Source: Alkalicella caledoniensis (GTDB taxonomy: Bacteria > Bacillota > Proteinivoracia > Proteinivoracales > Proteinivoracaceae). From it: a DNA stretch of 64,000 nt. A program made the translations under genes and the position numbers. Positions 1 to 64,000 of this stretch are shown piece after piece; position 1 is the first letter of the stretch; each line of letters starts with the position of its first letter. The stretch lies in assembly GCF_014467015.1 (NCBI RefSeq), contig NZ_CP058559.1, forward strand, positions 1,302,001-1,366,000, read 5' to 3'. Below the pieces are notes generated by a model. That model had not been told where the DNA came from. It did no database searches and saw only the letters and a list, made by a program, of their open reading frames with translations.

Positions 1-832
1 TTGGAACATCCCCTTGAAGTATGAATTTTTCCCTTTTAACTAAGGGGTCAGGTATTGGCACCGCAGCTAGCAAGCTTTGGGTATATGGATGTAAAGGGTT
101 TGTGTATAGGGTTTTTACATCTGCTTTTTCCATGATGCTACCTAGGTACATTACACCCACTGTGTCGCAAATATGTGATACAACGCTTAAGTCATGGGAA
201 ATAAACAAGTAGGTTAGGTTTAGTTCTTGTTGTAGTTTAATTAGCAAGTTTAAAATCTGTGACTGTATGGACACATCCAGGGCTGATACAGGTTCATCAA
301 GTACTACAAACTCAGGTTTAAGAATCAACGCCCTTGCTATACCTATACGTTGGCGTTGACCGCCTGAAAATTCGTGGGGGTAACGGTACATATGATATTC
401 ACTAAGCCCCACTGCCTCAAGGATTTCCAAAATCATATTTTTTCTTTTATCCTTTGGGACGTTATGGGCACTTAGAGGCTCCATAAGGATATCCATTACT
501 TTTAGTCTAGGGTTTAAGGAACTATATGGATCTTGAAAAACAATTTGTGCCTTTTTCCGCTCTTGTCTTAGCTTTTCTCCCTTTAGTTTTGCCCAGTTTG
601 CTCCAGCTATAAACACATCCCCTTCTGTGGGCGTAGCTAGATTTAAGACCAATTTCCCCATGGTAGATTTCCCACAGCCTGATTCACCCACTAGGCCAAG
701 GGTCTCCCCTTTGTTAATAGACAGATCAACTCCATCCACAGCTTTCACAGAGCCAACAACCTTATTTAGTATCCCACCATAAATGGGGAAGTATTTTTTA
801 ACACCTTTTACTTCTAATAGTTTCTCCCCCAT
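1..832 (-). CDS. oppF: Oligopeptide ABC importer ATPase, OppF type (partial)
   Basis: Cytoplasmic ATPase subunit that powers peptide import together with OppD. The frame runs off the left edge, so the C-terminus is missing and about 277 codons are visible. Reading from the start I see Walker A GESGCGKS at residues 49-56, a Q-loop FQDPYSSLNPR, the ABC signature SGGQRQR, Walker B VVLDEP and the H-loop SHDLSVV, followed by LHPYTQSLL, which is typical of the OppF/DppF tail. The ATG follows the oppD TAA with no gap and its GAGGAGG ribosome site lies inside the end of oppD, so translation is probably coupled. It is the last visible gene of the opp operon. Confidence 0.93.
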   Translation of the reverse strand, partial: MGEKLLEVKGVKKYFPIYGGILNKVVGSVKAVDGVDLSINKGETLGLVGESGCGKSTMGKLVLNLATPTEGDVFIAGANWAKLKGEKLRQERKKAQIVFQDPYSSLNPRLKVMDILMEPLSAHNVPKDKRKNMILEILEAVGLSEYHMYRYPHEFSGGQRQRIGIARALILKPEFVVLDEPVSALDVSIQSQILNLLIKLQQELNLTYLFISHDLSVVSHICDTVGVMYLGSIMEKADVKTLYTNPLHPYTQSLLAAVPIPDPLVKREKFILQGDVP

Positions 833-1825
833 TTACACTACCTCCTCAGTGACTTCATATAAGTGACATCTGCAGCTATGTTTTCTCCCAAAAAGTAATA
901 GTTCTGGACTGGTTTTTTTACATATATCCATAGCTTCTTCACATCTTGGTGCAAATTTGCAGCCTGTTTCTATGGTCCCTGGTGCAGGGACTTGACCTTT
1001 TATGGATGGTAAAAGGCCACGGCTTTCACCCAATTTAGGAATTGATTTGAGTAGCCCCTTTGTGTATGGGTGTTTAGGGGTTTTAAAGATAGTTACCACA
1101 TCCCCTTGTTCCACTAACTCTCCCGCATACATCACCATTACCCTATCACACATTTGCGCAACAACTCCAAGATCGTGGGTAATAAACAGTATGGACGTTT
1201 CGGTTTCTTCTTTTAGGTTTCCCATTAACTCCAGTATCTGTGCTTGAATAGTTACATCTAGGGCTGTTGTAGGTTCGTCTGCAATTAGTAGTTTTGGCTC
1301 ACAAGCAAGGGCTATGGCAATCATTACCCTTTGACGCATTCCACCAGATAGCTCGTGGGGATAACTTTTATAGACTTCGTCAGGTCTAGGTATTTTTACC
1401 TTTTCAAGCATTTCAATGGATTTATCTTTAATTTGCTTTTTATTTAGATTTGTGTGTATATACAATACTTCGTCTAGTTGTTCTCCTATTGTCATAACGG
1501 GGTTAAGTGAAGTCATAGGCTCTTGAAATATCATGGATATCTCATTGCCTCTGATTTTAGACATGAATTCATCGTTTTTTATTACAAGGTTTTCACCTTT
1601 GTAGGTTATTTCTCCACCATACACTTTTCCTGGTGTGGTGTCCAAAAGACCCATGATAGAAAGGGATGTTACACTTTTACCGCAGCCTGATTCCCCAACT
1701 AAACCTAAGGTTTCGCCTGGATAAATATCGAAGGATATCCCATTTACCACTGTGACACTCCCTTTTTCTTGGGCAAAGTCTATTTTTAGGTCTTTAACTT
1801 CTAGTACTTTTTTTGTGTTGTTCAT
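833..1825 (-). CDS. oppD: Oligopeptide ABC importer ATPase, OppD type
   Basis: Second ATPase of the peptide importer. Walker A GESGCGKS is near residue 46 of the longer form, with Q-loop FQEPMTSLNPV, signature LSGGMRQR, Walker B LLIADEPTTALD and H-loop FITHDLGVV. The C-terminal region carries CKFAPRCEEAMDIC, the cysteine-rich extension of OppD/DppD proteins that often coordinates an iron-sulphur cluster. About 330 residues is normal. Two ATGs lie six bases apart (1831 and 1825); the second has the better spacing to AAAGGAGG and is used here. It sits 34 bp after oppC and abuts oppF. Confidence 0.94.
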   Translation of the reverse strand: MNNTKKVLEVKDLKIDFAQEKGSVTVVNGISFDIYPGETLGLVGESGCGKSVTSLSIMGLLDTTPGKVYGGEITYKGENLVIKNDEFMSKIRGNEISMIFQEPMTSLNPVMTIGEQLDEVLYIHTNLNKKQIKDKSIEMLEKVKIPRPDEVYKSYPHELSGGMRQRVMIAIALACEPKLLIADEPTTALDVTIQAQILELMGNLKEETETSILFITHDLGVVAQMCDRVMVMYAGELVEQGDVVTIFKTPKHPYTKGLLKSIPKLGESRGLLPSIKGQVPAPGTIETGCKFAPRCEEAMDICKKTSPELLLFGRKHSCRCHLYEVTEEVV

Positions 1826-1859
1826 GTTCATGCCCTCCTTTAGTTAACCTTAGCTTTGC

Positions 1860-3365
1860 TTAGTCTTTTATTTTGGGGTCTAGAGCATCCCGCAATCCAT
1901 CACCTAATAGGTTAAATGCCAGTACTGTTATAACAATTGCTAATCCTGGAAATAAAGTGGGGTGAAATACATTTCTACTACTGTTTTTCGCTGCATTTAA
2001 CATTGCCCCCCACTCTGGAGCTGTAACGTCTCCACCAAGTCCTAAATAACTTAGGGATGCACCAATTAATATGGCTGTACCTATACGCATGGTCAGGTAA
2101 ACAATTACCACAGATAGTGTGCCAGGGAAGATATGTCTAAATATTATTATATAGTCTTTTACCCCAATGGACTTTGCTGCTTCCACATATGTCATATTTT
2201 TAAGGGAAAGGGTGCTCGCCCTTACAATCCTAATAAATATTGGCACTGTAAAGACAGCAACAGCAAAAATTATATTGTATATTCCAGGACCTAGTATGGC
2301 TATAACAGCGATGGCCAGTAGTATCCCGGGGAAAGCTAGTAACACATCACACATACGGGTAAGAAGTGAATCAACCCAGCCACCGTAGTAGCCTGCAAAC
2401 AGACCTAGGATAGTTCCCAAAACTGTACCTATGGCCACAGACAAGAATCCTATAATAAGTGTCTGTCTTGTGCCTACCAGAATTCTACTAAAAATATCTC
2501 TATTTTGGTGGTCTGTACCAAACCAGTGTAGTGATGATGGTGGCTGATGTTTATATATATCCATCAATTCTATTTCTCTTTTTGCTAACTCAAAAGTCAC
2601 AGGGATGGGTGTGTAATCTTCAACTTCCACAGGAACTTGCAGAACTGTTTCAACATCTCCTATACTTACTTTAATTAGGGCTATCCCCTGGGAAATTGTT
2701 GATATTTCACCTTGGTTGTTAACAGATGCTATTTGAGGATTTAGGGAGGTGAATTCTAAAGCCGTCCCTTGGGTTCCTATTAACTCATCTACATTAGCTG
2801 CTGCTTCTTGTATTGCTAAGGGATCAGTTACTTGCTCTCCATCGGTTAGTAGTGCTTCTACTTCAATAGTAAAACTGTCTCCTACACTAAGGGGTGAGTT
2901 TACTTGGTTTGTTTTTAACGAGCTAACAATGGGTTTATCATGTTCTGCCCTTGTTACCACAACTTTTATAAGGTTAGTTACTCCATTTAGAGAAACTGTT
3001 ACGTAGGTTTCCCCCATGTTTACTGCAGTTGCATTGATGGAGTTATTTATCCCCCTAGCTGATGCAATCCTTCGGTTTTGACTATCTATTACTGGAGTGC
3101 CGTTGGTGCTTGTATTTTTCACACTACCGTCACTGTAAATAATTTGGTAGGGGATATTGGTTGTTGTGAGATGTTCTATATCTAACCCTTTTTCTTGATA
3201 TTGATTTGTTACAGGTAGAGTTGGGTTATATGGTACGAAGTATGGTGAAAGGATTCCCAGCAGTACAATAAAAGTAACTACGAAAAGTGATGCCATGGCC
3301 ATTTTTTGTTTCTTAAATTTCTTAACAAAATCCTTAAAGGGTGAGTATGTGCTTTTATTTTTCAT
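1860..3365 (-). CDS. oppC: Oligopeptide ABC permease OppC with an Ig-like insertion
   Basis: Inner-membrane permease that pairs with OppB. At about 500 residues it is some 200 longer than usual OppC (about 300). TM1 spans roughly residues 26-46 and is followed by PYNP. The canonical sequence resumes near residue 280 with [13 protein letters not shown], then five more TM segments and the permease motif around [10 protein letters not shown]. The extra stretch, about residues 52-272, lies in the first extracytoplasmic loop and looks like two bacterial Ig-like (Big_2 type) repeats, with the hallmark pattern [15 protein letters not shown] and SQGIALIKV. The second of two close ATGs (3365) best fits the AAGGGGG ribosome site. 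The insertion is in frame and its codon use resembles the rest of the gene. Confidence 0.93.
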
Positions 3366-3379
3366 GTTCATCCCCCTTT

Positions 3380-4300
3380 TTAGTCATACCTTATCTGTGG
3401 ATTTAGATAAGCGTATGTTAAATCCACCAATAGGTTTACTACTAAGAATTGTAAAGAAAACAGCATAATGAGTGCTTGAATAACTGGGTAGTCCCTAACT
3501 AATATAGCATCAACTAGATAACTACCTAACCCTGGCCACGAAAATACTTGTTCAACAACTACTGCACCACCAATGAGAAATCCAAATTGTAGGCCTGTCA
3601 TAGTTACCACAGGTATAAGTGCATTTCTAAGGGCGTGCTTCCATATAACTTTCCAGTGTTTTTGCCCTTTTGATCTTGCTGTTCTTATATAGTCCTCTTT
3701 CATTGTTTCAAGGACGCTTGAACGGGTAAACCTTGCGATTACTGCTGCTACTCCTGTGCCTAAAACAATGGAGGGTAGCAATAGATGCTTAAATGTACCT
3801 GTTCCACTGGTTGGCAACCATCCTAGGCCAACAGCAAAGATTTGCATCAATACAAGTCCCATCCAAAAAGATGGCATGCTCAGTAAAGAGATCGATGTTA
3901 CCATACTTAGCCTATCCCATATGGAGTTTCTTTTAACAGCAGATAGTATCCCAATACCTAGGCCTAACACAATGGCCCAAACCATACTCAACATGGCTAA
4001 GTTAAAGGTAAATCCAAATCTCCTAGCAACCTCTTCAGATACACTTGAACGGGTTCTATAGGATGTTCCAAGGTCACCCCTAAAGAGCCCTCCCATATAT
4101 CTACCATATTGAACAATTAGTGGGCCATTGAAACCTTCTCTCTCTTTAATTTCCTCATAGGTTTGCTTATCCATCTCCGAGCCGTACATAATTCTTATTG
4201 GGTCTCCAGGTGTCAAGTGGACGAACATAAACGCTGTTATAGATACTATTAACATTATGGGGATCATTGAGAGTATACGTCTGATTACATAAGTTGTCAT
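3380..4300 (-). CDS. oppB: Oligopeptide ABC permease OppB
   Basis: Permease subunit forming the translocation channel with OppC. Of normal length (306 residues), it opens with the family N-terminus [17 protein letters not shown]. It has HLTPGDP after TM1, the loop [19 protein letters not shown], a cytoplasmic coupling motif [24 protein letters not shown], and the C-terminal signature [19 protein letters not shown] followed by [13 protein letters not shown]. Six TM segments are expected from the hydrophobic pattern. A GAAAGGAG site precedes the ATG. It lies 85 bp after oppA and 14 bp before oppC. Confidence 0.95.
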
Positions 4301-4385
4301 TTTTCCCTATCTCCTTTCAAGAAGCCTTAGGCTTCTAACAAACAAAAGGTTATAGGGCCCTCAACTGGAGAACCCTAAACCTATG

Positions 4386-5960
4386 TTATTTAAAGAATGC
4401 TTGAGTTAAGATCACTGAACCATCTTTCATCATGAACAGTCCACCAACTTCTTCTCTATGGGCTGTTACTGCTTCCGCTGTATATAAGAACACCCATGGT
4501 GCGTCAGTGTAAAGTTCTTTTTGTACTTCATTATAAAGGGCAAGCCTTTGTGTTTCGTCAGCTGTTGCTAATGCAGTGTCCAATAAACTATCTACTGTAT
4601 GGTTTATATAAAAACCGGAGTTGTTATAGCTAGGTGGAATTCTATCTGAGTAAAAGTTTGGTCTTAGACCTTGATCTGCTTCACCGGTTCCAACAGACCA
4701 TCTTCCGATCCATAGGTCTGTACCTTTATCACCAGCATCTAGCATATCAAACAGTGTACCACTTTCGTATGGTTCTATCTTTACATCTATACCTATCTCT
4801 TTTAATTGAATTGCTATGAAGTCAGCGATATCAATAAATTCTGTTGAGTTTCTCGTCCAAAGGGTGGCCGTGAAGCCCTCTGCATATCCTGCTTCTGCCA
4901 TTAATGCTTTGGCTTTGTTTACATCGTACTCGTATGTGGATTGAGCACTATATCCATATACACCTGGCGCTATGGAAGATGCAGCAATTGAGCCATATCC
5001 ATCAACGATTTGTGCGATAAGTTGATCTTTGTTTATTGCGTAGTTCATGGCATAACGTACATTTTTATCTTGGTATTTCTCTTCTTGGAAATTGATTCCC
5101 ACATAGAATTGTGTGTTAGATGGCCCTGATATTACACCGATGTTTTGGTTTTGTTGTAATTCATCGGCATCGCCTGTTGGTAGTGAAGCCACAAAATGTA
5201 TTTCATTTGCTTTTAGCATATTAACCCTTGTTGCAGCTTCTGGTACTGGTAAGAACTTCAAGTTCTGAACTTGGGCCATTTTGCTAGTGTTCCAGTATTC
5301 TTCGTTTTTCTCTAGTAGTATATGTTGACCATCTCTCCACTCAACAAACTTGAATGGTCCAGTTCCAACTGGATTTCTATCTAAGTTATAGTCTGGGTTT
5401 TCTAGCTTCTTTTGGATTTCTAATTGTGATTTTATACCTGCACCTGTGTGAGAGAAGTAGGATGCCATGGATGCATTTGGTGCTTTGGAGTGAATTATTA
5501 GTTCATAGTCATTTACTATTTCTATCTCGTTGATAAAGCTGAAAAATCCACTACGTGCCATGTTATTTTCTGGATCTTTAACAAATTCAAAGTTTGCTTT
5601 TACTACTTCTGCTGTCAGTTCACTTCCATCATGGAACTTAATACCTTCATGAAGTATGAAGTGTAGCTGTGTCGCATCGTCGTTATATGAGAACTCTTTT
5701 GCTAGGCCTGGTACTATTTGCAGATTCTCATCAAGTTGTAATAAACCTTCAAAAATTGTTCTGTTAATGTTGGACGAAGTTACATCCGTAGCATTAAATG
5801 GATCTAGAGTTGTAGGTTCTGCCTCTTGGGCTATTTTTAATTCTGTCTCTTTAGGTGTTGTGTTTGGTGTAGTATCTTTTTCAGATGTGGAGCATCCCAC
5901 AGCTAATAATGCTGTTAGTAGAATGATTACAAGTGTTTTGAGTCCCTGTATTTTTTTCAT
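4386..5960 (-). CDS. oppA: Peptide-binding lipoprotein OppA, ABC importer
   Basis: Extracytoplasmic solute-binding protein of the SBP_bac_5 family that delivers peptides to OppBC. A lipoprotein signal peptide is clear: a positive start, hydrophobic core LVIILLTALLAV and lipobox VGCS with Cys near residue 23, then a Thr-rich linker. Family landmarks include IAQEAEPTTLDPFNATD near residue 45, the FHDGSELTAEVVKANFEF segment, NPVGTGPFKFVEW, VRYAMNYAINKDQLI and KALMAEAGYAEGF. Length (524) is normal. It is the first gene after the three T-box leaders, so its expression, and that of the downstream opp genes, should respond to uncharged tRNA. Confidence 0.94.
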   Translation of the reverse strand: MKKIQGLKTLVIILLTALLAVGCSTSEKDTTPNTTPKETELKIAQEAEPTTLDPFNATDVTSSNINRTIFEGLLQLDENLQIVPGLAKEFSYNDDATQLHFILHEGIKFHDGSELTAEVVKANFEFVKDPENNMARSGFFSFINEIEIVNDYELIIHSKAPNASMASYFSHTGAGIKSQLEIQKKLENPDYNLDRNPVGTGPFKFVEWRDGQHILLEKNEEYWNTSKMAQVQNLKFLPVPEAATRVNMLKANEIHFVASLPTGDADELQQNQNIGVISGPSNTQFYVGINFQEEKYQDKNVRYAMNYAINKDQLIAQIVDGYGSIAASSIAPGVYGYSAQSTYEYDVNKAKALMAEAGYAEGFTATLWTRNSTEFIDIADFIAIQLKEIGIDVKIEPYESGTLFDMLDAGDKGTDLWIGRWSVGTGEADQGLRPNFYSDRIPPSYNNSGFYINHTVDSLLDTALATADETQRLALYNEVQKELYTDAPWVFLYTAEAVTAHREEVGGLFMMKDGSVILTQAFFK

Positions 5961-6310
5961 TGTTAATCTCTCCTTTGTTTTTTTATCTATTTTTGAATCC
6001 GATATTTTGGGTATAAAAGACCTATTCTTGTCTCACCTCCTTTAATTTTGTAAGTTATTTTTATACATCCTACCAAAAAACCTTTGCCACTAACTCCACT
6101 AAAAAACTCTCTCACTAACTTACACTACCTAGATCTAGCTTTGTGTATAATTAGTGTTAATCCATAACCTTCATGGTAGTGTCATTAGTGACTGATTTTT
6201 ACTAATCAGTTAGATCATATAGATCTGTGGCTAAGCTTTTAAGTTTTCTTAACTGCCTACCCCTGAGTCCTGACTTCTGATCCTTACCTGCAAAGTTCAT
6301 TTAAAGATAC
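5961..6310 (-). other. Leader segment between the last T-box and oppA
   Basis: A 350-bp untranslated segment between the terminator of the oppA-proximal T-box and oppA. It holds the oppA ribosome site AAGGAG (about 5969-5974) and, from about 6070 to 6260, a near copy of the segment at 6575-6760, including one copy of the GATCTGTGGCTAAG repeat. I see no reading frame worth calling. Confidence 0.6.
6070..6260. repeat. Direct repeat copy 1 of the T-box spacer
   Basis: This stretch matches 6575-6760 with few changes, including CATAACCTTCATGGTAGTG and the GATCTGTGGCTAAG motif. Together with the adjacent T-box it forms a unit of about 460-470 bp that has been duplicated head to tail. Confidence 0.8.
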
Positions 6311-6560
6311 AAAAAAACTCGCCCCTTGTATATAAGAGACGAGTTTTATCCCGCGTTACCACTCTTGTTGATAGAACAACTTCTTCTATCCACCTCTGAC
6401 CTCTAACGGTGGCGAGCCGATCTTCCCTACACAGTTGCGCATTGCAACTTTCAAAAAAACTCCTACCAGGTGCGCTTCAATTAGGTTCCACTGCTAGACT
6501 TACACCAACCACTAGCTCGCTGAAAATTTCCCCTATTTACTCTCCTAGATTATCGGATTT
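6311..6560 (-). ncRNA. T-box leader C (oppA-proximal)
   Basis: Minus-strand T-box riboswitch. The T-box core reads AGAGTGGTAACGCGGG (6350-6365), close to the family consensus. Upstream lie the CACCGTTAGAGG segment, a Stem I apical region AGCGAGCTAGTGGTTGGTG and the AGTA specifier-loop element at the 5' end. Downstream is an intrinsic terminator with CTCGTCTC/GGGGCGAG arms and a T-run (6311-6345). The antiterminator bulge is TGGT, predicting a tRNA with discriminator base A. I could not fix the specifier codon: CTG (Leu) just before TGTAGG and GTT (Val) after TTTGAAA are both possible. Confidence 0.9.
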
Positions 6561-6574
6561 AATTTATAATTCCT

Positions 6575-6760
6575 TTGCCACTAACTTCACTAAAGTTCTC
6601 TTTCACTAACTTACACTACTTACATATAGCTTTGTGGTTATTTTAGTGTTAATTCATAACCTTCATGGTAGTGCCATTAGTGACTGATTTTTACTAATCA
6701 GTTAGATCATGTAGATCTGTGGCTAAGCTTTTAAGTTTTTTGAACTGCCTGACTCCTGAT
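6575..6760. repeat. Direct repeat copy 2 of the T-box spacer
   Basis: Second copy of the spacer at 6070-6260. It lies between T-box leaders B and C and shows the same motif order, including ACTGATTTTTACTAATCAGT, which is itself an inverted repeat, and GATCATGTAGATCTGTGG. Confidence 0.8.
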
Positions 6761-6770
6761 TTTATGGTAT

Positions 6771-7020
6771 AAAAAAATTCGCCCCTTGTATATAAGAGAC
6801 GAGTTTTATCCCGCGTTACCACTCTTGTTGATAGAACAACTTCTTCTATCCACCTCTGACCTCTAACGGTGGCCAGCCGATCTTCTCTACACAGTTACGC
6901 TTTGCAACTTTCAAAAAGACTCCTACCAGGTGCGCTTCAATTAGGTTCCATTGCTAGACTTACACCAACCACTAGCTCGCTGAAAATCTCCCCTATTTAC
7001 TCTCCTAGATTATTGGATTT
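6771..7020 (-). ncRNA. T-box leader B (middle)
   Basis: Second of three tandem minus-strand T-box leaders. The core AGAGTGGTAACGCGGG at 6810-6825 is identical to the other two copies. Its terminator is at 6771-6803. Stem I, the AGTA element and the CCACCGTTAGAGG region are all retained. The hairpin just before TGTAGAG differs from copy C by a G-C to G-U change (AGTTGC/GTAACT), which keeps the pairing. It is about 460 bp from copy C and 330 bp from copy A. Confidence 0.9.
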
Positions 7021-7100
7021 AATTTATAAAACCTTTGCCACTAAATTCACTAAAGGACTCTCTCACTAACGAACTGCCTGACTCCTGATTTTGTGGTATA

Positions 7101-7345
7101 AAAAAACTCGCCTCTTTTATATAAGAGACGAGATCTATATTCCCGCGTTACCACTCTTGTTGATAGAACAACTTCTTCTATCCACCTCTAACCTTTAACG
7201 GTGGCGAACCGATCTTCTCTACACAGTTGCATTGCAACCTTCAAAAAAACTCCTACTGGGTGCGCTTCAATTAGGTTCCTTTGCTAGACTTACACCAACC
7301 ACTAGCTCGCTGAAAAATTTCCCCTATTTACTGTCCCGATCAACG
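7101..7345 (-). ncRNA. T-box leader A (promoter-proximal)
   Basis: First T-box encountered by polymerase. The core AGAGTGGTAACGCGGG is at 7142-7157 and the terminator, with CTCGTCTCTT/AAGAGGCGAG arms and a T-run, is at 7101-7132. The 5' end is the most divergent of the three (GATCGGGACAGTAAATAGG), while the apical loop and antiterminator are conserved. Transcription should start near 7362 from the promoter at 7369-7397, so a single transcript must pass three T-box terminators before reaching oppA. Confidence 0.9.
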
Positions 7346-7368
7346 GATTTGTTTTTTAAGTTATTGTC

Positions 7369-7397
7369 ATTATAATGATTTACCGGACTAAAGTCAA
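7369..7397 (-). promoter_or_regulatory. Strong sigma-A promoter of the T-box/opp transcript
   Basis: Minus-strand TTGACT (7392-7397) and TATAAT (7369-7374) are separated by exactly 17 bp, almost a consensus promoter. It lies just upstream of T-box A. An inverted repeat (ACTAAAGTC at 7387-7395 and GACTTTAGT at 7423-7431) overlaps the -35 box and could be the dppA terminator or an operator. Confidence 0.85.
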
Positions 7398-7448
7398 CAA
7401 CTTTTTTAGAACTTAATATTCTGACTTTAGTCACACCCTATTCTTCAA

Positions 7449-8345
7449 CTATTCCATTGGGTCGTATGTGCCAGCTAACCGTTCTTTTATTAACTTCTCT
7501 TTGTCTTCTTCAGATATTGAGATATTCTCTCTTACATAGTGAAATAGTTCAAACCCCATTTCAATGGACGGTGCTTCCCAAGTAGCTACTTTTTCCGTGA
7601 AACTTCCTTTCCATGGGAAGCTTTCTGGATCTTTAAAGTAGAAGTATTTGCATAAGTCCAATTTGAAATGATATGGGGGAGTTATGTTTGCAGGTTCGGC
7701 TTTATGTGCATTTTCTAGTGCTTCAAGAACGCCCTTTTTTATAATAGGGTAAGTCTCCTCAGCATTGGGTTCCCAATTTTGGCCTTTGTCTTTAACACTG
7801 ATGTGTTTAACTTTTGGTGAGAGCTCTAAGGCTTCTCTCTCAGATGCTGCACATCCTATGTTTGCTATATATGGTACCCTTTGAAAATTTAGTATCGCCA
7901 TACCTATCTCTGCTACATGTAAATCATTTACCAACAGAGCTTTTATAGGTGGAGATTGTATTGTGTGTGCAAAGTAAGCTTCTTTTTCCCCATTTCTTGC
8001 GTGTTGGCCTACTGTAATTAGTCCAAAGGGCTCTACTTCGGCTTGACCCCTAATTCTTCTCCAGTCAAAACATCTATCAGGCACATCAAAGTATCTTACA
8101 TTAGATGGCAGTTTTTCCTTTATAACATTAAACTCTGGATTCCCTGCAAAGTGTCCATCATAGTATAAAATTTCGTCTATACCAAATTCATTGGCAGCAT
8201 CACATACTGCCAGTATATCAGAGGTCATCTTTTCTCTTCCCTGTTCTCTCCATGCATCTTCACCATTTAATAACTCTTTTTGATGCTGGTCAAAAATACC
8301 TGAAGCCCCTTCCATGTCAGAAATAAGAATTAATTGTTTTCTCAT
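7449..8345 (-). CDS. M55-family D-aminopeptidase (DppA-like)
   Basis: Probable zinc peptidase of family M55, whose known member DppA cleaves D-Ala dipeptides. The N-terminal metal motif SDMEGASG is near residues 8-15, YDGHFAGN supplies another ligand near residue 60, and GQHARNGEKEAYFAHT matches the GxHA...HT region. About 298 residues is slightly longer than DppA (about 274). I chose the ATG at 8345, which has AAGGGGG six bases upstream, over an upstream in-frame ATG at 8378 that lies inside the preceding gene. It is the last gene of the ABC exporter run. A role in recycling wall D-amino-acid peptides is an inference. Confidence 0.88.
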   Translation of the reverse strand: MRKQLILISDMEGASGIFDQHQKELLNGEDAWREQGREKMTSDILAVCDAANEFGIDEILYYDGHFAGNPEFNVIKEKLPSNVRYFDVPDRCFDWRRIRGQAEVEPFGLITVGQHARNGEKEAYFAHTIQSPPIKALLVNDLHVAEIGMAILNFQRVPYIANIGCAASEREALELSPKVKHISVKDKGQNWEPNAEETYPIIKKGVLEALENAHKAEPANITPPYHFKLDLCKYFYFKDPESFPWKGSFTEKVATWEAPSIEMGFELFHYVRENISISEEDKEKLIKERLAGTYDPME

Positions 8346-8367
8346 TGTTTTCCCCCTTAATAAAATA

Positions 8368-9981
8368 TTAGGATACACTTCCCCCTGCTACGGAAATGAC
8401 TCTGTCATAATACTTCTTAGTTTCATCAAAAATAATATGACTTACGTTAACTACTGTAATGCCTTCTAGTTTTAACAATGTATTTTCTATTTCCTTGGCA
8501 ACCTTAGAATCAAGACTTGCAAAGGCCTCATCTAAAAATATAATGTCTGTATTTGCCAACAGACCTCTAGCTATTGCTATTCTGCTTTTTTCTCCCCCTG
8601 AGATATTCCTTCCATTGTCATAGAGCATAGTATTTAGGTTGTTAGGAAGGTTCTGTACGAATTCAGTAAGCCCTGACCTTACAATTGCTAAGTCTATCTC
8701 TTCATCACTATAATCTTTGTAGAGGGTTAAATTGTTTTTAAGAGTATCTTCAAATAAAAATACCTGCTGCTCTACATTGGCTATTTTGTTAAAATAACTA
8801 CTCTTACTTATATCACTGATATCTATGTTATCTATTTTAATTGACCCTTTGCTTGGTATAAAGTACTTCCTTAGTAGTTTTAGTAGGGTTGATTTCCCTC
8901 CACCACTAGGTCCAATTATCAGGTATTTACTACCTTTGTTGATGGTTAGGTTTATATTCTTTAATATCAAATCCTCTGTATAACCAAATGAAACATCCTT
9001 AAGTTCTATGGAATTATTAAATGATTCTAATTCCACTGTTTCCACTTTTAGGTCTTTGCTCTCCAATATTTCGTCCATGTTAACGAACAAAGACTTAACT
9101 GAAAAAATCTTTGGAAGCCACTCAGAAACCTGCATCAAGGGAAATATTACTTTTTCCATATTATTTATGATAAGTATAACTCCCCCTGTGGTAATTCTTC
9201 CTTGGATGGCCATGTAGATCACTATGCCAGCTATACCATAGAAGGAAAGGTTTGTTGTAAGTCTTTGAATTGAAAGGAAGTAAGTATAGATCCTATCTAT
9301 TACATATCCCTTATACTGTATATCTTTGCTTTTGATAAAAAAGTCTTTGCTAACTTTTGCACTCAAGTTATTGGCCTTAATTATGGAAAATGCTCCAAGG
9401 ACCTCTCTTATATACGACGTGTAGCCTTCAAAAAGCTTTGACCTTTGAACTTGGTGCCTTTGTAGTGGTTTACTTAAAGCCACAGCTAGCAATGTACTAA
9501 ATGCACTGATTCCAATACCCACAAAAAGTGCAATGGGGCTAACAGAGTAAATAACAATAATACCCACCACAAAAGTTATAATGTTCATGGTTATTTGAAA
9601 GATTGCTTCCACATAATTATTTTCGATAATATTCATGTCATTGGTTATAGCAGAAATGTATAACCCATTATTGTCCTTTTGAAACTCACTGATATTTTTT
9701 TTAAATACCCTATCCATAAAACTAATTTTAACTGACGTAAGAGATTTATATTTGTACAGACCCTTAGCGAATGACAATACAATATTAATGGGTAGTAATA
9801 GTATTGCAAGGAGAATTAGTGTCCTTGCTTGTGTGTAAAATAGTACCCTATCTCCAGCAAGAGTTGTGTCTACAACTCTCATCATGTAAATTGATATATA
9901 ACCTTCTACTATAGCAGCTGCTAACCCTATAAATATGGCTAAACATAGAAAAGGCCATTTGCTTAATATTGATTTTTTCAT
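8368..9981 (-). CDS. ABC exporter half-transporter (TMD-NBD), second subunit
   Basis: Fused membrane and ATPase half-transporter (537 residues). Six TM helices fall in the first 290 residues. The ATPase domain has Walker A GPSGGGKST near residue 350, Q-loop NVEQQVFLFEDT, signature ISGGEKSRIAIARG, Walker B with catalytic Glu in IFLDEAFASLD, and an H-loop NVSH. It overlaps the stop of the previous half-transporter by 4 bp (ATGA), so the two almost certainly form a heterodimer. The substrate is unknown. Neighbouring DUF4097/SHOCT genes point to envelope stress or toxic-compound export, which is an inference. Confidence 0.9.
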   Translation of the reverse strand: MKKSILSKWPFLCLAIFIGLAAAIVEGYISIYMMRVVDTTLAGDRVLFYTQARTLILLAILLLPINIVLSFAKGLYKYKSLTSVKISFMDRVFKKNISEFQKDNNGLYISAITNDMNIIENNYVEAIFQITMNIITFVVGIIVIYSVSPIALFVGIGISAFSTLLAVALSKPLQRHQVQRSKLFEGYTSYIREVLGAFSIIKANNLSAKVSKDFFIKSKDIQYKGYVIDRIYTYFLSIQRLTTNLSFYGIAGIVIYMAIQGRITTGGVILIINNMEKVIFPLMQVSEWLPKIFSVKSLFVNMDEILESKDLKVETVELESFNNSIELKDVSFGYTEDLILKNINLTINKGSKYLIIGPSGGGKSTLLKLLRKYFIPSKGSIKIDNIDISDISKSSYFNKIANVEQQVFLFEDTLKNNLTLYKDYSDEEIDLAIVRSGLTEFVQNLPNNLNTMLYDNGRNISGGEKSRIAIARGLLANTDIIFLDEAFASLDSKVAKEIENTLLKLEGITVVNVSHIIFDETKKYYDRVISVAGGSVS

Positions 9982-11627
9982 ATGGCAAGTTCCCCCTGAA
10001 AATATTCCTTACTGGGATATTTTATCACTTTTCCATTTACTATCTCCAAGACATAATCATATTTTTCAGTGATTCCTTTATAGTATCTATGGGATATGGC
10101 TATTACAGTGCTATCTAAGGAAAGAATTGTCTTTTCAACGTTTCTACCCAACTCTTCATTAAGGCTTGATGTTCCTTCATCAACAAAGAGTATACTTGAA
10201 TCCTTAATGATTGCTCTGGCTATAGAAATCCTTTGTCTTTCCCCTCCAGAGAGGTTTTTACCATTTTCCAGCAGCATTTCATTTATTCCCTTTGTTTTTT
10301 TACTTAGCAAATCACTAAGTCCTGCTGAATTGGCAGCAGCTTGGATTTGCTTTTCCTCGTATGTTTTGTATAGGCTTATATTGTTTGCTATGGTGTCTTC
10401 AAACAAAAACACATCCTGATATATGAATGACACATTGTCATTCAAGCTGTCTTCATTAATACTTCTATAGTCAACCCCATCAACTAAAATATCGCCCTGA
10501 TAGTCGTCATATATTTTGGAAAGAAGCTTCACAAGAGTAGATTTTCCAGCCCCACTTGCACCTTTAATTAAGTATTTCTTTCCCCTTTCAATGTCAAAGG
10601 TAACTCCATTGAAAACCTCTTTCCCATCATAATTAAAGGATAAATCTTTTATTTCTATTTTTGAATTAAAGGAGAAATCAATCCCTTGAGTTACTTCAGA
10701 TTTATTTTCTTCTGTCATTTTTGTTATCTTATTATAAATATTAGCCGACGATTTTAATTCGTTAAATAAGGGCAGTACACGAACTAAGCTCCAAACACAG
10801 CTATTGGACATTTGAAACATAAATACAATTGTTGTAAGGGACATCCCTGTGGAAAGCAAATTCAATAAGTAAAGTAAGATAAAAACCACCGCAAGGTATC
10901 CAAGCAAACCTGTAACCCTATTTTGTCCCTCTGTAAAAACTGTGTAGTTGTACTTTGTTCTCTCAAGCCTTTTAATTTTTAGTAGAGATTTTTCTAAAAA
11001 CTTATCCTCGATATTGTTTAGTTTTAGTATCTCTAGGCCGTTAAAGGTGTTAGATATATCAATTGAAAAATCCTCATTGCTTACTGAAACCTCTTCTTGT
11101 AGACTTACGGTTTTCCTTTCAAACACTCTAATTACCATAAGTAGAATAAGGGATATGGCTAAAATACCTAAGGCAAACTTAAAATCTAAAAAAAACAGTA
11201 TGGTCAGTACAACTATGAAAGTACCACCATTGAAAATTAGATTTATTAACTTTAAAAAGAAGTTATTTTCAAATATGTTTATGTCATTGATTAGATTAGA
11301 TATATAGGAGTCCTTTGACTTTATGTTAAAGGTTTTATACGATGACCTCATTATTTTTTCAAAAGCCTTTACCCGTACAGCTAGAAGGGTGTCTCTCATG
11401 TAAGATATCCTCATATAGCGGGATATTATATAAGATATGGAACTAAGTGCTATAGCCCCCACAGAAATCAATACCACACGAACAAAATTTTCCATGGTCC
11501 CTACCTCAATACTACCTATAAGTAATGCCAAGGTAAGATTTACTATAAGTTGGTCTACAACGGGAATGAAACAGGCAAATATATACATTGCAAATCTAAA
11601 TTTTCTTTGTAATAAAAGTTCTTTCAA
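9978..11627 (-). CDS. ABC exporter half-transporter (TMD-NBD), first subunit
   Basis: 549-residue partner of the downstream half-transporter. Its six-TM region is followed by Walker A GASGAGKST near residue 360, Q-loop FIYQDVFLFEDT, signature LSGGERQRISIARA, Walker B FVDEG and H-loop AISHRYY. The D-loop reads SSLNE where SALD is usual, a mild deviation. The only fitting start is TTG at 11627 just after GGTGAGG, with short spacing; an internal ATG 13 codons later is the alternative. About 100 bp separate it from the SHOCT-domain genes upstream, with only a weak hairpin between, so co-transcription is plausible. Confidence 0.88.
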   Translation of the reverse strand: MKELLLQRKFRFAMYIFACFIPVVDQLIVNLTLALLIGSIEVGTMENFVRVVLISVGAIALSSISYIISRYMRISYMRDTLLAVRVKAFEKIMRSSYKTFNIKSKDSYISNLINDINIFENNFFLKLINLIFNGGTFIVVLTILFFLDFKFALGILAISLILLMVIRVFERKTVSLQEEVSVSNEDFSIDISNTFNGLEILKLNNIEDKFLEKSLLKIKRLERTKYNYTVFTEGQNRVTGLLGYLAVVFILLYLLNLLSTGMSLTTIVFMFQMSNSCVWSLVRVLPLFNELKSSANIYNKITKMTEENKSEVTQGIDFSFNSKIEIKDLSFNYDGKEVFNGVTFDIERGKKYLIKGASGAGKSTLVKLLSKIYDDYQGDILVDGVDYRSINEDSLNDNVSFIYQDVFLFEDTIANNISLYKTYEEKQIQAAANSAGLSDLLSKKTKGINEMLLENGKNLSGGERQRISIARAIIKDSSILFVDEGTSSLNEELGRNVEKTILSLDSTVIAISHRYYKGITEKYDYVLEIVNGKVIKYPSKEYFQGELAI

Positions 11628-11727
11628 TACCTCACCCCAATTCTTGCTACTTTTATATTTAAAGGTGCCAAAACAATTGTTACTATTTATTAGGGGCAGC
11701 TAACAACTAGTAACCAAGACCAAGGTC

Positions 11728-12132
11728 TTATTCCAACTCGATTTTTATATCTTTTCCTGACTTAGAGGTTGTTTCAAATAGTACCCCTTTATAACCAGAA
11801 TCTTGCTTCTCCCACCATTCATCGGTGTCTATTCTCTCTCCATTTGCTCTGATATGAGTAGTTCCAAGACCTCCTAGAAATCTCACCACAGATGCAGGCA
11901 ATGTTATATTAACGTTTTTACCATTGGGTTTATCAACTTTTATCTTTATGCTCTTGGCTTTGTCACCTTCTGTGCTTTGACCACCGAAATCTATTTTAAT
12001 CTCGTCTTCTTCTTTATTGCTCATGTCATCTTCCGTGTTTTGTAGTACTGTAAGGAGCTCTAGTCCTTCTTCAGGGGTTATTTTACCTTCACGGATCAAC
12101 TCTAAAACTTTTAATCTCTCCTTTGAACTCAT
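11728..12132 (-). CDS. SHOCT-like small protein 2
   Basis: 134-residue soluble protein without signal or TM segment. Its first 30 residues carry the helical motif LELIREGKITPEEGLELL, the SHOCT-like element shared by five proteins of this run. The rest is charged and beta-rich (IKIKVDKPNGKNVNITLP) and shows no recognised fold. It is a paralogue of the 121-residue protein just upstream: IKVDKPNGKNVNITLP resembles IKVEDLNSGRKKANIKIP. The genes are 12 bp apart. Function unknown. Confidence 0.8.
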   Translation of the reverse strand: MSSKERLKVLELIREGKITPEEGLELLTVLQNTEDDMSNKEEDEIKIDFGGQSTEGDKAKSIKIKVDKPNGKNVNITLPASVVRFLGGLGTTHIRANGERIDTDEWWEKQDSGYKGVLFETTSKSGKDIKIELE

Positions 12133-12144
12133 CTTAACTCCCCC

Positions 12145-12510
12145 CTACTCTAGCCAAATTTTAACTCTTACAGAATCATCCTCATCCATAACCTCTAGAA
12201 CCTCTCCAGTCTTACCCATTTTTGCCATCTGGATTAACTGGTTGATTTCCTCTTGGGTTATACCCTTAGCTTCTTTTGGGATAAACTTAAGCCCAAAATT
12301 AACTAAGAAAAAGGGTATCTTTATGTTTGCTTTTTTTCTTCCCGAGTTTAAATCTTCAACCTTTATCATAAGGTATTTCACATTGTTGTTATTATCGGTG
12401 CTCTCTTTTTTTTCTTCAGTTTCCACTGCTGCTAAAAGCTTGACACCTTCTTCAGCTGTGATTTTACCTTCTTCAATCATTTTCAATACTTGTAGTTTTT
12501 CTTCTCTCAT
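12145..12510 (-). CDS. SHOCT-like small protein 1
   Basis: About 121 residues, soluble, with the N-terminal motif LKMIEEGKITAEEGVKLL and a beta-rich C-terminal part. ATG at 12510 has GAGGAGG nine bases upstream and follows the stop of the DUF4097 gene by one base; an in-frame TTG at 12528 is too close to that site. It is paralogous to the gene downstream. The tight packing indicates coupled translation. Function unknown; the family context suggests a regulator or scaffold of envelope stress. Confidence 0.8.
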   Translation of the reverse strand: MREEKLQVLKMIEEGKITAEEGVKLLAAVETEEKKESTDNNNNVKYLMIKVEDLNSGRKKANIKIPFFLVNFGLKFIPKEAKGITQEEINQLIQMAKMGKTGEVLEVMDEDDSVRVKIWLE

Positions 12511-12511
12511 A

Positions 12512-13546
12512 TTATTCAACCTCCTCAAGGTTTGAAGTACCTTCTATGGCTGATAAGAGTTCTTCTGCTTGATCTGACGTTATAATCCCTTGTTTAAGCA
12601 TTTCTAGGATTTTTAATGTCTCTTTTTCATCTTCATCAATTGAACAAATATCCATATACCCTTGACTATTACCCTTTTCAAAAACAGCTTCCTTTGCTCC
12701 TTCAATATATACTGTTCCCTTTGGACTAAAACCCAAGGAGCCTTTGTAAAGATCATCATATTTTGTGAAATTCAAACCTGGTATGTTGTTTGTCAATGTG
12801 CGACATTCCACCTTAAAATCTAATTGTGATGTCACAGGTGCCGATATATTAAAATCGCCATTTCGCAATATGTTCCATACTCCATCTTGCTCACTGGATA
12901 CTATAATTTTGGTTCCACCTTTACCCTCTGCAGCCAATCTTTTAAAGGTGCAATAGTCCAAAGTTAAATCCCCATGCCCACAATAAAGATTCATGTTTCC
13001 TTTTCCTTCTTGTACTACTATATCCCCTTTACCACTTTCCACATAACATTCGCCATTTAGTGAAGTAAGCTCCATGTTTCCATGTCCACTCTCTACCTTT
13101 AATTCTCCAGCAACCTTAAAGGCCTTTAGGGTACCTTTGCCTTTTTCAACTAAAATGGTGCCATTAATATTTTCAAGTTCAATGTTCCCATGCTCCATTT
13201 CAATGATAGCATTTCCATCTAAGTTGGATATTTTGATGTCCCCTTTGCCATTTTCCAGTGACAGGCTTCCATTAAGATTACTGATATCTGAATTTAAATA
13301 ACTGCCGTCCACCATTAATTTACTATGTTTTGGGACATAAACTTGGATTTCCTTTTGTCCTTTTGTAAGTTCCAGCTGCAAATAGTCATTTGTTAAATCA
13401 AAGTCGAAGTTCATGGCTTCACTACTTTCAGCTATTACTTTACATGCTGAATTTTCCCAACCCCAGATCTTAATATTCCCTTTATCAACTGATATGTCGA
13501 TTGTTGATTGAAATCCCACATCAAATTGTTTCTCTATTGTTTTCAT
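12512..13546 (-). CDS. DUF4097 beta-repeat protein with C-terminal SHOCT-like motif
   Basis: 344 residues dominated by short beta-strand repeats with recurring xxGxGxIxLxNxxG units (for example SLENGKGDIKISNL, VEKGKGTLKAFKV, VESGHGNMELTSL), the pattern of DUF4097/YvlB-like proteins that form a right-handed solenoid. The last 45 residues contain LEMLKQGIITSDQAEELL, here at the C-terminus. No signal peptide is visible. It lies between a small membrane protein and two SHOCT-like proteins. LiaX of Enterococcus, known from daptomycin response, combines a related DUF4097 part with this kind of motif. That link is an analogy. Confidence 0.85.
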   Translation of the reverse strand: MKTIEKQFDVGFQSTIDISVDKGNIKIWGWENSACKVIAESSEAMNFDFDLTNDYLQLELTKGQKEIQVYVPKHSKLMVDGSYLNSDISNLNGSLSLENGKGDIKISNLDGNAIIEMEHGNIELENINGTILVEKGKGTLKAFKVAGELKVESGHGNMELTSLNGECYVESGKGDIVVQEGKGNMNLYCGHGDLTLDYCTFKRLAAEGKGGTKIIVSSEQDGVWNILRNGDFNISAPVTSQLDFKVECRTLTNNIPGLNFTKYDDLYKGSLGFSPKGTVYIEGAKEAVFEKGNSQGYMDICSIDEDEKETLKILEMLKQGIITSDQAEELLSAIEGTSNLEEVE

Positions 13547-13586
13547 CCTACCATCCCTACCTTTACTTATCTTAGGTTAGCTTATC

Positions 13587-13928
13587 TTAATCCCAGTATT
13601 TACGACTTTTCCAGCTCCTGTTACTCAAAAATAATCCAGAAAAGACTTGAGTCAGACCTACAAAGATGAAGAATGCCAGAAATGTAATCCAAAAATTCCA
13701 TGAATAAAAATGTCTAGCTAAAAACAAACCTGCTATTCCTATTACCCAAACTCCACCTTTAAATTTCTCCCAGTCAATGCGTCTTTGCTTATATACCTTT
13801 TTGTAAATTCCTTGTTTAATAAGTTCCATTTTTATACAGAAATTTAGTAATAGTCCTACTAAAATTAGAATAAAGATCCCAAGTTGAACATATTGCTCAC
13901 TTAATATTTCTAAAAATGTCATTTTCAT
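13587..13928 (-). CDS. Small membrane protein of the DUF4097 operon
   Basis: 113 residues with hydrophobic segments near 15-35 and 58-100, probably three TM helices, separated by a basic loop (KKVYKQRRIDWEKFKGG). The C-terminus is basic (SNRSWKSRKYWD). I do not recognise the family. Its place between the two DUF4097 genes suggests a membrane partner for them. The gene follows the larger YvlB-like gene by 8 bp, with AAGGAGG before the start. Confidence 0.75.
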   Translation of the reverse strand: MKMTFLEILSEQYVQLGIFILILVGLLLNFCIKMELIKQGIYKKVYKQRRIDWEKFKGGVWVIGIAGLFLARHFYSWNFWITFLAFFIFVGLTQVFSGLFLSNRSWKSRKYWD

Positions 13929-13936
13929 TATCCTCC

Positions 13937-14950
13937 TTAAATATTTGAATGGATTTCGCTTACTGTCAGTGTTCCGTTCACTGCACTGGCATTATATATT
14001 CTTTTAATATCACCATCTGAAACAGCTTCAGCCCTTTTATTAGCCACTTTACCAGATTGGGATACAATCCTTAAGTCTTGATGATCAATTTTAATACTGC
14101 CATTTACTGAGCTGTTTTTGACTTTAACACCTCTAACACCCACTGGAAGCTCAATCTTTATTGGTCCGTTCACAGTGGAAATACTCACATGTCCTTCTTG
14201 CTGATTACTGTCTTTTATAAATATTTTGCCATTTACGGTATTGCAGTCGATACTTTGTATGTCTGCGTCAACGTCTATAACTCCATTGACACCTGATATC
14301 TTTATTCTGTCGCCTTTTACATTTTGTACTGTAATCTTCCCGTTAACTGTTGTTACACTTCCATCAATAAGATGGATATCTTTTAATAGGACTCTGCCAT
14401 TTACAGATCTTGTTTTCAGCTCTAAAATGATATTTCTTGGTAGGTAAATTTCGTAGTTGATACTTAGGTGCCGATTTTTGTAATCCTCAGTATCGATAAA
14501 GTCATCACCTAGCTTTAATACTTGATATGATTTTGCAAAATCCCTAGCTTTAGTTTCTGATGTAAAACCTTTAATCTTTTTTGTCACTTTGATAGAACAT
14601 TCTTCTTTATCCCATGCTTTTATGATAACTGTGCCATTCTTTGTCTTAATGTTTGCTTTTATGCTTAAAGGGTTAAATCTATGGTTGTATTCTTCAACAA
14701 ATTCGTAAGTAGGTCCAGTTATTCCTGTGAACAAGCCTTTTAGGCCATCTAAAAGGCTCCAGTTCTCACCTGTTTCCTCAAAATACTCTCTTTCGGCTTT
14801 TTTAGTTTGTTCATGAGTTTCTTGGGATGTATTTTTATGTTGATCCATATCTTCTGTATCACCGAGAACACTTAGTAACTCCTTTGCCTCTTCACTTGAA
14901 ATCTTACCATCCCTTAGCATTTCTAAAATAAGTTTGCGTTCATCACCCAT
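13937..14950 (-). CDS. YvlB/LiaX-like DUF4097 protein with N-terminal SHOCT-like motif
   Basis: 337 residues. The N-terminus has LEMLRDGKISSEEAKELL, followed by a Gln/Glu-rich linker. Residues from about 85 onward form a DUF4097 solenoid with repeats such as TKNGTVIIKAWDKEECSI, RSVNGRVLLKDI, TTVNGKITVQNV and NTVNGKIFIKD, the xVNGxI signature of this family. No signal peptide is visible. B. subtilis YvlB and enterococcal LiaX share this order. It is the first gene after the DUF2089 regulator, with a weak terminator between (14997-15019) that may tune downstream expression. Confidence 0.86.
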   Translation of the reverse strand: MGDERKLILEMLRDGKISSEEAKELLSVLGDTEDMDQHKNTSQETHEQTKKAEREYFEETGENWSLLDGLKGLFTGITGPTYEFVEEYNHRFNPLSIKANIKTKNGTVIIKAWDKEECSIKVTKKIKGFTSETKARDFAKSYQVLKLGDDFIDTEDYKNRHLSINYEIYLPRNIILELKTRSVNGRVLLKDIHLIDGSVTTVNGKITVQNVKGDRIKISGVNGVIDVDADIQSIDCNTVNGKIFIKDSNQQEGHVSISTVNGPIKIELPVGVRGVKVKNSSVNGSIKIDHQDLRIVSQSGKVANKRAEAVSDGDIKRIYNASAVNGTLTVSEIHSNI

Positions 14951-14996
14951 GTTAATGCCCCCTTTTCTTTTATTTCTAAATCATCAGAACTGTCTT

Positions 14997-15019
14997 TTTA
15001 AAAAACACCTGAAGGCGTT
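14997..15019 (-). terminator. Weak terminator after the DUF2089 gene
   Basis: On the minus strand AACGCC-TTCA-GGTGTT forms a six-pair stem with one G-U pair, directly followed by a T-run. It lies between the DUF2089 gene and the YvlB-like gene and may give partial termination inside the operon. Confidence 0.5.
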
Positions 15020-15085
15020 TCCTCATGACCCTAGCCTAGCCTTGCTTAGCTAGTAATATAGTTTTATTTACCTAAGGAAAAAAGA

Positions 15086-15475
15086 TTAGTTTTGGTTTTT
15101 CAGTAATTGCACAGCTTCTTCTGCACTTATTTCTCCGTTATTTAGGGCATCTAGTACTTCTTTGCGACGTTTTGCATTTTCAGGATCGTTTTTTGGTACT
15201 GGTTCTGGTCTGTATCCCAAGGCTTCAATAACTGCTTCCAGGCGTCCCCTGACAGTGGGATATGATACTCCTAGTTCTCGCTCTACTTCTTTTATATTCC
15301 CTCTGGATTTTATAAAGACTTCTACAAATTCTTTTTGATCTAGGGGAAGTCTGCAGAATTTACATGGTTCAAATCTTCCTTCTATTGTAGTATCACATGA
15401 TTTGCAGTGTAACCGGGTAACGTCTAAATGAGAAGTACATACGGGACATCTCCCGAGCATTTGTTTCTTCACCAT
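15086..15475 (-). CDS. DUF2089 zinc-ribbon/HTH regulator with SHOCT-like tail
   Basis: 129-residue probable transcription regulator. The N-terminus has four cysteine pairs typical of a zinc ribbon (CPVC, CKSC, CKFC around residues 10-40). The middle has an HTH segment, GNIKEVERELGVSYPTVRGRLE, characteristic of DUF2089. The C-terminus ends in LDALNNGEISAEEAVQLL, the same motif found in the four downstream proteins. It is the first gene of the run and has its own promoter. Autoregulation is likely but not shown. Confidence 0.88.
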   Translation of the reverse strand: MVKKQMLGRCPVCTSHLDVTRLHCKSCDTTIEGRFEPCKFCRLPLDQKEFVEVFIKSRGNIKEVERELGVSYPTVRGRLEAVIEALGYRPEPVPKNDPENAKRRKEVLDALNNGEISAEEAVQLLKNQN

Positions 15476-15536
15476 TTTTCAGCCCCTCCTTTCAATTTAT
15501 TTAAGTATATTATTAATTATCTTAACCTTTAATTCA

Positions 15537-15564
15537 ATTATACTAAATATTTTACCAAATGCAA
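15537..15564 (-). promoter_or_regulatory. Sigma-A promoter of the DUF2089 operon
   Basis: Minus-strand TTGCAT (15559-15564) and TATAAT (15537-15542) are 16 bp apart, about 60 bp before the DUF2089 start. The surrounding DNA is very AT-rich. Confidence 0.65.
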
Positions 15565-15640
15565 GTGCTTTTCCATAAGTTTTATAAATAATTTTATTAA
15601 ATATATTAAATATGTTAATTGCATGTTTAATTTTATAAAC

Positions 15641-15677
15641 AAAACCCCAAATTGCCTAAGAGGCTTCTTGAGGTTTT
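15641..15677 (-). terminator. uvrC terminator
   Basis: A long imperfect hairpin just after the uvrC stop: AAAACCTCA and TGGGGTTTT arms enclose an inner AGCCT/AGGCA stem, followed on the minus strand by TTTTGTTTAT. It could act in both directions. Confidence 0.7.
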
Positions 15678-15714
15678 GTTTTCTTTGATATTTAGGAGTT
15701 TCAAATGAAATATA

Positions 15715-17547
15715 CTACTTACTTTTTCTAAAATACTTATACAATTGCTCTGCCACATTCCAGGGTATGCCTGGAACTGCTGCTATTTCTCCTACGTCTT
15801 TTGTGGATATTTCTTCTACTGATTTGAATGTCTTTAGGAGTAGTTTTTTTCGGCTAGGACCAACTCCTGGTACATTGTCTAATTCTGAGGTAAGGGTATT
15901 TTTATTCCTCAGGTTTCTGTGGAATGTTATAGCAAATCTATGGGCTTCATCCCTAATTCTTTGCAGCATATATAGCCCTTTACTATTCCTTGGTAGAATG
16001 ATAGGTTCGGACACTTTAGGGACAAATACTTCTTCTTCCCTTTTGGCAAGCCCGATTGTTTTGATATCGCCTAGTCCCATACCCTCCATTATTTCCCTGG
16101 CAGAGGAAAGCTGTCCTTTACCTCCATCTATAATTATTAGATGGGGTAGAGGCATGAATTTTTCGTCACCATCTTTGAAGTTCTGAAGCCTTCTTGTAAG
16201 GACCTCAGCCATGGATGCAAAATCGTTGGGTCCTTCCACTGTCCTGATTTTAAATTTTCTGTATTTATCCCTAGCAGGTTTACCACCTTCAAAAACCACC
16301 ATTGATGCTACAGTGTGTTCTCCCTGGATATTAGATATATCGAAGCATTCCATTCGCCAAGGAAGGTCTTCAAGGCCTAAAGCTTTTGTTAGATCTAGTA
16401 ATCCCTGTTCCGCTTCTTCCTTATTTTTTTCATGCTGTTGAATAAAAGTTTCTAGTTGCAACTTGGCGTTTTTATCTGCCATATCTAGAAGTGCCTTTTT
16501 ATCTCCTTTTTGTGGCACCCTAATGACCACTTTACCATTTCGTTTTTTTGCTAAAAACTCTAATAGTACGTTTGAATCTTCGATGTCTATAGGTACTAAA
16601 ATCTCCCCTGGTATTATGGGAGCATTGGAGTAGAACTGTGTGATAAATGCATGAAATAGCTCACTTTCACTGGACCCACCGGTATTCTCTAGCTTAAATG
16701 AATCACTTCCGAGGAGTTTTCCTCCCCTAACACTGAACACTTGTATACACGCTAAATTTTCACCTGTGGCAACAGCTAGAATATCCCTATCTTCAAGATC
16801 ACTGAAAATAATTTTTTGCTTTTCTGCTATGGCTTTAACACCTTGAAGTTGGTCACGGACCTTTGCTGCAGCTTCAAAATCAAGATTTTCTGCAGCTTTA
16901 TGCATCTCTGTTTCTAGTTTTTTAATAAGTTGTGTGTTTTTACCTTCTAGAAAGAGAATTACTTCATCGATAATTTTATGGTAATCCTCTCGGGAAATTA
17001 AACCTTGGCAGGGCGCTAAGCAGCGTTTAATGTGGTAGTTTAGGCATGCCCTGTCTTTGTTTGCTAGGCTTCCTTTGCATGTTCGAAGGGGAAATAATTT
17101 TTTCACTGCATTTATGGTTTCGTTTACTGCAGTCCCACTGGGGTAAGGACCAAAGTATTTAGCTTTGTCCTTTGACATTTTCCGAACCTTTTCCAACAGT
17201 GGAAAATCTTCCTTTAGGTTTATACGGATATATGGGTATTGTTTATCGTCCTTTAGGGAGATGTTGTACTTGGGTCGGTATTTTTTTATTAGGTTGCTCT
17301 CTAGTATTAGTGCTTCTACTTCTGAGTCTGTTGCGATATAGTCAAGGTATGCTATGTTGCGGACTAAGGCTGTAACTTTAGCACCCTTCTTTTCTGTCTG
17401 CTGGAAGTACGACCGCACCCTATTTTTAAGGGATATGGCCTTCCCAACATATATTACATCTTGGTATTTGTCTTTCATGATATATACCCCAGGTGAACTG
17501 GGAAGTTCTTTGAGTAGCTCCGATATTTTATCTTGAGATAGCACCAT
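15715..17547 (-). CDS. uvrC: UvrC, excinuclease ABC nuclease subunit
   Basis: Makes both incisions in nucleotide excision repair after UvrB loading. 610 residues, normal length. The GIY-YIG 3' nuclease starts at SSPGVYIMKDKYQDVIYVGKA (residues about 16-36). The cysteine cluster CKGS...CLNYHIKRCLAPC is near 160-185, the UVR helix FEAAAKVRDQLQ near 220, the RNase H-like 5' nuclease region with ECFDISNIQGEHTVAS near 395, and tandem helix-hairpin-helix at the end (NVPGVGPSRKKLL, AAVPGIPWNVAEQL). It is separated from uvrA by 380 bp of repeat DNA, so it may be expressed on its own. Confidence 0.97.
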   Translation of the reverse strand: MVLSQDKISELLKELPSSPGVYIMKDKYQDVIYVGKAISLKNRVRSYFQQTEKKGAKVTALVRNIAYLDYIATDSEVEALILESNLIKKYRPKYNISLKDDKQYPYIRINLKEDFPLLEKVRKMSKDKAKYFGPYPSGTAVNETINAVKKLFPLRTCKGSLANKDRACLNYHIKRCLAPCQGLISREDYHKIIDEVILFLEGKNTQLIKKLETEMHKAAENLDFEAAAKVRDQLQGVKAIAEKQKIIFSDLEDRDILAVATGENLACIQVFSVRGGKLLGSDSFKLENTGGSSESELFHAFITQFYSNAPIIPGEILVPIDIEDSNVLLEFLAKKRNGKVVIRVPQKGDKKALLDMADKNAKLQLETFIQQHEKNKEEAEQGLLDLTKALGLEDLPWRMECFDISNIQGEHTVASMVVFEGGKPARDKYRKFKIRTVEGPNDFASMAEVLTRRLQNFKDGDEKFMPLPHLIIIDGGKGQLSSAREIMEGMGLGDIKTIGLAKREEEVFVPKVSEPIILPRNSKGLYMLQRIRDEAHRFAITFHRNLRNKNTLTSELDNVPGVGPSRKKLLLKTFKSVEEISTKDVGEIAAVPGIPWNVAEQLYKYFRKSK

Positions 17548-17927
17548 ATCACCTCTCTTATGGTTAGTAATTAGTTGGTTAGTTGGTTAGTTGGTTAGGA
17601 GTTAGGAAATTCTACAACACAACGGGGAAAAAAATCTGTTTTTAATTCTTAGGTTAAAAGCAAACTGCTAAATCGCTGTTTTAAACATACTTCTGCTGCC
17701 ATGTATGAGAAATTCACTGTTTAAGACCTTAAGTTAAACTCGCCCTTTATGCTTTTGTACTTGCTCTAGAGATCGTTTATATCCTGTAGATCTGTGGCTA
17801 GGTCGAAACTTCCCCTAGTCACACAGTTGGTCCGGGCGGGTACAGAGCCCCGCACCCTACAGTAACAAATGCCCTCAGAGATTTGCGTAAGGCGAACTGC
17901 GAACTGCGATCTGCGTCACTTAAGTTA
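17548..17927. repeat. Repeat-rich spacer between uvrA and uvrC
   Basis: No gene. From uvrC outward it holds short tandem GTTAGTTG units (about 17565-17600), a segment at 17607-17727 that also occurs at 54424-54566 before purE (shared AAAATCTGTTTTT, AAAGCAAACTGC, CATGTATGAGAA), one copy of GATCTGTGGCTA (about 17778-17790), and a GC-richer piece at 17830-17864 repeated inverted at 42016-42050. Just before uvrA is GCGAACTGCGAACTGCGATC, also seen near 56335. Confidence 0.75.
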
Positions 17928-20744
17928 CTACGCCTTTAGATACGGCTTTAGGAATTTTCCTGTGTAGCTTTTCTTCACTTTTACAATCTCTTCTGGGGTT
18001 CCTTGGGCTATTATTGTACCGCCTCGGTGGCCCCCTTCTGGTCCTAAGTCGATGATGTGGTCAGCTGTTTTTATTACATCTAGGTTGTGCTCTATGACTA
18101 GGACACTATCACCTTCGTCTGTTAGTCTTGCCAGTACCTGAAGTAACTTATCAATATCTGCGATGTGTAGCCCTGTTGTTGGCTCATCAAGGATATATAG
18201 TGTCTTTCCATTACTTCTTCTACTTAATTCCGTTGCCAGCTTAACCCTTTGTGCCTCACCACCGGAAAGTGTTGTGGCAGGTTGGCCTAGCTTGATATAA
18301 CCTAATCCAACATCAAACAGGGTGTCTAGCTTACGTTTTATTCGGGGAATATTCTTAAAGAACTCCACCCCTTCTTTAACAGACATGTTTAAGATGTCTG
18401 ATATGGTTTTACCTTTGTACTTTATTTCTAGGGTTTCTCTATTGTATCTTGCACCTTTACATATTTCGCAGGGAACATATACGTCAGGCAAGAAGTGCAT
18501 CTCAATTTTTATTATTCCATCGCCACGACATGCTTCACATCTTCCACCCTTTACGTTAAAACTGAATCTACCAGCTTTGTAGCCCCTAGCTTGCGCATCA
18601 TTTGTGGTGGAAAATAAATCTCTAATATAGTCAAACACACCTGTATAGGTAGCAGGGTTTGACCTAGGTGTTCTACCAATAGGCGACTGGTCTATGTCGA
18701 TTACTTTTTCGATATGCTCTAGGCCTAATATCTCTTTATGTGAACCTGGCTTTGCTTTAGCGTTGTGTAGCTTTTGAGCAAGGGATTTATGGAGTATCTC
18801 ATTTATAAGGGTACTCTTTCCTGAACCTGAAACCCCTGTAACACATGTAAATACGCCCAGGGGTATTTTTACATCAACGTTTCGCAGATTGTTTTCATTT
18901 GCTCCCACTATCTCTATCCATTTGCCATTTGTCTCACGACGTTTATCTGGAATTTCAATTTGTTTTTTACCACTGAGGTACTGGCCAGTGATGGAGCGTG
19001 GCTCTGCCATGATTTCTTCCATTGTACCCACTGCTACAACTTCTCCTCCATGCTCTCCAGCGTATGGGCCGATGTCAACGATACAGTCAGCTACTTTCAT
19101 GGTGTCTTCATCATGTTCAACTACAATTAGGGTATTCCCTAGATCCCTCAATTTCTTTAAAGTTGTCAGCAATCTTTCGTTATCCCTTTGATGCAAACCT
19201 ATACTTGGCTCATCAAGGATATATAGCACACCCATTAGACTAGAGCCGATCTGTGTAGCTAGCCTTATTCTTTGGGCCTCACCGCCGGAAAGTGTACCTG
19301 CTGCTCTGTCTAGGGTTAGATAATCAAGTCCCACATCAATGAGGAATCCTAACCTTTCATTGATTTCCTTAAGGATCATGCGGGCAATCATCATCTCTTT
19401 TTCTGTAAATTCCACTGAAGCTAACTTTTCCTTTACTTCAGTCACCGATTTAGCAGTAAGCTGGGAGATGTTTATATCACCTACTAGCACAGATAAACTC
19501 TCTGGTTTAAGTCTAGCACCTTTACATTTACGGCAAGTGAAGCTGGACATATAGTTTTCAAGATCATTTCGTATATAGTCTGAACTTGTTTCATTATATC
19601 TAAGTTTAATCCAATTCACTAGACCTCTAAAACCTGCATTTAGTTCTTGATATTCCCCTTGGGAATTCACATAGTCTATTTTGAATTTTTTATCTGGAAC
19701 ACCATATAAAAGCATTTTATAATGCTCCTTGGGCAAGTCTTTTACAGGTGTGATTGTGCTAATATCAAACTCCTGGGCAACTGCATTTAGCATGGAAGTA
19801 TAGTAGTTTGATGAACTTTTACTCCATGGCACCAAAGCACCTTCAGCTATTGTTAAAGTTGGATCTGGAATAATAAGGTCTGGGTCTGGTTCAAGATGGC
19901 TACCTAACCCTGCACATTCATCACATGCCCCATAGGGATTGTTAAAAGAGAACATCCTTGGACTTATTTCTTCAAAACTAAACCCACACTCAATACATGC
20001 AAAGTTTTGACTAAATGTAATTATTTCCCCGTCAATGATTTCAACAAGGGCGATACCCTCTGCATGGGTAAGGGCCAGTTCCAAGGAATCAGCTAAGCGG
20101 TTTTGAATACCGTCTTTAACAACAAGCCTATCAACAACTACTTCTATGGTATGCTTTTTGTTTTTCTCAAGCTTTATCTCTTCACTTAATTCATATAAGT
20201 GGTCATCAATTTTCACCCTAACGAAACCACTTTTTCTAAGACCTTCCAGTACTTTGATATGCTCACCTTTTCTGCCCCGAATTACAGGTGAAAGAACCTG
20301 AATTTTTGTCCTTTCAGGTAGCTCCATGATTTTATCAACCATTTGGGAGACAGTTTGTTGTTGGATAGGTTTCTTGCAAGTAGGGCAAAATGGTTGTCCT
20401 ACCCTAGCATATAGAAGTCTTAGATAATCATATATCTCAGTTACTGTACCCACAGTGGAGCGAGGGTTTTTACTTGTTGTCTTTTGGTCAATGGATATGG
20501 CAGGGGATAAACCTTCTATGGAGTCCACATCTGGCTTTTCCATCTGCCCTAGGAACTGACGGGCATATGCTGATAATGATTCAACATAGCGCCTTTGTCC
20601 CTCTGCATATATGGTTTCAAAGGCTAAGGAAGATTTTCCTGAACCACTTAGACCAGTAAAAACTACGATTTTATCCCTTGGTATTGTTATATCAACGTTT
20701 TTAAGGTTATTTTCCCTAGCACCTTTAACTACTATATTTTTCAT
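17928..20744 (-). CDS. uvrA: UvrA, excinuclease ABC damage-recognition ATPase
   Basis: 938 residues, normal. Two ABC ATPase cassettes: the first Walker A is GLSGSGKSS (near 31) and the second GVSGSGKST (near 640). Each has its signature, [12 protein letters not shown] and [12 protein letters not shown], and Walker B in [11 protein letters not shown] and [11 protein letters not shown]. Three zinc-binding cysteine sets are visible (CPTCKKP, CIECGF...[12 protein letters not shown]...CEICKG). UvrA2 scans DNA and loads UvrB. The gene lies 16 bp after uvrB and is expected to share its SOS-regulated promoter. Confidence 0.98.
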
Positions 20745-20760
20745 TTTTCTCCTCTTCCCT

Positions 20761-22737
20761 CTACTTTCCTTTAAGTTCTAATATCATATCTCTGAGGTAA
20801 GCAGCTTTTTCAAATTCAAGTGCTTTCGCAGCTTCCTTCATCTCTTTTTCCATTTTAGCCATAATAAGATCTCTATCCTTCTTGCTAATTTTTTTGCCTT
20901 TATCAGTAATATATTTTACGCCGTCTTCTGCAGCTTTAGTTGCTTCAATGATTGCATGTATACTTTTGGAGATTGTCTGTGGTTTTATGTTGTGTTTACG
21001 GTTGTGTTCTTCTTGGATATGTCGCCTACGTTCAGTTTCTGTGATGGCTTTTTCCATGGATTTTGTTACCACATCACCATATAAGATTACCCTACCTTCA
21101 GAGTTACGGGCCGCCCTACCTATGGTCTGGATTAAGGAGCGTTCAGAACGCAAGAATCCTTCTTTATCAGCATCAAGTATGGCCACTAGTGAAACTTCTG
21201 GCAAGTCTAAACCCTCTCTAAGAAGATTAATACCCACTAAAACATCAAACTCCCCTAGCCTTAAGTCACGGATAATTTCCATACGTTCAATTGTCTTTAT
21301 ATCAGAATGGAGATATTTAACTTTGATTCCAATTTCCTTAAGATAAGACGTTAAATCCTCAGCCATTCTTTTAGTTAGAGTGGTTACTAGTACTCTATGG
21401 TTTGTTTCAATGGTCTTCTTAATCTCATGTAGTAAATCGTCCACTTGACCCTCAACTGGTTTTACAGTGATTTTAGGGTCCACAAGTCCAGTAGGCCTTA
21501 TAATTTGCTCCACAACTTGCTGGGAGTGCTCAATTTCGTATGCTGCAGGGGTTGCTGAAACAAAAACTGCTTGGTTAACTATACCTTCAAACTCATTAAA
21601 CCTTAAGGGTCTATTATCAAAGGCAGAAGGTAAGCGAAATCCATGTTCAATCAATGATTCTTTACGGGATCTGTCACCTGCATACATTGCTCCTATTTGA
21701 GGTATTGTAACATGGGCCTCGTCTATAATCATCAGATAATCATCGGGGAAAAAGTCTAAGAGGGTATAGGGCTTACTTCCAGGCTCCCTTTGGGTTAGGT
21801 GTCTTGAGTAGTTTTCTATACCTTGGCAAAAGCCTATTTCCCTCATCATTTCTAGGTCATAGCGTGTACGCTGCTCAATACGTTGAGCCTCTAAAAGCTT
21901 TCCTTGGGACTTAAAGTATTCAATTCTCTCATGCAGTTCTTGTTCAATGGCTTCAGCTGCAGTAACTACTTTCTCCTTTGCAGTTACATAGTGGGATGCA
22001 GGGACTATGGCCACATGGTTTCTTACACCTAGTATCTCACCTGTTAAAGTATCTATTTCAGTTATTCTATCTATTTCGTCTCCGAAAAATTCTATACGAA
22101 TAGCTTTTTCACTGTTGGCAATGGGGAATACTTCTAAAACATCCCCACGCACCCTAAATGTACCCCTTTTAAAGTCTGTGTCATTGCGGTTATATTGAAT
22201 TTCAACTAAGTTTCTAATGACTTTATCTCTATCTAGCTCCATACCTGTTCTTAGTGATACAATCAAATCCCTGTATTCTTCGGGAGATCCCAATCCATAG
22301 ATACATGAAACACTGGCTACTATAATAACATCGCGACGTTCAAATAATGAGCTTGTTGCGGAATAACGTAGTTTATCTATTTCATCATTTATTTGTGAAT
22401 CTTTTTCTATATATGTGTCACTGGATGGTATATAGGCTTCTGGTTGGTAGTAGTCATAATAACTTACGAAGTATTCCACAGCATTGTCTGGGAAGAATTC
22501 CTTAAACTCACTGCATAGCTGTGCAGCCAGTGTCTTGTTATGGGCTATTACAACTGTTGGTTTATTAACTTTTTCTATAACATTGGCCATGGTAAAGGTT
22601 TTCCCAGACCCTGTAACTCCTAGGAGGGTTTGTCCCTTATGGCCTGCATTTAGTCCTTTTACCAGTTTCTCTATAGCCTGTGGCTGATCACCGGTAGGTT
22701 TATAGTTTGAAGCAAGTTTAAATTTCCCCGGTAACAT
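20761..22737 (-). CDS. uvrB: UvrB, excinuclease ABC helicase-like subunit
   Basis: 658 residues. Walker [11 protein letters not shown] is near 40, the beta-hairpin region [21 protein letters not shown] near 95, DEAH-type Walker B IIDEAH near 340, helicase motif [14 protein letters not shown] near 540, and a C-terminal UVR motif ([18 protein letters not shown]) that contacts UvrC. UvrB verifies lesions and pre-opens the DNA. First gene of uvrB-uvrA, with a LexA-type palindrome about 80 bp upstream. Confidence 0.98.
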
Positions 22738-22777
22738 AGTACCACCCTTCCTTACATTTTTTAATATTTACTAAATT

Positions 22778-22829
22778 ATTATATCAGTAATGATTACAAA
22801 TTAAAAGGGGTCAATCGAATTTATGTTCG
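22778..22829 (-). promoter_or_regulatory. uvrB promoter region with LexA (SOS) box
   Basis: A palindrome, CGAATTTATGTTCG at 22816-22829, differs at one position from the Gram-positive SOS box CGAACNNNNGTTCG; flanking bases extend the symmetry to 22812-22833. A TATAAT -10 box (minus strand, 22778-22783) has a weak TTTTAA -35 17 bp upstream, so bound LexA would cover or abut the -35. Confidence 0.75.
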
Positions 22830-22873
22830 ATTGTTTTGAGGTAAGGTCTATGCAAGTTATTTGAGGCGCAAGG

Positions 22874-22920
22874 AAACCCAGCACCGCAGCGTATCTTTGA
22901 TACGTGGGGATGCTGGGTTT
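22874..22920. repeat. Inverted repeat after the MinJ-like gene
   Basis: Perfect 10-bp outer arms (AAACCCAGCA/TGCTGGGTTT) enclose an inner GTATC-TTT-GATAC hairpin. It sits between the PDZ-protein stop and the uvrB promoter. No T-run follows on the minus strand, so it could be a weak terminator, an RNA stabiliser or a remnant repeat. Confidence 0.55.
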
Positions 22921-22957
22921 AATCAATAACAAAAAGTGATTTTCAACAGTGCAGTGG

Positions 22958-24301
22958 TTAGCTTGCTTTTTCCTTAGTAATCTTCTTCCACAAGTTTTCC
23001 AGTGGGCTTTCCGTACTCATTGTTACTGCATGTTCTGGGTTCTTTGGTATTATTATAAGGCCCATTTGTCGGCGGCGTCCAAATAGTGGTGCTTGCACAT
23101 GCCTGTAGCTACCATTGTTATCTATTATTTCAAACTTTGCATAGGTATCTAGGGCTACCAAAAGTTCCTTAAAGTGTGTTTCGTCCTCTACATAGGTACC
23201 GTTTACTCTGGTAATAACATAACCTGATTGGATACCCATTTTCTCTGCTACTGATCCTTTAATTACAGAAAGAACCATAATTCCCTCTTTAGGGGCTACG
23301 AAAAGGGGCTCTCCTTTGAACTCTCGATTATTGGAAACAACTATCAAAAATTCATGGGCAAGGGGTGCAAATAGCACAGGTAAAACAGTTACAACTGGGT
23401 AAAATGCTGCTAGGACAGCGAGACCTACCAATGAAACACTATATAAAAATAGACTTAGTGCTGTCTTTTTGGATTTCTCCTTGGGATGAGTTGATAGTGC
23501 CAGGTCACCATAACCTAGGGCTGCTATTATGGGGAACATAATGTAGGTAATGGTGTAACCATCTGGTGCTGTTAAGTTAGAGTTAATAAGGGGCCACCAG
23601 TTAGGCATAGCGATTGAACCACCAGCAGCTTCTCCAGTGGTAATAGCTGCAGCTACCAGTGCTACAATGGGCACTGGCCAAAAGCGTTGGAGGGTAAATC
23701 CTCCCACCACTTTATCATTGTGTTTTAAAAACATGGGGCTTGCCCCTTTTGCTCCACTTAAATATATTAGAACACTCTCCGTTAAGTGAAGTATACCAAC
23801 AACTGCCATGAGGCCTGGTAGGTTAATTGTAACAAACTGAAGGGCTATACCAGTAAGCTCTATTTCTCCATATAAGGACAGTATGCCCCTAGCAAGCAAG
23901 CTTGCCACCCCTACGATCCCGCCAGCATAGGAAAAACACATATATCTGGGATTGTAAAGCATTAATAAAATTGCTATAGGCCAAGCGAAATGCAGCCCTA
24001 CAACAGCTATATCTACACCTATAAAAACTAGCATTATGCTACCGATTAATCCACCTAGGAATCCAAAGATTAAAGATGTAATTGTTTGTCTAGTAGGATT
24101 GGTAATGGAGATACCAAAAAGCCTTCTCTCCATTAACATTTGCCTATTATATTGCTTTTTAACCATGAAAAGTACTACCAAAAGGAGAATAGGGAAGATA
24201 CTGCGAAACTCCATCAAACCCATAAAAAGGGATTGTATCATCATAGTGAAAATCCTTATAAAAAACATAAAACCTTCTCTTAATACATCAAATGAAAACA
24301 C
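22958..24301 (-). CDS. Polytopic membrane protein with C-terminal PDZ domain, MinJ-like
   Basis: 447 residues with about eight hydrophobic segments over residues 10-320 and a PDZ domain from about 340, recognisable by MVLSVIKGSVAEKMGIQSGYVITRVNGTYVED. Size, layout and place beside ctpA and ftsEX match MinJ (YvjD) of B. subtilis, which connects DivIVA to the Min division-site system at the membrane. Sequence identity to MinJ cannot be judged here, so the call is by architecture and synteny. The gene follows ctpA by 23 bp, suggesting one transcript. Confidence 0.75.
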   Translation of the reverse strand: MFSFDVLREGFMFFIRIFTMMIQSLFMGLMEFRSIFPILLLVVLFMVKKQYNRQMLMERRLFGISITNPTRQTITSLIFGFLGGLIGSIMLVFIGVDIAVVGLHFAWPIAILLMLYNPRYMCFSYAGGIVGVASLLARGILSLYGEIELTGIALQFVTINLPGLMAVVGILHLTESVLIYLSGAKGASPMFLKHNDKVVGGFTLQRFWPVPIVALVAAAITTGEAAGGSIAMPNWWPLINSNLTAPDGYTITYIMFPIIAALGYGDLALSTHPKEKSKKTALSLFLYSVSLVGLAVLAAFYPVVTVLPVLFAPLAHEFLIVVSNNREFKGEPLFVAPKEGIMVLSVIKGSVAEKMGIQSGYVITRVNGTYVEDETHFKELLVALDTYAKFEIIDNNGSYRHVQAPLFGRRRQMGLIIIPKNPEHAVTMSTESPLENLWKKITKEKAS

Positions 24302-24324
24302 TTTTTCACCACCGCTCCAAATTC

Positions 24325-25743
24325 CTAATTTCTTTTAAAAAAATCAATTGCTTCTTTTAGTTGCATATCATTATCCTTCTTATGTGCAGTGAACTTCTCG
24401 TTTAATTTTTCCGCTGTATTAGCATCCATAAACCCTGTAGGTGCCAACCCATTGGCACTCTGAAATTTCCCCAATGCTTGTTTAGTACTTTCAGTAAAGG
24501 TACTATCGTCAGTGTCTTCACCAAACCCTAGGAAGTATAATATTCTATTGATGATAACCACGTCTAATCCCGTGCTACCAACTTCCAATCTCCCTTTATA
24601 TGAGTATGAAGGGAAGTTTGCCGCTTCTGGTTGTTCTATTTCTATATCAGGGGCTACTCCCACACCGTCTATAACGTTCCCACGGGGCGAGAAGTATTTC
24701 TGTATCGTTAATTTCACAGCACTTCCATCATCAAAATCTAAAATACTTTGAACAGAACCTTTCCCAAATGTGTTCTTACCGATTAGGGTACCTGCATCCC
24801 TATCCTTTAAGGCTCCCGCCAGTATCTCCGAAGCACTTGCACTATTTTCATCGATTAGTACAACTACATCGAAACCCCTTTCTTCTAGTTGAGATCCAAA
24901 TGTTCTAACCCTTACACCATTTTTATCTTCCATGTATACAACGTCACCTGCAGGTACTAAATATTGGGCAATATTTACAACAATATGAAGATATCCCCCT
25001 GGATTACCCCTTAGGTCAATTATAAGTTCTTCCATACCTTCATTTCTAAGTTGAGTAAGTGCTGTGACAAATTCTTGGTCTGCTCCCTCGGCAAACCTAG
25101 TTATTCTTAGGTATCCTAATTTTCCCTGGAGCATATCCCACTCAACAGCAGTTGACGTTATAACTCCCCTTACAATGGAAACCTTTAAAACATCTTGTCT
25201 GCCTTCCCTTAGTATCCCTAAGTTTACTTCAGTATCAGGCTCACCTCGGATTAGATCTACAACCTCTGAAAGGCTCATTCCTTCTGTATTAGTTCCATCT
25301 ACCTCCACTATCATATCTCCAGGTAATAAACCAGCACTCTGCCCTGGGCTACCTTCCATAGGTGTTACCACAGTGACCCTGCCATTATTCATTGTCACTT
25401 CAACACCAATACCTCCGTAACTTCTCCCTGAGCTTATCTGTAAATTTTCAAGATCCTTTGGTGAAAGATATTCACTATAGGGGTCGCCTAATGATGATAT
25501 TAACTCACGATATACACCTTCTTGAATTGTGTCCCAATCATAGTCATTAAAGTAATGATCATCAATGACACCACTTATCTCGAGGATTTTGTCTAAAAAC
25601 TCGTCTCTATCTACCACTTCTCCCACAGGTGGTAAGGATTCTACTATTGTGCCTTGCCCAGAACTATATCCCAATGCGTAAAAGGCCACGTTAGTAAATA
25701 GCAACACCACTAGAAAGATGATTATAGTATTTTTATTCTTCAT
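24325..25743 (-). CDS. C-terminal processing protease CtpA/CtpB, S41 family
   Basis: Secreted or membrane-anchored serine protease. An N-terminal TM/signal anchor (IIIFLVVLLFTNVAFYAL) is followed by a PDZ domain near 100-180 (GIGVEVTMNNGRVTVV, GSPGQSAGLLPGDMIVEVDG). The S41 catalytic core has the nucleophile in ENSASASEILAGAL and Lys in GKNTFGKGSVQ. The C-terminus has a peptidoglycan-binding-like helical domain (FTESTKQALGKFQSANGL). B. subtilis CtpB next to minJ acts in sporulation signalling. I use the ATG at 25743; an upstream GTG at 25752 sits on the ribosome site. Confidence 0.92.
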   Translation of the reverse strand: MKNKNTIIIFLVVLLFTNVAFYALGYSSGQGTIVESLPPVGEVVDRDEFLDKILEISGVIDDHYFNDYDWDTIQEGVYRELISSLGDPYSEYLSPKDLENLQISSGRSYGGIGVEVTMNNGRVTVVTPMEGSPGQSAGLLPGDMIVEVDGTNTEGMSLSEVVDLIRGEPDTEVNLGILREGRQDVLKVSIVRGVITSTAVEWDMLQGKLGYLRITRFAEGADQEFVTALTQLRNEGMEELIIDLRGNPGGYLHIVVNIAQYLVPAGDVVYMEDKNGVRVRTFGSQLEERGFDVVVLIDENSASASEILAGALKDRDAGTLIGKNTFGKGSVQSILDFDDGSAVKLTIQKYFSPRGNVIDGVGVAPDIEIEQPEAANFPSYSYKGRLEVGSTGLDVVIINRILYFLGFGEDTDDSTFTESTKQALGKFQSANGLAPTGFMDANTAEKLNEKFTAHKKDNDMQLKEAIDFFKRN

Positions 25744-25870
25744 TAGATACACACCCCATCAAATTATATATTTACTATAATATTATTATTCTATCTTCAT
25801 TAATAATTCCCTTTAATTTTGTTTTCTGTATATATTTAGGGTAATCAACATTTCCTCTAAATGCTATAGA

Positions 25871-25898
25871 AAAAAAGGTGGAAGTATCCACCTTTTTT
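25871..25898 (-). terminator. Terminator of the ftsE-ftsX-hydrolase operon
   Basis: AAAAAAGGTGG-AAGTAT-CCACCTTTTTT is a perfect 11-pair hairpin just after the M23 hydrolase stop. Flanking A and T runs make it effective in both directions. Confidence 0.92.
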
Positions 25899-25904
25899 AA
25901 ATAC

Positions 25905-27110
25905 CTATCTGTAATGTGTCATTGGGTTTGTATGTTGGCCGTTTACCCGCACTTCATAGTGAAGGTGCGGACCAGTTGAGTTACCTGTGGAACCAACTGT
26001 ACCAAGTGCTTGACCCCTTGCCACTGCTTGCCCTTGCTGTACTGTCACTCTATGCATATGTGCGTATAGTGTTGCTACACCGTTACCATGGTCGACAATA
26101 ACATATCTACCATATCCTGAGGCAGCATTACCACCAGCAAATATAACCACTCCACCATCTGCCGAAACTATGTTAACAGCAGAACCATTGAAGGTTGGAG
26201 AAGCTTCCCATCTTGTTCTAGGTATACCAATATCAATACCGTTATGAAAGGCCCTGTTACCACTGATAGGGTGTGTTCTCCATCCATAAGGAGAGGTAAT
26301 CCATCCTGCGCCATATTCAGGAACTGGCCATGCAAGATTTCCTGTTGCTTCTCCCCTAGAAACATTTTGGTTTGCTTGTCTTTCTAAGATTTCTCTTATT
26401 TGGCGTTCAACTTGTTGAGATGCTTTCTCAAGTTCGTTAATGTATGCTTGTGTATGTTGAACATCTCTATGAAGCTGCTCATTTAATTTTTGTTGTTCTA
26501 GCATGTCAGCTTCAATTTGGCTTTGAGCTTTTACTGCATCTGCTCTAAGTACAACAAGCCTTGATTTTCTCTTTTCTTGCTCTAGCTTTTCAAACTCTAA
26601 AAATTCTTTTTTCTCTTTGATTTCTTCAACCAGTTTTACATCATCTTCTAGCATTGTTCTAAGGAAGTGAAATCTAGATAGAAAGTCTGAAAAGTTCGTG
26701 GCTGAAAAGAGTACTTCTAAGTAGCCCACATTTCCCCTTTGGTACATAGCTCTCATGCGAGACTCAAAGTATCCAGTTTGTTCTTCTAGATACTCCTCTG
26801 TTTCGATGATTTCTTGTTCCTTCAACGTAATAGCCCTTTCAGTTTCACGGATTTCGTCATTAATACCGCGAACCTTAGCCCTTTGCTGCACAAGTTGATT
26901 ATCTAATCTTGCAATTTCAGCCTGTATTGCAGAAATATCCCCCTGCAAAGCTCTACGTTTTTGATCTGCTTCTTTTCTTTGTTCCTCAATTGAATCTAGT
27001 TCGTCTCTTTTGTCATCCAATTCATTCGCCCATACTGAACCAATGGTTGTGAACGCCAATAATAGCACTAGGGCTGTTACAAATATTAGTTTAAGCTTCC
27101 CCTTAGACAA
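25905..27110 (-). CDS. EnvC-like murein hydrolase: coiled coil plus M23 peptidase
   Basis: 401 residues. A signal peptide (LKLIFVTALVLLLAFTTIGSVWA) is followed by a long coiled coil to about residue 250, rich in Glu, Gln and Lys. The C-terminal LytM/M23 domain has its zinc ligands in HNGIDIG (HxxxD) and GPHLHYEV (HxH). Such proteins cleave wall peptides and are activated through FtsEX, as for CwlO or PcsB. It follows ftsX by 28 bp and closes the operon. The start is a TTG nine bases after GGAGG; no better ATG is in frame. Confidence 0.9.
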   Translation of the reverse strand: MSKGKLKLIFVTALVLLLAFTTIGSVWANELDDKRDELDSIEEQRKEADQKRRALQGDISAIQAEIARLDNQLVQQRAKVRGINDEIRETERAITLKEQEIIETEEYLEEQTGYFESRMRAMYQRGNVGYLEVLFSATNFSDFLSRFHFLRTMLEDDVKLVEEIKEKKEFLEFEKLEQEKRKSRLVVLRADAVKAQSQIEADMLEQQKLNEQLHRDVQHTQAYINELEKASQQVERQIREILERQANQNVSRGEATGNLAWPVPEYGAGWITSPYGWRTHPISGNRAFHNGIDIGIPRTRWEASPTFNGSAVNIVSADGGVVIFAGGNAASGYGRYVIVDHGNGVATLYAHMHRVTVQQGQAVARGQALGTVGSTGNSTGPHLHYEVRVNGQHTNPMTHYR

Positions 27111-27138
27111 ATCATGACTCCTCCCTTCTGTTGAACTT

Positions 27139-28038
27139 TTATACTTTTAAAAATCTCCCTAGGGAAATTCCACTACCAATGGCTCCTATACTTACCCCTA
27201 AGACAGCTAGATATTTAACTAGAATAGGGAATATCTCGTCAAGATGTAAAAAACCTACGGTAAGCAAGTTGTCTGGAATATTCATGTAAACAGCTTCCAG
27301 GGCATACCCATATCCGTAATACAGTGCTAACAGCGCCAGTCCTGTACCAAATAGTCCTAGGAAAAGACCTTCTAATACAAATGGCCAGCGGATAAACCAG
27401 TCCGTTGCTCCAACGGATTTCATTATGGATATTTCTTTTCTTCTTGCGTAAACAGTTAGTTTGATAGTATTGGATATCAAAAATACTGCCATTACCAACA
27501 TAACACTCATAAAACCTAAGCCAATCCATTGCACCATATTCATGGCGTTAAATAGTTTTTCAACTACTTCTTGTCCATAATCTACTGTTTCAACAAAGGG
27601 AATTTTGCCAACTCTTTCAGCTATGTCTCCTATTGTATCTGGATCATCAGCAACTATCTCAAAGCTAGCTGGAAGAGGATTTCTATCGTCAAATCCTTCT
27701 GTTATATCTGAGTGATCCCCTAGCATTTCCCTTAGTCTTTCTAGGGCATCTTCCTTAGAAACATATCTTAATTCTTTAATGCCGTTTACTGTTATTAGTT
27801 CACTTCTTACTATATCTATTTGTTCTTCCTCTACTTCAAGTTCTAGGTATGCAATAACTTCCACTTGATTTTTAATATCTTCTACCATTACTTCAAGGTT
27901 GTTATTAAAAACGATGAAAACCCCTAACACCAGTAAAGTTGCGAATGTTACTCCTGCCGAAGCTAAGGTCATCCAGCGGTTTTTGGTTACCCCAACTAGT
28001 GCTTCTTTAAAGAAATATAATATATTTCTAAAAATCAT
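27139..28038 (-). CDS. ftsX: FtsX, cell-division ABC-like membrane protein
   Basis: About 299 residues. TM1 (WMTLASAGVTFATLLVLGVFIVF) precedes an extracytoplasmic domain (residues about 50-180), then three C-terminal TM segments. The FtsX landmark ARRKEISIMKSVGATDWFIRWPFVLEG is near 210. FtsX passes ATP-driven signals from FtsE to wall hydrolases. I use ATG 28038, which has AAAGGGGGG eight bases upstream; it overlaps the ftsE stop by about 11 bp. An upstream in-frame ATG at 28062 lies before that ribosome site. Confidence 0.94.
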   Translation of the reverse strand: MIFRNILYFFKEALVGVTKNRWMTLASAGVTFATLLVLGVFIVFNNNLEVMVEDIKNQVEVIAYLELEVEEEQIDIVRSELITVNGIKELRYVSKEDALERLREMLGDHSDITEGFDDRNPLPASFEIVADDPDTIGDIAERVGKIPFVETVDYGQEVVEKLFNAMNMVQWIGLGFMSVMLVMAVFLISNTIKLTVYARRKEISIMKSVGATDWFIRWPFVLEGLFLGLFGTGLALLALYYGYGYALEAVYMNIPDNLLTVGFLHLDEIFPILVKYLAVLGVSIGAIGSGISLGRFLKV

Positions 28039-28714
28039 TCTCGTAACCCCCCTTTGCATCATCTCTAACTACTTTTCCGTCTTTTACTCCGATTACTCTG
28101 TGTCTGTATTGGTCTACTATATCTCGTGCATGGGTGGCCATAACAATTGTGGTCCCTCTTAAGTTTATGTTATTTAAAATGCCCATTATCTCATGAGCTG
28201 TATCTGGGTCTAAGTTACCAGTTGGTTCATCACAAACTAGAAGAGCTGGTTGGTTAACTAAGGCCCTAGCTAGTGAAACCCTTTGTTGCTCACCACCAGA
28301 TAATTGGTGAGGATAGCTTTTCACTTTATTTCTAAGTCCAACGAAATCTAAAGCTTGGTGTACTTTTCTATCAATTTCTTTTTTTGGGTTTCCTATTACA
28401 CGGAGGGCGAAAGCTACGTTGTCAAAGACATTCTTATCAGAAAGTAGGCGGAAGTCCTGATAAACAACACCCATTTGTCTCCTAAGGTATGGCACATCTT
28501 TGTCTTTAATTCTTGTGATGTTTTTATCAAACATGAACAGTTGTCCCTTTTTAACACTTACTTCCTTAAATATAGCTTTTAATAGTGACGATTTACCTGC
28601 TCCACTGGGACCAACTATATATACGAAGTCCCCTTTATCTATTTTTAAATTAACATCTGTTAATGCATAGGTTCCGTTAGGGTAACATATAGAAACATCT
28701 TGAAAAATGATCAT
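28028..28714 (-). CDS. ftsE: FtsE, cell-division ATPase
   Basis: 228 residues, normal. FQDVSICYPNGTYALTDVN opens the fold. Walker A is GPSGAGKSS near 37, the Q-loop GVVYQDFRLL, the signature LSGGEQQRVSLARAL, Walker B LLVCDEPTGNLD and the H-loop MATHARDIV. It forms a complex with FtsX at the inner membrane face. First gene of the ftsE-ftsX-hydrolase operon. Confidence 0.96.
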   Translation of the reverse strand: MIIFQDVSICYPNGTYALTDVNLKIDKGDFVYIVGPSGAGKSSLLKAIFKEVSVKKGQLFMFDKNITRIKDKDVPYLRRQMGVVYQDFRLLSDKNVFDNVAFALRVIGNPKKEIDRKVHQALDFVGLRNKVKSYPHQLSGGEQQRVSLARALVNQPALLVCDEPTGNLDPDTAHEIMGILNNINLRGTTIVMATHARDIVDQYRHRVIGVKDGKVVRDDAKGGYENDF

Positions 28715-29025
28715 ATTTATTCTTCACTCCTTGAGTTAGTATGATTGAAAGTTCATCTTGTACATGTGAAAGAGTTCTTTTTAGTCGTATTTTTATCAAT
28801 TCGACATAATACCTGCAAATCCTTTTATTTTTTCCCGAGGTCCCTCTTTTTTTCTATATTATTATTTAATCATTGATTGTAGTACTTTACAATGCCAAAA
28901 TACTGGGAATTTAGCACTAAAAAGACGAGCATTGCTCGTCTTTTAGGTATTAAAAATATATAGTTCAAAAGCTTAAACACGGATTTCACGGTAATATTAA
29001 TGTTTTTTTCACCGTGTTATCAGCG
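28715..29025. other. Spacer between bioY and ftsE
   Basis: Contains the bioY terminator (28919-28945). The 200 bp before ftsE are AT-rich and should hold its promoter, but I see no convincing -35/-10 pair. No gene. Confidence 0.5.
28919..28945 (-). terminator. bioY terminator
   Basis: AAAAGACGAGC-ATT-GCTCGTCTTTT is a perfect 11-pair hairpin with flanking A and T runs, between bioY and ftsE. It is symmetrical and could stop transcription from either side. Confidence 0.9.
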
Positions 29026-29565
29026 TTATTGTTTTGGGTTACTTCTAAGATTTCTACTCACTTTCCTAACAAGCCCTACAGCGACTATCATTTTTACAAT
29101 ATCACCAGGTAGAAATATCACCATTCCTTTTATGGTGTTTAAAAGCGTTACGCTACTTCCCATGACATTATTAACGATGTACCAAATATACGTTGTTCCT
29201 ACTAAATAGAGCACTATGTTTCCAGCTATTATCCATAGTAAATCAAACTTCCCTTTCCCTAATCCACAGAAGAAAGCCAATATGATAAAACCTAAGATAA
29301 AACCAAAGCTTGGGTGTAGTACATAGCCTATACCCCCTCCACCACTGAATACAGGGAGACCCACAAGGCCCATGAACATGTATACAATTTGGCTTATTGC
29401 TCCATATACTGGACCTAAAAACATTCCAGACAACATGACAAAGAATGTTTGCAATGTAACTGGTGTAGGGTACATTGGTATTTGAATTAAACTTCCTATA
29501 TATGTTAGCACAGCGAATAAACTAATTTTTACTAAGGCTTGTGTACGTATTACTGAGGGAGACAT
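29026..29565 (-). CDS. bioY: BioY, biotin ECF transporter substrate-binding component
   Basis: Integral membrane biotin-binding S component, about 179 residues. Family landmarks: TYIGSLIQIPMYPTPVTLQTFFVMLSG and GLPVFSGGGGIGYVLHPSFGFILGF, with six TM segments. No energising EcfA/EcfT genes are here, as is usual for shared ECF modules. The start ATG at 29565 (nine bases after AGGTGG) overlaps the end of the broken birA by 44 bp; a GTG at 29571 is also possible. The pairing with birA indicates biotin-related use. Confidence 0.92.
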   Translation of the reverse strand: MSPSVIRTQALVKISLFAVLTYIGSLIQIPMYPTPVTLQTFFVMLSGMFLGPVYGAISQIVYMFMGLVGLPVFSGGGGIGYVLHPSFGFILGFIILAFFCGLGKGKFDLLWIIAGNIVLYLVGTTYIWYIVNNVMGSSVTLLNTIKGMVIFLPGDIVKMIVAVGLVRKVSRNLRSNPKQ

Positions 29566-30544
29566 CTCCACTGACCACCTTTTTAATGTTATTTTCTTGT
29601 TGAATTATCAGGGATCCGTCTGAGGAGATATCAACTACCATGCCTTTTTCTATTCCCTTTATATTTGCAATTTCTATTTCTTTTCCTATTAAATATGAAT
29701 ACTTACGATTTATATTCAACACCTCACTAACTTCCCGGTTTAGGAAGCTATGAAAGTAATATTCCAGTTTTTGTGTGATAGCCATGAGCAAATGATTTAT
29801 ATTTATTTCCTTTCCCCATATGGTCTTTAAAGAGGTGGCCTTTTGTTTCAATTCCTCAGCTACGTTGTTGTTACAGTTTATACCCATACCTACCACTACG
29901 TAGTCCACGGAATCCATGTCACCTTTTACTTCTGTAAGGATACCTGCAATTTTCCTGCCGTTATGTAAGATATCATTGGGCCATTTTATCTGAGTTTCCA
30001 CACCCAAGTACTCCTTTATACCTTCCCTAACTACAGCTGCCATTGTAAGGGTCAGTAGGGACAAATCTTCCATGGGAAGTTGGGGTCTAAGCAGAATGGA
30101 CATTCAAAGACCTCCACTTTGAGAGTTCCACTGTCTACCTAGCCTTCCTTTACCCTTTGTCTGTTCTTTTGCAATAAAGATTGTTCCCCGCTTTTTTCCT
30201 TGTTCTTGATCTTGGTCTTGTTCTTGGTTTTGGTCTTGTTCTTGGTCAGCTAGTTTTTTAAGTTGTATGTTTGTGGAATCTATGGAGTCAACAACTATGA
30301 TTTCTTTCCAAAAGGATGAAAGTTTTACTTGTAAGTAGTGTTTATCAACATCTGTTGGAAACCTAGATATAACATATCCTTTGTTGGTTATTCCCTCAAT
30401 GATATATCCACTTTTACGTAGTTGTTCAATCCCTTTCCAAACAGCATTGCGACTAATACCTAACCTCTCACTTATATATTGTCCTGATATATTTTCCTTA
30501 GGATTTTCAAGAAATAGTTTGAGCACCTCTGTAGCAGTATCCAT
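29522..30544 (-). pseudogene. birA: birA, biotin repressor/ligase, interrupted by in-frame TGA
   Basis: Biotin protein ligase with repressor domain, split in one reading frame into 30104-30544 and 29522-30103 by a single TGA. The first part has an HTH (ISGQYISERLGISRNAVWKGI, residues about 19-39), then DSIDSTN and the biotinyl-AMP loop variant KGKGRLGRQW. After GGL the frame reads TGA then ATG and continues MSILLRPQLP, then the ligase motif KWPNDI and the C-terminal domain. BirA homologues commonly have Trp or Tyr at the TGA position, so a TGG-to-TGA change explains it. A low-complexity Asp/Gln/Glu stretch (residues about 100-115) is encoded by hexanucleotide repeats. It may be a true lesion, readthrough or a sequencing error. 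Confidence 0.88.
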
Positions 30545-30566
30545 TAAAAATCACTCCTTCTGATTT

Positions 30567-30595
30567 AGGATACTTTTTTCAGACGTGTTTGTCAA
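30567..30595 (-). promoter_or_regulatory. Sigma-A promoter of birA-bioY
   Basis: TTGACA (30590-30595) and TATCCT (30567-30572) on the minus strand with a 17-bp spacer, about 25 bp before the birA start. I see no clear BirA operator palindrome. Confidence 0.65.
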
Positions 30596-30671
30596 CTATC
30601 AATGATATTCAGGGTGACAATGATGGGATTAAATCTAAAAGAAAAAACCTGTTTGATATCTCTGAGGGTCA

Positions 30672-30694
30672 CCCACCCTAAAGGGATGGGCTAC
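30672..30694 (-). repeat. CCCTTTAGGGTGGG repeat copy
   Basis: One copy, minus orientation, of the short palindromic repeat found also at about 38773, 38824, 39027, 40601, 41969 and 56419. Confidence 0.85.
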
Positions 30695-30725
30695 AATCAG
30701 GAAAATATACTTTCCTAGCAATTAA

Positions 30726-30752
30726 AAAAGCAGGCCATGTTGGCCTGCTTTT
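30726..30752 (-). terminator. Transketolase terminator
   Basis: AAAAGCAGGCCA-TGT-TGGCCTGCTTTT is a perfect hairpin 11 bp after the transketolase stop, with T-runs on both sides. Confidence 0.92.
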
Positions 30753-30762
30753 GATCTAAATA

Positions 30763-31701
30763 TTATTTTCTTGCCATTGCTCTCTTTGCTTTTTCTGCTA
30801 TTTTTTCAGCTGTTAGGCCGTATTTTTGCAGTAGTTCATTTGGTGTTCCTGATTCACCGAATGTATCCTCTGTGCCTACCATTTCAATTGGTGTTGGAGC
30901 AAATTGTCCTAGTACTTCACTGACAACTGAACCTAAACCACCCATGATATTGTGCTCTTCTGCAGTTACAACAGCACCAGTCTTTTGTGCTGATTTTACA
31001 AGAAGGTCTTTGTCAATTGGTTTGATTGTATGGATATTAACAACCTCTGCGCTAACTCCATCTTTAGAAAGTAACTCAGCAGCTTCCACAGCTACACTTA
31101 CCATGACACCTGTGGCAACTATAGTCACATCGCTACCTTCTTTAAGTACAACACCCTTACCTAACTCAAACTTATAGTCATCAGAGTTTAACACTGGTAA
31201 GTTTGGACGTCCTAGGCGGATATACACAGGACCTTTCATGTCAGCAGCAGCTCTAATTGCTTGCTCAGTCTCTGGACCATCTGCTGGTACTATAACTGTC
31301 ATGTTTGGAATAACACGCATTAGAGCGATATCCTCTAGTGCTTGATGTGTTGCTCCATCTTCACCAACTGTTAAACCTGCATGGGTAGCAGCTATTTTTA
31401 CGTTTAACTTAGGGTAACCGATGGAATTTCTGATTTGATCATATGCTCTACCTGTGGCAAAGATAGCAAATGTACTGGCAAATGGGATTTTACCTGCTGC
31501 TGCAAAACCTGCAGCTGTTCCCATAAGGTCAGCCTCAGCTATACCCATGTTGAAAAATCTTTCTGGAAATTCATTATAGAAACCTGCAGTTTTAGTCGAT
31601 TTTGAAAGGTCAGCGTCTAGAACTACAATATCTTTGTTTTCTTTACCTAACTCTACTAAGGCTTTACCGTATGCGTCCCTTGTGGCAATAGTTTTTGACA
31701 T
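30763..31701 (-). CDS. Transketolase, C-terminal subunit
   Basis: About 312 residues, covering the pyrimidine-binding and C-terminal domains of transketolase in a split two-gene enzyme, as common in Clostridia. Landmarks: the catalytic/cofactor Glu region GIAEADLMGTAAGFAAAG near 55-75, THAGLTVGEDGATHQALEDIALMR near 110 and EEHNIMGGLGSVVSE near 250. With the upstream subunit it interconverts ketose and aldose phosphates in the pentose phosphate pathway using thiamine diphosphate. ATG 31701 has AGGAGG nine bases before it and is preferred over ATG 31707. Confidence 0.95.
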   Translation of the reverse strand: MSKTIATRDAYGKALVELGKENKDIVVLDADLSKSTKTAGFYNEFPERFFNMGIAEADLMGTAAGFAAAGKIPFASTFAIFATGRAYDQIRNSIGYPKLNVKIAATHAGLTVGEDGATHQALEDIALMRVIPNMTVIVPADGPETEQAIRAAADMKGPVYIRLGRPNLPVLNSDDYKFELGKGVVLKEGSDVTIVATGVMVSVAVEAAELLSKDGVSAEVVNIHTIKPIDKDLLVKSAQKTGAVVTAEEHNIMGGLGSVVSEVLGQFAPTPIEMVGTEDTFGESGTPNELLQKYGLTAEKIAEKAKRAMARK

Positions 31702-31714
31702 ATTCATTTCCCTC

Positions 31715-32545
31715 CTACTTTAATTCCTCTAATGCTTGGGCAAGTTGCTCTGGACTAGGTGCTGAACCATGCCACTCAGCTTTGTTTTCCATAAAAGATA
31801 CACCTTTTCCTTTAACTGTCTTAGCTATAATAACAGAAGGTTTACCTTTTGTTGCTTTAGCTTGGTCGATTGCTGAGAAAATAGCGTTAAAATCATGGCC
31901 ATCTATTACTTGTACATGCCAGTTAAATGCTTCCCATTTTGCATCAAGGGGATGAACAGCCATTACATCTTCAACATCTCCATCGATTTGCAAACCATTG
32001 TAGTCTAGGAAAGCAATCATGTTATCTAATTTATAGTGTGCCGCAGACATTGCAGCTTCCCATATTTGCCCCTCTTGAATTTCTCCATCACCTAAAAGGG
32101 CATATACATGTTTTTCTGACTTGTTAAGTTTTCCAGCTAAAGCCATACCGTTTGCAACTGATAGACCTTGGCCTAGTGAACCAGAAGACATGTCAACACC
32201 AGGGATATTCTTCATATCTGGATGTCCTTGTAAAATTGAATTGATTTTTCTAAAGTTTTGTATTTCCTCTTTTGGGAAAAAGCCTTTTTCTGCTAAAGTC
32301 CCATAAAGTACTGGTGTTGCATGGCCTTTACTTAAAACAAATCTGTCTCTATCTTCTTTTTGTGGGTCGTTGATATCAATGTCCATAACCTCAAAATAAA
32401 GACTGGTCATAATCTCAACTGCAGATAAAGATCCACCTGGATGTCCTGATTTTGCAGCCGTTACCATCTCTAAAATGCTCCTTCTGACATTTTTGGCAGC
32501 AGTAGAAAGCACTTCTAGCTTCTCTTTGGATAAATTTTTGTTCAT
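31715..32545 (-). CDS. Transketolase, N-terminal subunit
   Basis: 276 residues forming the thiamine diphosphate-binding domain. Landmarks: AAKSGHPGGSLSAVEIMTSLYF near 32, FVLSKGHATPVLYGTL near 70, GSLGQGLSVANGMALAGKL near 118 and the GDG...N cofactor motif ALLGDGEIQEGQIWEA with DYNGLQIDG near 150-185. It lies 13 bp before the C-terminal subunit gene, indicating a two-gene operon. Confidence 0.95.
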   Translation of the reverse strand: MNKNLSKEKLEVLSTAAKNVRRSILEMVTAAKSGHPGGSLSAVEIMTSLYFEVMDIDINDPQKEDRDRFVLSKGHATPVLYGTLAEKGFFPKEEIQNFRKINSILQGHPDMKNIPGVDMSSGSLGQGLSVANGMALAGKLNKSEKHVYALLGDGEIQEGQIWEAAMSAAHYKLDNMIAFLDYNGLQIDGDVEDVMAVHPLDAKWEAFNWHVQVIDGHDFNAIFSAIDQAKATKGKPSVIIAKTVKGKGVSFMENKAEWHGSAPSPEQLAQALEELK

Positions 32546-32564
32546 TCTTTGTCCTCCTTAATGT

Positions 32565-33398
32565 TTAATTATCTATTAGCTTAAAACCTTCTCCGAGGGC
32601 TTCAGTAATATCAGTAACTATAACGAATGCTTTGTTATCAACATCATAAACCATTTCTTTTAACTTTGTTATCTCCATTTGGTTAACCACGCATAGGATG
32701 ACATCCTTATCAACCTTTGAATATGCTCCCTTACCTCGAAGTGTTGTTGCTCCGCGATTTAGTTTATATAGAATTGTTTCTGAGATTTTCTCAGGTTCAT
32801 TAGAAATAATTAATGCCATTTTTGATACACGCAATCCTTGCTGTACTAGGTCTATACCCTTACCCGTAATAAATACAGCTATTAAAGCGTACATGGCTAA
32901 CTCTGCATTAAAGGCTATTGTTGCCAAGGCTATAACTAAGAAATCGATGCCTAAAAGCCCTTGACCAACTGTAAACCCCCAAAACTTATGTAGTAGCTGG
33001 GCAGCTAAATCTGTGCCCCCAGTTGTTGCCTTAGCTCTAAACACTATTCCTAATCCTAGCCCTGATAATACTCCACCGTATATTGAAGCTAAGAGTGGAT
33101 CGCTTGTAAGAGGGGAAATCCCCGATGTTAATGCCACCATTAGGGCGAGGATAATGGTTCCGTAAAGTGTCCTTATACCAAATTTTCTCCCTAAGTATAT
33201 CACTCCTGCAATAAATAGGGGTATGTTTACAACTATCAATGTGATACTGACAGGTATACCAAAAAGATAGTATAGCACTGTAGCAAAACCACTAACTCCT
33301 CCAGCAGCTATTCTGTTTGGGATCAATAGTCCATTTAGGCTTATTGATGTTATTAAGCAGCCTAGGGTTATAAGTAGGTAATCTTTAAAAGCCTTCAT
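32565..33398 (-). CDS. YitT-family membrane protein
   Basis: About 277 residues. Five TM segments span residues about 10-175 (GLLIPNRIAAGGVSGFATVLYY and FRAKATTGGTDLAAQLL are family signatures), followed by a soluble DUF2179 domain of about 80 residues (LYKLNRGATTLRGKGAYSKVDKDVILCVV). The function of the family is not settled. ATG 33398 has GGAG ten bases upstream and is preferred to GTG 33407. Confidence 0.9.
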   Translation of the reverse strand: MKAFKDYLLITLGCLITSISLNGLLIPNRIAAGGVSGFATVLYYLFGIPVSITLIVVNIPLFIAGVIYLGRKFGIRTLYGTIILALMVALTSGISPLTSDPLLASIYGGVLSGLGLGIVFRAKATTGGTDLAAQLLHKFWGFTVGQGLLGIDFLVIALATIAFNAELAMYALIAVFITGKGIDLVQQGLRVSKMALIISNEPEKISETILYKLNRGATTLRGKGAYSKVDKDVILCVVNQMEITKLKEMVYDVDNKAFVIVTDITEALGEGFKLIDN

Positions 33399-33413
33399 TA
33401 AAAACACACTCCG

Positions 33414-34055
33414 TTACATGTCTATTTCTCCATATAAATATAGGTATCCTTCTTTGATTTGTATATCTGTTATTTCGGTATAGGGTATACTTCCCAGTGA
33501 AAAATCTAGCTTATAATTGTTTAAGAAAAAGTCTGTTGCCTGCTGTTCAAAGCCAGGTAAATTCATGTTTACATTTTCTACTACAAAAGAAATTCTGTTG
33601 TCAGTCTCTACCTGGAATTTCCCATTAAAGGTAGCTTCTATCTTAACAAAAATCAGGTTTACGGGAATTGAGATACTTACATTTCCCTCTGTAAGGGCAA
33701 CGCCTATATTTTCATCCCACTGGTCCTTTAAGTACCTAGATAGTTCTGCCTCAGAAATCAGTGCTGTGAAGTCTAAATCTCCGCCTTTAAGGCCCATATT
33801 GCTAAATCTCACATCCAGCCTTTCAAAGTTTAGAACGGAATTGAAGTCATATATGGTTCCTTTACCTTCAAGGTTATTTGTGAGAGCTTTTAGTAAATGG
33901 GGTCTTGTTGAAGTCAATTCTATTTCAATTTCATCTACACCCATTTCCGTAATTTGTTGTTTTGCATAATACAGTATTACAGTTGGGGACAAAAGCTCTG
34001 CCACTGTTAGTAATAGTACAAATACAATTAACAATATCAATGCTATCTTTTTCAT
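33414..34055 (-). CDS. DUF2993 membrane-anchored protein
   Basis: 213 residues. A single N-terminal TM/signal anchor ([18 protein letters not shown]) is followed by a beta-rich extracytoplasmic domain with the pattern of DUF2993 ([34 protein letters not shown]). Actinobacterial relatives act in mannan lipid modification; the role here is unknown. Its ATG overlaps the prfB stop (ATGA), so translation is coupled to prfB. Confidence 0.8.
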
Positions 34056-35162
34056 GATTTTTTACTCTCCACTAGATACTTTAAATAACCATCCATGAAT
34101 TTGTCTAAATCACCATCTAGCACACCTTGGGTGTTGCCAACTTCTACACTAGTTCTGTGATCTTTAACCATGCTGTATGGATGGAAAACATATGAGCGAA
34201 TCTGGCTTCCCCAGCCTATATCCATCTGTTCTCCCCTTATAGTATCTAACTCTTTTTGTTGTTCTAGTCTTTGTTTTTCCGCTAATCTAGCAGCTAGTAT
34301 TTTCATGGCAGCGGCTCTGTTAGAGTGCTGAGATCTCTCATTTTGACACTGTACAACTATACCTGTAGGCAAATGAGTTATTCGAACAGCTGAATCAGTT
34401 TTGTTTACATGTTGTCCACCAGCTCCACTGGCACGGTAGGTATCTGTCTTAAGATCTTCAGGTGCTATTTTTATCTCTTCACCATCTTCAATCTCTGGAA
34501 GAACATCCACAGATGCAAAGGAGGTATGGCGCCTACCTGAAGAATCAAAGGGAGATATCCTTACTAGACGATGCACACCTTTTTCACCTTTTAGATAACC
34601 AAAAGCATTTCTACCTTTTATAAGTATGGTTACACTTTTAATTCCTGCTTCCATATCAGCGAGATAATCAAGTATATCTACTTTAAAACCTTTTTTCTCG
34701 CTCCATCGCAGGTACATACGGTAAAGCATTTCTGCCCAGTCATAAGACTCTAAGCCACCTGCCCCAGGATGAAGGGATACTATGGCGTTGTTGTGATCAT
34801 ATTTCCCAGACAATAATTGGCTTAATTCTAGGATTTCCAATTGTTTCTCTAAGGATTCGACACCCTTTGCCATATCCTTTTCAAATTCAGGGTCTTCTTC
34901 CATTTCTAGAAGTTCTAGCATCTCATTGAAATTGGCAAGTTGCTCATTTATATCCTTGAATTTATTGACTATATCCTTTAGCTCTGTCAATTCATCTATT
35001 ACCCCTTGAGACTTTTCCCTGTCATCCCAAAAGTCTGGTTCTGCCATTTGACCCTCTAAGGCTTTGATATTTTCTTCTTTTAAAGCTACATCAAAGGGAA
35101 ACACTCAAATCGTTTAGACGTTTATCAACTACCTTTAACTTATTTCGTAGTTCAGAAATCAT
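34052..35162 (-). CDS. prfB: Peptide chain release factor 2 with programmed +1 frameshift
   Basis: RF2 ends translation at UGA and UAA. Translation starts at ATG 35162 (AAGGAG upstream) and runs 23 codons to CTT followed by TGA at 35091-35093. A +1 slip on CTT gives the main frame, which reads [14 protein letters not shown]. The second part has the stop-recognition tripeptide SPF (near 205) and the peptidyl hydrolysis motif [16 protein letters not shown]. Without the frameshift only a 23-residue peptide is made, which gives the known autoregulation by RF2. The Shine-Dalgarno-like stimulator before the slip site is weak here. Confidence 0.95.
35091..35099 (-). other. prfB programmed frameshift site
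   Basis: Minus strand TCC CTT TGA with following T: the ribosome slips from CTT to TTT, bypassing the UGA stop. The usual AGGGGG stimulator three bases upstream is replaced by AGTGTT, with only TTGAGTG resembling a Shine-Dalgarno. Confidence 0.88.
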
Positions 35163-35204
35163 TCTCTCAACTCCTTAACATACTCAGTGGCTAATGAGTA
35201 ATCA

Positions 35205-37724
35205 TTAGCCACAGCATTTCTTATATTTTTTCCCACTACCACAAGGGCATGGGTCATTTCTACCTACTTTATTACTCTTAGCAGGGCTCTGGTTTGGTCC
35301 TTGACTTGGCTTGTTGGGATCACCTTCACCTGCTGCAGGAGTATCGTTTGCAACAGCCACTGCCCTTCTCATAGGCGTTTGTGTAAGTTGAACCCTAAAG
35401 ATTAGCCTAGCTACATCCTCTTGAATACTTTCAATCATACCTTCAAACATATTAAATGCTTCAAATTTGTATTCAGTTAGTGGATCCTTTTGACCAAAGG
35501 CCCTTAGTCCGATACCTTGACGTAGGTCATCCATTGCATCTATATGATCCATCCACTTGGTATCTACAGTTCTTAGGACAACTACTCTTTCTAGTTCTTC
35601 CATCATGCCTTGCATTTGTTCTTCACGGATGCTGTAGTTTTCTTTAAATTTTTCTACAAAAAGTTCGTAGATTTCATCCCTATGCAGACCTTCTACTTGT
35701 TCAAGTTTTACATCATGGGGCATGAGGTAAATTGTTTCTGCATATTCAAGCAGCCCTTTAAGGTCATAATCCTCTGGATAAAGCTCTTTGTTTGCATATA
35801 GGTCTACAGATTTTTGTACAACCTTTTCCACCATGCCAATTATTTTATCCTTTAGCTTTTCACCCATAAGGATTTCTCTTCTTTGTTTATAGATGATTTC
35901 CCTTTGGGTATTCATTACATCGTCAAATTGCAGTACATGTTTACGAATATCAAAGTTTTTACCTTCCACACGTTTTTGTGCATTTTCAATGGCCTTACTA
36001 ATAAGACCTGCTTCTATTGGCATGGAATCATCCATACCAAGTTTATCCATCATTCCCATGATTTTTTCTGAGCCAAATAGTCTCATGAGGTCATCTTCAA
36101 GGGATATGAAGAACTGGGACGCCCCAGGGTCACCTTGACGACCTGCTCTACCACGAAGCTGGTTATCAATCCTTCTACTTTCATGACGCTCAGTACCTAT
36201 AATATATAAACCACCAAGCTCTTTTACACCTTCACCTAGTACAATGTCAGTACCCCTACCTGCCATGTTTGTAGCTATGGTTACAGCTCCCCTTTGACCA
36301 GCACTGGCAACTATTTCTGCTTCTTTTTCGTGATACTTAGCGTTAAGTACAGTGTGGGGGATTCCTTTTTTCTTTAGGGCATCAGATAACAACTCTGATT
36401 TTTCTATACTAATTGTACCTACAAGAACAGGCTGACCTGTTTTATTGCATTCTTCAATTTGATCTATAATGGCCGTTATCTTGCCAGGTTCTGACCTATA
36501 AACTGTGTCAGGCAAGTCTTTACGGACCATAGGTGCATTTGTAGGTATTACAACTACATCTAAGCCATAGATCTTTCTGAACTCTTCTTCTTCAGTTATA
36601 GCTGTACCTGTCATACCAGATAATTTGTCATACATTCTAAAGTAATTTTGGAATGTGATAGATGCCAGGGTTTGACTTTCCTTTTCAATACGGACGTTTT
36701 CCTTTGCTTCAATGGCTTGGTGAAGACCATTACTATATCTCCTACCTTGCATTAAACGACCAGTGAACTCATCTACTATAACAACTTGGTTGTTTTGAAC
36801 AACATAATCCTTATCCCTTTTCATCATTACATGAGCCCTTAGGGCTTGATTAACATGATGGGATACTTCCATGTTTTCATCATCAAAAAGGTTTTCTATG
36901 TTAAGCTGCTTTTCAACTTCTTTTACACCATCTTCCGTTAACACAACTGAGTTGGCTTTTTCATCGATGGCGTAATGCTCTTCTTTTCGCAGTCTTGGAA
37001 TTAGCTTAGCGTAACGGTAGTACATGCTTATATCTTGATCAACTTGACCAGAGATGATAAGTGGGGTTCTAGCTTCATCGATTAGTATGCTGTCCACCTC
37101 ATCGATAATAGCATAGGTAAGGTTTCTTTGTACAAGGTTTTCCTTGTATATGGCCATGTTATCCCTTAAGTAGTCAAATCCAAACTCGTTGTTTGTACCA
37201 TATGTGATATCACATGCATATGCATGTCTTCGTTCTTCAGAATTCAAACCATGGACAATTAGACCTACACTTAGCCCTAAGAATTCATGGACCTTACCCA
37301 TCCACTCACTATCCCTTGTGGCAAGGTAGTCATTTACTGTTATGATATGCACACCTTTTCCAGTTAAGGCATTTAGGTAAGCTGGCAAAGTAGAAACAAG
37401 GGTTTTACCTTCACCTGTTTTCATCTCAGATATTCTTCCTTGATGCAATACAATACCACCGAGGATTTGGACATCAAAGTGACGCATACCAATAACCCTG
37501 ACGGATGCTTCCCTTACTACAGCAAAGGCTTCAGGTAAAATAGCATCTAGTGTTTCACCTTTATTGAGCCTTGCTTTAAATTCATTTGTTTTATCCTTTA
37601 GTTGTTCGTCTGATAACCCTTTTATGGTGCTTTCAAAGCTGTTTACTTTATCAACTAGTTTTGATAGTTTCTTAATTTCTTTGTCATTGGATGATCCGAA
37701 TATTTTTGATACAAATCCTATCAT
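35205..37724 (-). CDS. secA: SecA, preprotein translocase ATPase
   Basis: 839 residues, normal for Firmicutes. Motor of Sec export at the membrane. Landmarks: Walker [10 protein letters not shown] near 103, the DEAD-like [21 protein letters not shown] near 210, TGTA in [17 protein letters not shown] and [17 protein letters not shown]. The C-terminal zinc site is [16 protein letters not shown]. It precedes prfB by 42 bp, as in B. subtilis, and co-transcription is expected. Confidence 0.98.
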
Positions 37725-38061
37725 TTTTTATTAACCCCCAATACTTATTGAGTACAATTAAAAGGAACCTAAGCCTATGGTCCCTTTCCATTTTCCTTAT
37801 TATTCAATTTTAGCACTTTGACTAAAAAAACTCAACCTTTTGCCTATTTCGAGCCATTTTTTAAACCTTTGGCACAATATTCATCAAAATGACACGGACA
37901 TTTTTAACCAAGGGCTTATCTTATGGGTATTGTATTGATTTTTGTGTTAAGTATGGCTTGTGTAAGATAATTATTATAGGGTTTTTTATATGGTTTTCTG
38001 TAGGACTTTACAAATAATTTACATGACCTTTCTAACCAAGTGATTAAAAACCGTACGATTA
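37725..38061. other. Spacer between mobA and secA
   Basis: No gene. At 37758-37785 the minus strand can form AAGGGACC/GGTTCCTT (one G-U pair) followed by a T-rich stretch, a weak terminator or leader hairpin shortly before secA. The rest is AT-rich without recognised repeats. Confidence 0.45.
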
Positions 38062-38721
38062 TCAGTTTTTCCTTTTTTCTTTGCCCTGAAGATCATAAAG
38101 ATCCTGTAGATCAGTGGATAAGACATTAACTCCTTTTTCTAAAAGCCTTTGATAATCCGCATATGTATTGAAATTCTTGATAAAATTCATCTCTGGGTCA
38201 AGTTCCATAAGTTCTTGTTCTGGTATGTAGTATGTATCAAATTCGTCTAGGAGCATCTTTATTTTATGTAGGTCCTGTAAAAGAGTTTCTTCTACCCTCG
38301 GCAACACCTTTTTATGGTATATACCATACAGTGGCTGAAAGCGTCCATCTGCCATACATACTACAATATCCCCTTTGTCCTTTTGTGATATTATATACTC
38401 CACTACTTTCGGATTAACAAGGGGTGTGTCACATCCTAAGATAAAAGTCTGGGGGGCCCTGCTGTGATACAGTGCACTGTGAATACCTAAAAGAGAGCTC
38501 TTACTAGCTATTTCCAGGGCATCTCCATGGTAACTTACACCTGGAATTTTAGTTTCCTGTAGCCCGTTATCTATGACACTTATGGATGGAAACAGATTCC
38601 CTATATTACATATTATATGGTCAACAAAGTTTTTTTCCCCAAGGGAAAGGCTACCTTTATGTACACCCATGCGAGTTGACTTCCCCCCCGCCAAAATACT
38701 AAGTTCAACATCAATCTGCAT
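38062..38721 (-). CDS. Molybdenum cofactor guanylyltransferase-like protein, MobA family
   Basis: About 219 residues. Nucleotidyltransferase signature LAGGKSTRMGVHKGSL near 10-25, then FILGCDTPLVNP near 92 and PLYGIYHKKVLP near 135, as in MobA. MobA adds GMP to molybdopterin, but no other Moco genes lie in this window, so the substrate is not proved. The last residues (TDLQDLYDLQGKE) are encoded by a copy of the dispersed GATCTGTGGCTAAG repeat family, so the C-terminus has been extended or replaced by repeat DNA. ATG 38721 is six bases after AGGTGG. Confidence 0.85.
   Translation of the reverse strand: MQIDVELSILAGGKSTRMGVHKGSLSLGEKNFVDHIICNIGNLFPSISVIDNGLQETKIPGVSYHGDALEIASKSSLLGIHSALYHSRAPQTFILGCDTPLVNPKVVEYIISQKDKGDIVVCMADGRFQPLYGIYHKKVLPRVEETLLQDLHKIKMLLDEFDTYYIPEQELMELDPEMNFIKNFNTYADYQRLLEKGVNVLSTDLQDLYDLQGKEKRKN
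38080..38125. repeat. GATCTGTGGCTAAG-family repeat inside the end of mobA
   Basis: The segment CCTGAAGATCATAAAGATCC followed by TGTAGATCAGTGGATAAG is a diverged copy of the repeat common in the nearby spacers, here forming the last codons of mobA on the minus strand. Confidence 0.8.
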
Positions 38722-38881
38722 CACAATCCACCTTTGTCATTTAGTAAGTACATTATAGCACAAACACCCGATGTAGCCCATCCCTTTAGGGTGGGAATGG
38801 TACATCTTCCTGCCGCCGCAGTTGTAGCCCATCCTTTAGGGTGGGTAGTCCTGCAAAACTAACATAAGATCAAAACCTATT

Positions 38882-38995
38882 TTCACCACTACTCTTCACT
38901 ATAAATAACGAAAACGCGTACGAGATTAAAGGACATAAGATATTAATTACTAAGCTTTTATATAGTGTAGCGCCTTTTAGTGAAAGTTAGTGTGA
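38882..38995. repeat. 110-bp inverted-end element, copy a
   Basis: Begins CACCACTACTCTTCACTAT and ends AGTGAAAGTTAGTGTG, imperfect inverted ends. The interior has GCGTACGAGATTAAA, TTAATTACTAAGC and TATATAGTG. A second copy starts about 205 bp further on. Confidence 0.8.
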
Positions 38996-39087
38996 AACAT
39001 CTTTTTATCTTCCTCAAGCAGCTGTTGTAGCCCATCCCTTTAGGGTGGGCTGACCTACAAAATTAACATAAGATCAAAACCTACTTT

Positions 39088-39197
39088 TACCACTACTCTT
39101 CACTATAAAGAACAAAAAGCGTACGAGATTAAAAGAAATAAGGTCTTAATTACTAAGATTTTATATAGTGTGATGCCTTTTAGTGAAAGTTAGTGTA
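39088..39197. repeat. 110-bp inverted-end element, copy b
   Basis: Same order of motifs as copy a: ACCACTACTCTTCACTAT, GCGTACGAGATTAAA, TTAATTACTAAG, TTATATAGTG, AGTGAAAGTTAGTG. Preceded by the same AAAACCTACTTT sequence. Confidence 0.8.
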
Positions 39198-39389
39198 GGG
39201 AATGTTTTAATGCCCTTAAGATCATAAAGATCTGTTGGCTAAGCTTTTGGTTCTTTTCTTTAATAGTCACAGACCATATACTGTCAAGATGTTTCCTACA
39301 CAGCCTAAATAAGCTACATCATTCTGTCCCTCACTGGCCATTAACTGTTACGAAATGGGGATGAAAAAGCTTAATTAAAAACCTATTTT

Positions 39390-39500
39390 CACCACTACTC
39401 TTCACTATTCAAAAACTAAAAAGCGTACGAGATTTAAAGACTAAGTTCTTAATTACTAAGCTTTTATATAGTGTGGCGCTTTTTAGTGAAAGTTAGTGTG
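39390..39500. repeat. 110-bp inverted-end element, copy c
   Basis: Full copy with ends CACCACTACTCTTCACTATT and AGTGAAAGTTAGTGTG and the internal GCGTACGAGATTTAAA and TTAATTACTAAGC motifs. Confidence 0.8.
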
Positions 39501-39689
39501 AGGATGTTTTAGTTCCTGCCCTTAAGATCATAAAGATCATGTAGATCTGTGGCTAAGAATTTATTTTTAAGTATCGCCTATAAAACCATCAACATATCCG
39601 TGAAAATCAGTGAAAATCCGTGGCCACGATTTAATAATTGCCCTTAAATTTCATATAGATCTGTGGCTAAAAAAGCTCTTCTCAAAGAA

Positions 39690-39713
39690 AAAAGTGACCT
39701 CGCGGTCACTTTT
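39690..39713 (-). terminator. pspC terminator
   Basis: AAAAGTGACC-TCGC-GGTCACTTTT, ten perfect pairs, 12 bp after the small PspC gene stop, followed by a short T-run on the minus strand. Confidence 0.88.
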
Positions 39714-39724
39714 AAAAACTTAGC

Positions 39725-39910
39725 TTAGTAGCTATCTGGGATTATTATTGCAGCTATGATATATGCTAGAAGCCCTGAGCCTCCGAATAATATAAATAAT
39801 ACCCATCCAATTCTTATCAAAGAAGGGTCTAGATCGAAGTATTCTGCGATTCCTCCACAAACACCAGCTACTTTTCTGTCATTTCTTGAACGATATAACT
39901 TTCTTGCCAT
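39725..39910 (-). CDS. Small PspC-domain membrane protein
   Basis: 61 residues, only the PspC domain: KLYRSRNDRKVAGVCGGIAEYF, then DPSLIRIGWVLFILFGGSGLLAYIIAAIIIP, with one or two TM segments. PspC proteins sense or respond to membrane stress in the Psp system. No PspA or PspF is in the window. It follows a larger PspC protein by 21 bp and is its paralogue. Confidence 0.9.
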   Translation of the reverse strand: MARKLYRSRNDRKVAGVCGGIAEYFDLDPSLIRIGWVLFILFGGSGLLAYIIAAIIIPDSY

Positions 39911-39931
39911 TTATCTCAACTCCTTACGTTA

Positions 39932-40468
39932 TTATTTACTCTTAATAAAAAACACTAAACCTAGGGCAATTAAGAAAACAGGCCAAATATAGTTTGAAAA
40001 TCTACCTATATACCAAAAGAAATTTCCAAGGTAATTAAAGAATGACCATACATAGTTCATATTAATTCTAAACAAGTATCTTAAGTCAACGAAGTTACCA
40101 GCTAGGAAAAATAAACCTAAAGAAATCAAAATAATACCTAATAACATTCCCGCTGTTCCTCGTTTTTGCCCTGCCTCTTCTTGAGTTGAATACGTTTTTT
40201 CATTTGCATTATACTCTGTATCTACGTAATCTTTGTTAGCATCATAGCTATCAGCCTCATCTGTATTAGTCCTTGATATAACTGAAGGCTCTTTAGGTAT
40301 GGCAATGGCAGCTATAATGTAAATGAGTATTCCATTACCACTGGCAAACCCAATAAGGACAGCTAATACTCTAACTATTACCGGGTCCACGTTTAGGTAA
40401 TCAGCAATACCTCCACATACACCACTAATTACAGTATCCCTACGGGAGCGATATAATCTCTTTTTCAT
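39932..40468 (-). CDS. PspC-domain protein with C-terminal TM region
   Basis: 178 residues. The N-terminal PspC domain (KRLYRSRRDTVISGVCGGIADYLNV, then TM) is followed by an acidic, Asn/Tyr-rich linker (residues 70-105) and three C-terminal hydrophobic segments (GMLLGIILISLGLFFLAG and similar). Layout resembles LiaF/PspC-like stress proteins. First gene of a two-gene operon with the small PspC gene. Confidence 0.88.
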   Translation of the reverse strand: MKKRLYRSRRDTVISGVCGGIADYLNVDPVIVRVLAVLIGFASGNGILIYIIAAIAIPKEPSVISRTNTDEADSYDANKDYVDTEYNANEKTYSTQEEAGQKRGTAGMLLGIILISLGLFFLAGNFVDLRYLFRINMNYVWSFFNYLGNFFWYIGRFSNYIWPVFLIALGLVFFIKSK

Positions 40469-40661
40469 AAAATCACCTACCTTATCTTATACATTATATT
40501 ATATAATATTTCCCTTAACAATTGTTGTTGTTAACAATAATTTAATAAATATTTCAGGCCTAGGCAGTGAAGCTCTTTTAGTCTTCCTGCCGCCACAGTT
40601 GTAGCCCATCCCTTTAGGGTGGGCTGACCCACAAAACTAACGTAAGCCCAAAACCTACTCT

Positions 40662-40764
40662 TACCACTACTCTCCACTATTCAATGACTACAAAGCATAC
40701 GAGAATTAAATACATAAGTTCTTAATTACTAAGATTTTATATAGTGTGATGCTTTTTAGTGAAG
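40662..40764. repeat. 110-bp inverted-end element, copy d
   Basis: Copy with ACCACTACTCTCCACTATTC at the left and a shortened right end (TTTTTAGTGAAGCAGAATG). Nearly identical to copy f at 42319-42423, including that altered end, so the two form a subfamily. Confidence 0.78.
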
Positions 40765-40965
40765 CAGAATGTTTTAATTCCCTGCCCTTAAGATCATAAA
40801 GATCATAAAGATCTGTGGCTACGCTTTTGGGTCTTTTCTTTAATAGTCTCGGACCATATACTGCCAAGATGTTTCCTACACGGCCTAAATTAGCTACATC
40901 ATTCTGTCCCTCACTGGCCATTTACTGAAATGAAATAGGGATAAAAAGGCTTAAAACTTTTTTTT

Positions 40966-41077
40966 CACCACTACTCTTCATTATTCAATGACTACAAAGC
41001 GTACGAGAATTTAATAATAAGATCTTAATTACTAAGCTTTAATATAGTGTAACGCCCTTTAGTGAAGGTTAGTGTGC
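40966..41077. repeat. 110-bp inverted-end element, copy e
   Basis: Full copy: CACCACTACTCTTCATTATT at the left, GCGTACGAGAATTTAA, TTAATTACTAAGC, then AGTGAAGGTTAGTGTG at the right. Confidence 0.78.
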
Positions 41078-41173
41078 GTAATGTTTAGTCTTTGCCCTTA
41101 TATCAAATAGATCATGCAGATCTTGTGGCTACGGCCTTTAACCTTATTATCATGTATATCCATGAACAAAAAT

Positions 41174-41207
41174 AAATAGCCAGCGTCTACACGCTGGCTA
41201 TTTTTCT
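41174..41207 (-). terminator. hpf terminator
   Basis: AAATAGCCAGCGT-CTAC-ACGCTGGCTATTT, a perfect 13-pair hairpin followed by Ts, touching the hpf stop codon. Confidence 0.92.
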
Positions 41208-41746
41208 TAAAATTCTGGTTCTATAACACCATAGTCGCCATTTTTCCTTTTGTAAACAACATTTACTTCTTCGTTCTCCCCGTTGATAAATACGAAGAAA
41301 TCATGCCCTAACATATCCATTTGCAAGATTGCTTCATCAGTCATCATAGGCTTCATGTTGAACTTCTTAACTCTAGCAATTTGTGGCTCGCTTATATCAT
41401 CCTCAACTGGAACAGGTGCTCCAGCTCCATTGAAATCTTTGATACTTTGTTGACGGGACTTTCTATTTACACGGGTTTTATATTTCCTAGTTTGTCTTTC
41501 TAATTTTTCAATAACTTGATCTATGGATGCGTACATATCGCTTGACTGTTCTTCAGCCCTTAATAGCATACCTCCATTTAGTAATACTGTTACATCAACA
41601 GCATGCACATCTTTTGTTACACTTAAAGTTACTTGAGCTTCGGTATTCTCCTCGAAATATTTTTCAAGTTTACCAATTCGTTTGTCAATGTGTTGCTTCA
41701 GTCCTTCAGTTACTTGAATGTTTTTTCCCCTTGATATGATTTTCAT
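41207..41746 (-). CDS. hpf: Long-form ribosome hibernation promoting factor
   Basis: 179 residues. The N-terminal S30AE domain (MKIISRGKNIQVTEGLKQHIDKR, AQVTLSVTKDVHAVDVTVLLNGG) binds the 30S decoding region. A linker leads to the C-terminal dimerisation domain (VARVKKFNMKPMMTDEAILQMD, FFVFINGENEEVNVVYKRKNGDYGVIEP), which makes 100S ribosomes in Gram-positives. In B. subtilis the gene (yvyD) lies between secA and the fli genes, as here. A sigma-H-like promoter upstream fits stationary-phase expression. Confidence 0.96.
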   Translation of the reverse strand: MKIISRGKNIQVTEGLKQHIDKRIGKLEKYFEENTEAQVTLSVTKDVHAVDVTVLLNGGMLLRAEEQSSDMYASIDQVIEKLERQTRKYKTRVNRKSRQQSIKDFNGAGAPVPVEDDISEPQIARVKKFNMKPMMTDEAILQMDMLGHDFFVFINGENEEVNVVYKRKNGDYGVIEPEF

Positions 41747-41782
41747 ATATACCTCAACTCCTTCTAATAGGTGTTATATATT

Positions 41783-41811
41783 AATATTCCCTATAAGTTT
41801 GAAAAATCCTT
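41783..41811 (-). promoter_or_regulatory. Candidate sigma-H promoter of hpf
   Basis: Minus strand AAGGATTTT (41803-41811) and GGGAATATT (41783-41791) resemble the sigma-H -35 AGGAWWT and -10 RGAAT with 11-12 bp between. In B. subtilis hpf is under sigma-H and sigma-B, which supports the reading. Confidence 0.55.
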
Positions 41812-42015
41812 CTATTCTGTACAAAATAAAAGTATTTTTTTGTCGATATCTTAGTTTTAGCTTATACTACTGGAATTAGACGGATTTACATAAGGTAACT
41901 TATGTAAAATTTTTTTTAAAAACAGTTGAATTAGATAAGGATAAATGAAAAACATGAAAACGTGTAGTTGTAGCCCATCCCTTTAGGGTGGGCAGACCTA
42001 CAAAAAGCTCCCAAA

Positions 42016-42050
42016 TACTGTAGGGCTCAGGGCTCCGTACCTGCCCGGAC
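42016..42050. repeat. Inverted copy of a GC-richer repeat
   Basis: Reverse complement of the sequence at 17830-17864: both contain GTCCGGGC and CCCTACAGTA with the same spacing. Function unknown. Confidence 0.75.
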
Positions 42051-42318
42051 CCACAAAAAAACAGACCAAAACGTAAAGCTACCAAGAAAACCTAGACATA
42101 GACATATGTATACGGATAACACTGATTTAGAAAAAGATTAACATAAAGAATTAAAAACCTAGGAAACCAAGGACATATAAAAAGAAAAATAAATTCCTGA
42201 TTCACAAGGCATAGACATCTTCACTGTTAAGATCAAAGTAAACTAATAATTAACTTCTAAAATATTCCATAAATGCGTGAAAATCCGTGATTAAGCCCTA
42301 AGCATAAAACCATACTTT

Positions 42319-42423
42319 TACCACTACTCTCCACTATTCAATGACTACTAAGCATACGAGAATTAAATACATAAGTTCTTAATTACTAAGATTTACATAG
42401 TGTGATGCTTTTTAGTGAAGCAG
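42319..42423. repeat. 110-bp inverted-end element, copy f
   Basis: Close match to copy d (40662-40764), including ACCACTACTCTCCACTATTC and the altered right end TTTTTAGTGAAGCAGAATG. Confidence 0.78.
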
Positions 42424-42633
42424 AATGTTTTAATTCCCTGCTCTTAAGATCATAAAGATCATGCAGATCTGTGGCTAAAGGTTTTAAAAATTATTGATAA
42501 ATCCAACCCACAAAACCATCCAACAAATCTCAAGAAAATCAGTGAAATCCGTGGCAAAGCCCTTTCCCTTAAAAGTCCATATATTTGTAGTGGCCTAGGA
42601 ACTTGATATTATTAAATTATCTTTAACAACATA

Positions 42634-42667
42634 AAAAGAGCAAGCCCATTACAAGGCTCGCTCTTAA
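42634..42667 (-). terminator. Chemotaxis receptor terminator
   Basis: AAGAGCAAGCC-CATTACAA-GGCTCGCTCTT, an imperfect 10-pair hairpin just after the receptor stop, with A/T runs on both sides. Confidence 0.78.
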
Positions 42668-42672
42668 GTCTA

Positions 42673-44436
42673 CTAATACTCAAACTTAGATATCTTCTGT
42701 TGCATTTCTTCTGCTAGCTTAGATAGAGTATGGCTGGCATTTGCTATTTCATCCATGGCCGATGTTTGCTCTTGAACTGATGCAGAGGCTTCTTCTGTCC
42801 CTGCAGCATTTTCTTCAGATATAGCTGATAGATTTTCCATTATAGATATAATCTTATCTTTCTTTTCCTCCATTTCCCTACTGGAGTTAGCCATTACATC
42901 AATGGCTTTTTTCATATTTTCAATGGAATTTGCTATACCATCAAACTTTGTACTTGTTTCATCTACACTCTTAGCTTGGTAGCTTACAATCTCTCCAAGC
43001 TCGGCCATTGTTTTCACAGCTGTTACTGTCTTGTTAGATAACTCACCAATAATCTCTGCAATTTGACCTGTAAATCCATTGGATTGTTCTGCTAGTTTTC
43101 TTATCTCATCTGCTACTACTGCAAAGCCACGACCAGCTTCCCCTGCCCTTGCTGCTTCTATGGCTGCATTTAGTGCTAAGAGATTAGTTTGCTCTGCGAT
43201 GTTTTTGATCATCAAGCTTGCTTCTTGTATCTTATCTGCTGCTTCATTTGTGGTTAGGATTATTTCATGAACCTCTTTAGCAGCTTTACTACTTTGTTGG
43301 GATTTCTCAACTAACTCACTTACTATTTCAAGACCCTCATTTTTTAGGACATCGACTTTTTCAGTAGTCATATTTAAATCTTGGGCTTGGCGATAATTCT
43401 TTTCCACAAGTTGACCTAGATCAGTTATAAATTCCACACCTTCTTCTGTTTCCTTTGCCTGATCACTGGAACCACTGGCTATTTCCCCAATGGCCCTAGC
43501 CACTTCTTCTGCAGCTGTGGAGGATTGTTGACTAGTTGAACTCAGCTGGATAGCAGAAGATGATAACTGTTCTGCTACGCTGGAGATATCCCTTACTATT
43601 ACCCGTAAATTACCTATGAATCTATTTACTGTTTCTGCTAGAGAACCTAACTCATCATTTGTCCTTATATCTATGACTTGCTTAAGGTCTCCGCCATTTT
43701 CCACTAGATTATCTAGTTTGCTCTGCATTAGTCTCAGAGGTTTCGTTATACTTCTTATAATTATAACCTGCAACACTAAACCCAATAATATAGCAGATCC
43801 AATAACACTGGAAGTTAAGTTTCTGGCGAAAATATAATTGTCATTTGCCTCTACCCTAGACTCATGCGCCAGAGCTATATTATATGCTTCTAAGTTACTT
43901 AAACCATACTTCATATCTATGTATAGAAAATCTTTATCCCCAGCTCTTAGCCTAGTTAGAGCGGCTGCGGAGTCATCCCCCTTACTCAACTCTAATACCC
44001 GCTCACTTCTACCTACATAGCTTGTCCATGTATTGTTGACAAAAGTAAACAAGCCTTTGTCTTCATCGGACGTGATATTGGCTTCATAGCTTGCCAGCAG
44101 CTCTTCGATTCTCTGTTTTTTTAACAGCATCTCTTGCTCTATATTTGCCATCTCACCTTGTGAGTCTGACATAATATGTTGGTATTCATAGGATCCATAC
44201 TCACTAAAAACAGTATTAATCTCTTGAGAAATGGTCACTCCATGAATAATTTCAGTAGTGATGTGGGTAGTTTGATTGTTTAAGGCACCAATTATACTAA
44301 TTGCATAGGCACCCAAACCCAAAATAATACAAAGAAAAATCGCTGTAGAAAAAATCAACTTGCTCCTAATAGAAAAACCACTTTTTTTCTTAACAGATTT
44401 GTCTGATCTTTGCTTTTTTCTAAAGAACCTTCTCAT
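42673..44436 (-). CDS. Methyl-accepting chemotaxis protein
   Basis: 587-residue membrane receptor. A basic N-terminus precedes TM1 (residues about 25-50), then an extracytoplasmic four-helix-bundle-type ligand domain of about 155 residues, TM2 ([22 protein letters not shown], about 212-233), a HAMP linker ([19 protein letters not shown]) and the signalling domain, with the conserved hairpin tip [37 protein letters not shown]. The ligand is unknown. It sits between hpf and fliS on its own transcription unit, consistent with the flagellar neighbourhood. Confidence 0.95.
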
Positions 44437-45176
44437 ACTGAAATCCCCCTTTTTTTCTGTTCACGAAATACTATATTTTTAATATAGTGTATTTTAAATG
44501 ACAGAACAATGGATTTCATCATATCACCAAAATTATTACTATACTTTAACAAAACATTGCTATAAATGGTAATTCCAAAATACAAAACCTATTTCCACCA
44601 CTACTCTTCACTATTCAATGACTAAAAAGCGTACGAGATTTAGAACCCTGAATTGAATAAAACCTAGATATAGACATATGTACACGAATAACACTGATTT
44701 ATAAAAACTAAAATAGGACCTATAATCAGAAAAACAAATCACTGATTCACAAAGCATAGACATCTTCACTGTCAAGATCAAAAGCAAACTAATTATCAAC
44801 TTCCAACCATCCCAACTTACAAAAAGTATGAGATTCAGGACTCTGAATTGAAGAAACCTAGACATACAACATATGTACACGGATAACTCTGATTTAAGAT
44901 TTAATCTTTGCCCTTAAAATCATGAAGATCATGCAGATCTGTGGCTAAGGAATTTTTTTTATATAAGTACCACCCACAAAACCATCCAAACATATCCGTG
45001 AAATCAGTGAAAATCCGTGGCTAAGATTTAGTTTTGCCCATAAGATCATAAAGATCATTCAGATCTGTGGCTAAGCTTTTAGGTCTTATTACTATACATT
45101 CTAAAGAACACAAAAGAACTAACCTATACTATGGTATAAGCTAGTTCTTTTATACTTAACTAAACAAGCCACTAGA
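44437..45176. repeat. Repeat-bearing spacer between fliS and the receptor gene
   Basis: Contains a left-half copy of the 110-bp element (about 44596-44645), GATCTGTGGCTAAG-type repeats (about 44920-44948 and 45047-45075), an ATCCGTGGCTAAG copy (about 45012) and two related stretches around 44650 and 44835 sharing GAATTGAA, AAACCTAGA and ACATATGTACACG. The fliS terminator is at 45112-45151. An 89-codon frame at 44611-44880 is not called because it is repeat DNA of odd composition. Confidence 0.7.
45112..45151 (-). terminator. fliS terminator
   Basis: Outer arms AAAAGAACTA/CTAGTTCTTTT enclose an inner TATACTATGGTATA stem, 26 bp after the fliS stop, ending in Ts on the minus strand. Confidence 0.82.
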
Positions 45177-45560
45177 CTACTCAGGCTTTTTAACACCCTG
45201 CTTTAACATCTCCTGCCATGTATCCCTTAGGCCAGTTATAACAGGTAATGCTTCTTCTACCGGTTTTCTCTCGAATTTCGCACTTCCACTAATAAGTCTG
45301 CTAATTACAAAGTCATATAAAGATCTCAAGTTATTAGTAATATCTCCACCATCTGGACTTAGGTTAACCATAAGCTCGGTAACGATATCTAGAGTCTTGT
45401 CCACCTTAACCCTAAATTCATCCTTCTCGCCTCTGTCTAAATGCCCTAAGGCTACATTAATATTCTTGATAGCCCCATTGTAAAGCATTAAAACCAATTC
45501 CCCAGGTGATGCCGTAGAAACTTGAGTCTGCTTGTATTGTTGATACGGATTGTTCATCAT
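45177..45560 (-). CDS. fliS: FliS, flagellin export chaperone
   Basis: About 127 residues. Binds the flagellin C-terminus in the cytoplasm and prevents early polymerisation. Family landmarks: NNPYQQYKQTQVSTASPGELVLMLYNGAIKNI at the start and LRSLYDFVISRLISGSA near 85. ATG 45560 lies downstream of GGGGGA; an in-frame TTG at 45575 overlaps that site. It follows the glycosyltransferase-methyltransferase gene by 44 bp. Confidence 0.93.
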   Translation of the reverse strand: MMNNPYQQYKQTQVSTASPGELVLMLYNGAIKNINVALGHLDRGEKDEFRVKVDKTLDIVTELMVNLSPDGGDITNNLRSLYDFVISRLISGSAKFERKPVEEALPVITGLRDTWQEMLKQGVKKPE

Positions 45561-45604
45561 GTGTATTTCCCCCAATATGTATTATAGATATAAATATATC
45601 GTTG

Positions 45605-47614
45605 CTACTCACATACAAAAAGATATGTAGGTGTATGATTAAATCTTTGTTTAGGCTCATATCCAAATTCTGAAAGAAATTCCGAGATATTGTTAAACTC
45701 TTTTTGATTTTGTGCCTCGATATAAATAATTGGTCTAAAAAGCTCTATTATTCGTTTCGATCCTTTTAGTACTTGCATTTCCATGCCTTCAACATCTATT
45801 TTCATTAGATCAACCTTTTCGTCTATAATCACATCATCTAATGCAAAAACCTGTACATTACCTTCCGAATTATCAATTAGTTTAGCCATTCCTAGATTTT
45901 CTTTATTTTTTATAAGGTTAGCTCTGGATTGTGACTCTCCAATACCAAAGTTATAGCAGTTGACTATTTGTTGTAGATTATTATGTTCTATATTATTTGT
46001 TAATATTTGATACACATCAGGTTGCGGTTCAAATGCATGAACTTTATTAGGATTGCAAAACTTACCGAAGAATACAGTATGATTACCTATATTTGCACCT
46101 ATATCAACAATAACACTTCCAGGTTTAATTCGTGATTCTATATCCTCCAGCATTTGTTTTTCATAAAAAGCACCCTGCCCCCTAATTACTTGGGATATAT
46201 GATCTATTGAATTCGGAAATTCCATTTTAATGTCTATGCCTTTGTAGCCAAAGGTATACTGATTAGAAACTTTAGTTTTTTCTCCTTTATACATTATGTC
46301 AGTTACATTTCTTTCAAGGGAACTGATTTCTTTATCTAAAGAGTAATTTTCTTCAATAAACTTTCTATAATCACTTGATTTATATTCATCATCAAAGACT
46401 AAGTTTAGTAAATCTGATATTGTAGTCCATATAAATTGGGAAGGATAAATTTCTTTAGCACCAACAAAATTATGGATCAAAGGTTTTATGCCCTTAGCCA
46501 TTGCCTCCATAATAGATAGTTGTTGACTTTCTAATAAACTACTTGAGATAATATAATTTTTATCTTCTAACCATTTATTTATATCTTCATGCCAGCCTGA
46601 GAAAATAATATTATTTTTTAGGTCCATCTCTTCAATCATTTGGCGAAAATAAAGTATATATCTAGGTTCCTCGAATTTCCCTGCTATGTGTAACATGAAC
46701 CTCTTATCTTTATCAACAATAGCTTTAAAAGCATGAAGTAGCAACATAGGTCCTTTTTTAAAGTTTAATCTTCCGACATAAGCAATATTAAACCCCTTAC
46801 TACGCTCTTCAAATGGATAATCTTCTAATTTAATACCATTAGGAATGACTACTGTTTTTTCAGCACTCAAATTGCTTTTAGAAGATAATACATAGTTTCT
46901 AATATGATTAGCAACGAAAACAACCTTATCAATACTTGTCCAATCAATCGCGGAAATGTATGGTGTAAACGCTTCATAGCTATGTAGCCTCGCAATTATT
47001 ACCTTTTCTCTCGAAAGTTCTAATTTACTAGCTTTGACCAACAGGTCATCGCACCAGTCAAACCAGCTAATATCTGCCCACATCATACCTTCTTGTATTT
47101 GACTATAATTACTTACAGTAATTTTTTTAACTGTAAATCTATCCTTGAAGTTCTCCATTATGTTATTAAAAAAGTAGTTCATTCCTTTTTTAATAAAGAA
47201 CACTAACTTAGGCTTAGTAGTAAAATCACAGTTAGGTGACAGTTCTCTAATTTTCTCATTCAAAGAAATTAAATCTAATTTTTGCTCATCAGTAGCAAAT
47301 AAATCTTTACACTGCAAATAATAGTTAACTGCCTGGTCTAAATTACCCTTAATTTGATATAATGACGCAAGGTTAAATAATAAATCAAAATCAAAAGGAA
47401 ACTCTTCTACAGCTTTATTCAATACCTCCTCCGCCTCGTCTAGTTGATTTTGTAAAAGCCATAGTGTTGATTCAATAGAAGCTATAGCACTATCCCTACC
47501 AATTTTCTCCTTATATTGTTTTAACGTAAACCAAGCTTCGTCAAAAAAACCTTGATGGATTAATTTTTCAATTTTACTAATTATTTTATACTTGTAATCA
47601 TCATTTATATACAT
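45605..47614 (-). CDS. TPR-glycosyltransferase-FkbM methyltransferase fusion
   Basis: 669-residue, three-part protein. Residues 1-130 are helical TPR-like (EAEEVLNKAVEEFPFDFDLLFNLASLYQIKG). Residues about 150-440 resemble a GT4-type glycosyltransferase (VVIPNGIKLEDYPFEE, IAYVGRLNFKKGPMLLLHAF, IFSGWHEDINKWL, SSSLLESQQLSIMEAMAKG). Residues about 470-669 are an FkbM-type SAM methyltransferase (VIVDIGANIGNHTVFFGKF, HAFEPQPDVYQIL, LMKIDVEGMEMQVLKGS). Placed between flagellin and fliS, it probably builds and methylates a flagellin O-glycan. The substrate is an inference. Confidence 0.88.
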   Translation of the reverse strand: MYINDDYKYKIISKIEKLIHQGFFDEAWFTLKQYKEKIGRDSAIASIESTLWLLQNQLDEAEEVLNKAVEEFPFDFDLLFNLASLYQIKGNLDQAVNYYLQCKDLFATDEQKLDLISLNEKIRELSPNCDFTTKPKLVFFIKKGMNYFFNNIMENFKDRFTVKKITVSNYSQIQEGMMWADISWFDWCDDLLVKASKLELSREKVIIARLHSYEAFTPYISAIDWTSIDKVVFVANHIRNYVLSSKSNLSAEKTVVIPNGIKLEDYPFEERSKGFNIAYVGRLNFKKGPMLLLHAFKAIVDKDKRFMLHIAGKFEEPRYILYFRQMIEEMDLKNNIIFSGWHEDINKWLEDKNYIISSSLLESQQLSIMEAMAKGIKPLIHNFVGAKEIYPSQFIWTTISDLLNLVFDDEYKSSDYRKFIEENYSLDKEISSLERNVTDIMYKGEKTKVSNQYTFGYKGIDIKMEFPNSIDHISQVIRGQGAFYEKQMLEDIESRIKPGSVIVDIGANIGNHTVFFGKFCNPNKVHAFEPQPDVYQILTNNIEHNNLQQIVNCYNFGIGESQSRANLIKNKENLGMAKLIDNSEGNVQVFALDDVIIDEKVDLMKIDVEGMEMQVLKGSKRIIELFRPIIYIEAQNQKEFNNISEFLSEFGYEPKQRFNHTPTYLFVCE

Positions 47615-47639
47615 GACTTTCCTCCTTAGTATTGAAACT

Positions 47640-49544
47640 TTAACTAAGATTTTGACTCAAATGTAATCTAGCATATTCTTTAATATAGTTATTCAAGGTT
47701 GGTAGGTTTTCTTTAGCTTCTTTTAGAAGTTTTACCTGAAGCATAGTATTATTACTACCTCGCATTTTTTTTACAAAGTAAAAGTTTATAAAAAATCGAT
47801 GTTCATTATCATTAATAATCGTGCTAAGTATTCTAAGCTTCTCTTCGCCATAAAGATATTTTATAAACAATTCTCCGTAGTATAAGTATTTATTGAAAAT
47901 CTCAAAGTATTTAGAGTGGACTTCTTCTGAATAATTATTCGAGTTTTCAAGGATAGCTCTGTGGATAACTAGAAGTGTCTTTATGGAACGGAAATCATTT
48001 TCTTTTATGTCTATACTTAAAATCTCTTTAATCAATTTGTTTTCATACTTATAATCATTTTTTAGTAGCTGCCTAAATAAATTTATTATTGTAACTTGTT
48101 CATTTTTTCGGAATAGGTCTACAAATCTTTTAGATATATTTAGGTCTTTAACAACTTCTCCATAAAAAAAAGGCACGTACTTAAAATCTATTTTTTTTAG
48201 GAAGGTGTATAATTTTAGCTCTTCATTGAAACCGCGGTTTAATAAGCAGTACTCCGAGTATATCCCTTCACCTTTTGCAAAAACCAAGTCCATCTTATCT
48301 TGTTTTTCTGGCTCTAATAATTTTTTCATTTCTTCTATAATTATGGTGACTTTATTATAGTAAGATTCATTTTCATTTAAGTACTTGATAATTTTTTCAG
48401 GCTCATCTTTCTTCATGTGAATTTTTGTTAGTAGAATCATTTTTTGATCAGTTTGTTCTGATGCATTGTTTATATGCTCTAAAGAGTTTTCAAACTCATT
48501 GTTTTCATAGTAATAATTGGCCAGTAAAATATTTGCTTTATTCAGTGAGGATTGGTCTATGCTATATAATGCTATAGATGCATCATTGTATACGTCCAAT
48601 CTTTCCTTTTTGGAATACAAGTCTAAATATTTTTGGAAATTTGATTTCATTTTTTCAATGTTGCCTAATTTTTGGTAGGTATAGCCTAATATATTATACA
48701 AGTCTAAATAATCAGGACGTAATCTTACACCTTCTTCGGCAATATTGATTACTTCTTTATATTGACCACATGCAAAAGCATTTTTAGAGTAAACTGAGTA
48801 AATAAAAGCATACTTTTTTCTAAGTTTGTAGTCTATATTATTAAGTAATTCAAAGGTTTTTCTTATTTGCTTTAGTGCTAAATCATGCTTTCCATACATG
48901 CTATAAGATACTGACAATTGAAATGAATAATAAATATTTTTAGGATCTTTTTCAATCTCTTCCTTTAGTATTGAAGAAGTACGATTAAATTTCTTCTCCA
49001 TCAGATTTTTATCTTTTATTAAGTAACCATAGTGATTCAGTAGTATTTCTGAAGCCATAATTGGTTTTCTAACATTTGGTTGGTTATGAATTGCTCCTCT
49101 ATAGCAAAAATCCTTATCGTTTCTAAATATTTTAAAATTAGATTCTAGAAGAAATTTATCTATGTTATTTTTGTAGAAAAAACTCTTAATCTTAACCATT
49201 ACAGACATCTTACCGTTCAGTGATCCAGATTCAATCAAGGATATCAATTCGTTTGGTGTTTCTAAAGTTTCGTCAGCATCTAAACTAAATAGCCATTCAC
49301 CATTTGTGTATGATATGGCCTTATTACGCATATCCGAAAAGTTATTATTCCACTCTGCAAAGTATACTTTATCTGTATAAGATTTCGCAATTTCTACAGT
49401 TTTATCTGTTGATCCAGTATCTAAAATAACAAGTTCAACATACTGTTTCTGTAGGATTTGTTGCAAACTATCTAGGCATCTTTTTAGGTTTTCCTCTTCG
49501 TTCTTCACAATCATACAAAAACTAAGCTTGATTTTTTTCTCCAT
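47640..49544 (-). CDS. GT2 glycosyltransferase with TPR-like C-terminal region
   Basis: About 634 residues. The N-terminal GT2 domain has SFCMIVKNEEENLKRCLDSL (residues about 8-27), LVILDTGSTDKTVEIA and the metal-binding DxD in WLFSLDADETL, like SunS-type and other TPR-linked GT2 enzymes. From about 190 the sequence is all helical with TPR-like pairs (YLDLYNILGYTYQKLGNIE), and the last 250 residues are not recognised. It lies 26 bp before the GT4-FkbM gene and 13 bp after a small unknown gene, in the flagellin glycosylation position known from Clostridium species. ATG 49544 is six bases after GAGGTG. Confidence 0.86.
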   Translation of the reverse strand: MEKKIKLSFCMIVKNEEENLKRCLDSLQQILQKQYVELVILDTGSTDKTVEIAKSYTDKVYFAEWNNNFSDMRNKAISYTNGEWLFSLDADETLETPNELISLIESGSLNGKMSVMVKIKSFFYKNNIDKFLLESNFKIFRNDKDFCYRGAIHNQPNVRKPIMASEILLNHYGYLIKDKNLMEKKFNRTSSILKEEIEKDPKNIYYSFQLSVSYSMYGKHDLALKQIRKTFELLNNIDYKLRKKYAFIYSVYSKNAFACGQYKEVINIAEEGVRLRPDYLDLYNILGYTYQKLGNIEKMKSNFQKYLDLYSKKERLDVYNDASIALYSIDQSSLNKANILLANYYYENNEFENSLEHINNASEQTDQKMILLTKIHMKKDEPEKIIKYLNENESYYNKVTIIIEEMKKLLEPEKQDKMDLVFAKGEGIYSEYCLLNRGFNEELKLYTFLKKIDFKYVPFFYGEVVKDLNISKRFVDLFRKNEQVTIINLFRQLLKNDYKYENKLIKEILSIDIKENDFRSIKTLLVIHRAILENSNNYSEEVHSKYFEIFNKYLYYGELFIKYLYGEEKLRILSTIINDNEHRFFINFYFVKKMRGSNNTMLQVKLLKEAKENLPTLNNYIKEYARLHLSQNLS

Positions 49545-49556
49545 AACTTTCACCTC

Positions 49557-49883
49557 TTAGGAAGTTAATTTCCATTCATCGATAACTGGTAGTAATCCAA
49601 ATAACAGTAATTCTCTAAATAAAAAGAAATCCTCACTTTCAAGAGATTCTTCTAGTGAAGCATAAACATTATTAAGTTCAGTTAAGTGCTGTACTTCATA
49701 TCCATTTTCTTTTAAAATAGATAAGGCTTCTGAAAACACTTCTAAATCTTCCGTCAAAAATATAAGTCGATCATTATTCAATGTTTCCTGTGCTAGAATT
49801 TCATCACAAATACTTTTTATCCTACTACTTAGATTTTCTGCTATTTCCCTTATACTTTTTTCTAAATTTATAAATTCATTCAT
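49557..49883 (-). CDS. Small acidic helical protein beside flagellin
   Basis: 108 residues, acidic and mostly helical (LEKSIREIAENLSSRIKSIC, LEESLESEDFFLFRELLLF), no TM or signal. I do not recognise it. It lies between the flagellin terminator and the GT2 gene, co-directional with both, so it could be an accessory factor in flagellin modification, or an export chaperone. Confidence 0.7.
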   Translation of the reverse strand: MNEFINLEKSIREIAENLSSRIKSICDEILAQETLNNDRLIFLTEDLEVFSEALSILKENGYEVQHLTELNNVYASLEESLESEDFFLFRELLLFGLLPVIDEWKLTS

Positions 49884-49918
49884 TTATGTTCTCTCTCCAT
49901 TACTTTATTTTTTAAAAA

Positions 49919-49943
49919 ACAGGGAGATAAAGAATCTCCCTGT
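49919..49943 (-). terminator. Flagellin terminator
   Basis: ACAGGGAGAT-AAAGA-ATCTCCCTGT, ten perfect pairs, followed on the minus strand by a run of Ts, 12 bp after the second flagellin gene. Confidence 0.92.
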
Positions 49944-49954
49944 AGATTTTTATA

Positions 49955-50785
49955 TTAACCTAATAATTGAAGAACTGACTGCGGTGCCATATTAGCTTGA
50001 GCCATCATAGCTGTCGCAGCTTGCGATAGAATATTATTCTTAGTGAACTCCATCATTTCAGCAGCCATATCTACATCACGAATTCTAGATTCAGCAGCTT
50101 GTAAGTTTTCACTAGCATTATCAAGGTTTGCAATGGTGTGCTCTAAACGATTTTGTAATGCCCCAAGTTTAGAACGCTCTTCAGATACAGTTTCTATAGC
50201 AGTATCTATCAGTGTTATTGTAGCATCAAAGCTAAATGTAGATGCTGCTACGTCTATACCATCAACTCCTAAACCATTTGCACTCATACTAGAAACAGTT
50301 AAGTTAACTTGTTGTCCACTATTAGCACCAATTTGGAAGTCAACGTTTAGACTACCTCCTAATAAGTTTTGCCCATTAAATTCTGTACGGTCTGAAATAC
50401 CTTTAGATCCTGTTTCACCACCAAGTTCTTCTATAAGTGCAGATAACTCATTTTGAATAGCAGTTAGATCTTCTGATTCATTAGTTCCATTACCAGCTTG
50501 CACTACTAACTCGCGCATTCTTTGAAGGATTGCATGTGATTCATTTAATGCACCTTCAGCTGTTTGGATCATTGAAATACCATCTTGAGCATTTCTTGAT
50601 GCTTGTTTAAGACCACGGATTTGACCTCTCATTTTTTCAGAGATAGAAAGACCTGCAGCATCGTCACCAGCACGGTTGATTCTCATACCTGACGACAGTT
50701 TTTCCATTGATCTTGCACCATTGTTGTTATTGATGTTTAATTGTCTGTGAGCATTCATAGACATAATGTTGTTATTAATTCTCAT
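49955..50785 (-). CDS. Flagellin 2
   Basis: 276-residue filament protein. The N-terminal D0/D1 region (MRINNNIMSMNAHRQLNINN, SSGMRINRAGDDAAGLSISE) and the C-terminal D1/D0 region (ALQNRLEHTIANLDNASEN, SRIRDVDMAAEMMEFTKNN, QSVLQLLG) flank a short central domain (residues about 125-195), so it is a minimal flagellin. It is almost identical to flagellin 1 outside the centre. The leader has a GGA-loop hairpin (50816-50833) 15 nt before AAGGAGGAA, a likely CsrA target. Confidence 0.97.
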   Translation of the reverse strand: MRINNNIMSMNAHRQLNINNNNGARSMEKLSSGMRINRAGDDAAGLSISEKMRGQIRGLKQASRNAQDGISMIQTAEGALNESHAILQRMRELVVQAGNGTNESEDLTAIQNELSALIEELGGETGSKGISDRTEFNGQNLLGGSLNVDFQIGANSGQQVNLTVSSMSANGLGVDGIDVAASTFSFDATITLIDTAIETVSEERSKLGALQNRLEHTIANLDNASENLQAAESRIRDVDMAAEMMEFTKNNILSQAATAMMAQANMAPQSVLQLLG

Positions 50786-50815
50786 TATAAATTCCTCCTT
50801 GAATTTTATCTATTT

Positions 50816-50833
50816 AGAAGCTTCCATGCTTCT
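50816..50833 (-). promoter_or_regulatory. CsrA-type GGA hairpin in the flagellin 2 leader
   Basis: Minus strand AGAAGC-ATGGAA-GCTTCT: a six-pair stem with a hexaloop carrying GGA, the CsrA recognition motif, upstream of the ribosome site, which also contains GGA. Confidence 0.65.
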
Positions 50834-50842
50834 GATATTTAA

Positions 50843-51691
50843 TTATCCTAGCAATTGAAGAACAGATTGTGGTGCCATGTTAGCCTGTGCCATCATAGCT
50901 GTAGCAGCCTGGGAAAGAATATTATTTTTAGTGAACTCCATCATTTCAGCAGCCATATCTACATCACGAATTCTAGACTCAGCAGCTTGTAAGTTTTCAC
51001 TAGCATTGTCAAGGTTAGCAATAGTGTGCTCTAGACGATTTTGTAAAGCACCTAACTTTGATCTTTCTTCAGAAACCTTCTCAATTGCACTATCTATCTT
51101 TCCTATTTCAGTATCAAAGTTACCAGCAGTAAATGTTCCACTAACAGATACATCAGCAACAGATAATCCAGAAGCGCTCATATCAGCAATTGATAAAGTT
51201 ACTTGTTGCCCACTATTCGCACCGATTTGAAAATCAATACCTGAAGCTCCAGCTAAAGAACCATCTAAAAGGTCCTGGCCATTAAATTGGGTACGATCGG
51301 AAATACCTTTAGAGGTTGTTTCACCACCAAGCTCTTCAATCAATGCAGTTAATTCATTTTGAATAGCAGTCAAATCTTCTGATTCATTAGTACCATTACC
51401 AGCTTGCACTACTAACTCACGCATTCTTTGCAGAATTGCGTGTGATTCATTTAATGCACCTTCAGCTGTTTGGATCATTGAAATACCATCTTGAGCATTT
51501 CTAGAAGCTTGCTTTAAACCACGGATTTGACCTCTCATTTTTTCAGAAATAGAAAGACCTGCAGCATCGTCACCAGCACGGTTGATTCTCATACCTGATG
51601 ATAACTTTTCCATTGACCTTGCACCATTGTTGTTATTGATGTTTAGTTGTCTGTGAGCATTCATAGACATAATGTTGTTGTTAATTCTCAT
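50843..51691 (-). CDS. hag: Flagellin 1
   Basis: 282-residue filament protein with the same conserved ends as flagellin 2 and a slightly longer, different centre (DGSLAGASGIDFQIG, DMSASGLSVADVSVSG). ATG 51691 follows AAGGAGGAAT; 12 upstream in-frame codons lie before that site and are not used. Near its 5' side are a sigma-D promoter (51833-51859) and a GGA-loop hairpin (51720-51737). It is followed by flagellin 2 after 57 bp with no strong terminator, so both may be on one mRNA. Confidence 0.97.
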   Translation of the reverse strand: MRINNNIMSMNAHRQLNINNNNGARSMEKLSSGMRINRAGDDAAGLSISEKMRGQIRGLKQASRNAQDGISMIQTAEGALNESHAILQRMRELVVQAGNGTNESEDLTAIQNELTALIEELGGETTSKGISDRTQFNGQDLLDGSLAGASGIDFQIGANSGQQVTLSIADMSASGLSVADVSVSGTFTAGNFDTEIGKIDSAIEKVSEERSKLGALQNRLEHTIANLDNASENLQAAESRIRDVDMAAEMMEFTKNNILSQAATAMMAQANMAPQSVLQLLG

Positions 51692-51719
51692 TATATATTC
51701 CTCCTTGAATGATGTTTTT

Positions 51720-51737
51720 AGAAGCATCCATGCTTCT
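51720..51737 (-). promoter_or_regulatory. CsrA-type GGA hairpin in the flagellin 1 leader
   Basis: Minus strand AGAAGCATGGATGCTTCT folds with a seven-pair stem and a TGGA loop. Stem and loop differ from the flagellin 2 hairpin in a pairing-preserving way. Position and GGA loop match the hairpin CsrA site (BS1) of B. subtilis hag. Confidence 0.68.
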
Positions 51738-51832
51738 ATTTACCTTGGACATACTTTACTAAATAAAGAAGCATTCTAGGCCGTACGCTCCTTAATTGCT
51801 TTTTATTAGGTCGTAAGTCCTTTATGTTTAAT

Positions 51833-51859
51833 ATATCGACTTATTTTGACATTTCTTAA
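51833..51859 (-). promoter_or_regulatory. Sigma-D (FliA) flagellin promoter
   Basis: Minus strand TTAA (51856-51859), 15-bp spacer, GTCGATAT (51833-51840), one base from each sigma-D consensus box (TAAA and GCCGATAA-type). It lies 140 bp before flagellin 1. Confidence 0.8.
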
Positions 51860-52007
51860 GACACAAATTAGCTTATTTAAGAGCAATAAATACTATTTCC
51901 AACGTTTTTCGTCCTATTTCTTCATCTTATGGCATATTGTTATATTTTAAATAAAATTTCCTATATCATCAAAAGGTTATAATCTGACCTGAAGCATCAA
52001 GCTACAA

Positions 52008-52487
52008 TTATTTTTGCTTATCTATAAACATGGCGTGTGCTTGGCCTTGATTGTATGCTTGGTATACTTTCTTACCTTGTTGCAGGCCTTGGCGTTTTTG
52101 GCGGTTTTCTCCTAGGGCTTTTTGCATTTGGGCTGTTAGTTCTGCGTCTAGGTTGATTGTTTCTCGGAGTTGAGTTCTGATTTTTTCTGTTAGGATTTCT
52201 AGATCTTCTGTTAATAAGTAGTTTATTGTTTTGATATATGGTAGGTTAAATTCTTTTATGTTTAGTTCTTGGCATATTTTATTTCTTATTTCAGCTATTT
52301 GATTATTGATTGGGTTCGCTTGTTCTATAAGCTTGTCCCGTTGGTCTATTATTGTTTGAACTTGATCTTCATTGTCATCTTGGAAGGCCTGTTGTTGGTT
52401 TATGTATGTTTGGTGGACTTGGGTATATAGGCTGTATATATCTTTGTATTGGTCGCGTAGGTTTTGTACTAGGTTTGTGATGTTCAT
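52008..52487 (-). CDS. FlgN/FliT-like coiled-coil protein
   Basis: 159 residues, Gln-rich and almost wholly helical, without TM or signal. Size and pattern (LVQNLRDQYKDIYSLYTQVHQTYI, then long amphipathic helices with KLIEQANPI) fit FlgN or FliT export chaperones, but no motif proves it, and a separate FlgN is at the right edge of the window. It lies alone upstream of the flagellins and downstream of purK, with GAAGGAAG-like sequence before its ATG. Confidence 0.6.
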   Translation of the reverse strand: MNITNLVQNLRDQYKDIYSLYTQVHQTYINQQQAFQDDNEDQVQTIIDQRDKLIEQANPINNQIAEIRNKICQELNIKEFNLPYIKTINYLLTEDLEILTEKIRTQLRETINLDAELTAQMQKALGENRQKRQGLQQGKKVYQAYNQGQAHAMFIDKQK

Positions 52488-52582
52488 TTTTTCACTTCCT
52501 TCGGTTAGGGTATTACCTTGAATATAGCATAGTATTGGACAAGTTTAAACAGGAAATTAGTTGGGGAAAAATAAAAAATCTT

Positions 52583-52640
52583 GTTTTACCACTACTTTTC
52601 ACTATCAAGACATACAAGGCTTACGAACTTAAAGATAAAG
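52583..52640. repeat. 110-bp element, diverged partial copy
   Basis: Left part of the element (ACCACTACTTTTCACTAT, then AGGCTTACGAACTTAAAG) in the spacer between the FlgN/FliT-like gene and purK. Confidence 0.65.
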
Positions 52641-52699
52641 TTCTAATGAACTTTTATGACTACTTTAACAACTAGCATGCTGGGTGGAAGGGCGACTGA

Positions 52700-52728
52700 A
52701 AAGCCTAAGAACTCAGTTCTTAGGCTTT
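52700..52728 (-). terminator. purK terminator
   Basis: AAAGCCTAAGAACT and AGTTCTTAGGCTTT are 14-base perfect arms around a single base, effectively a 12-pair stem with a small loop, 31 bp after the purK stop. Confidence 0.85.
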
Positions 52729-52758
52729 CAGTGGAGTGATTGCAGTTTTGAGGTTTTT

Positions 52759-53892
52759 TCACTTTAGCTCTGGCCAGATACCTAGTTCATTTGCTTTACT
52801 CATACATTCTTCTATACTTTCTCCTATCACAGTTAGATGCCCCATTTTTCTTCCTGTCTTCGCTTCTTTTTTTCCATATAAATGCAGATGGTAGTCTGAT
52901 AGTTTATCTAGATTTTCTAGCACTTTATGCATGTGTTCTCCTAGGATGTTTACCATTATTGATGGTTTTAGTAGTTGTGTGCTACCTAGGGGTAGGTTGC
53001 AGATTGCTCGGATGTGTTGCTCAAATTGATCTGTTTCGCATGCTTCTATGGTGTAATGTCCTGAGTTATGGGGTCTTGGGGCTAGTTCGTTTACGTAGAT
53101 TTCCCCTGTTTCTGTTACGAACATTTCTACAGCTAGGGTTCCCACTAGGTTTAGGCCGCGGGCTAATTCTATAGCTATTTTTTGTGCTTCTATTATAACT
53201 TCTTCATCCACCCTTGCTGGTACTATTGTTGCATGGAGGATTTGGTTTATGTGGATGTTTTCTCCCACTGGAAAAGTGGTAACTTCTCCCACTTGGTTTC
53301 TCGTTACTATTACTGATACTTCTAGTTCAAAGGGTATCCATTGTTCTAGTACAAGTTGACCTTTTCCTTTTAAGGATTCATAGGCTATTTCTATGTCCTC
53401 AGGGGATTTTATCAGGTATTGACCTTTACCGTCATAGCCACCTCTACAAGTCTTAAGTACTGATGGTATGCCTATATTTTTTACTCCTTTTAGTAAGTCA
53501 TGAACAGTATCGATAAGCATATATGGAGCTACTTTTGTGCCCAAATTTTCAATGGCTTTTTTTTCTGTGCCTCTGTGTTGTGTTGTAAGTAATAAGTCGC
53601 TTCCTTGGGGTAAGTTAGCATTTTCTTCTATCCATTTAGCCGTTTCTGCACTGATGTTTTCGAATTCATATGTTAGAACATCACTTAACTTAGCCAGTTC
53701 TCTGGCTCCTTCTATGTCATTGTATGTTGCTATCACTTCATGGTCAGCAATCTGGCCACAGGGTGAATTCTTACTTGGTTCCATCACTGCTATGTTGTAG
53801 CCCATGTACCGGGCTGAAAGTGCCATCATTCTTCCCAGTTGGCCTCCTCCCAGTATTCCGATTGTGCTGCCTGGCGGGATTATTCTTGACAT
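52759..53892 (-). CDS. purK: PurK, N5-carboxyaminoimidazole ribonucleotide synthase
   Basis: 377 residues, ATP-grasp enzyme that makes N5-CAIR from AIR, ATP and bicarbonate in purine synthesis. Landmarks: [22 protein letters not shown] near 12, [20 protein letters not shown] near 140, [17 protein letters not shown] near 178, and [22 protein letters not shown] near 265. It overlaps purE by 13 bp. Its substrate partner PurE is the preceding gene. Confidence 0.97.
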
Positions 53893-54374
53893 AACTGGTC
53901 ACTCATTTCTAGTACTTGTTGATGGGTTGCTTTCCTTTTTGCTTCTAGGGCTAGGATAATTTCTTCGAATTGGGTGCTAAGGATTTGTGCTGCAAGGAGA
54001 CCTGCGTTTGTAGCACCTGCTTTACCTATGGCAACTGTGGCAACTGGTACACCACCGGGCATTTGTACTATGGATAGGAGGGAGTCTAGGCCGTTTAGGG
54101 CTTTAGACTGAACTGGCACGCCTATTACTGGCAGGGTTGTCTTGGATGCCACCATACCAGGTAGGTGGGCTGCGCCTCCGGCACCAGCGATGATTATTTT
54201 GATTCCTCGCCTGCGGGCTGTTTCTGCGTATTGGAACATAAGATCAGGTGTGCGGTGAGCTGATACTACTTTTTTTTCATAGGGAATGTGTAGCTCCTCA
54301 AGGATGTCACATGCATGCTGCATTGTATCCCAGTCAGAAATACTTCCCATGATAACTCCTACTTGTGGATTCAT
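53880..54374 (-). CDS. purE: PurE, N5-CAIR mutase
   Basis: 164 residues, class I PurE. Converts N5-CAIR to CAIR. Signature [21 protein letters not shown] at the start, [20 protein letters not shown] near 38, [19 protein letters not shown] near 62, and [23 protein letters not shown] near 100. First gene of purEK. I see no purine riboswitch or PurR box upstream. Confidence 0.97.
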
Positions 54375-54423
54375 TTGTTTGCCTCCTTTTTTCAGTTGGA
54401 CAGTTGGTTAAGAAAAATCTTTT

Positions 54424-54566
54424 ACGTGATTAAATTCCACAACACATCACGGAATAAAATCTGTTTTTTTTATTTGGCTAAAAGCAAACTGCGAACTGCT
54501 AACTGTGATTTTTTTGAACATGCTCTTGATACCATGCATGAGAATTCCACGGTTAAAGACATAAAC
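54424..54566. repeat. Dispersed repeat shared with the uvrC upstream region
   Basis: Matches 17607-17727 with the same motif order: an AATTC-ACAAC-AC segment, AAAATCTGTTTTT, AAAGCAAACTGC, CATG-ATGAGAA and TTAAAGAC. Both copies lie directly upstream of a gene start (purE here, uvrC there). Confidence 0.75.
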
Positions 54567-54711
54567 TAATTAATTCAAAATTAATAATTCAAAACCCTTT
54601 ACTATTTTTTCAATATAAGGACCTCAAAGCTATATTCTTTAAATCTATAAAAAAAGACCCACTTACCACCTTAACAATCCGTGGCAATCAGTGTTAATCC
54701 GTGGCAAAGCC

Positions 54712-55520
54712 CTTTGCACTTGCCTTTTAATCATATAGATCATGTAGATCTGTGGCTAAGGTCTGGGTCTTGAGTTTTTGCTTCGAGGTCTACCAAGGCT
54801 GAAGCCTTGCCTACAATTGTTAAGGGTGTGGGTCAGTAATTCAAACCATTCTACCTTCAATCAGTCTAAATCAGTGCTGATCTGTGGCTAAGCCCTTTGC
54901 ATTTGCCTTTTGATCATATAGATCATGTAGATCTGTGGCTAAGGTTTGGGTCTTATGGTTTTGCTTCGAGGTCTACCAAGGCTGAAGCCTTGGCTACAAT
55001 TGTTGAGGGTGTGGGTCAGTAATTCAAACCGTTCAACCTTCAATCAGTCTAAATCAGTGCTGATCTGTGGCTAAGCCCTTTGCACTTGCCTTTTGATCAT
55101 ATAGATCATGTAGATCTGTGGCTGCGGTTTGGTTCTTGAGGTTTTGCTTTGAGGTCTACTCTACACTATCAAAACAAACAAAGCGTACGAGACTAAAAAG
55201 ATAAGTATAAATACCATAACACTATAAACCAATGCAGCTTATTTGATTTCAAATCCGTGTATATCAGTGTAAATCCGTGGCTAAGCCCTTTGCATTGCCT
55301 TTTAATCATATAGATCATGTAGATCTGTGGCTAAGGTCTGGGTTTGAGGTTTTGCTCCAGGGTCTACCAAGTCTAAAGCCTTGGCTACAATTGTTGAGGG
55401 TGTGGGTCATTATTTCAATCCTTTCAACCTTCAATCAGTGTAAATCAGTGTTGATCCGTGGCTAAGCCCTTTGCATTGCCTTTTGGTCATGTAGATCATG
55501 TAGATCTGTGGCTAAGGGTT
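54712..55520. repeat. 182-bp tandem repeat array
   Basis: Five units begin with GCCCTTTGCA near 54709, 54891, 55073, 55284 and 55464, spaced about 182, 182, 211 and 180 bp. Each unit has GATCATGTAGATCTGTGG, a variable TGAGGTTTTGCT-GAGGTCTAC part, AAGCCTTGGCTACAATTGTT and AATCAGTG-TGATCTGTGGC. The longer third unit contains part of the 110-bp element. Confidence 0.85.
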
Positions 55521-55862
55521 TTATTTATTTGCGCCCTTTATCAGGCTGATCAAAAACAAAAAACTCCACGCCATGCTGTCCATTATAAGGAAAGCATTCA
55601 CCTGGATTGGTTTTGGGTACGTGATATTAGTATCACGGCTTTCCTCATAGTCCAGTATTTTACGGTTACTGGGTAGAGACTTTTGGGCCATATTCCCAAG
55701 GTTATATGAGGGGGGATTATTTAGTTGTAAGGGTGAAAGTTGGAATGTTGGGAAGGGTTAGTTAGTTGTTATTGGGGCTAGAATTCAGGTTCTTTGAACC
55801 CATATGCCTAACTCCTAACTCCTATATTTAGCTTATTATGACTTCGGGTTTTTGTCAATGAA

Positions 55863-55907
55863 GAAAGACGAACATTGGAGTGTTTTGTTACCCATAATGT
55901 TCGTCTT
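55863..55907 (-). terminator. NETI gene terminator
   Basis: AAGACGAACATT (55863-55874) pairs with AATGTTCGTCTT (55896-55907). The promoter-side arm lies in the last codons of the NETI gene. Confidence 0.75.
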
Positions 55908-56100
55908 TTAGTTTGCCTTCGAAGATTATTTGTTGTTTTGCTACTTCTATTTCGGTTTTTCCGTTTTTAATGACCTCTTGGAATATTGGTTCTTCTATTC
56001 TTCGGATTGGTGTGTATCCTTCTTTATCCATGCGGATAAGGCATTGTTCTATAGTTTCGTTGTCTGATACTTGGAATCTTTGTTTTTTGTCTTTTTTCAA
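55888..56100 (-). CDS. NETI-motif protein
   Basis: 70-residue soluble protein with the naming motif DNETIEQCLIRMDKEGYTP near residues 12-31. Such proteins lie beside purE in Bacillus species (YebG), and this one is the nearest gene upstream of purEK, so the pairing is conserved though 1.5 kb of repeats now intervenes. The start is TTG, eight bases after AGGAGG. Function unknown. Confidence 0.88.
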   Translation of the reverse strand: MKKDKKQRFQVSDNETIEQCLIRMDKEGYTPIRRIEEPIFQEVIKNGKTEIEVAKQQIIFEGKLKDEHYG

Positions 56101-56501
56101 TGGTTTCGCCTCCTATTTTATTATGCCTATTTTGGGGTGAAAAATTATTTTGACTAAATTATTCTGTTGTAGAGCTCTAAGGTCAAAGGAGCCTAACGCA
56201 GATTTTTAAGTGCGATTTCGCGGACTTGTTCGTTCTGAGGGCTAGAGATAAGTTTTTAGATTATAAAGCACGGCTAGGTAGATCGGATTAGAAGGATTAG
56301 AGAGATTAGTCCTTTGGGTATTTAGCGTAAAGCGAACTGCGAACTGCGTATCTGCGAGACCTAGCCCCATGCATGAGCTAGATCTGTTTTACACCTGGCC
56401 CCTTACTCCTTCCTCAAACCCCACCCTAAAGGGATGGGCTACAATTATTGTTCCGTGAAAGTTCAGGAATGTTCTAAAAAAGACCGGTTTCCCGGCCTTT
56501 T
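56101..56501. other. Spacer between fliD and the NETI gene
   Basis: No gene. Holds GCGAACTGCGAACTGCG (about 56330, also near 17895), a minus-orientation CCCTTTAGGGTGGG palindrome (56419-56442) and the fliD terminator (56476-56501). The NETI promoter is not evident. Confidence 0.6.
56476..56501 (-). terminator. fliD terminator
   Basis: AAAAAGACCGG-TTTC-CCGGCCTTTT touches the fliD stop: an eight- to nine-pair stem with one mismatch and T-run on both sides. Confidence 0.82.
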
Positions 56502-58004
56502 CTAAAACATTCCCATCAGTTGTTGGCTTAGCCATTGGCTTTGGTTATACATTTGATCCATGGCTTTTTCCATGGCTGTGAATTGGCGCCAGTATCTGTC
56601 TTCTACCCTTTGGAGTCTATCTTCAAAGGCAAATATACGATCATCAATTCTCTTTATTGACCTACCAATAAAGCTTTGGTCAGTTATTGCGGAGCTTTGT
56701 CCCGCCTGGTTACCAAGCCTTGTCATACCACTACTTAGTGAGTCGTATAGTTTAGTGGCAATCCCCTTAGTTTCCCCATCACCCATGAACAGTTTTCGTA
56801 CATCTTCTGGATTATTTTCTATGGCGTTTCTAAGTTTCGTTTCGTCTATGTGTAAGATACCACGTTCTTTATAGTCTCCGGTTGTAATCCCTATCTGGGA
56901 TAAAGTTCTAATATCTAAGTCTCCTACGGATTCTCCAAGAACTCTACGTAAATCATTAAGAACTCCTTGAAGTACAGTATCATTCCTTAGGTGCCCTTGA
57001 CGAGCTATCTCTTCCCATTTCTCAGCTTCCCTATCTGACAGAGTTTCTCTTTGCTCATCGGTCAATGGTGGATAGTCACGATTCCTAGGTTCAAATAGCT
57101 TCTCGTTTACAGAGTTAATTAAACTATTATATTGGTCTACAAAGTTTTTTATATTGTTAAATACTTGATCTGTATCTGATTTAACTGTAATTGTAGATGT
57201 CCCCACTTGTTTAGCGCTAAAGCTAACTCCAGCAAAAGTAAAGTTGTTTGATTTATTCTCTTTTAGTTCGTATCCATTTACACTTATTCTAGCTGCATTT
57301 CCTATGGTATAGTATTCAGATTCTACTGAAACATCAAATTTAAGTGCTTCTGTTAAGAATGTTGATGATCCACCAAAAACTATCTCTTCCCCTTCGCTTT
57401 TTGAGGACATGAACATCTTATCTTCCCTTGCATCATATACCAAGTTAACTCCTGCTTTTGAGTTGTTAATTTTTGTTATAACATTGTTTAAGGATTCTTT
57501 AGTTGGGTCTATATATACAATGTTTTTATCTGGTGTTTCAGGTGGAGCTTCAAAAGAGAATTTCACACCATTTATTTCAAACTCTCCAGTTAATTCATCA
57601 GCGCCAAATAATTGATTAATCCTGCTACTGGCTAGTTTCCCTTCTAGGACTCCTTGCCCATCTTCTACCTTACTATGAGCAAATGTTTTTTGGCCTAATT
57701 CTATAACCTCTACAGTATATGTACCCACAGAAGCACTTCCACTAGCTGTACCTGTTACTACATCTGAGTTTGTAGAACTTATTGTTCTTGCTGAAAAATT
57801 GCTAGTTCTATTTAAGTCAGCTGCTGTTGTTCTAAAATTTAGTAGTTTGGTCCTCATTGACCTATAATCTTCTTGTTTCCATTGTAATACTTGTTTTTGT
57901 TGCTTTAAGCGGTCTAGAGGCATCCTTTCTGCTCTCATTAGCTGTTCTAGCATCATTTGAGTGTCCATTCCACTGCCTAGTCCACCGATTCTTAATCCTG
58001 ACAT
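56502..58004 (-). CDS. fliD: FliD, flagellar filament cap
   Basis: 500 residues. Forms the cap at the filament tip that guides flagellin folding. N-terminal GLGSGMDTQMMLEQLMRAERMPLDRLKQQK and C-terminal RLQRVEDRYWRQFTAMEKAMDQMYNQSQWLSQQL are FliD signatures. The centre has the FliD_C-type FAGVSFSAKQVGTSTITV region. It follows flaG by 16 bp. As in B. subtilis, flaG-fliD precedes fliS, but here other genes intervene. Confidence 0.96.
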   Translation of the reverse strand: MSGLRIGGLGSGMDTQMMLEQLMRAERMPLDRLKQQKQVLQWKQEDYRSMRTKLLNFRTTAADLNRTSNFSARTISSTNSDVVTGTASGSASVGTYTVEVIELGQKTFAHSKVEDGQGVLEGKLASSRINQLFGADELTGEFEINGVKFSFEAPPETPDKNIVYIDPTKESLNNVITKINNSKAGVNLVYDAREDKMFMSSKSEGEEIVFGGSSTFLTEALKFDVSVESEYYTIGNAARISVNGYELKENKSNNFTFAGVSFSAKQVGTSTITVKSDTDQVFNNIKNFVDQYNSLINSVNEKLFEPRNRDYPPLTDEQRETLSDREAEKWEEIARQGHLRNDTVLQGVLNDLRRVLGESVGDLDIRTLSQIGITTGDYKERGILHIDETKLRNAIENNPEDVRKLFMGDGETKGIATKLYDSLSSGMTRLGNQAGQSSAITDQSFIGRSIKRIDDRIFAFEDRLQRVEDRYWRQFTAMEKAMDQMYNQSQWLSQQLMGMF

Positions 58005-58020
58005 TTTTGCCTCTCCCTTC

Positions 58021-58371
58021 TTATACTTTTTTGTCCATCATCAGACCTACTAGTTCATTCATCTTCTCCACTAGGTTTAGCACTTCTTCTGGGGGAATTT
58101 CTCTGATTATCTCTTCAGTCTCTTTGTCAACTACTTTAACCATGGTGCGATTAGTCCCTTTATGTACTTCAAACTCAAATTTTTTATCAACCATTTGAAC
58201 TGTCTCGTTTATTAGTTCTACAGCTTTTTGTAGTTCAGCATCCTTTACTTGTTTGTTTCTATCAGTGTTTTTATTTTGGTTATCACTAAATGTTCTTTGC
58301 TCTTTAGGTAATTCCCGACTTACAGGTTCTACTCTTTTGGTTTGTGTTGACTGTACACTGTCAATTCTCAC
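58021..58371 (-). CDS. flaG: FlaG-family flagellar protein
   Basis: About 116 residues. The C-terminal half is the FlaG domain: QKAVELINETVQMVDKKFEF, then VKVVDKETEEIIREIPPEEVLNLVEKM. The N-terminal part is polar and disordered. GTG at 58371 follows GGGGGAG at good spacing and starts RIDSVQ; upstream in-frame codons to TTG 58410 would lie on the ribosome site. FlaG affects filament length in some species. The IS110 element is inserted just upstream, between flaG and csrA. Confidence 0.86.
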   Translation of the reverse strand: MRIDSVQSTQTKRVEPVSRELPKEQRTFSDNQNKNTDRNKQVKDAELQKAVELINETVQMVDKKFEFEVHKGTNRTMVKVVDKETEEIIREIPPEEVLNLVEKMNELVGLMMDKKV

Positions 58372-58947
58372 TACTCTTCTCCCCCTCGTATAATAAGTTT
58401 TATATAACAAATTTAATAATAAAGTATAACTTTTCTTAAAATCTAAACTAGCGTTTATGCCGTGAAAGCCTGTTTATATGGGGTAGCACCCTCTGGTAAA
58501 ATCTTGGTGGCGGAAGCCATACATATGTATATATCAACTTCCGCCCAAAAAAGGGAGTCCAGAGGGTGCAGGGGCCCCATGTCAACAGGACCATGGAATA
58601 AATGCGGTGGATTAGAGCTGTAATTCTTAATTAAATCACTTTATCTTGGATATTGAGCCCTATTCCCTAGATAATAGTTAGTATATGGAAAAAGGATCTA
58701 TCTGGATTAAGGCTTACTCCCCCTGCAGCAAGACTGCATTTTAAGACTGTCTCCCAGCCAACAGTTGTACTGCAAACTCACAAGCTGTATCTCTTGCCCT
58801 ACATACCGAATGTTAGCAGCTTCGGGCAGCTTATGGATGGCAAGTATAGAATACTCATACGCGAGGTTGTTGCCAGACTGTTGGTAACTAGGGATAGGGT
58901 TCAGTATCCAAGCCGTTCCAAATTCAATAAGAAAGGAGGTCCTATCC
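58372..58947 (+). ncRNA. IS110 left noncoding region, candidate bridge (guide) RNA
   Basis: About 500 bp upstream of the transposase, larger than usual for a leader, holding strong structures. GCACCCTCTGG (58486-58496) pairs perfectly with CCAGAGGGTGC (58559-58569) and encloses GGCGGAAG/CTTCCGCC (58509-58516, 58538-58545) with a 21-nt loop; GGGGCCCC follows. A second stem CTTGCC/GGCAAG (58793-58798, 58839-58844) lies nearer the gene. IS110-group elements encode a bridge RNA in this position. The exact RNA limits and loops are not determined; the flaG leader occupies 58372 to about 58450. Confidence 0.5.
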
Positions 58948-60174
58948 ATGAATTTGTTTGTTGGTATTGATGTTAGTTCTGAAAAACTTGATACTTGTTT
59001 TCTTAATAGTGAAGATCATATTTTACTTAAAGTATCGCTCCCCAATAGTCTAGTTGGAGCTAGAAAGATTAAAGAGCATATTTTTCAGTTTAATGAGCTC
59101 ATAAGGTACGACCGAATCATAGTAGGGATGGAATCGACTTCTGTCTATAGTTTTCATCCAGCGACTTTCTTAGCTGAAGATCCTGAGTTAAAGTCTTTAG
59201 GCATTGAGGTCGCTGTAATTAATCCTAAGACTATCTCTAGATTTAAAGGGATTTTTGACGAAGATAAAACTGATGAGATCGATGCATATCGTATCGCAGA
59301 CTTTCTCCGCTTTGACCGCTTCAATACTTCTTTGATTAAAGAGGAGAAGTATGTGGCCCTACAAAGGTTAACTAGGTCGCGTTATCAGCTCATCTGTCAG
59401 TTAACTGAGATGAAACAACATTTTTTAGAAAATCTTTATTACAAATGTAACACCCTTACTCAAGAGGTGGATACATCTGTATTTGGTGCCACTATGATGC
59501 ATTTGCTAACTGATTCTATTACCCTTGACGAAATCGCTGATATGCCTTTAGAGGATCTAGTGACTCTTCTGCAAGAAAAGGGTCGAGGTCGCTTTAGTGA
59601 TCCAGAAAAACTTGCAAAATCTATTAGTAAAGCTATTAGAGATTCTTATCGCCTCGGAAAGGTCATGCAGGATTCAGTAGATATTGTTTTAGCATCTTAC
59701 GCCATGATGATTAAAGCTGTTAATAATCAAATTAAAGAGATCAGTAAGGCAATTGAAAAGTTATTTGAAATAGTACCCGAATCTAAATCTCTGCTAAGCA
59801 TACCAGGTGTTGGCCCTGTTTATGCTGCAGGTATAATTGCAGAGATAGGCCAAATTGAACGCTTTGAAAATGAGGCAAAGCTTGCAAAGTATGCTGGCCT
59901 TTACTGGAAGCGAAAACAATCTGGTAATTTTGAGTCTGAGAGAACTACTATATCTAAGACAGGAAACCACTACCTTCGCTACTACTTAATTGAAGCTGCC
60001 AATTCAGTTGCGCGATATGAACCTGTCTATAATAAATACTATTCTAGAAAATATAAGGAAGTCCCCAAACATCAACATAAAAGAGCTCTCGTTCTTACCG
60101 CAAGAAAATTTGTGCGCATGGTGGATGCGCTGCTACGCAATCACCAATTCTATGCACCGGAAAGGAGTGCATAA
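58948..60174 (+). CDS. IS110-family transposase (DEDD recombinase)
   Basis: 408 residues. The N-terminal RuvC-like DEDD domain has FVGIDVSSEKLDTC (first Asp near 8), GMESTSVYSFHPATFL (Glu near 60) and DKTDEIDAYRIADFLR (paired Asp near 107-110). The C-terminal Transposase_20 domain has LLSIPGVGPVYAAGIIAEIG near 280, then LAKYAGLYWKRKQSGNFE and the serine-containing ISKTGNHYLRYYLIEAAN. Full length with no frameshift, so the element may be active. Start ATG has AAAGGAGG nine bases upstream. Confidence 0.95.
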   Translation: MNLFVGIDVSSEKLDTCFLNSEDHILLKVSLPNSLVGARKIKEHIFQFNELIRYDRIIVGMESTSVYSFHPATFLAEDPELKSLGIEVAVINPKTISRFKGIFDEDKTDEIDAYRIADFLRFDRFNTSLIKEEKYVALQRLTRSRYQLICQLTEMKQHFLENLYYKCNTLTQEVDTSVFGATMMHLLTDSITLDEIADMPLEDLVTLLQEKGRGRFSDPEKLAKSISKAIRDSYRLGKVMQDSVDIVLASYAMMIKAVNNQIKEISKAIEKLFEIVPESKSLLSIPGVGPVYAAGIIAEIGQIERFENEAKLAKYAGLYWKRKQSGNFESERTTISKTGNHYLRYYLIEAANSVARYEPVYNKYYSRKYKEVPKHQHKRALVLTARKFVRMVDALLRNHQFYAPERSA

Positions 60175-60175
60175 G

Positions 60176-60193
60176 TATCGAATAATATTCGAT
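60176..60193. repeat. Palindrome after the transposase
   Basis: TATCGAATAATATTCGAT, an 18-bp near-perfect palindrome just after the transposase stop, probably a weak terminator or part of the IS right end. Confidence 0.5.
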
Positions 60194-60330
60194 GCGTAAT
60201 CCTTTTCGGAAACGCCTAAATATCATTAGGCTTAATTGAATGCTGCCTTTTTTAGATATTTCTAGGCAAATAAGTTGGAATTCTCACTGCACTTAATTTG
60301 ACTTATCACCACAAGTCTTTAGGACATATT

Positions 60331-60558
60331 CTATTTTTTAGTTAGTAGGCTGGCAAGGGCTTTTAGATCACCTTTGGCTTCATTACTTTTTTTGTTTTCC
60401 ATCTGTACATCTACATATATTTCTTGGCGACATATGTTTATATTTTTGGGTGCATCTATACCAATTTTTATTGTGTCACCTTTAACTTCAAGGATTGTGA
60501 TATTGATATCTTTACCGATTACTAGTCCTTCTCCTTTTTTCCTTGTTAGTACTAGCAT
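60331..60558 (-). CDS. csrA: CsrA, carbon storage/flagellin translation regulator
   Basis: 75 residues. MLVLTRKKGEGLVIGKDINITILEVKGDTIKIGIDAPKN is typical; VEIL-type core, and a C-terminal helix extended as in Gram-positive CsrA that binds FliW. It blocks flagellin translation by binding GGA hairpins over the ribosome site. It follows fliW by 2 bp. Confidence 0.97.
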   Translation of the reverse strand: MLVLTRKKGEGLVIGKDINITILEVKGDTIKIGIDAPKNINICRQEIYVDVQMENKKSNEAKGDLKALASLLTKK

Positions 60559-60560
60559 CT

Positions 60561-61016
60561 TTACTTACCTCCTTGGGAGGCTTGATTTTGTTCAGCAGGA
60601 AAAAGTGGATGTTTCATTGACCATTTGCTTTCTGTTAATATAACTTGCTTACCCTGCATTGTCTCACTATTTAGAATCACAGGCGCCATTAGGTTTGTTG
60701 TGGCTTTACTGAAATCTTCTGGTAGTGTTACAACTGTTAATGTTTCACCGACGTTCTCTTCGGTTATGCCGATATCTGCAAGGATTTCTTTTTCCACCTC
60801 TATGGTGTAGTCGGTGAATAATGTGGGCCTTGTTAACAATAGTGATATGTCACCATCTTCAACTGATTGGAGCCAATGGAATGCTCCACCTGTTTCTGGT
60901 TCTTCGATTATTATGTATTTTGTAAGGTTTTCAAAGCCTGGGATTCCTTCAGGAAATGTTATGATTTTATCTTCGTTTATTTCCAGGGTGCCTAGACGTG
61001 CGGATTTTAGTTCCAT
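60561..61016 (-). CDS. fliW: FliW, CsrA antagonist
   Basis: 151 residues. Family landmarks: GTLEINEDKIITFPEGIPGFENLTKYIIIE and FHWLQSVEDGDISLLLTRP. FliW binds either flagellin or CsrA; when flagellin is secreted, free FliW sequesters CsrA and flagellin translation rises. Upstream of csrA with 2-bp spacing, so they are co-translated. Confidence 0.96.
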   Translation of the reverse strand: MELKSARLGTLEINEDKIITFPEGIPGFENLTKYIIIEEPETGGAFHWLQSVEDGDISLLLTRPTLFTDYTIEVEKEILADIGITEENVGETLTVVTLPEDFSKATTNLMAPVILNSETMQGKQVILTESKWSMKHPLFPAEQNQASQGGK

Positions 61017-61345
61017 GGGGTGGCTCCTTTCGTTTTCAGTTGTCAGCAGTCAGTGCTCAGTGGACAGGAAAATCAAAATCGTAGCCACTGATCTACATGA
61101 TCTTAATGATCTTAAGGCAAAATTCAAAGGCTTAGCCACGGATTTACACGGATCTTCACGGATATGGATGCAAATAAGAATGTCCTTTTTATTGTCTCGC
61201 TGTGACTTCCTCATCCTACTACATGCTGGGTCAATGGCAGGTAGTTTTTTTTATGTTTTCCCTTAATCTCGTATGTTTCTTATGTCTTGATAGTGTAAGG
61301 TAGTGGTAAAATTAACTTTATTATTTCCCTAACTCCACTCCTGCA
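61017..61345. other. Spacer between flgL and fliW
   Basis: No gene. Inverted GATCTGTGGCTA-type repeats at about 61080-61115 and CACGGAT units at about 61135-61165, and a partial minus-strand copy of the 110-bp element at 61262-61312. The fliW promoter is not evident. Confidence 0.6.
61262..61312 (-). repeat. 110-bp element, partial minus-strand copy
   Basis: Reverse of the element's left part: ACCACTACCTTACACTATC, then CATACGAGATT. The right half is absent. Confidence 0.65.
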
Positions 61346-62236
61346 CTACCTCAAATAATCTATTAGCGTTGGTTGGATTATTCTGGCTGTTACGTTTAGG
61401 CCTGCCATGTGTAGGGCTTCTATGTTGGCTAGGTTCATGGCTGCTTCATACATGTCTACATCTTCTACGTCGCTTTGCAGCTTCTTCAGGTTAAATTCAG
61501 CAGATGCCATACGTTCTTCTGTTAGCTCTAGTTGGTTCACTCTAGCACCAAGGTCTGCCCTATCTACCAACAGGCTATCAAAAGCTTGTTTAACCTGGTC
61601 GTAGCCGGTGGATATATCTTCTCTATTTGAACTCATCAAACCATTTCTTAGGGCGATTAATCCATCAAAAACTGGATTAAAGATACCAGGGCCATTCATA
61701 CCTGTATCCATTGTGGATCCAATGCCTAATTCAAAAGGTTTAGACTCATTGTTACCTACGAATTCAATGGAGGTGATTTCACCGTTATCATTTCTTTCCG
61801 CTACAAAGGGAGGGTTAGTGGTAGTTCCAGCAAATATATATCTGTTAGCAAATGTTGAGTTTCCACCTTGTAACATATCTTCTAAGATGCCGTTTATTTC
61901 AGCTGCGATAGCCTGTCTTTGAGACTCATCATATGTGTCATTTAATGCCTGAACACCAAGCTCCATTGCTCTATGCATACCCTGTCCTACATTATCTAAG
62001 GCATCGTCAGAGTATTGAAGTATGGATTTTGCTGTATCTATGTTTTTTCTATACTGTTTTATCTCGTTTAGCTCTGTTCTGATACGCAAACTCCTTACTG
62101 TATCACCTGGATCATCAGATGGTTTGTTTATTCTTTTTCCTGTGGACAGCTGCTGACTTACATTTTCAAGTCTACGATTATTTTTAGAAAGGTTGTTTAA
62201 CATATTTTTCATCAACATTCTACTTGTTATACGCAT
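61346..62236 (-). CDS. flgL: FlgL, hook-filament junction protein
   Basis: 296 residues, flagellin-related. N-terminal MRITSRMLMKNMLNNLSKNN and QQLSTGKRINKPSDDPGDTVRSL; C-terminal EDVDMYEAAMNLANIEALHMAGLNVTARIIQPTLIDYLR. Joins FlgK to the flagellin filament. 13 bp after flgK. Confidence 0.95.
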   Translation of the reverse strand: MRITSRMLMKNMLNNLSKNNRRLENVSQQLSTGKRINKPSDDPGDTVRSLRIRTELNEIKQYRKNIDTAKSILQYSDDALDNVGQGMHRAMELGVQALNDTYDESQRQAIAAEINGILEDMLQGGNSTFANRYIFAGTTTNPPFVAERNDNGEITSIEFVGNNESKPFELGIGSTMDTGMNGPGIFNPVFDGLIALRNGLMSSNREDISTGYDQVKQAFDSLLVDRADLGARVNQLELTEERMASAEFNLKKLQSDVEDVDMYEAAMNLANIEALHMAGLNVTARIIQPTLIDYLR

Positions 62237-62249
62237 GGTTATTATCCCC

Positions 62250-63707
62250 CTATCTTCCTACTATGCCGAGGCGGTTTACTATTACATCTATCATCTCATC
62301 TATTGCCGTTGTCAGCCTTGCTGCAGCAGCGTAACTGTGCTGGTATTGCACCATTTTAGTCATTTCTTCATCTAGGGATACTCCCCTGAACTGTTCTTGT
62401 CTTAGTTCAAACTGATACGCTAGTATCTTTTGGTTGTCAGTCATTTTTATTGTTTCATCTGTCTCTATACCTAGGTCAGCTATGACAGCACGGTAGAATT
62501 GATCAAATGTAACATTTTGACCAGCATATTCTAGGTTTCCTCCATGACGTAGTGCTGCAAGTTCCACTGCATTTGTTCCATCACCTTTGGCCCCACTTGC
62601 TGAGGCAGCGATAAGCCCGAGGTCGTTAATAATGGCTGGATTTACTGCTAAGCCCTTAATTCCTGGAATTGGATTGCCCTCACCATCTAAAGTGGTCACA
62701 AAAAAGTCTATGTCAGTTTGTCCATTAAGGCCAACCCCTTGATTATGTTGTGCATTTAAGGCATTTACATATCCCATAGCGTATTCTTCTAAGTAATCTT
62801 GATATTTTGCTATGGCTTCTTTTGACTCGAAAATCCCCTTTACTTTTCCATGGGTGATGTTGTTTTCAACCTGTGTATGTGTTAGAACAACTACATCGTC
62901 TGACGATCTTACCAATGTCATCTGTTCATTATGGTAGTTGAACTTCAGTGATTCATGGTTCTCACCAACGTAAGGCACAAGAACATGTCCACCAAAAGAT
63001 ATCCTCATATCACCTCGGTTATTTTCTTCCATATCTACATTTACAAGTTCCGTAAGCTTGTCCAATAATAAATCCCTTTGATCTAATAGATCATTGGGTT
63101 GGTCTCCCATGGCTGTAGATCTAACTATCCTTTTATTCACATCTTCTATTTGCTTTACAAGGGAGTTTATCTCACTGACAGCAGCTCTTCCCAGCTCGTC
63201 ATAGTCTTTAGAAATTTGGTCCAGCTGCCTATCCATGGTTTTAAATGTATCCACCATGGTAATGGCAGTTTGTTTCACCAGTGCCCTTGAAGAAAGCTCA
63301 GTAGGTTCTATGGCTAATTGATTTAATGCAGACCAGAATTCGTCCACTGCCATTCTCAGGCTACTCTCTGAGGGTTCGTTGAATATGGATTCTATTTGTT
63401 GCATGGCTAGTTGCTTTTGGTTCCACTGAGCCAGCAGTCCGTTTTCTAAGCGCCATTGGTTTGCTACGTATTTATCGAATTGTCTTTGGATAGATACAAC
63501 AGCTACACCAGTACCGATATGTCCTGCAGCCATTGGTCTTATATTTGAAGGGCTCGTATAGGGTCCTGTGGGTGATGTGACAACTTCTTGTCGCGAGTAC
63601 CCTGGTGTATTGGCGTTTGATATATTGTGTCCTACTGTGTTTAGGGCTGTTTGTTGTGTTTGAAGTGCCCTACGGGCTAGTTCTAATCCTGAAAATGTTG
63701 ATCTCAT
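62250..63707 (-). CDS. flgK: FlgK, hook-associated protein 1
   Basis: 485 residues. Start MRSTFSGLELARRALQTQQTALNTVGHNISNANTPGYSRQEV is the rod-hook family signature, with ASGVSLDEEM-like end FRGVSLDEEMTKMVQYQHSYAAAARLTTAIDEMIDVIVNRLG. The coiled region near 150-190 (LVKQIEDVNKRI) is typical. First hook-filament junction layer; follows flgN by 15 bp. Confidence 0.96.
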   Translation of the reverse strand: MRSTFSGLELARRALQTQQTALNTVGHNISNANTPGYSRQEVVTSPTGPYTSPSNIRPMAAGHIGTGVAVVSIQRQFDKYVANQWRLENGLLAQWNQKQLAMQQIESIFNEPSESSLRMAVDEFWSALNQLAIEPTELSSRALVKQTAITMVDTFKTMDRQLDQISKDYDELGRAAVSEINSLVKQIEDVNKRIVRSTAMGDQPNDLLDQRDLLLDKLTELVNVDMEENNRGDMRISFGGHVLVPYVGENHESLKFNYHNEQMTLVRSSDDVVVLTHTQVENNITHGKVKGIFESKEAIAKYQDYLEEYAMGYVNALNAQHNQGVGLNGQTDIDFFVTTLDGEGNPIPGIKGLAVNPAIINDLGLIAASASGAKGDGTNAVELAALRHGGNLEYAGQNVTFDQFYRAVIADLGIETDETIKMTDNQKILAYQFELRQEQFRGVSLDEEMTKMVQYQHSYAAAARLTTAIDEMIDVIVNRLGIVGR

Positions 63708-63722
63708 TTTATCACTCCACTC

Positions 63723-64000
63723 CTAAGCTTTTATATCGAATAGTTTTCCTTCTTTTTTCTTTTGTTGGACTGGTGTTTTGGTGTATGTTTTCTCTGTTTC
63801 ACCAGACATGGTATTTATGGACATTTTAACCAACTTAAGTGATTGATCAAGTAGGTTTTGATTTATGCTATTTACATCTGATAGCTGAGAAATGACTTTT
63901 CTTAGCTCTTCTGTGTTATGGGATATAAGAGCTTTATCTTTGTCATTAAGAATTTGCTTGAGCCCTTCCCAATTTAGCTCCTCTGGTGTAAGGTTCAGCC
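63723..64000 (-). CDS. flgN: FlgN, export chaperone for FlgK/FlgL (partial)
   Basis: About 92 C-terminal residues, cut by the right edge. It reads LNLTPEELNWEGLKQILNDK, then helical LDQSLKLVKMSINTMSGE and ends GKLFDIKA. Size and position immediately before flgK and the FDxKA tail fit FlgN, a cytoplasmic chaperone for FlgK and FlgL export. Confidence 0.85.
   Translation of the reverse strand, partial: LNLTPEELNWEGLKQILNDKDKALISHNTEELRKVISQLSDVNSINQNLLDQSLKLVKMSINTMSGETEKTYTKTPVQQKKKEGKLFDIKA

Follow-up and report, generated by a model that had tools for sequence, protein, structure and literature searches.

Three tandem T-box leaders of probable arginine specificity upstream of an Opp/Dpp-type importer operon in Alkalicella caledoniensis

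Within the stretch of A. caledoniensis DNA analysed here (64,000 nucleotides, hereafter the window), a series of T-box leaders stands in front of a single importer operon, which raises the question of which amino acid these leaders sense and how several switches in a row could control one set of genes. The answer proposed here with good confidence is a triple-tandem, arginine-specific, transcription-terminating T-box leader which would gate a peptide importer serially.

Anatomy of the T-box array and its importer operon

A cmscan search with Rfam 15 returned three full-length RF00230 matches, all on the minus strand and each spanning model positions 1-219: copy 1 at 7352-7121 (129.1 bits, E 2.4e-28), copy 2 at 7022-6792 (122.6 bits, E 1.1e-26), and copy 3 at 6562-6332 (118.5 bits, E 1.3e-25), against a gathering cut-off of 93 bits. 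The covariance model, named in the preliminary description as the check on its claim of three complete serial leaders, scores every copy as a T-box and not just one. By terminator scan and folding, each copy is followed by an intrinsic terminator of its own on the same strand, at 7107-7132 for copy 1, 6779-6802 for copy 2, and 6314-6347 for copy 3; the scan found six terminator-like sites, with 0.7 expected in shuffled sequences. In all three copies a single stretch of RNA forms both the 3' arm of the antiterminator and the 5' arm of the terminator, the folded antiterminators reaching -6.9 to -7.9 kcal/mol and the segment that includes the terminator, with this one arm in common, -15.0 to -22.1 kcal/mol. 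The stem I AGUA motif and the specifier loop GAAG-CGC-A are present throughout, and the T-box bulge, as had been described from the start, is the same in each (UGGU at 7153-7150, 6821-6818, and 6361-6358). Specifier, AGUA motif, apical UUGGUG, bulge, and antiterminator are unchanged across the copies. Since no gene lies on the minus strand from 7397 to 5960, these complete T-boxes with their own expression platforms share a single intergenic leader, and the three-copy array is real, chance being dismissed as its source.

Transcription of the array is expected from a sigma-70-type promoter, TTGACT-17-TATAAT (7369-7397, minus strand), which matches the consensus at 11 of 12 positions and lies upstream of copy 1, in agreement with the single near-consensus promoter first reported. 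Downstream of the array, the oligopeptide-type importer of the preliminary description took shape as a five-gene Opp/Dpp-type operon, also on the minus strand, with a peptide-type solute-binding lipoprotein of the SBP_bac_5 family (4386-5960), a DppB/OppB/GsiC-type permease (3380-4300), a DppC/GsiD-type permease of 503 aa (1860-3371), an OppD-type ATPase (833-1831), and an OppF-type ATPase (1-832), the last gene of the operon, which runs past the window start and of which 321 aa are seen in L105 6868-7833. The presence in a single operon of two permeases and two ATPases of the OppD/F type beside the solute-binding protein places the importer in the Opp/Dpp type. The solute-binding protein passed no NCBIfam equivalog cut-off, and families related to it carry glutathione, nickel, or peptides; the array probably gates a peptide-import operon. 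The DppC-type permease bears an Ig-like (Big) insert after its first transmembrane segment, between the N-terminal and transport domains.

Sutcliffiella horikoshii and Bacillus sp. CHD6a have colinear importer operons whose proteins are 54-72% identical to those of A. caledoniensis, and the Ig-like insert is present in both. No T-box was found near either colinear operon (in CHD6a, 0.9 kb upstream was covered), nor beside importer homologues of Bacillaceae or of four members of the family, and with such homologues lacking a T-box nearby, the T-box is not supported as an ancestral part of the operon.

Duplication history and the serial arrangement

The head-to-tail duplication proposed for the array is borne out and appears to have been stepwise. 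Identity is 96.7% between copies 2 and 3 and 90.5-91.7% between copy 1 and either of these, copy 1 being the nearest of the three to the single copy of relatives; several sites still show the relatives' base in copy 1 and a derived base, common to both, in copies 2 and 3. Among these, a G-C pair of stem I (columns 17 and 96 of alignment A1) has become A-U in copies 2 and 3 through changes on both sides. Stem pair counts were taken from the Rfam structure because RNAalifold, run on five sequences, favours the terminator. The duplicated unit comprises a T-box and its spacer, and the simplest history suggested by the alignment would be a first duplication that separated copy 1 from the common precursor of copies 2 and 3, which was then itself duplicated.

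As for the spacers, which had also been called duplicated, this holds for spacer B (6563-6778) and spacer C (6060-6313, from copy 3 to the first gene), both of full length, 90% identical, and carrying the same dispersed genomic repeat, whereas spacer A (7023-7106; all on the minus strand) is a short form of these that lacks some 130 nt and itself matches the repeat in part. The repeat has 55 partial matches in the genome. With no RF00230 match in cmscan and a match to the dispersed repeat instead, the spacers are rejected as degenerate T-boxes; the repeat within them is a plausible, though unproven, substrate for recombination. The repeat module AAAGCTTAGCCACAGATCTATATGATCTAA occurs at dozens of genomic sites, for instance in L060 and close to L003 and L020, including sites that separate the TrpRS and ProRS T-boxes from the genes downstream of them. 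Elsewhere in the window, a purine riboswitch (55729-55628, minus strand, 83.8 bits) is followed by about 800 nt of tandem short dispersed repeats (CTTAGCCACAGATCTACATGATCTA...), and a purE-like start at 54372 on the same strand follows this riboswitch and repeat stretch (55729-54372).

Among 101 genomes, the nearest T-boxes are single copies, 75-76% identical to the array, in two genomes of the same family, G001 (C19:1075-1300) and G003 (C19:3501-3726), each upstream of a gene for an NhaC-type antiporter. They share with the array the specifier loop GAAGCGCACC and the UGGNAAC form of the bulge but differ from it in copy number, in having UGGC instead of UGGU, and in the NhaC-type target. The A. 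caledoniensis orthologue of this antiporter gene (G000:C1:2523416-2524732, 74%) has no T-box among the 23 of the genome. Tandem T-boxes were found in none of the four family members searched, so that the array is not conserved; double T-boxes are present in G008 and G017. Because importer homologues and the NhaC-type orthologue lack a T-box and the four family members searched lack tandems, both the recruitment to the importer operon and the tripling look lineage-specific as far as sampled.

Such a pattern could also arise if duplication near dispersed repeats had produced the three copies passively, one of them doing nearly all of the regulating and the others adding nothing under selection, an explanation which is possible but which we regard as the less probable course of events. 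It draws on the scarcity of differences between copies 2 and 3 (8 of 244 positions), on spacers that carry a genome-wide repeat, and on the four other family members without tandems, and the copies may be young enough to seem intact without selection on all three. Copy 1, however, is 8-10% diverged and yet has every functional motif intact, the altered stem I pair was altered on both sides, and serial terminators must act on any transcript that reaches them, so that extra copies cannot be silent.

Serial action would, on the other hand, be incomplete if internal or read-through promoters bypassed at least one gate, making control a mixture rather than an AND function. A promoter scan of 5900-7600 found one further promoter-like site, at 6242-6214, beyond copy 3, from which transcripts would evade all three gates; it matches the consensus at 9 of 12 positions, within chance. 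Promoter-like sites are rarer here (2) than shuffled sequence would lead one to expect (4.5), and the site at 7397-7369 is the one strong site. Upstream, the gene for an M55 D-aminopeptidase (DppA-like; 7449-8378, minus strand) ends 52 nt before the -35 box, and because the terminator scan found no terminator between this gene and the array promoter, its transcripts may enter the array. Read-through of this kind would nevertheless still have to cross all three terminators, and a mixed control is considered quite improbable.

Specifier codon and cognate tRNA

The specifier register was calibrated within the genome, on those T-boxes for which the amino acid is known from the target gene; they are 17 of the 20 outside the array and precede 16 aminoacyl-tRNA ligase genes and asnA, as named by NCBIfam. 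In every one of the 17, a purine at the specifier loop's end directly follows the cognate codon, which occupies the same Rfam columns in all but the AspRS case, offset by one; readings include CUC-A for LeuRS, UGG-A for TrpRS, UUC-A for PheRS, GCU-A for AlaRS, AAC-A for both AsnRS and AsnA, and AUG-G for MetRS. In this register the loop of all three copies, GAAG-CGC-A-CC, reads CGC (7264-7262, 6934-6932, and 6474-6472), so that each copy is read as specifying arginine. By our reading, CGC also lies in the '+0' frame that the T-box database TBDB (PMC7778990) prefers. The preliminary description was right in giving the copies a common specifier; its candidates, CTG (Leu) and GTT (Val), fall outside the calibrated position and are rejected.

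Among the tRNAs read from stretches of the A. caledoniensis genome, tRNA-Arg(ACG) combines a matching anticodon, inosine being assumed at position 34 for the reading of CGC, with a pairable discriminator, G73, and a 3' end of GCCA. Opposite the UGGU bulge, G73 forms a G-U wobble. The discriminator A first deduced from this bulge is accordingly not that of the cognate tRNA, and the Trp, Asn, Asp, and Gln T-boxes of the genome likewise pair UGGU with G73 tRNAs, such wobbles being ordinary in A. caledoniensis. The wobble in the array is weaker than the Watson-Crick pairing of UGGC with G73 in G001 and G003, whose tRNA-Arg(ACG) is 100% identical to that of A. caledoniensis. That the leaders might instead sense tRNA-Ala, whose A73 is Watson-Crick with UGGU, through a GCG that lies one base upstream of CGC and also inside the specifier loop, is very unlikely and was rejected on register and on the bulge of relatives: all 17 calibrators set the codon one base further on, before a purine, the AlaRS T-box uses GCU-A whereas GCG here would precede C, the genome stretches from which tRNAs were read yielded no tRNA-Ala(CGC), and relatives with the same loop carry UGGC, which mismatches the A73 read in A. 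caledoniensis tRNA-Ala.

Two further T-boxes of this genome have targets outside the aminoacyl-tRNA ligases. An unusual target, the gene for a lone GNAT acetyltransferase, follows one with the specifier GUA (Val), at L007 1501-1768 (G000:C1:1125274-1125541). A second CGC (Arg) T-box, at L008 1501-1716 (G000:C1:3076255-3076470), precedes a Gate-domain membrane protein (PF07670), for which an arginine-related transport role is predicted on account of this T-box.

Predicted gating and arginine supply

In the arginine-specific serial leader favoured here, RNA polymerase starting from the 7397-7369 promoter would meet three independent switches. At each of them, uncharged tRNA-Arg(ACG) would pair with the specifier CGC and, through its free GCCA end, with the UGGU bulge, stabilising the antiterminator and letting the polymerase pass, while with charged tRNA-Arg the terminator would stay formed. 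Because every gate requires its own uncharged tRNA, read-through probabilities would multiply, and the leak under arginine-replete conditions should be very low, the response to starvation steeper, and the maximum output somewhat lower; with illustrative values of a 5% leak and a 70% maximum per gate, three gates would give a leak of about 0.01% and a maximum of about 34%. The steep, AND-like control first proposed for this locus is plausible and has a measured precedent in a triple c-di-GMP riboswitch (PMC4759541). It seems unlikely, though conceivable, that selection has further amplified, in this lineage only, an arginine T-box that was taken over from an amino-acid-transporter context by a peptide importer and tripled there, so that three gates offset the weak UGGU:G73 pairing and yield a near-digital arginine-starvation switch.

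Arrays of three are known from other leaders, contrary to the earlier implication that T-boxes occur at most in pairs. Triple T-boxes make up 13% of tandem thrS cases, in Priestia filamentosa, Bacillus mycoides, and others, and were also published in 2025 for the trp operon of Streptococcus macedonicus and for artQ-glnQ-artP operons (PMC12452182). These have three contiguous T-boxes per leader, as here, and the art operons likewise encode ABC importers; the targets differ, art belonging to an amino-acid importer family rather than to the Opp/Dpp type. Tandem T-boxes in the trp operons of Bacillales and some clostridia (PMC4342826 and its references) are similarly serial within one leader but have two copies, trp specificity, and a role in biosynthesis instead of uptake. 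An arginine T-box before a peptide importer was not found in the open-access literature searched, outside which lie the two main T-box surveys; the array is a clear further example of triple T-boxes with an uncommon target, and no priority is claimed.

The mode of action of tandem T-boxes has been stated as unknown and listed as an open question (PMC7583486). A measured parallel is the triple-tandem c-di-GMP-I riboswitch of Bacillus thuringiensis, which acts more stringently and more digitally than a single or double copy, its background falling from 74% to 25% to 8% and its fold change rising from 1.2 to 1.8 to 3.4 for one, two, and three copies (PMC4759541). Like the array, it consists of three complete switches of the same specificity with their own terminators, although its ligand is c-di-GMP and not a tRNA. 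With three near-identical natural copies sharing one specifier and a single-copy homologue in a related genus, the array offers a ready set for testing multiplied gating.

Argininosuccinate synthase (argG, PF00764) has no match in the A. caledoniensis genome and only sub-threshold fragments in the four family members, while controls were positive in 14 of 14 genomes; judged by PF00764 alone, A. caledoniensis is apparently not capable of synthesising arginine itself. A peptide importer that responds to arginine would suit such an organism, and the output of the leader would be a five-gene ABC importer that takes up peptides as a supply of arginine. A cell that does not complete the argininosuccinate route and imports peptides when its tRNA-Arg is uncharged would present a coherent picture, and what the transporter sequences alone do not predict, the leader does, namely arginine supply as the role of the importer.
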